A stretch of 20,287 nt of DNA from a virus. Of the stretch, positions 1 to 20,287 are shown piece after piece (positions within the stretch are counted from its first letter, which is position 1; every line of letters starts with the position of its first letter). The position numbers were made by a program, and so were the translations under genes. The stretch spans positions 1 to 20,287 of the IMG/VR virus record IMGVR_UViG_3300038560_000038. The stretch is one strand, 5' to 3'. Below the pieces are notes generated by a model. The model ran no database searches. It was not told where the DNA came from and saw nothing but the letters and a program-made list of their open reading frames with translations.

Positions 1-228
1 TCTCTGACCGCGAGCCGGCTGCAGCGGGTGGAGCTGCAGGCGAAGCGCGTGGATGTTGATTCGCGGCGCGTCAAGCTGCTCGAAGAGCGCGAGGCCCGCG
101 CGCGCCAGGCCGTGGATGAAACCACGAAGGCAGCGGCGAAGAAAGGCACCGGGCAGTTCGGCCTGGACGAAATCAATCTGCTGCGCGAGCGCACCTTCGG
201 ACTTCCGCCCCTCACGGTGGATCAATGA
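1..228 (+). CDS. DUF3486-like small terminase subunit (Mu gp27-like), 3' part
   Basis: The frame is open from the first base, so only the C-terminal 75 residues are present and the true start lies upstream. A GTG at 28 is internal to this frame and is not needed as a start. The fragment is a charged helix rich in Arg, Glu and Ala (KLLEEREARARQA, then KKGTGQFGLDEINLLRERTFG). It resembles the end of DUF3486 proteins, which pair with the Mu gp28-type large terminase to recognise phage DNA for packaging. Its stop overlaps the large terminase start (ATGA), as expected for the small/large terminase pair. The assignment rests on the tail of the protein plus gene order, so the family call is good but not certain. 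Confidence 0.72.
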   Translation, partial: SLTASRLQRVELQAKRVDVDSRRVKLLEEREARARQAVDETTKAAAKKGTGQFGLDEINLLRERTFGLPPLTVDQ

Positions 229-1694
229 TCGAGGGCGCTGACCACGTAATAAAAATGCCGGCCGTGCTGCAGATGCGGCCTTATCAGCAGCGCTGGATTG
301 ACGACAACACGCGCTTCAAGTGCGCGGTGAAGTCGGCCCGCATCGGCTACAGCTTTGCCACGGCGTACCGCCGCGTTGAGAAGTCCATGGTGATTCCCGG
401 CCGCACCACAACGGTGCTGTCGGCTTCAAAGGCGCAGTCGGTGGAGTTTGTGGAGACCTGCGCAAAGCTCTGCCAGCTCATGGGCGGTACTGCGGAGCAT
501 GTGGCCAATGAAGACTTCGTCGACGCGATCGGGCGCATCGAGGCCATTCAGAGCAAGATCACTTTTCCAAACGGCTCGCGCATCATCGCTCTGCCGGCCA
601 ACCCGCGCACGGCGCGCGGTTATCCCGGAGACGCTGTCCTGGATGAGTTTGCGCATCACGAAGACAGCTATGCGATTTTCGCGGCCCTCTTCCGCCAGGT
701 GGCGCTGGGTAACTCACTTGAAGTGTTGAGCACGCCGAACGGCGAGCAAGGCAAGTTTTACGATATTGCACGCAATCTCGGCCTGGAGATGGGCGTGGCG
801 CCGGCGCAGCTGCCGGTGATGAAGGACGGATGGAGCGGGCACTGGGTGGACGTGTACCGCGCCGTGGCGGAAGGCTGCCCGATTGACATTGAGGGCATGC
901 GCCGCGGCCTGAACGATGACGACACATGGAATCAGGAATTCTGCTGTGTCTTCCTCAAGTCGACGGGCGCGTGGCTCACCCTGGATTTGATTGCCGCATG
1001 CGAAGACGCCGCCAACCATGCGCGCCTGCTGCATCTGGATCCAAACTCCGGATTGAAGATCGATCTGGATCCAAACTTCAAACCGCGCAACCCGCTGCAC
1101 CTGGGCATTGACGTGGGCCGCGATCACGATGCGACCTGCGCATGGCTCGATGAGCAGGTGGGCGATGTGGCTGTGACGCGCGGAGTGTTTTGGCTGCACG
1201 GCATCACCTTTCCCAACCAGGGACGCCTGCTTAATCCGATTCTGAATTTGTGCACGCGCGGCGCGATTGACAAGACGGGCATGGGCTCCGGGCTCTTCGA
1301 CATCCTGAGCGAAACCAACGCCGGCCGGCTGATGGGCGTGAGCTTCAGCGGGACCAACGATAACGGCGTGAAAATGAAGACCGATCTCGCCATCCGCATC
1401 AAGAAACGGTTTGAGCAGGCGCGCGTGCGTCTGCCCTACGATCCGCAGATCCGGACGGAGCTGCAGGCAATCAAGCGCCAGGCCACGTCGACGGGCGTCA
1501 CGTTCGATGCGCCGCGGATCGAGGTGGACACGGCCGTGGCCGGCGGCGCGAAGAAAAAAGTGTATGCGCACGCCGATGCGTTCTGGGCGAAGGCCCTGGC
1601 TGACCTGGCCGCAGACTCGGGCTTCTGCGCGCTCGATGGCGTGAGAGTGCCGGCGACGGAAAGCACTGCAAAGCAGACGAAAGGACTTCTCTGA
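225..1694 (+). CDS. Terminase large subunit (Mu gp28-type ATPase/nuclease)
   Basis: This is the packaging motor: it hydrolyses ATP to pump DNA through the portal and cuts the concatemer or host-linked DNA with its nuclease domain. At 489 aa it has the usual family length. Visible motifs are an adenine-binding-like RPYQQRWIDD near residue 18, a deviant Walker A KSARIGYS at 36-43, the motif VLSASKAQS near 63-71, a Walker B DAVLDEF at 136-142 with D140 and E141, and the RNase H-like nuclease start LGIDVGRDHD at 293-302 with D296. The Walker A lacks the usual GKS/T and closely matches the KSARVGYS of lambda gpA as I recall it. The ATG at 225 overlaps the upstream stop. The gene ends in a TGATG overlap with the portal gene, which indicates translational coupling. 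Confidence 0.92.
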   Translation: MIEGADHVIKMPAVLQMRPYQQRWIDDNTRFKCAVKSARIGYSFATAYRRVEKSMVIPGRTTTVLSASKAQSVEFVETCAKLCQLMGGTAEHVANEDFVDAIGRIEAIQSKITFPNGSRIIALPANPRTARGYPGDAVLDEFAHHEDSYAIFAALFRQVALGNSLEVLSTPNGEQGKFYDIARNLGLEMGVAPAQLPVMKDGWSGHWVDVYRAVAEGCPIDIEGMRRGLNDDDTWNQEFCCVFLKSTGAWLTLDLIAACEDAANHARLLHLDPNSGLKIDLDPNFKPRNPLHLGIDVGRDHDATCAWLDEQVGDVAVTRGVFWLHGITFPNQGRLLNPILNLCTRGAIDKTGMGSGLFDILSETNAGRLMGVSFSGTNDNGVKMKTDLAIRIKKRFEQARVRLPYDPQIRTELQAIKRQATSTGVTFDAPRIEVDTAVAGGAKKKVYAHADAFWAKALADLAADSGFCALDGVRVPATESTAKQTKGLL

Positions 1695-3268
1695 TGGCAT
1701 CCGAAACTCAGGCACAAACCGTGCCGCCGCTGCCGCCCAGGGGCGAGATGATCTCGATAGCCTCGCTCTACATGCAGCAGATCTCGCTTTACCGCAACAC
1801 GCTTGCCTTTGGCGGCATGCGAAGCCCCTCGGACATCTGGACCTCAATGAAGTTCCGCATGCCGGAGACCATGAGCTACTACCGGGAGCTGGAAGAAAAG
1901 GACGAGGATGTAGCCAACGCGCTGGACGATCTGAAGCTGAGCGTGATGAGCCGCAACATCACCGTGCAGCCGGCTAACGACAAGGACTCTGCCGCGGTGG
2001 ACACCATGGAGTTTGTCAAGCAGCAGCTCACCGCCGTGAAGTTCGATGAAGTTCTGGACTGCATCCTGGATGCGGTCTCCTATGGCTTCAGCACGCAGGA
2101 GCTGGTGTTCGACACCAGCATGGGGCAGGCCTCGCTCACCGGTATCAACGATTGCCCACAGGAACTGTTCCTGTTCGGCAACCGCTACTATCCGCAGGTG
2201 GGTCCGCTGCAGCTTCTTGACTCTCCCTGGGCCAGCGAGGGCACACCGGTACCGGAACAGAAGTTTCTCACCTTCAGCTATCGCAAGCGCGGCCGCGACC
2301 GGATGGGACAGCCGCTGCTGAAGGCCGTGTTCTGGCCATCGTGGTTCAAGCGCAACATCCAGCGGCTGTGGCTGCAGTTTGGGGAGAAAGGCCCGGGCAC
2401 GGCCGTGGTGAGCTACAACGACGCTAACAATGCGGCCGAGGCGCAGCAGGCCGTGGATATAGCCCAATCTATCGTGGAGCGCACGGCCGTCGCGATCCCC
2501 ACCGGATTCACGTATGACGTGGAGCTGCTGAAGGCGGCGCGCGCGCAGAACCCCGCGGTATATGAGAATTTGTTCCGTACTATGCAGTACTCCATCATTC
2601 GCCGCGTGGTGGGTGAGACACTAACCAGCTTCGGCAACGAAGGCGGCAAGGGTTCAAACGCGATGGGCGACACGCACTCCGAGACCAAGGATCAGCGATC
2701 GATCTTTGTGGCCAAGGCCGTGATGAGTGTTGTGAATGACCAACTGGTGCGGCCGCTGGTGTTGTGGAACTTTGGGCCAACCGCGCCGGTTCCGCACTGG
2801 GACATCGAAGTTAAGCAGGGCGAGGATCTGCAGGCGGCGTTGACTGTAGTCAGCGGCGTGCAGCGCCTTGGCAAGAAGATCACGGCCGGCTATGTGTCGG
2901 AGCGCTTCGAAATCCCGCTGGCGAAGGGCGAGAACGGCGAGAACCCGGATGACATTCTGGTGCCGAACATCAACGCGCCCACGGTGGCCCTGCGTGACAA
3001 CACGACGACGAACTTCAGCGAGCAGGCACGCAACCGCCTGGTGGCGTACATTCGCGATGCGAATCTGGAACCGGATAAAGAGACGGAGTTAATTGCCGGA
3101 TTGATTAGCGCGCCTGCCAGCTTCTTCAGTGAAGCGGAGCGGGAAGCGGAGGACGAGCTTGCAGAATTCGACAAGGTCTTCAACGGACTGAAGGCGAAGA
3201 CGGAAGCTGACCTGGCTGCGCGGGCTCGCGAGATTGCAGGCGCCGCGGTTCCTGTACGGGAGCTGTAG
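1694..3268 (+). CDS. Portal protein, DUF935 family (Mu gp29-like)
   Basis: The portal is a dodecameric ring at one capsid vertex. It is the DNA channel and the dock for the terminase and, later, the tail. The 524-aa product matches DUF935 portals in length and pattern: an N-terminal segment SPSDIWTSMKFRMPETM, then YYRELEEKDEDVANALDDLKLSVMSR, a characteristic FDEVLDCILDAVSYGFSTQELVF region, and a conserved central TSFGNEGGKGSNAMGDTHSE-type loop near residues 314-333. The start ATG overlaps the terminase stop by one base. The C-terminal tail (about residues 470-524) is Glu/Ala-rich and helical. The next gene begins immediately after the stop. Position between terminase and MuF-like gene is the standard Mu head-gene order. 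Confidence 0.93.
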   Translation: MASETQAQTVPPLPPRGEMISIASLYMQQISLYRNTLAFGGMRSPSDIWTSMKFRMPETMSYYRELEEKDEDVANALDDLKLSVMSRNITVQPANDKDSAAVDTMEFVKQQLTAVKFDEVLDCILDAVSYGFSTQELVFDTSMGQASLTGINDCPQELFLFGNRYYPQVGPLQLLDSPWASEGTPVPEQKFLTFSYRKRGRDRMGQPLLKAVFWPSWFKRNIQRLWLQFGEKGPGTAVVSYNDANNAAEAQQAVDIAQSIVERTAVAIPTGFTYDVELLKAARAQNPAVYENLFRTMQYSIIRRVVGETLTSFGNEGGKGSNAMGDTHSETKDQRSIFVAKAVMSVVNDQLVRPLVLWNFGPTAPVPHWDIEVKQGEDLQAALTVVSGVQRLGKKITAGYVSERFEIPLAKGENGENPDDILVPNINAPTVALRDNTTTNFSEQARNRLVAYIRDANLEPDKETELIAGLISAPASFFSEAEREAEDELAEFDKVFNGLKAKTEADLAARAREIAGAAVPVREL

Positions 3269-3269
3269 C

Positions 3270-4139
3270 GTGAAGTTCCATTTTCATCTCGGGGCTACGC
3301 CGCACAGCAACATCCAGGGGCGCATGGGCGAGCAGCTCGCCCGTCACCTGGCCGGCGCGGATCTGCTGGGACGCCTGCAGGTGGTGAAGCGCGTGCGGCG
3401 CAAGAGCGGCGTGATTGTTCCAATTACCCGCGTGTCTGATTCAGGGCAGCCGCACTTCCGTCAGTTTGCCGAAGATGACTCGACGGACATCAATGACCTG
3501 GTCGCGAGCTTCTCCACGGATCTCGCCCAGGACGACGAGGCGGAATACATCCAGTCGCTTGTGCCGGTGATTCGCGAAGTCTTTGACGGGCTCTCTACGC
3601 AATACCGCAAAGACGCATTCACGCTGGCGGCGACGGCCGATGTGCGGCTGATTGAGAAGATCCGCGATGCCCTGGCTGGGGTGGCCAGCAAGGGCGGAAC
3701 TTCTGAAGACTTTCAGGCAGCGGTGAACGCCATCACCGACGATGCCGGCGTGGCGCAACTGGACGCCTTCACGCTGGACACGGCTTTCAACACGGCGATG
3801 CAGAAAGCCTACAGCCGCGGCCGTTATCTGCAGATGAGTGACCCGGCCGTAAAAGCGGTGCTGCCCTACTGGCAGTACTGGACGGTTGGGGATGATCGCG
3901 TGCGGCCTGAGCATCGCGTGCTGAACAGGTTTGTGGCGCGCGCGGACGATCCGGTGTGGCTCAAGATTTATCCGCCGAACGGGTTCAACTGCCGCTGCAG
4001 CGTGATTGCGCTTACGCGCGAGGAAGCGCTGGCGGCGGACAAGCACTGCGACGAGCCTGGCTACTCAAGGCTGCCGCTGCTGGCGCAGTTGAAGGTTCCG
4101 CAGGCAGGGTTCGGAAAGGTCTTTGGAGAGGCTGCGTGA
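3270..4139 (+). CDS. MuF-like minor head / head morphogenesis protein
   Basis: This is a minor capsid protein of the Mu gpF / SPP1 gp7 family, which associates with the portal and is packaged inside the head. The C-terminal half has the diagnostic run: WQYWTVGDDRVRPEHR with H215, then DDPVWLKIYPPNGFNCRC with C241 and C243, followed by SVIALT. The His and Cys residues are a probable metal site. I chose the GTG at 3270: a GGGAG lies about 7-8 bases upstream and the start follows the portal stop directly. An alternative TTG at 3234 would add 12 residues but lies inside the portal gene. The product has 289 aa. No C-terminal toxin extension, as found in some MuF polymorphic-toxin fusions, is present. 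Confidence 0.9.
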   Translation: MKFHFHLGATPHSNIQGRMGEQLARHLAGADLLGRLQVVKRVRRKSGVIVPITRVSDSGQPHFRQFAEDDSTDINDLVASFSTDLAQDDEAEYIQSLVPVIREVFDGLSTQYRKDAFTLAATADVRLIEKIRDALAGVASKGGTSEDFQAAVNAITDDAGVAQLDAFTLDTAFNTAMQKAYSRGRYLQMSDPAVKAVLPYWQYWTVGDDRVRPEHRVLNRFVARADDPVWLKIYPPNGFNCRCSVIALTREEALAADKHCDEPGYSRLPLLAQLKVPQAGFGKVFGEAA

Positions 4140-4211
4140 CGCTCAACTGCGGCGTCATTCCGTCATACAGTGCGGCCTTTGCGTTAAAAGCCACGCAATA
4201 CAACAACGAAG

Positions 4212-5555
4212 ATGAGGATGGCACAAGTGGCAACCAAGACAAAGACGGTAGACGGTGCGGCTCTCACTGCGGATAAATTCGCCCACGCCGGCGATCCGCA
4301 GGATCCTGAGACCTGGCATCTGCCTCTCGACACGAAGGCGCATTGCAACTCTGCGCTGGATATGTTTGCGCACACCGATCTGCCTTCGAGCGCCAAGGCT
4401 CCGGCCGCGCGGAAGATTGTTGCCAAGGCCCGCGAGAACAATCTCGACACGACGGACTTTGTGAAAAACCACCTGAGTCCGACGTACGGCGAAGCGCCGC
4501 GGCCGTGGATTGAGATATTCCGCGCCGGGGATTACACCGCCGCGGGGAAGGGCAAGATTACCCGCGAGGATCTGCAGCGCGTCGTGCGCAACTACGACCC
4601 CACATACCATGAAGCACCGGTGACTATTGGGCACCCTAAAGACGACATGCCCGCTTATGGCTGGATCGATGGTCTGATGTTGGACGGTGACACACTTCTT
4701 GCTCGCGAGTCGAAGGTGGACCCCAAGTTCAACGAGGCCCGCCAGGCGGGCAAGTTTAAGAAGCGGTCGGTGGCCTTCTATCCCAATGCAGACGGCACGG
4801 TGAAGGCTTTGCGGCATGTGGGGTGGCTGGGCGCGCAGCCGCCTGAAGTGAAGGGTTTGCAGGACGTCAAATTCGACGATCACGGATCGAGCTTCATTGC
4901 GGTGGAGTTCGGGGAGGATGGACAAGTGGCAGCAGAAAAGAGTTTCGGCGAACAGTTTATGGAATTCTTCAAGACATTGCCGGGCTTCAGTGGCGGCGGC
5001 GGTCAGCCTAAGACCTTCAGCGAAGACGACGTTAAACGCATTGTTACCGAGGCGTCTGCGCCGCTCCTGGCGAAGGTCAACACGCTGGAGACGGACCTGA
5101 AAACATCCGCCACGCAATTTGCCGAGCGCGAGAAGGCTCTTGCCGGCGGCGAAGTAAAACAGCGCGCGACGGAAGCTGTGACCAGGCTGAAGGCGAAGGG
5201 CGCGTGGGTGCCGGCGTTCGAGCGCCAGGGCGTGCCGCTGATCTTCGACGAGCTGGCTAAGGTCACCACGACCATCGAGTTTGGCGAAGGTGACGCTAAG
5301 AAGAAGGAAACGCCGCTTGAGCTGCTTGTGCAGTTCATGGAAAGCCTGCCGAAGATCGTTCCCGGCGGCATGCTGGTTGAGCCGGTGTTGAACCCTGCAC
5401 GCGCCAAGAACTCCACCGGTGACCCGTTCACCGATGCGGTGAAGAAGCGGAAAGCGGACAAGAACATTACCTTTAGCGAGGCGTGGGAGCAGATCGCGGC
5501 AGAGCAGCCGGAGTTGATCCCCACAGGCAAGCCGGCGGTAGCGGGCGCAGTTTAA
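4212..5555 (+). CDS. Prohead protease with C-terminal scaffold (Mu gpI-like)
   Basis: The N-terminal part is a phage I-like maturation protease that degrades the scaffold and trims head proteins. Residues about 13-80 (FAHAGDP..HLPLDT.. then SAKAPAARKIVAKARE) look like the DUF6582-type module often found in these proteins. The protease signature follows: IGHPKDDMPAYGW with H141, KKRSVAFYP with S186, and RHVGWLGAQPPEVKGL. H141 and S186 are my candidates for the catalytic residues, by analogy with other prohead proteases. From about residue 238 the protein becomes a charged coiled-coil scaffold (KVNTLETDLKTSATQFAEREKAL). Three in-frame starts compete: ATG 4212, ATG 4218 and GTG 4227; only the GTG has a GAGG at normal spacing. 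Total 447 aa from 4212. Confidence 0.85.
   Translation: MRMAQVATKTKTVDGAALTADKFAHAGDPQDPETWHLPLDTKAHCNSALDMFAHTDLPSSAKAPAARKIVAKARENNLDTTDFVKNHLSPTYGEAPRPWIEIFRAGDYTAAGKGKITREDLQRVVRNYDPTYHEAPVTIGHPKDDMPAYGWIDGLMLDGDTLLARESKVDPKFNEARQAGKFKKRSVAFYPNADGTVKALRHVGWLGAQPPEVKGLQDVKFDDHGSSFIAVEFGEDGQVAAEKSFGEQFMEFFKTLPGFSGGGGQPKTFSEDDVKRIVTEASAPLLAKVNTLETDLKTSATQFAEREKALAGGEVKQRATEAVTRLKAKGAWVPAFERQGVPLIFDELAKVTTTIEFGEGDAKKKETPLELLVQFMESLPKIVPGGMLVEPVLNPARAKNSTGDPFTDAVKKRKADKNITFSEAWEQIAAEQPELIPTGKPAVAGAV
4911..4928 (+). promoter_or_regulatory. Internal ribosome binding site and GTG for the nested scaffold
   Basis: The sequence GGGGAGGATGGACAAGTG combines a strong Shine-Dalgarno with a GTG in the protease frame. 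The ATG at 4919 inside it is out of frame. The stretch nearly repeats the initiation region of the full-length gene (4214-4232), differing by a single inserted C. Confidence 0.55.
4926..5555 (+). CDS. Nested capsid scaffold (Mu gpZ-like), in frame within the protease gene
   Basis: An in-frame GTG at 4926 is preceded by GGGGAGG (4911-4917) with 8 bases between, a near-ideal ribosome site inside a coding region. Starting there gives a 209-aa protein that lacks the protease and begins VAAEKSFGEQFMEFFKTLPG, continuing through a Gly-rich linker into the coiled-coil scaffold and sharing the protease stop. Mu makes its scaffold gpZ from an internal start in gene I, so a nested scaffold is expected here from family knowledge. 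The internal start is predicted, not demonstrated. The ATG at 4959 is a weaker alternative. Confidence 0.55.
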   Translation: MAAEKSFGEQFMEFFKTLPGFSGGGGQPKTFSEDDVKRIVTEASAPLLAKVNTLETDLKTSATQFAEREKALAGGEVKQRATEAVTRLKAKGAWVPAFERQGVPLIFDELAKVTTTIEFGEGDAKKKETPLELLVQFMESLPKIVPGGMLVEPVLNPARAKNSTGDPFTDAVKKRKADKNITFSEAWEQIAAEQPELIPTGKPAVAGAV

Positions 5556-5567
5556 CGAGAAGCCGAG

Positions 5568-5589
5568 TGGCGTCCCAACCAGGGCGCCA
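5568..5589 (+). terminator. Hairpin just after the protease/scaffold gene
   Basis: TGGCGTCCC pairs with GGGCGCCA across the loop AACCA, giving eight pairs with one bulged T. It begins 12 bases after the stop codon. There is no U-tract, so it is better read as an mRNA-stabilising or pausing hairpin than a full terminator. Confidence 0.3.
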
Positions 5590-5614
5590 ACCGCGGCAGG
5601 GCGTGGTGCGATAC

Positions 5615-5639
5615 GCCGGGAAGCCCTGATTCTCCCGGC
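5615..5639 (+). terminator. Second hairpin before the decoration gene
   Basis: GCCGGGA (5615-5621) pairs perfectly with TCCCGGC (5633-5639) across an 11-base loop. The stem ends 21 bases before the AGGAGGG of the next gene. It lacks a T-run, so a weak attenuator or processing site is the most that can be inferred. Confidence 0.38.
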
Positions 5640-5676
5640 ACTCTTTGAAGCACGGTCCTCAGGAGGGACGTAGCCG

Positions 5677-6405
5677 ATGTCGAACATCAATGTCGAAAAC
5701 AAATATCCGAAGGGCGCGCAGGACGAAGAGAGTCTTGTCGCCGCTTCAGTCACCGGCTACACCCGCGGCCTGGCTGTAGTCTACGGCGCCGACCTGTTTC
5801 ACGCGGCACTGGTAACCGCCGCCGCTACGCGCGCCCTGGGCATTATTGAAGAAGACCAGGTGGTGCCCGCGAACGCGACGGTGCCGGTCGTCCCCATGAA
5901 AATCATCCAGTTTGGGCAGACGGTGGCGCAGATCGGCGCGGCCGTTACCTTGTTCCAGATGCTCACCACCAACGCTTCAGCACAGCTTGTACCGGCCGGC
6001 CCGGGTCAGCCGGTGGTTGCAATCGCGCTGGATGCCAACCCGAATGCGGGCGATTATGTCTGCGTGTTTGTATGCGCTCCGCTTGGTATCTACGTGCCGG
6101 GCACGCCTACCACGCACTATGTCGCTGCCGGCGCTCTGCCGATTCTGCCTGAGAGCTGCGCGGGCCTTGGCAGTGCGGGCGCCCTGGCAATGACCCTGGC
6201 GCAGCCGACGGCGGCGCAGGATGGCTCGGAAATATTCATCACCGCCGAGACATCGCATGCACACACGGTAACCTGCGCGGCCAACGGCATCAATGGCAGC
6301 AAACATTTGATCACCTTTGCCAACCAGGGCGACGGGGTCTGGCTCAACGCTGTGAACACGGTCTGGAACGTGAGCGGCCTGGTTGGCGGCACGGTAGTCG
6401 GCTAA
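5677..6405 (+). CDS. Capsid decoration protein, DUF2190-like, with C-terminal extra domain
   Basis: The 242-aa product lies between scaffold/protease and major capsid genes, the usual place for a head decoration (stabilisation) protein. Residues about 20-130 fit a DUF2190-like small beta-rich fold: Gly/Ala-rich, with repeated short hydrophobic strands such as GYTRGLAVVYG and PGQPVVAIALDANPNAGDYV. The C-terminal part from about residue 168 (AQDGSEIFITAETSHAHTVTCAANGINGS then TVWNVSG) is a separate beta domain that I recognise from phage surface proteins, where it recurs as an add-on; its role is unknown and may be surface display. The start is secure: AGGAGGG at 5661-5667, nine bases before the ATG. 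The family call is moderate, the gene itself near certain. Confidence 0.7.
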   Translation: MSNINVENKYPKGAQDEESLVAASVTGYTRGLAVVYGADLFHAALVTAAATRALGIIEEDQVVPANATVPVVPMKIIQFGQTVAQIGAAVTLFQMLTTNASAQLVPAGPGQPVVAIALDANPNAGDYVCVFVCAPLGIYVPGTPTTHYVAAGALPILPESCAGLGSAGALAMTLAQPTAAQDGSEIFITAETSHAHTVTCAANGINGSKHLITFANQGDGVWLNAVNTVWNVSGLVGGTVVG

Positions 6406-6419
6406 GACAACGGTTTTAC

Positions 6420-6441
6420 CTGGGCGGCGCGGGCCGCCCAG
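6420..6441 (+). terminator. GC-rich hairpin between decoration and major capsid genes
   Basis: CTGGGCGG (6420-6427) pairs perfectly with CCGCCCAG (6434-6441) across a six-base loop. A short TTTT follows 11 bases downstream, too far for a classical terminator. It probably acts as a partial terminator or as a 5'-protecting stem for the capsid mRNA. Confidence 0.5.
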
Positions 6442-6494
6442 CGCACTGCAAGTTTTGAGAGTTGAGCCGCACACCGCGGCAGGAGGAAGAAGCA

Positions 6495-7586
6495 ATGGGC
6501 GGTTTCGCACCACTGATGCCTGCAGGGCCGTTACAGATAGCCCTGGCAAACTACGCGAAGGAGTTCACCAATAACGCGTTGGTGGGCGGCTACTTCGCAC
6601 CGCGCGTGCCGGTTGCGAAGCAATCCAATCAGTACGTAATCTGGAACCGCGACGACTGGCGCGTCCCCGGGTCCACGCTGCGCGCACCGGGCGCACGGCC
6701 CACCGGCACGCGGCGCAGCTTCAGCGTGGCGCCCTATGCCGCGCAGGGCCATGCCCTTGAAGACTTCATCCCGTTCGAGAGCGAGCAGTACGGCCTGGGC
6801 TTCGGATTCAGCGAGTTGAAGCAGTTGACCAAGCAGCTCACCGCGCAGATCCACCTGGACTACGAGACGCGCATTGCAAGTCTGCTGATGAGCACCTCGA
6901 ACTATCCCAACGGTGTTTCGCTCACCAGCAGCAACCAGTTCGATAATTACCCTGCGACCCCGGAGACGGGCACAGGCTCGCACCCGATTGTGCTGATTGA
7001 GCAGTACAAGAGCGTGCTGCGCTCGGCCGGTGTCCAGGACGCCGACATGGCGCTGCTGATCTCCGACCCGGTGGCGCTGGTGCTGCGCAACCATCCGGAC
7101 ATCATCGACCGCTTCAAGTTCACCAATGCCGGCGGCATCATCACCAACGAGATGCTCTCGCAGGTCTTCGGCGTGAAGGTGATTGTGGGCAGTGCGATTT
7201 CGCTTAACCAGCAGAACACGCCTTCATGGGTGTGGGGCAACAACTGCTTCCTCGGCTACGCGCAGCAGGCGCCCACGCAGCAGGACCTGAGCTGCGCCAA
7301 GACGTTCTGCTGGACGGGCGGCACGGACGCGGACGGCAATTACTATCCCGGCCCCAAGGATGTGCCTGCGATCGCACCTGGGCAGCCTTTGACCAGCGGC
7401 ACGGACGGCATGGGCGTGATCACCTGGCCTGAGACGCACAAGAGCGAAAAGAAGACCTGGGCCTCTCTTGAGTGGTATTACGATCTGCGCGTCACGGCGC
7501 AGGAGACGGGCATTCCTATTCTGAACTGCCTCGGCACCTATCCGCCGGTGGCGATGGAGACGGTGGCCACCGACATCGAGGGCTAA
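6495..7586 (+). CDS. Major capsid protein
   Basis: The 363-aa product forms the icosahedral shell. Sequence features fit the HK97-fold capsid proteins of Mu-like siphophages: an early ALVGGYFAPRVPVAKQSNQY strand region, an Arg-rich segment APGARPTGTRRSF, a helix with QLTAQIHLDYETRIASLLMS, then ADMALLISDPVALVLRNHPDIIDRFKF and a Val/Ile-rich strand EMLSQVFGVKVIVGSA typical of the capsid A domain. The start is ATG 6495 with AGGAGG at 6481-6486, eight bases upstream; a TTG at 6462 in the same frame has no comparable site. Hairpins flank the gene on both sides, consistent with separate control of the most abundant virion protein. Confidence 0.87.
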   Translation: MGGFAPLMPAGPLQIALANYAKEFTNNALVGGYFAPRVPVAKQSNQYVIWNRDDWRVPGSTLRAPGARPTGTRRSFSVAPYAAQGHALEDFIPFESEQYGLGFGFSELKQLTKQLTAQIHLDYETRIASLLMSTSNYPNGVSLTSSNQFDNYPATPETGTGSHPIVLIEQYKSVLRSAGVQDADMALLISDPVALVLRNHPDIIDRFKFTNAGGIITNEMLSQVFGVKVIVGSAISLNQQNTPSWVWGNNCFLGYAQQAPTQQDLSCAKTFCWTGGTDADGNYYPGPKDVPAIAPGQPLTSGTDGMGVITWPETHKSEKKTWASLEWYYDLRVTAQETGIPILNCLGTYPPVAMETVATDIEG

Positions 7587-7610
7587 CACAACGCAGTAAA
7601 GCAGCAATGA

Positions 7611-7637
7611 GGGGCGCGCTCATCAACGGCGCGCCCC
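7611..7637 (+). terminator. GC-rich hairpin after the major capsid gene
   Basis: GGGGCGCGC (7611-7619) pairs perfectly over nine bases with GCGCGCCCC (7629-7637), loop of nine, followed by GTTTC. The T-run is short, so partial termination is likelier than complete termination. Confidence 0.6.
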
Positions 7638-7667
7638 GTTTCACAATCCCGCACCAGGAGAAAAAAC

Positions 7668-7904
7668 ATGGCGAAGGTGAAGGAAGATCTCGTATCCGCT
7701 GAAGCGGTTGAAGTGGAAGAAGTGAAGAAGCCCTACATCGTGATCAGCGGAACCGTACTTGCGGAGCCGGTGGGCGAAAAGGCCGACCGCGCAACCAAGA
7801 AGCTCAGCCCACACAAGCGGTACAAGAAGGGGTCCACCGTTTACCTGGGCGAGAAGGATGCGAAGGATCTGCTGAAGCTGAAGGTTGTCGAGCCGGTCAA
7901 GTAA
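7668..7904 (+). CDS. Small Lys/Glu-rich protein of unknown function
   Basis: A 78-aa protein preceded by AGGAG with a normal spacing to the ATG. The N-terminal third is acidic (VSAEAVEVEEVKK), the middle is basic (KADRATKKLSPHKRYKKG), and the C-terminus has a short beta-like segment STVYLGEKDAKDLLKLKVVEPVK. Small proteins of this look commonly sit between the capsid and the DUF1320 connector genes in Mu-like and other phages. I do not recognise a characterised function. The last 20 residues would suit a small SH3-like or head-completion fold, but that is speculation. Confidence 0.75.
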   Translation: MAKVKEDLVSAEAVEVEEVKKPYIVISGTVLAEPVGEKADRATKKLSPHKRYKKGSTVYLGEKDAKDLLKLKVVEPVK

Positions 7905-7912
7905 GCAGTCCG

Positions 7913-7933
7913 CCGTTCACGTTTCACCGTTCT
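7913..7933. repeat. Heptamer array, three units
   Basis: CCGTTCA, CGTTTCA and CCGTTCT follow one another with a 7-base period in the 39-base gap between two genes. On the other strand this reads as TGAACGG-type units, the same consensus as the arrays at 10850, 11321 and 12093. The array replaces any strong ribosome site for the next gene, which has only a GGAA near its ATG. Confidence 0.45.
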
Positions 7934-7943
7934 CTGGAACTTC

Positions 7944-8402
7944 ATGGCCTACGCGACACAAGCTCAACTGACGCCACTCCGCCTGACGGCCGCGGAGCTG
8001 ACGCAGCTCACCCTCGATACGCCCACCGGCGATGGTCCCACTGACCAGGCGACAGTGGCCAGCGTGACGGCGGCGGCGCTGGAAGAGGCGAGCGGCAAGG
8101 TGGACAGCTACTGCCGTGCGCGGTACCAGACGCCACTGCAGGCCGACGACGACATTGTGGGGCTCACCATCGACATTGCGCTTTACCTGCTCTTCAGCCG
8201 GCGGCGCAGCTCGAAGATGAGCGAGACGGTGCGCCAGCGGTATGAGGATGCGATCTCGTTTCTTAAAGACATTGCCGCATCCCGCGCATCGCTGGATCAG
8301 CCGGCGGGCGATGTGGCGCAGTCGGCTTCGGCAGGGCCTACCATCAGCCGGCGCGATCATCATCTGCGTTTTAAAGACAGGGATCTGGAGGGCTTTGTTT
8401 AA
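7944..8402 (+). CDS. DUF1320 head-tail connector (Mu gp36-like)
   Basis: The 152-aa product matches DUF1320, which corresponds to Mu gp36 and is thought to act in head completion or head-to-tail joining. It starts MAYATQAQLTPL, followed by a helical segment with VTAAALEEASGKVDSYCRARYQTPL, the family's most conserved stretch, then DDIVGLTIDIALYLLFSRR and a helix with RYEDAISFLKDIA. The C-terminal tail (HLRFKDRDLEGF) is the usual short ending. The stop overlaps the next ATG (TAATG), indicating coupled translation. The ribosome site is weak (GGAA near 7935). Confidence 0.9.
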   Translation: MAYATQAQLTPLRLTAAELTQLTLDTPTGDGPTDQATVASVTAAALEEASGKVDSYCRARYQTPLQADDDIVGLTIDIALYLLFSRRRSSKMSETVRQRYEDAISFLKDIAASRASLDQPAGDVAQSASAGPTISRRDHHLRFKDRDLEGFV

Positions 8403-9070
8403 TGGCAACCGTCCAGATCAAAACAGAGGCCGGCCAGGTTATTACCTCACTCAGCGCCTTCTCCATGTTTCTCCAGAATAAGCAGTCGCTGCTGGAGGTG
8501 ATTGGCGCAGGGCAATTGGTGAGCATATACAGGACTTTCGCTGAAGAGGGAAGCCCTAGCGGGTCGTGGGCTCCGCTTGCTGAATCCACCCGTAAAAGAT
8601 ACAAGCGCGACGGCCACAAGTTGCTTATCAAGAGCGGCAACCTGCGCAATTCGATCAAGGCTGTAGTGGCCGGTAATAGCGTCACTATCGGCACAGGAGT
8701 TGTTTACGCGGCGGTTCAACAGTTCGGTTCGCGAGACCGGGGAAGCATCGGTTATGGGCCGCGAACTAAGGCCATGGATGACGCGAAGGTTAAGGTCGGA
8801 GAGCACGACCGCGAATCATTCCGTGGGCCGCGCGTGAAGTATGGCCGGGTGACCATCGTGGATAAAAACGGTAGGACACGGCGGGTATGGATGAGACGCG
8901 CAGGCCCTATCGAGCGTCGGGTTGGGAAGGTGAGCGCGCACGAGCGGCATCAGAACATTCCGGCGCGTCCTTACCTTGTCTTCCGGCCCGAGGATCCGGA
9001 ACGGATTGAGCAAGAAGTGAGGACGTGGGTTAGTGAGCAGGCCAACGCGGCCGGACTGGAGACCAGCTAA
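8402..9070 (+). CDS. Tail completion / virion morphogenesis protein (Mu gpG-like, phage_tail_S)
   Basis: A 222-aa protein of the gpG/phage_tail_S type, which acts at the head-tail interface. Diagnostic features are the early GSWAPLAESTRKRYKRDGHKLL, then IKSGNLRNSIKAVVAGNSVTIGTGVVYAAVQQFG, and near the end NIPARPYLVFRPEDPERIEQ. Members are often shorter: a basic insert of about 60 residues (roughly 115-180, including RVTIVDKNGRTRRVWMRR) lies between the QQFG and PARPYL motifs. It starts at a TAATG overlap with the DUF1320 gene and ends with another to the next gene. Confidence 0.87.
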   Translation: MATVQIKTEAGQVITSLSAFSMFLQNKQSLLEVIGAGQLVSIYRTFAEEGSPSGSWAPLAESTRKRYKRDGHKLLIKSGNLRNSIKAVVAGNSVTIGTGVVYAAVQQFGSRDRGSIGYGPRTKAMDDAKVKVGEHDRESFRGPRVKYGRVTIVDKNGRTRRVWMRRAGPIERRVGKVSAHERHQNIPARPYLVFRPEDPERIEQEVRTWVSEQANAAGLETS

Positions 9071-9579
9071 TGCCGGCCTCCATGGTATTGCCGGGCGATG
9101 TGGAGCAGAGCCTGCTTGCGGCGCTGACGGCCGGGCTCGCTGAGCCCGCGAGCAATTTCCCCGCCGGCATTGCCGTGGGCGCCATTGGCGACAGGGACAT
9201 CAACGACGATGACCAGCTGGTGCTGCAGATGCCCTGCGCGCGCCAACGCTACGTGGGCACAGCCTACAAAGACAGCGGTGATAACCAGTGGCTGACGTAC
9301 GACACAAGCCACATGTTCGAGATTTGGTGCGCGGCGGAGGACCTGACCAGCAAGGAAGCGCAGCGCACGGCGACCACGGCTGTGCTGGCAGTGGTGATTC
9401 CCCTGGTGGCGGGTGCAAGGCTCAGGTTGAGCGATGGCAGCGTTACGGAGCCCGTGGCGCTCAAAAACGTCGGCAAGCTTCCGGATGACATTGTGGGGTC
9501 CATCTACATCCTCACCATCGAGATCTGCGGCATTGCACAATTCCCAGGCACGCTGGCTGCCGGAAACGAGGACGAGTAA
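9070..9579 (+). CDS. Mu gp37-position protein (DUF1834-like), probable tail terminator
   Basis: A 169-aa protein in the place held by Mu gp37 (DUF1834). It begins with a short helix (PGDVEQSLLAALTAGL) and alternates strands and helices (DQLVLQMPCARQRYVGTAYKDS, then HMFEIWCAAEDLTSKEAQRTATTAVLAVVIPLVAG, ending YILTIEICGIAQF). Such a pattern, with a final strand returning near the C-terminus, suits a tail terminator that caps the tube at the head end. The family call is by position and general pattern, not a clear motif. Both ends overlap neighbours by one base (TAATG). Confidence 0.68.
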   Translation: MPASMVLPGDVEQSLLAALTAGLAEPASNFPAGIAVGAIGDRDINDDDQLVLQMPCARQRYVGTAYKDSGDNQWLTYDTSHMFEIWCAAEDLTSKEAQRTATTAVLAVVIPLVAGARLRLSDGSVTEPVALKNVGKLPDDIVGSIYILTIEICGIAQFPGTLAAGNEDE

Positions 9580-9833
9580 TGGCGAAGACAAAGCGTCCGC
9601 GGCCCGACTTTGCGATGGTGCGGCTTGCGCCGGCGGGCGTGGAGATGGCCGGCAAAGCGGGAACGGTTGGGTTGGCGAACGCGCGGCGGCATTTCCACTT
9701 TGTGGCCGGCGTGGCGCAGGAAGTGGAACGCAGTTACGAGTGGAACGCGGTGCTGCGGCCGCAGCGCTACAAAGGCGAGCCGATTTTTGAAGAAGTGACT
9801 GAAGACGAGCAGGCAGCAAAGGACGGTGAGTGA
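9579..9833 (+). CDS. Small protein in Mu gp38 position, function unknown
   Basis: An 84-aa basic-then-acidic protein, coupled by TAATG to the gene before and by TGATG to the gene after. In Mu, a small protein (gp38, DUF2635) lies at this point, but I cannot see a clear DUF2635 match. Visible are a short strand-rich segment (FAMVRLAPAGVEMAGKAGTVGLANARRHFHFV) and an acidic end (EEVTEDEQAAKDGE). The tight coupling to the tail tube gene suggests a structural or assembly role in the tail. Confidence 0.7.
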   Translation: MAKTKRPRPDFAMVRLAPAGVEMAGKAGTVGLANARRHFHFVAGVAQEVERSYEWNAVLRPQRYKGEPIFEEVTEDEQAAKDGE

Positions 9834-10846
9834 TGGCGGGTCCCTACAATTTTGAATACCAGAAGATAACGGCGCGGCAGCTTGTGCTGAGCGCCTGCAA
9901 GCAGGCAGCCTACAACACCGCGATTGCGGGCGCAAGCATGACGCGGCGGCAGAAGTTTGACGGCCAGGCCGTGGGCGAGCTGAAGCAGACGCGTTTTGAC
10001 GATAAGAAAATGGCGGGCAAAGGCACTGAGTTCGCCACGCAGGGTTTGATCACCGGGTGGGATTCAAGCTTCAACTTCAAGGCCGATGCGGATGACTGGC
10101 TGCTGGGCTGGGCGCTGGCGTTCGCCATGGGCCAGGACACCATTACCGGCGCGGGGCCTTACCTGCACAGCATGGTGTTTGAAGAGACCACCGTGCAGGC
10201 CCCGGCGGCGAGCATCTACCTGCAGGACACCGCGGCGGTGTTCCAGACGCTGGTGGACATGGGTCTTTCCGAGCTGACCATCACCTTTCCGGCGCGCGGG
10301 CCGATTCAGCTTGAAATGAGCTTTGTGGGCACGGGAATCTGGGTTGACGGCGCAATCGGTTCGCTGCCGGCTCTGCCCAGTTCTTACGCTTACATGCTGG
10401 GCTCCGACGTGGTGTTCTCTATCGGCAACCATGGAGCCACGGTGTCAAAGATAGGCCGCTTCCTGAGCGGCAGCATCAAGATCTCGACAGGCGTAAAGAA
10501 CCACACTGCGCCTGGTCTGGGCCTGTTCGGCGCATTCCCGCTGCTGGGACTGCGCAAGGTGAGCTTCAGCGCAACCATCGCGGCCAACTCGACGGAAGAT
10601 ATCCGGCCCATCTTCAACACCAACGAGCTGCAGGAAGTGAACTTCACGGGCACCAGCGGCACGTCGATCGTCAACATCGATTTTCCGTATGTGAACCTGA
10701 AGACCAACAAGCTTGGCGCCAGCGGCAACAACGTGGTGTGGCAGATCACGGGCGATGAAACCACCATATATAACCAGAGCGGCTCAGGCGTGATGACGGC
10801 CGCTGTGACCAACAGCCAGGCGACGGCGTACCTGGTGGGGGCGTAA
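9833..10846 (+). CDS. Major tail tube protein (non-contractile tail)
   Basis: The 337-aa product is rich in Gly, Ser, Thr and Ala with many short beta strands (SELTITFPARGPIQLEMSFVGTG, then LRKVSFSATIAANS and SIVNIDFPYVNLKTNK), the pattern of siphovirus tail tube proteins. An N-terminal helix-loop QKITARQLVLSACKQAAYNTAI precedes the beta core. No tail sheath gene accompanies it, and its position before the chaperone-site genes and tape measure supports the call. The frame includes a GTG at 9830, but ATG 9833 gives the TGATG overlap used by other genes here. The assignment is by pattern and context; I cannot place it in a named family with certainty. Confidence 0.7.
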   Translation: MAGPYNFEYQKITARQLVLSACKQAAYNTAIAGASMTRRQKFDGQAVGELKQTRFDDKKMAGKGTEFATQGLITGWDSSFNFKADADDWLLGWALAFAMGQDTITGAGPYLHSMVFEETTVQAPAASIYLQDTAAVFQTLVDMGLSELTITFPARGPIQLEMSFVGTGIWVDGAIGSLPALPSSYAYMLGSDVVFSIGNHGATVSKIGRFLSGSIKISTGVKNHTAPGLGLFGAFPLLGLRKVSFSATIAANSTEDIRPIFNTNELQEVNFTGTSGTSIVNIDFPYVNLKTNKLGASGNNVVWQITGDETTIYNQSGSGVMTAAVTNSQATAYLVGA

Positions 10847-10849
10847 GAG

Positions 10850-10870
10850 CAGGGATCAGGGATCAGGGAA
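10850..10870. repeat. Heptamer array, three units
   Basis: CAGGGAT, CAGGGAT, CAGGGAA follow each other with a 7-base period, then a partial CAGGATA, in the 49-base gap after the tail tube gene. Read from the third base, these are GGATCAG/GGAACAG units, close to the TGAACAG units at 11321. Confidence 0.6.
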
Positions 10871-10895
10871 CAGGATAAGTAAGAGAGGACTTGAT

Positions 10896-11174
10896 ATGAG
10901 CTGGAGTGTAAGCGCAAGCGGTTCGCCCGCGGAAGCAAAAGAACAACTGCTGAAGCAGTTTGAATATCCGCTGGCCGATGGCAAAGCCGGGCTGGCGGAT
11001 GACGGCGAGAAGGAGACGGTGCGCAAGGTGAGCGCTCTGATTGATCAATGCCTGGATACGTTCGGCCCACGCAAGAGTGTGACCGTCACGGCATCGGGCC
11101 ATATGGGCTTCGACGACTGGGATTCAAAAGAGGGCGCGCATCAGTACGTCTCGATCTCGATTACGCCGGCCTAA
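10896..11174 (+). CDS. Small protein after the tail tube gene, function unknown
   Basis: A 92-aa protein with GAGAGGA ahead of its ATG. It starts MSWSVSASGSPAEAKEQLLKQF and ends with beta-like segments (KSVTVTASGHMGFDDWD, QYVSISITPA), with a helix in the middle (ETVRKVSALIDQCLDTFG). I have a sense of similar small proteins beside phage tail genes, but no function is known to me. Because a strong terminator follows it, it is likely expressed at the same high level as the tail tube, hinting at a virion component or an assembly partner needed in quantity. Confidence 0.75.
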   Translation: MSWSVSASGSPAEAKEQLLKQFEYPLADGKAGLADDGEKETVRKVSALIDQCLDTFGPRKSVTVTASGHMGFDDWDSKEGAHQYVSISITPA

Positions 11175-11188
11175 CAAGGTTTGCTTCG

Positions 11189-11230
11189 GCCGGAGCGTAA
11201 ACAGCGCAGGCGCTCCGGCTTCTTTTTTCT
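11189..11230 (+). terminator. Strong intrinsic terminator
   Basis: GCCGGAGCG (11189-11197) pairs perfectly with CGCTCCGGC (11211-11219), loop of 13, followed directly by TTCTTTTTTCT. It is the most convincing terminator in the window and lies 15 bases after the stop of the 92-aa gene. It divides head, connector and tail tube genes from the tape measure and tip genes. I see no clear promoter in the 148 bases between it and the next start, so partial read-through is likely. Confidence 0.88.
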
Positions 11231-11320
11231 TATGTTGTAACATTCGCGTTCTACGGCGGATGTAGAGGGCAAGCAAACTACGCGGCCCTCAGGCACGGCG
11301 GGGTTCTCCACCCTGAATAG

Positions 11321-11341
11321 CAGTGAACAGTGGACAGTGAC
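11321..11341. repeat. Heptamer array, three units
   Basis: CAGTGAA, CAGTGGA and CAGTGAC follow one another with a 7-base period, 38 bases before the next start codon. The array lies in the 204-base gap that also holds the terminator. The same units recur at 12100-12113 at the other end of the next gene. Confidence 0.65.
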
Positions 11342-11378
11342 CGAAACAAAATCCCAAAAACATCCGTGGAGAATCCTT

Positions 11379-12140
11379 ATGTCATCGACACTCAATTTCG
11401 TTGATCTTGCGCAGCGGCGCAGGGTTGTTGTGCGCCAGGGTAGCGCTACTGTGGGCTATCCGGTGCGGCCTGTTTCTCAGGACGAATGGTTCACCTACTT
11501 TGACGGCATCATCTCAACGTCAGAGCGCGTGGGCAAAAAGGTTGTGACGCACAATGATGCCAGCTCCGCCGGCATTGAGCTGGTGGAGAGCGTGATTGAA
11601 GGCCCCGGCATTGCGCCTTCGCCGCTGGCGCACAAGCTGGCGATCGCCAATGTGCTCACCTCGGCGTATGTGCCCAGTGCGGAAGAGTGCGGATTTCAGG
11701 AGCCGCTGGGTGCGGAAGCGGTACGCATCTGGACTGTGTGGGGCGCGGCGGAAGACGGCGACGCGATGCGGCGGTTCAAGAACCTGGTGCATTGGTTCTC
11801 GCCGCCGACAAGCGAGCACTACCGGCGGTACCGGGCGGCCGACAGCCGCGCGCAGATCATCAGCGGCAGCCGCAAAGGCACCACGGTGTACCGCGGCGCG
11901 CAGCGCACGCTGGCTGCGCTCTATGACGAGCTGATTATTTCCGTGGCCGGCTACGCGGTGGGCGGCGTGGCTCTGGAAGGCACGGCGGGGATCCGGCAGC
12001 ACATGGACACGTATCACAAGGTCACTGCCGCACTGGGCTTGTTCAGCGCAGGCGAGCTGGCGATTGAGGACGAAGAAGAAGAGCAAAAGAGGCAGCGGAC
12101 AGTGGACAGTGAACAGATGACAGCGGCCACTGCCCACTAA
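11379..12140 (+). CDS. Protein in the tail assembly chaperone position, function unknown
   Basis: A 253-aa protein between the tail tube and tape measure genes, where siphophages carry tail assembly chaperones that keep the tape measure soluble. The start ATG 11379 follows GGAGA by a normal spacing; a GTG at 11337 in the same frame lies inside a repeat array and has no good site. The N-terminus (STLNFVDLAQRRRVVVRQGSATVGYPVRPVSQDEWFTYF) is beta-rich, the middle helical, and the end acidic (ELAIEDEEEEQ). The last 16 or so residues (KRQRTVDSEQMTAATAH) and the stop codon are encoded by a heptamer-repeat array and look like a late addition. The chaperone role is inferred from position only. Confidence 0.7.
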   Translation: MSSTLNFVDLAQRRRVVVRQGSATVGYPVRPVSQDEWFTYFDGIISTSERVGKKVVTHNDASSAGIELVESVIEGPGIAPSPLAHKLAIANVLTSAYVPSAEECGFQEPLGAEAVRIWTVWGAAEDGDAMRRFKNLVHWFSPPTSEHYRRYRAADSRAQIISGSRKGTTVYRGAQRTLAALYDELIISVAGYAVGGVALEGTAGIRQHMDTYHKVTAALGLFSAGELAIEDEEEEQKRQRTVDSEQMTAATAH

Positions 12141-12147
12141 CCACTGA
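12093..12147. repeat. Long heptamer array with an inverted second arm
   Basis: Five units CAGCGGA, CAGTGGA, CAGTGAA, CAGATGA and CAGCGGC are followed in register by three units in the opposite sense, CCACTGC, CCACTAA and CCACTGA. CAGTGG and CCACTG are reverse complements, so the whole can fold back. It encodes the end of the preceding gene, including its TAA, and puts a TGA in the frame of the next gene just upstream of its start. Confidence 0.7.
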
Positions 12148-12153
12148 GGTTCT

Positions 12154-12555
12154 ATGGCAATCGACATAACGCGCGACGGGGAAGGGCTGCGGCAGGCGCT
12201 GAGCGAACTGCTTGAACACAGCTTTGCCTCGTCGCGCGTTGCGCGATCGCTGCTGGATGCGGATGAGGGCTCTCAGGAGCGCATGTTCGGGTCGCTGCCG
12301 CAGCTCACCCTTTCGCCCGGCTACTACAAGCGGGCGGAGTTTCTGCTGTGGCTGGAGAAGCAAAAAGAGATTGGCGTGGTGGCCGCGCCCTGGGCGCACA
12401 GCGAGGCTGTGGGGCTGATGGCCGTGAAAGAGGCGCGGTCGATATTCGAGCGCAACCATCCGCCATGCGGCATTTGTTCTGCGTTGCAGGACTCGCCCTT
12501 TGCGCTGAGCTGCTGCGCATGCGGTACGGAGTTCCAGTTGCGGAGGACCGCATAG
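12154..12555 (+). CDS. Small protein with C-terminal zinc-ribbon-like cysteines before the tape measure
   Basis: A 133-aa protein directly upstream of the tape measure gene, with GAGG ahead of its ATG. It is mostly helical (GEGLRQALSELLEHSFASSRVARSLLDADEG). The C-terminus has C105-x2-C108-x11-C120-x2-C123 plus an extra C121 (PPCGICSALQ then LSCCACGTEF), a compact zinc-ribbon-like pattern. The position is that of the second tail assembly chaperone (gpT-like). No frameshift from the preceding gene is possible: that frame has a TGA at 12145 and the preceding gene ends at 12140. It is therefore a stand-alone gene. Function is inferred from position only. Confidence 0.72.
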   Translation: MAIDITRDGEGLRQALSELLEHSFASSRVARSLLDADEGSQERMFGSLPQLTLSPGYYKRAEFLLWLEKQKEIGVVAAPWAHSEAVGLMAVKEARSIFERNHPPCGICSALQDSPFALSCCACGTEFQLRRTA

Positions 12556-15500
12556 ATGGACGGCACAGGCGGCGTACAGGTCACGATCAGCATTGCCGAC
12601 GCCGATGGCGGCGCAACCGTCCAGCAGGTCATTGCGAACATCGGCGAGATCGGCCCCGCGGGTGAAGCTGCAGGCGCGCAGGCTTCAGCTGGTCTTGCCC
12701 AGATTGAAGAGTCCGCAACGAAGGCACAGGCGGCTGTGGTTGGACTGTCCGCTTCATGGAAGAGCATCACATCGCCGGGCGCGATGACGGCCAGCAACTC
12801 GACACTCTTCCAGTCTTTCTTTGGACAAGGATCTGAATGGACCTCGGCACGTAGTGCGATTCAGGCTATTCCTCAAGAGATAGACCAGGTAGGCGCTCAT
12901 GCGCTGACGTCGTTGGACAACGTGCGGCTGCTCCGGGATGACCTTGGCATTCGCATCCCGCGCTCGATGGAAAAGGCGATTGCCAGCAGCCAACTTCTTA
13001 GCGGCGCGATTGGAATGATCGGCCCAGGTCTACTCGCAATTGGCGCAGCGGATATTTTCGTGCACATCGGCGAGGCTCTTTACAACGCGTACGAGAAGTA
13101 CATCGACATTAACGCCGCGCAAGATGAATTCCTGAAGACGATGGAGGAGAACAAGGACAAGGATTTCATCAACGTGCACTCCATTGAAACCGCGAAATTG
13201 CGGCTCGACGAAGCAACGGCGTCGATGATCGCGCTGAAGGGCGCGGCGGAGGCAGAGAATAAGGGCGGATGGCTCGATATTTTGGCCAACCTTGGCAACC
13301 CCGGTGCAATGAGCGTGGGCTTGGGCGAGTTACTCACCGGTCGCCAGCTGGCCGGTGCCGCAGCAAAAAGCGCGGCACAAACACAAGAACTTTCCCCGGA
13401 AGAGCAGGCACTGCAGCACCAGCAGAATATATCCGACATCGATTACGAGCACGCCGGCGATAGCGAACTGAAGGGCCAGGCGAAGATTACGGCCGAGTTG
13501 CAGAAACAGGTTGAGCTAGACAAGGAAAAACAGCGCTACACATCGATTGAAGAAAAGGAGCGCGGCAACTCTGGCGCAAAGGACGCCGGGAAATACGAGC
13601 AGGCTAACGAGGACATGGGCGCGTTGAAGAAAGCGATGGCGGAGGAAACGGAGCTGCACCGCCAGGAGACACAGCAGATTATTGAAATGCAAAATGAGGC
13701 GACCAACGCGGGCCTTGAGGGCAACGCGCTGCGCGCGGCACAAGAGCAGCAGGCTATTGATGCGATCGTGCGCAAGTATCAGGAAGGCGAGATAGACAAA
13801 CAAACGGCCAGCGCAGAGACGGCCGCGGTGCAACAGAAGTTTGCGGCCGAGGCGGCCAAGCTGCAGCAGCAGCTTGACGAGCAGACGAAGCACATGGCCG
13901 ACGAGGCCGCTCAGGCTGGGCTCAAAGGGCAGGCGTTGCTGGCCGCGCAGTTGAAGACGCAACTTGATGCAATCGACACGGCAGAACAAAAGGCTGTTGG
14001 CCCTGGTGGCACCGAAACCAGCGCCCAGAGTGCCGATTACAACAGCCAGCGCGACTCGGCACGGCAGGAGTCTTACCAGAAGGGTGTTGAAGAGCAGACT
14101 CAATACGAAGACAAAATCCAGAGCCTGATGCAACGCAGCGATGACTTTGAGCTGCAGGGCTACGCGCGGATTGATGCGGACCGCATCAAGTCGTTGAATT
14201 CCCTGGCTGAAGCCGACAATGCCTACTACAGCGACCTTGGCGCTGCGATGACAGCCTTCGCGCAGCAGGCCGTGCAGGTTGAAGCGGACGCCGATCGCCA
14301 GCGCCAGCAACTGCACCAGCGGACCATGGAGCAGATCACGAAGGAAGAGCAGCAGACCGCGCGCTTGTTGCTGCCTGAGTGGCAGCAGGCCCAGCTCGCA
14401 ATCGAGGACACCTACACGGACCGTCTGCACCAGATTGAGCAGGACGTGAAGCAGCATGTGATGACGGAGCAGGAAGGCGCGGCGGCTGTAACGGCGGCAT
14501 GGCAACAGGCTGCGGCGCAGATGGAGAAGGCTGAAGAGGAAGCACGCGACAAGATCGCCGGCGGCCTGCAGCAACTGTTTACGCATCCGGAAAAGTTTTT
14601 TGAAGAGTCGGCAATGAAGACCGGCTTCCAGCTCATGGCCAACGAGATGCTCTCTGTGTTTCAGTCAAGCGGGCAGACGGGCGGCATACTGCAATACCTG
14701 TTTGGCATGGGGCCGCAGATGAGCACAAGCACCAACCCGCTGACGGCGATTGAGTCCGCGCTGGGCCTGGGCAACCATAACGGATCGCAGCCGGGCAGCA
14801 CGCCGGGCAATCCGTTCTCCACGATGGGTTCTGCGACAAACCCTTCCATGATTCAGTTCTCGCAGGGATCCACGACGCTGCTGACGGGCAGCCAGACGCT
14901 GCTGCAGGCCGCCGCGTCGTTGCAGTCGGCTGCAGGCAGCATGAGCATCGGCGGCGGAGGCAATACGCTGGGCTTTCCGGGCGGCGGCGGTGGGCTTGGG
15001 ATTGGTGGCTCTTCCTCGTCCACCGCGGCTTCAGCAGGCGGCGGATACGGATCGCTGGATACCACGACGCCGGATTTGAGCGGCACGATTGGTGCTGACG
15101 GGACGTTCACCTCATCCACCGCATCGCAGGCGGCAACCATGGGCGCAACCGCAGGGCCGCTGGGAGCAGCGGGCGGCATCGTAGGCGGCGGATTGATGGG
15201 GGCGATGAGTATCTACTCCGCCTACCAGAACTCGAACCCCATTGCGGGCGCAGCGGGCGGCGCGATGGGCGGCATGGAGATGGGCGCGGCGCTTGGCTCG
15301 GTGATCCCCGGCCTGGGCACGGTGGTGGGAGGCGCAATCGGCGCGATCGCCGGCGGACTCACCGGCTTGTTCGCAGGCATCTTTGGAGACCAGGGCAAGG
15401 GCCAGGCGGAGGGCCTTGATGTAAACACCATCCAGCCTGAGATCACCAAGGATATGCAGGACTACGAGGCTGGCCGCAGCGGCTATAGCGCGGTTGCGAT

Positions 15501-16002
15501 GGACCTGACCAACATGATGACATCCGCGCGCAACTCCACCGGCGCGTGGGGCAGCGGCGCGCGGAACTACTTCAGCAGCAACATTGAGCCGGAGATAAAC
15601 GCTGCGTTGCAAAGCCTGCAGAAGCAGGAGATGGGCGGCCGCAGCGCGGTGACGTTGAGTGCGGCGCAATACCACAACGGAGGCTGGACCGGCGACTTTG
15701 GCGACATGGCCACCAGCGACACAGAAGGCTTTATCCACGCCATGCGCGATGAGTTTGTGGTGAACCCGATGGCCGCGCAGGCGCATGCGCCGATTCTGCA
15801 GGCGATGAACTCCGGGACAATGTTTGGCGCGGTGCAGCCGCGCATGCCGGCGGCGAGCGGCAACGGCAGCAATTTGAACCTGACGATTCAGGCGCTGGAC
15901 TCGAAGAGCGTGGCGACGTGGGCCAAGACCGGCGGAGGCAAGGCGCTGATGGCCGCGCTTAACCAGGCCAACGGCCAATACAGCGGCATAGGGAGAGGAT
16001 GA
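12556..16002 (+). CDS. Tail tape measure protein
   Basis: The 1148-aa product is the longest in the window and sets tail length; at the usual ruler relation of about 0.15 nm per residue it predicts a tail near 170 nm. Residues 1-270 are Ala-rich helices with a hydrophobic stretch near 150-175 (IGMIGPGLLAIGAADIFVHI). Residues about 275-665 are a Gln/Glu/Ala-rich coiled coil with a repeated unit (EA.xAGL.G.AL.AAQ) at 380 and 449. Residues about 770-850 are Gly/Ser-rich, and 862-943 are a long Gly/Ala-rich hydrophobic region of membrane-insertion type (VVGGAIGAIAGGLTGLFAGI). The C-terminus has HNGGWTGDFGDM and DEFVVNPMAAQAH, a motif typical of these proteins. The ATG abuts the stop of the previous gene. 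Confidence 0.93.
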   Translation: MDGTGGVQVTISIADADGGATVQQVIANIGEIGPAGEAAGAQASAGLAQIEESATKAQAAVVGLSASWKSITSPGAMTASNSTLFQSFFGQGSEWTSARSAIQAIPQEIDQVGAHALTSLDNVRLLRDDLGIRIPRSMEKAIASSQLLSGAIGMIGPGLLAIGAADIFVHIGEALYNAYEKYIDINAAQDEFLKTMEENKDKDFINVHSIETAKLRLDEATASMIALKGAAEAENKGGWLDILANLGNPGAMSVGLGELLTGRQLAGAAAKSAAQTQELSPEEQALQHQQNISDIDYEHAGDSELKGQAKITAELQKQVELDKEKQRYTSIEEKERGNSGAKDAGKYEQANEDMGALKKAMAEETELHRQETQQIIEMQNEATNAGLEGNALRAAQEQQAIDAIVRKYQEGEIDKQTASAETAAVQQKFAAEAAKLQQQLDEQTKHMADEAAQAGLKGQALLAAQLKTQLDAIDTAEQKAVGPGGTETSAQSADYNSQRDSARQESYQKGVEEQTQYEDKIQSLMQRSDDFELQGYARIDADRIKSLNSLAEADNAYYSDLGAAMTAFAQQAVQVEADADRQRQQLHQRTMEQITKEEQQTARLLLPEWQQAQLAIEDTYTDRLHQIEQDVKQHVMTEQEGAAAVTAAWQQAAAQMEKAEEEARDKIAGGLQQLFTHPEKFFEESAMKTGFQLMANEMLSVFQSSGQTGGILQYLFGMGPQMSTSTNPLTAIESALGLGNHNGSQPGSTPGNPFSTMGSATNPSMIQFSQGSTTLLTGSQTLLQAAASLQSAAGSMSIGGGGNTLGFPGGGGGLGIGGSSSSTAASAGGGYGSLDTTTPDLSGTIGADGTFTSSTASQAATMGATAGPLGAAGGIVGGGLMGAMSIYSAYQNSNPIAGAAGGAMGGMEMGAALGSVIPGLGTVVGGAIGAIAGGLTGLFAGIFGDQGKGQAEGLDVNTIQPEITKDMQDYEAGRSGYSAVAMDLTNMMTSARNSTGAWGSGARNYFSSNIEPEINAALQSLQKQEMGGRSAVTLSAAQYHNGGWTGDFGDMATSDTEGFIHAMRDEFVVNPMAAQAHAPILQAMNSGTMFGAVQPRMPAASGNGSNLNLTIQALDSKSVATWAKTGGGKALMAALNQANGQYSGIGRG

Positions 16003-16003
16003 G

Positions 16004-16804
16004 ATGCCTTACACCGACATTCTGAACCCGACGCCGACGCACCCTTTGAATCCGGACTACGGCTTCCAGAAGAAGCGGCCGGTAACGCACCTGGTGGCAA
16101 AGGCCAACCAGGGCGCGCCGTACTTCCGCGACATTATGGACGTGGGACACCAGTTCAGCTTTAACTGGGCCGACAAACTGAAGAGCCACGCGCAGAAGCT
16201 GAAGTGGTATTACGAGAGCTATCGCGACGGTCTGTTTACCTACATCGATCACGAAGGCGGAGGGCGTCACTACGTGGGCCGCTTCTCATCGCCGGTTGAG
16301 CCGGTTCCCACGTCGCACAATCACTGGACGATTCAAGGAACCATATTCGATGAGATTCCGCTGTCGACGATGCTGAAGTATCCCAGCGACTGGCAGAACG
16401 ATGCGATATGGCGGCTGGTGCTGAATGACTTTGGCGACCGCATGGTTGCTGCCGTTTCAGGCACATGGACGCTGACGACGGTGGCCGGGTCAAAGAGCGC
16501 GCAGGTGTGGCAGAACGGCGGCACGGTGGTGACTGACCAGGCGGCATATGTGTACGCCGGCTATGGGTTCAAGCTGTGGTGCCCCACAGGTCCGGGGTAT
16601 GGAATCCCTCTGATTTTTCTGGATGGCGTTGAGGTAGGCACGCCCGATTTATATAGCGCGAGCGCGGAGCCCAGCAGCTGCGTGCTGACGGTGCAGAATG
16701 TGCCGCTGGGATTGCACACCATAACCATGCAGGCCAATAACACGCGGAACGGGAGCGGCTCCGGCTACACCATCATGTTCGATGCACTGCAGGTGATGCG
16801 ATGA
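16004..16804 (+). CDS. gpM-like minor tail protein fused to a carbohydrate-binding-like domain
   Basis: The first gene after the tape measure, as lambda M. The N-terminal about 130 residues (NPDYGFQKKRPVTHLVAKANQGAPYFRD, then QFSFNWADKLKSHAQKLKWYYES) fit a distal tail protein that joins tube to tip. From about residue 148 a second domain begins. Its strands (YVYAGYGFKLWCPTGPGYG, IPLIFLDGVEVGTPDLYS, LGLHTITMQANNTRNGSG, YTIMFDALQVM) match the galactose-binding-like jelly-roll modules that occur as ligand-binding add-ons in phage tail and glycoside hydrolase proteins. It may bind cell-surface sugar. The ATG follows GGGAGAGG two bases after the tape measure stop. The gene ends in an ATGA overlap with the next. 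Confidence 0.78.
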   Translation: MPYTDILNPTPTHPLNPDYGFQKKRPVTHLVAKANQGAPYFRDIMDVGHQFSFNWADKLKSHAQKLKWYYESYRDGLFTYIDHEGGGRHYVGRFSSPVEPVPTSHNHWTIQGTIFDEIPLSTMLKYPSDWQNDAIWRLVLNDFGDRMVAAVSGTWTLTTVAGSKSAQVWQNGGTVVTDQAAYVYAGYGFKLWCPTGPGYGIPLIFLDGVEVGTPDLYSASAEPSSCVLTVQNVPLGLHTITMQANNTRNGSGSGYTIMFDALQVMR

Positions 16805-17511
16805 CGATTCCGCTGAGTCCGGAGCTTATCCAGATAACGGCCTCGCGCAGCGGGCCTGCCGAGGTTTGCCTGCTGGATGTGGTTTGCCTGGACGGGACCA
16901 CTTACCACTGGGCGAATAAGCAGCTTTCGAACGTCGCTCCCATTCTCACAGGGACTACGCCGGCGTGGTATGCGGGGCAGGCCTTTCAGCCGGCCGAGGG
17001 CTATGGAATGCACTACTATCCATGGCTGCTGAGTGCGACGGGCTTTCACCACACGCGGGCGATGCAGAGCGATACGGCGACCATTGAAGTGCAGGACGTG
17101 AGCGGCAACACGCTGCAGCGGGACATGGCCGGATTGATTGTAGGCACTACTTTTGAAGGCGCGCTGTTCTGCTTCAGAATCTGGAACCTGCTGGTGATGC
17201 AGCCGAGCTTTGTGCAATATGGACGGCTGACGATTTTGTCGGTGTCGCAATACATGGTGAGCTTTGGGGCAAACCAGCTTTACAACGCAAACGATTATGA
17301 CGGCAACCCCTATGCCTACAGTGAAACCTGCCAGTGGCGCTACAGCAGCCCGGCCTGCGGCGACACCACGGACAACCCTTGCCAGAACACTTACGTTACC
17401 TGCAGGCAGCAAAATCGCTTCTTTGGCGTGCTGAACACAGTGGTGTTTCCGCCCGCACCGCCAACCGCGCAGGTGAGCACCAATCAAGTGGTGCGGAACA
17501 GGCTGGTGTGA
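16801..17511 (+). CDS. gpL-like minor tail protein with probable Fe-S cluster
   Basis: A 236-aa protein in the lambda L position. The N-terminus is beta-rich (PAEVCLLDVVCLDGTTYHWANKQL) and the middle holds ATIEVQDVSGNTLQRDMAGL. The C-terminal quarter carries C177-x8-C186-x7-C194-x6-C201 (ETCQWRYSSPACGD, then NPCQNTYVTCRQQNRFFG). Lambda gpL binds a 4Fe-4S cluster through four cysteines whose first and last spacings are also x8 and x6, so iron-sulfur binding is a strong inference. The protein links the tube-proximal tip ring to the hub. It overlaps the upstream gene by ATGA and ends next to the hub gene start. Confidence 0.85.
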   Translation: MTIPLSPELIQITASRSGPAEVCLLDVVCLDGTTYHWANKQLSNVAPILTGTTPAWYAGQAFQPAEGYGMHYYPWLLSATGFHHTRAMQSDTATIEVQDVSGNTLQRDMAGLIVGTTFEGALFCFRIWNLLVMQPSFVQYGRLTILSVSQYMVSFGANQLYNANDYDGNPYAYSETCQWRYSSPACGDTTDNPCQNTYVTCRQQNRFFGVLNTVVFPPAPPTAQVSTNQVVRNRLV

Positions 17512-17512
17512 G

Positions 17513-19750
17513 ATGCCGATAAGCAACATTTGCTGCGCTGATATCGGCAATCCAGTTCCGTTGAGTTACGGCTTCTTTCGCGCCACGGGAATGCAGCTGA
17601 TTGACTTTACGGTGCTGCCGACGGAGAGCGCGCCGGTGGGCACCTTCCCGGCCGACATGCAGATCGGCTTCTGGGATCTGGGCGAAGGCGAGCTGGACGG
17701 CATCAACTCGCTGTGGATAGACGATATTCTGCAGTTCTCGTTCGACCTTGGCGGCAACGTGATGGGCACGTCGCTGGTGGGTTATACGCCCAGCGATACG
17801 GCGACGACTCCGACGCTCAATTCCTTCAGCTTCCATACGGGCTGCGATGCGCCTGTGGGTGCGTCGCCGGGCAGCTCCGCAACCGAACAGTGGCTTGACC
17901 CACTGTGGGCTTACCTGGGCGGCCTGGCGACGCCGCTGTGCTACAGCCGCCGTGCGTATTACTGCATAGGGTGGACGCCGCCGACGAGTGGTGGTGGAAC
18001 GCTTGCGCCGCTCGGCGATTTTCGCGGCATGCGCTGCAGGATCTTTGACGGATCTGGCAACCAGACGGGCTATCGCTTCACGACGAACCCGATCTGGCAT
18101 TTTGTGGATCTGTGGCTGCGGCGCGCCATAAAACCCGAGTACGCGATTGATCCGCTTGCCGGGCCGACTGCGCTGACCTCGTATGAATCCGGCTGCTTCA
18201 ACTGGCCTTTAATCTACGCGGCCGCGCAGTACTGCGATTATCTGCTGCCCAACGGCAATCCGCGCTTCAGCGGGAGTTATGTGTTTGCCAGCGGATCCAC
18301 GCTGGAAGCCATGCTGGAACAGGTGCTGCTTTGCTGCCGCGGCTATATGTATGAGTACAACGGCCAGATCTGCGTAGCTATCGACCAGCCCCGCGCGTCG
18401 ACGTTCCTGATGAGTGGCAAGATGCTGGCACCGGGATCGTTTGAAGTGGATAACACCGAGGTCAACCAGGCAGGCAATCGCTTCATAGCGACTTACCTTG
18501 AACTCGGGCTGCCGGCTGTGGCGGAGATATCCACGATCGTGCGCAGCTCCGGCAGTGTGGTAATCAACACGACGGAGCCGAATCCGTGCGCGCCGAACGA
18601 TATCATCAGCATTGGCGGCGTGACCGACCCGACGTTGGACGCGAGTTACACCGTAGCCAGCACGCCTACTGATGAAGAGATAGAAGCTACCATTGTTGGC
18701 GGCACGGCAAGCAGCAGCACGGGTGGTTACATTGGCTACATCCAATCGCGCTTCAGCACGCGCACGCCGGAGATATCGCACCTGCAGCACCAGATGGCCC
18801 AGGGGCAGATATTACCGCCCGCTGTAACTGGAACCCGGCTGAAGCGCATCAAGGTGAATTACAACCTGGCCAGCATGACTTATGACCAGGCGATGCGGAT
18901 TCTTCAATATGAGACTTACCGTGGGCTGGGAATTGACTGGCTCAACCCGACGCTGCTGACTCAGATTTATGGGAACACGGATCTGTTGGGGAGTCCGTAT
19001 CAGCCGCCGTTCGGGCTGACGCTGAGCGCTTTCTCAGAGAGCGTGGATGTGAACGTAAACGCACTGAAGGCGCAGTTTGTGGGCGATGTGATCACGCTTG
19101 ATCCCACGGTGTTTTTTGAGTTTGGCGGCGACTGGGAAGTTATCGATCGGTATACCAGCCCGATTCAGCAGGAGATCGAGGATTCGACGGATGGCAACTT
19201 TGTTTCGCCGGTGTCGCAGTCGGGAGCGCTGACGCAGGGAACAGATCAGAACTCGGGCATTCTGAAGTTTGTGCTGCGCACGTTCAACCGCAGCGTGGGG
19301 ATCTTTACCGATGTGTCGAACGCCGCGAACGCGAGCTTCCAAACCGTGCCTGGCAACCTGCCGTATGCCGGCGAAGGAACGGGTTATGGAATCATTCCGG
19401 GTGGCGAAGTGACGGTGGCCACCGAATACGGCGGCACGGTGGTGGTGACATGGACAAGCTTCGAAATAGGCGAGGGAACCGGCTCGATTTTGACTTACTC
19501 AGCGGCCGGCACCAGCAACTCTCTTTCGGAGTCGGCCCCGTGGTATTTGTACGTCTACGATCCGTCTTCTGCCGGCGGTTCGGGCCATGTGTTTCTGGAG
19601 GTTGGCGGCAGTCCGCCGACGGGTGGGCCGGGAGAACCGCCTGATAGCGGCGGCATCATCATTTTGACTCCTGGAGGGTTCTATCCATTGCCGCAGCCGG
19701 GCAGCCCAACAGCACCGGCAAACTCGTTCTCGTTCGGGATTACGTCGTAG
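17513..19750 (+). CDS. Tail hub / tip attachment protein (gpJ-like)
   Basis: The 745-aa last structural gene of the M-L-J set. The N-terminal half (to about 350) contains the region SYVFASGSTLEAMLEQVLLCCRGYMYEYNGQICVAIDQPR, a pattern typical of the hub domains of gpJ-like and baseplate hub proteins that form the channel for DNA exit and host contact. A middle part (RTPEISHLQHQMAQGQILPP, MTYDQAMRILQYETYRGLG) continues this fold. The C-terminal 150 residues are Gly/Ser/Pro-rich beta sequence ending in GGSPPTGGPGEPPDSGG and a Pro-rich tail, likely the exposed receptor-contact part. Twelve cysteines lie mostly in the first half, an unusually high number. It starts one base after the gpL-like stop (TGAG ATG). 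Confidence 0.85.
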   Translation: MPISNICCADIGNPVPLSYGFFRATGMQLIDFTVLPTESAPVGTFPADMQIGFWDLGEGELDGINSLWIDDILQFSFDLGGNVMGTSLVGYTPSDTATTPTLNSFSFHTGCDAPVGASPGSSATEQWLDPLWAYLGGLATPLCYSRRAYYCIGWTPPTSGGGTLAPLGDFRGMRCRIFDGSGNQTGYRFTTNPIWHFVDLWLRRAIKPEYAIDPLAGPTALTSYESGCFNWPLIYAAAQYCDYLLPNGNPRFSGSYVFASGSTLEAMLEQVLLCCRGYMYEYNGQICVAIDQPRASTFLMSGKMLAPGSFEVDNTEVNQAGNRFIATYLELGLPAVAEISTIVRSSGSVVINTTEPNPCAPNDIISIGGVTDPTLDASYTVASTPTDEEIEATIVGGTASSSTGGYIGYIQSRFSTRTPEISHLQHQMAQGQILPPAVTGTRLKRIKVNYNLASMTYDQAMRILQYETYRGLGIDWLNPTLLTQIYGNTDLLGSPYQPPFGLTLSAFSESVDVNVNALKAQFVGDVITLDPTVFFEFGGDWEVIDRYTSPIQQEIEDSTDGNFVSPVSQSGALTQGTDQNSGILKFVLRTFNRSVGIFTDVSNAANASFQTVPGNLPYAGEGTGYGIIPGGEVTVATEYGGTVVVTWTSFEIGEGTGSILTYSAAGTSNSLSESAPWYLYVYDPSSAGGSGHVFLEVGGSPPTGGPGEPPDSGGIIILTPGGFYPLPQPGSPTAPANSFSFGITS

Positions 19751-19765
19751 TTTTAAGGTAGGTTT

Positions 19766-19829
19766 ATGGGGTGGAATTCGCGGCGGGTTGCGGGGGTTAC
19801 CATTTTGCAACACTTCCGGTGCAAATTTA
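19766..19829 (+). pseudogene. 5' end of a small phage ORF interrupted by the insertion sequence
   Basis: An ATG at 19766 has AAGGTAGG at a good distance and opens a reading frame (MGWNSRRVAGVTILQHFRCKF) that runs to the left end of the insertion sequence at 19830. It then reads on into the element and stops at 19864. The frame looks like the start of the next late gene, cut after about 21 codons by the IS. It has no recognisable domain, so the call rests on position, ribosome site and the abrupt junction; it could also be non-coding spacer. Confidence 0.35.
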
Positions 19830-19848
19830 GGGCCTGTCATCAAATTGG
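19830..19848 (+). repeat. Putative left inverted repeat of the insertion sequence
   Basis: GGGCCTGTCATCAAATTGG is the most likely outer end: it begins just after the interrupted reading frame and shortly before the transposase gene, and it has the GGGCCTG-type start seen in this IS group. The matching right repeat is outside the window, so the boundary may be off by a few bases. Confidence 0.5.
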
Positions 19849-19886
19849 ATATATGCAGGGATAACATCATCTTGTAGTTTTTGGAG

Positions 19887-20264
19887 ATGGGTGTCCATCG
19901 CTACGGTCTACGCGACGATCAATGGGAACGGGTTGAAGGGATGCTGCCAGGGCGTAAGGGCACGGTGGGGCGTCCTGCAAACGATAATAGGGTTTTTGTG
20001 GAAGCGGTACTTTATCGTTATCGAGCTGGGATTCCATGGCGCGACTTGCCGGAGCGGTTTGGCGATTTTCGCGTGGTGCATACGCGGTTCAGCCGCTGGG
20101 CCAAACGTGGAATTTGGAAGAAGCTTTTCGAGCATCTGGCGCGGGACGCAGACAATGAATACGCGATGATCGACTCGACGATCGTGCGGGCACATCAACA
20201 CAGCGCGGGGGCGCTGAAAAAGGGGGCTGCGAACAGGCCATCGGACGCAGCAAGGGCGGGCTGA
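19887..20264 (+). CDS. IS5/IS427 transposase, first frame (OrfA)
   Basis: The 125-aa product holds the N-terminal DNA-binding part (YGLRDDQWERVEGMLPGRKG, then YRYRAGIPWRDLPERFGDFRVVHTRFSRWAKRGIWKKLFEHL), the DUF4096-type domain of IS5 family transposases, and the start of the DDE catalytic core (YAMIDSTIVRAHQHS) with first catalytic Asp D96. The remaining catalytic residues lie in the second frame, so the enzyme needs a -1 frameshift at 20219-20225; without it translation stops at 20264. Starts available are TTG 19881 and ATG 19887, with GGAG touching the ATG, so initiation is probably weak. Confidence 0.85.
   Translation: MGVHRYGLRDDQWERVEGMLPGRKGTVGRPANDNRVFVEAVLYRYRAGIPWRDLPERFGDFRVVHTRFSRWAKRGIWKKLFEHLARDADNEYAMIDSTIVRAHQHSAGALKKGAANRPSDAARAG
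20219..20225 (+). promoter_or_regulatory. Slippery heptamer for -1 frameshifting
   Basis: A AAG GGG in the first transposase frame is an X XXY YYZ heptamer inside five A and five G. A -1 slip gives AAA GGG and joins OrfA to the second frame. Confidence 0.75.
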
Positions 20265-20287
20265 GCACCAAAATTCACACCACCGTT
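20222..20287 (+). CDS. IS5/IS427 transposase, second frame (OrfB), 5' part
   Basis: In the -1 frame the sequence reads GGCEQAIGRSKGGLSTKIHT and stays open to the window end. IGRSKGGLSTKIH is the classic continuation of the IS5/IS427 catalytic domain. It has no start of its own and is expected only as part of the frameshifted OrfAB fusion; the rest lies outside the window. Confidence 0.78.

Follow-up and report, generated by a model that had tools for sequence, protein, structure and literature searches.

Intergenic repeats built on a seven-base unit have been reported in Xanthomonas (GGGAATC) and Nostoc (GGGGATT), where the units are G-rich and their quadruplex potential is described; those of Xanthomonas lie nearer to the 5' neighbouring gene, near its stop codon and on average 28 nt away (PMC4692102). 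In the Beggiatoaceae one fixed heptamer, TAACTGA, occurs as direct repeats upstream of start codons, with a single indirect case and no predicted RNA structure (PMC4679880). Geobacter metallireducens carries elements of four heptamers (GGACCGG and others), among them a 49-copy family that also occurs within genes (PMC2700814).

The repeats described here, found in Acidobacteriota genomes and in a phage of a soil bacterium, resemble those of Xanthomonas and Nostoc in their seven-base unit, their many copies per genome and their mostly intergenic location (PMC4692102), but their arrays form inverted pairs that bracket gene gaps and whose dialects, or unit variants, change jointly. With the Beggiatoaceae TAACTGA they share a seven-base unit, an intergenic position a few bases from gene borders, an occurrence in ribosomal protein operons and a patchy taxonomy (PMC4679880); they differ from it in occupying both borders, with inverted arms and several dialects. 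As in G. metallireducens, about four heptamers stand in tandem and the copies number in the dozens, whereas covariation between arms at the two ends of a gap is not described in the available part of that account (PMC2700814). The available parts of the Xanthomonas, Nostoc, Beggiatoaceae and Geobacter accounts contain no gap-bracketing inverted arms with covarying dialects. The Acidobacteriota family has the period and the intergenic abundance of the known bacterial heptamers, and it is not composed of one fixed unit in direct repeat. REP, BIME and REPIN sequences are copies of one conserved palindrome and are linked to TnpAREP transposases; the Acidobacteriota repeats are likewise short, inverted, numerous and outside genes, but they have no conserved palindrome in common, their cores being unrelated and only the tandem heptamer arms recurring. 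No description of the family was found in the open-access literature, and one may exist elsewhere; the novelty of inverted, covarying heptamer arms is provisional, as the literature search covered open-access sources only.

The window, the whole stretch of 20,287 bases analysed here, is a virus record without host sequence and encodes a terminase, a portal, a Mu F-like protein, a major head protein, a head-tail adaptor and a tail tube protein. Period 7 alone among periods 4-12 yields high-scoring runs in it. The sequence-only reading had listed four heptamer arrays, all at gene borders. Three of these, all on the + strand, were recovered by TRF and by comparison with shuffled sequence, and each lies in a gap or at a gene end as claimed. 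Array A1 (10850-10874; units CAGGGAT CAGGGAT CAGGGAA CAGG; TRF CAGGGAT x3.6) begins 4 bases past the stop codon of the tail tube protein gene (9833-10846, + strand; Pfam Phage_tube_2, 6e-10). Array A2 (11321-11340; CAGTGAA CAGTGGA CAGTG...; TRF CAGTGAA x2.9) lies as an insertion in the leader of a tail-module gene (11379-12140, + strand), and A3 (12093-12116; CAGCGGA CAGTGGA CAGTGAA CAG; TRF CAGTGGA x3.4) is carried by the 3' end of the same gene. In 200 shuffled windows a run as strong as A1 was never obtained, and one as strong as A3 occurred 0.035 times per shuffled window; local shuffling gave 0/5000 for A1, p = 0.0002 for A2 and 0/5000 for A3. The fourth array (7913-7936, - strand; CCGTTCA CGTTTCA CCGTTCT CTG) is weak. 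Lag 7 is its best (score 0.53, vs 0.17-0.35 at other lags), TRF makes no call and the local shuffle gives p ~0.03, too little for it to be accepted as an equal of the other three; given its orientation, which is that of a start-side arm, it may be a degenerate member of the family.

Two features of A3 had been overlooked. Its left arm is translated, forming a C-terminal tail of the 11379 gene product that is absent in relatives, the homologues in 11 related loci ending before the array. It also has an inverted partner on the - strand at 12127-12146 (CCACTGCCCACTAACCACTG; CCACTG CCCACTA ACCACTG), apparent from the sequence, which lies directly 5' of the ribosome-binding site of the 12154 gene and holds the stop codon of the 11379 gene (12138-12140). 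Folded together, the two arms of A3 give -24.4 kcal/mol (z -1.96). Neither A1 nor A2 has an inverted partner, and their folding is not unusually good.

A search with the major head protein returned seventeen related contigs (L005-L021), which are syntenic with the window, so that the same junctions can be compared. Three relatives of the major head protein come from metagenome-assembled genomes that bear the label Acidobacteriaceae, the nearest at 81% identity, and this placement suggests Acidobacteriaceae as the probable host lineage of the phage. At the A1, A2 and A3 junctions no array was present in any of the relatives covering them (about ten related phages). In the nearest, L015 and L011, the tail tube gene is followed by the next gene without arrays and without an extra 92-aa gene. 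The alignment of the A2 leader from nine phages is continuous except for a clean insertion of ~24 bases in the window. At the A3 junction, L011 ends ...GAAGAGGAATAAATGG, and the window continues through the array to the stop codon inside the right arm. Other arrays occur one junction further on: L005 and L007 carry CAGGGATCAGAGGTCAGGGGTCAGGGATCAG 3' of the stop codon, and L016 has a reverse-oriented array 5' of the start at that same junction; these look like separate gains. Because related phages lack arrays at the A1-A3 junctions and two other phage lineages have different arrays elsewhere, the arrays were gained in the phage. The proposal that the prophage has long resided in one lineage does not follow from this comparison of related phages, since a gain relative to relatives of roughly 65-77% DNA identity gives no date and the window has no flanking host DNA.

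The further idea that the repeat is derived from the host is supported. A two-unit pattern, CAGKGRWCAGKGRWCAG, had 128, 106 and 101 matches in three Acidobacteriaceae genomes carrying relatives of the phage, and its reversed control 2, 2 and 0; a lack of enrichment elsewhere, which would have spoken against a host origin, was not what was found. Across the phylum the pattern matched 45 of 199 genomes, unevenly, and in the related group 28/30 genomes; related genomes are not independent samples. The reversed control can match CAGGTGA or CAGGGGA units, which likely explains its high counts in a few genomes (e.g., G067). The two genomes G217 and G225 have no CAGKGRW units; they were considered as family-free genomes that might hint at a trans factor, and this was rejected as both carry other dialects (CAGTTCG-like in G217, degenerate in G225). 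In the CAGKGRW set the variable positions are 4, 6 and 7, and C1, A2, G3 and G5 hardly change. The seven-base period is strict: left arms match themselves at 0.46 at lag 7 and 0.43 at lag 14, and at ~0.22-0.26 at other lags.

Placement was analysed in 1.29 Mb from four host genomes, in regions picked for holding arrays. There, coding sequence takes up 81% of the DNA, yet 109 of 118 arrays fall between genes, corresponding to 1.68/kb outside genes and 0.056/kb inside them; these densities are not genome averages, the contrast being internal to the chosen regions and the genes being those of our own caller. Arrays on the stop side begin at a median of 6.5 nt past the stop codon and read away from the gene, and those on the start side lie at a median of 34 bases upstream of the start, mostly in reverse orientation. 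Of the arrays no more than 40 nt from the closest border, 71 point outward and 8 inward; in array-bearing viral contigs the rule is weaker (54 outward, 19 inward). As arrays point outward at both stops and starts, co-directional gaps are often bounded by inverted arrays: 24 gaps carried an outward array at each end, vs 4.6 expected, 23 of them co-directional and none divergent. Gene-centred cassettes, with arms flanking a gene, were much less in excess (8 vs 3.8 expected) and were rejected as the basic arrangement. Single arms are common.

The two arms of a gap tend to share a dialect. In two-arm gaps the CAGG or CAGT type agrees in 31 of 36 cases, vs 18.8 by permutation. The rpsC-rplP gaps of 25 genomes were compared. 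In nearly all of them some four units follow the stop codon and some four more, inverted, precede the ribosome-binding site. Their dialects include CAGGGAT, CAGTGAT, CAGAGAT, TAGGGAC, TAGCTTC, CAGTTCT and TAGTTCA; the arms are degenerate in L309 and L314. Native rpsC-rplP arms pair at a mean of -47.6 kcal/mol, vs -28.1 for arms swapped between genomes, and the native pair is better than the swapped mean in 24/24 cases. Among further gaps, seven show the same at p below 0.02 and others do not. RNAalifold predicts eight pairs for this gap, every one changed on both sides. With pairing fixed in the outermost register, 78% of cells are paired, both sides have changed in 23 of 33 pairs and covariation is 0.389 (0.170 shuffled), a figure somewhat inflated as this register was chosen as the best of those tried. 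Pairing is also good in registers seven and fourteen columns off (0.66-0.72), and is ~0.29-0.45 in the remaining registers. The outer ends of the arms are constant, CAG...CTG. The cores between the arms are alike in 100 of 667 pairs of orthologous gaps; between non-orthologous gaps, 12,053 pairs yielded five matches in a search for a shared core, of which four are one locus entered twice and one is borderline. A single dialect per genome was considered and rejected, as dialects vary among the gaps of one genome (e.g., gaps 6 and 10 of G203), and some genomes do prefer one, GGGACTA being commonest in G210 and G224.

Ribosomal operons are rich in these structures. Period-7 hairpins were found in 89 of 239 ribosomal gaps of 90-300 bases, and in 1/51 (G203) and 1/67 (G210) random co-directional gaps; hairpins are thus not ubiquitous across the genome, and the ribosomal operon is atypical. 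Together with the near-universal rpsC-rplP arms, this concentration suggests selection for something. In gaps other than rpsC-rplP, many genomes lack the entire hairpin or have lost it, and some gaps measure ~15 bases in one genome and ~130 in a related one. The short rplN-rplX gaps look like deletion remnants that keep the outer units.

We hold with moderate confidence that A1-A3 are phage-borne members of an Acidobacteriota host repeat family, gained by templated copying and with arms kept alike at the DNA level. The unit of this family is (C/T)AG plus four variable bases, arranged in short tandem arms that stand as inverted pairs at the ends of co-directional gaps, so that a typical gap runs from stop codon through CAG arm, unrelated core, inverted arm and ribosome-binding site to start codon. 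The phage acquired its copies, some of them single arms and one a pair (12093/12127), at junctions of its structural-gene operon. Since they show the same blend of unit variants as the host, host arrays most likely served as the templates from which they were copied. Slippage would shift, add or remove units, and one arm would be copied into the other by a switch of strands across the hairpin, so that a pair changes its dialect jointly, the core stays as it is and the likeness of the arms arises mainly at the DNA level. A heptamer array tolerates slippage, since a shift of one unit leaves the arms in register: arm identity is 0.78 at the best register, 0.64-0.67 at +/-7 and 0.23-0.26 at +/-3 or 4. 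Both the copying route into the phage and this maintaining process are inferred, and much of the persistence of the arms would then reflect tolerance and renewal rather than a defined job. Against this account stand the deduction of the phage's host from its relatives, the unpartnered state of A1 and A2, the signs of selection in the ribosomal operons and, for copying, the lack of any directly observed event.

Those signs of selection, with the covariation of the arms across genomes, bear on a possible but distinctly less probable explanation, in which the arms are transcribed and pair as functional RNA hairpins between cistrons that stabilise, process (e.g., by RNase III) or insulate messages, pairing being selected while the letters drift. 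The preference for co-directional over divergent gaps, the position between stop codon and ribosome-binding site, the ribosomal concentration and the retention at rpsC-rplP would all fit such hairpins. Selection on RNA pairing predicts that G-U mismatches exceed A-C mismatches, and this excess is missing (117 vs 104, p 0.42; 31 vs 27 hairpins), which favours arm copying at the DNA level; the phage arrays A1 and A2 also fit poorly, being unpartnered and folding unremarkably. There was no match in Rfam, and a known RNA family was accordingly rejected. It is unlikely, in our estimate, that a dedicated Acidobacteriota process, perhaps with its own enzyme, writes and rewrites matching inverted arms at gap ends, chiefly in ribosomal operons and also on resident phages. 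The constant outer CAG...CTG and the better pairing of native than of swapped arms might also be those of terminal inverted repeats, moved into small gene gaps by a putative transposase as in a MITE, and the gaps of ~15 and ~130 bases in related genomes and the gains in phage would agree with insertion. Such an element should have a homologous body, yet within one genome the cores of different sites show no relationship; single arms are common, and the short rplN-rplX gaps resemble remnants of deletion. The phage junctions and host gaps compared offered no clean recent pair of empty and filled sites, and no target-site duplication was found among them. We regard a mobile element of this kind as quite improbable. 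Much the same holds, at slightly lower probability, for arrays serving as binding sites of a regulator, acting on DNA or RNA, that recognises YAG at intervals of seven bases: the near-constant positions of the CAGKGRW set and the strict orientation and position are what such sites would show, but the dialects alter almost everything except YAG, and one-sided recognition needs no common dialect in both arms. Ordinary slippage, by which every array in phage or host would have arisen alone as a simple repeat, accounts for the tandem period-7 structure and has a parallel in the abundant intergenic heptamers of some bacteria (PMC4692102). It does not account for a unit family and variants common to phage and host, a fixed orientation, inverted pairing and a low chance expectation; the common unit and the fixed orientation already speak against an independent origin, which seems highly improbable.

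The host family itself is a stronger result than the phage arrays. Intergenic heptamers are known from scattered bacteria and their cause is not agreed upon; to these the Acidobacteriota arms add a sharp anatomy, by which their origin becomes testable, since strand switching with slippage, selection on RNA and mobile insertion should each leave its own mismatch pattern and population history. The inverted pairing and the orientation rule, both missed by the sequence-only reading, change what the repeat is. The phage for its part has gained arrays at junctions where its relatives have none, and heptamer arrays may help to tie uncultured phages to Acidobacteriota hosts.

The tail-module gene at 11379..12140 (+) carries heptamer array A3 (12093-12116) at its 3' end. 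No stop codon is present at the point where its relatives end, and the reading frame crosses A3 and terminates within the inverted right arm of the array (12127-12146), adding a C-terminal extension of roughly 18-20 residues to the product (window 12075-12140). The leader of this gene contains a stem-loop (11302-11376) with the ribosome-binding region inside it, and array A2 (11321-11340) is located in its loop. The stem is kept in relatives with differing letters (arms GGGTCCTTC...GAAGGACCC in L005 and GGTTCCTTC...GAAGGAACC in L012), as is a loop motif resembling ACAAAATCC. Between A1 (10850-10874) and A2 lies a 92-aa gene (10896-11174), for which neither a homologue in the related phage loci nor a family match was found. 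The start of an IS4/5-type transposase (DUF4096) is found at 19881-20287, truncated by the end of the record.

Heptamer arrays also occupy many gene gaps in a ribosomal protein operon region (L241, G174:C32:1-19900). Counts of the reversed control pattern were high in two Acidobacteriota genomes, G067 and G066, pointing to the presence there of other heptamer units of the CAGGTGA or CAGGGGA type. In viral contigs (loci L022-L045 and L099-L217), 64 of 164 arrays fall within called genes, 60 of these 64 on the gene's own strand; these intragenic arrays are perhaps coding repeats of a different kind.
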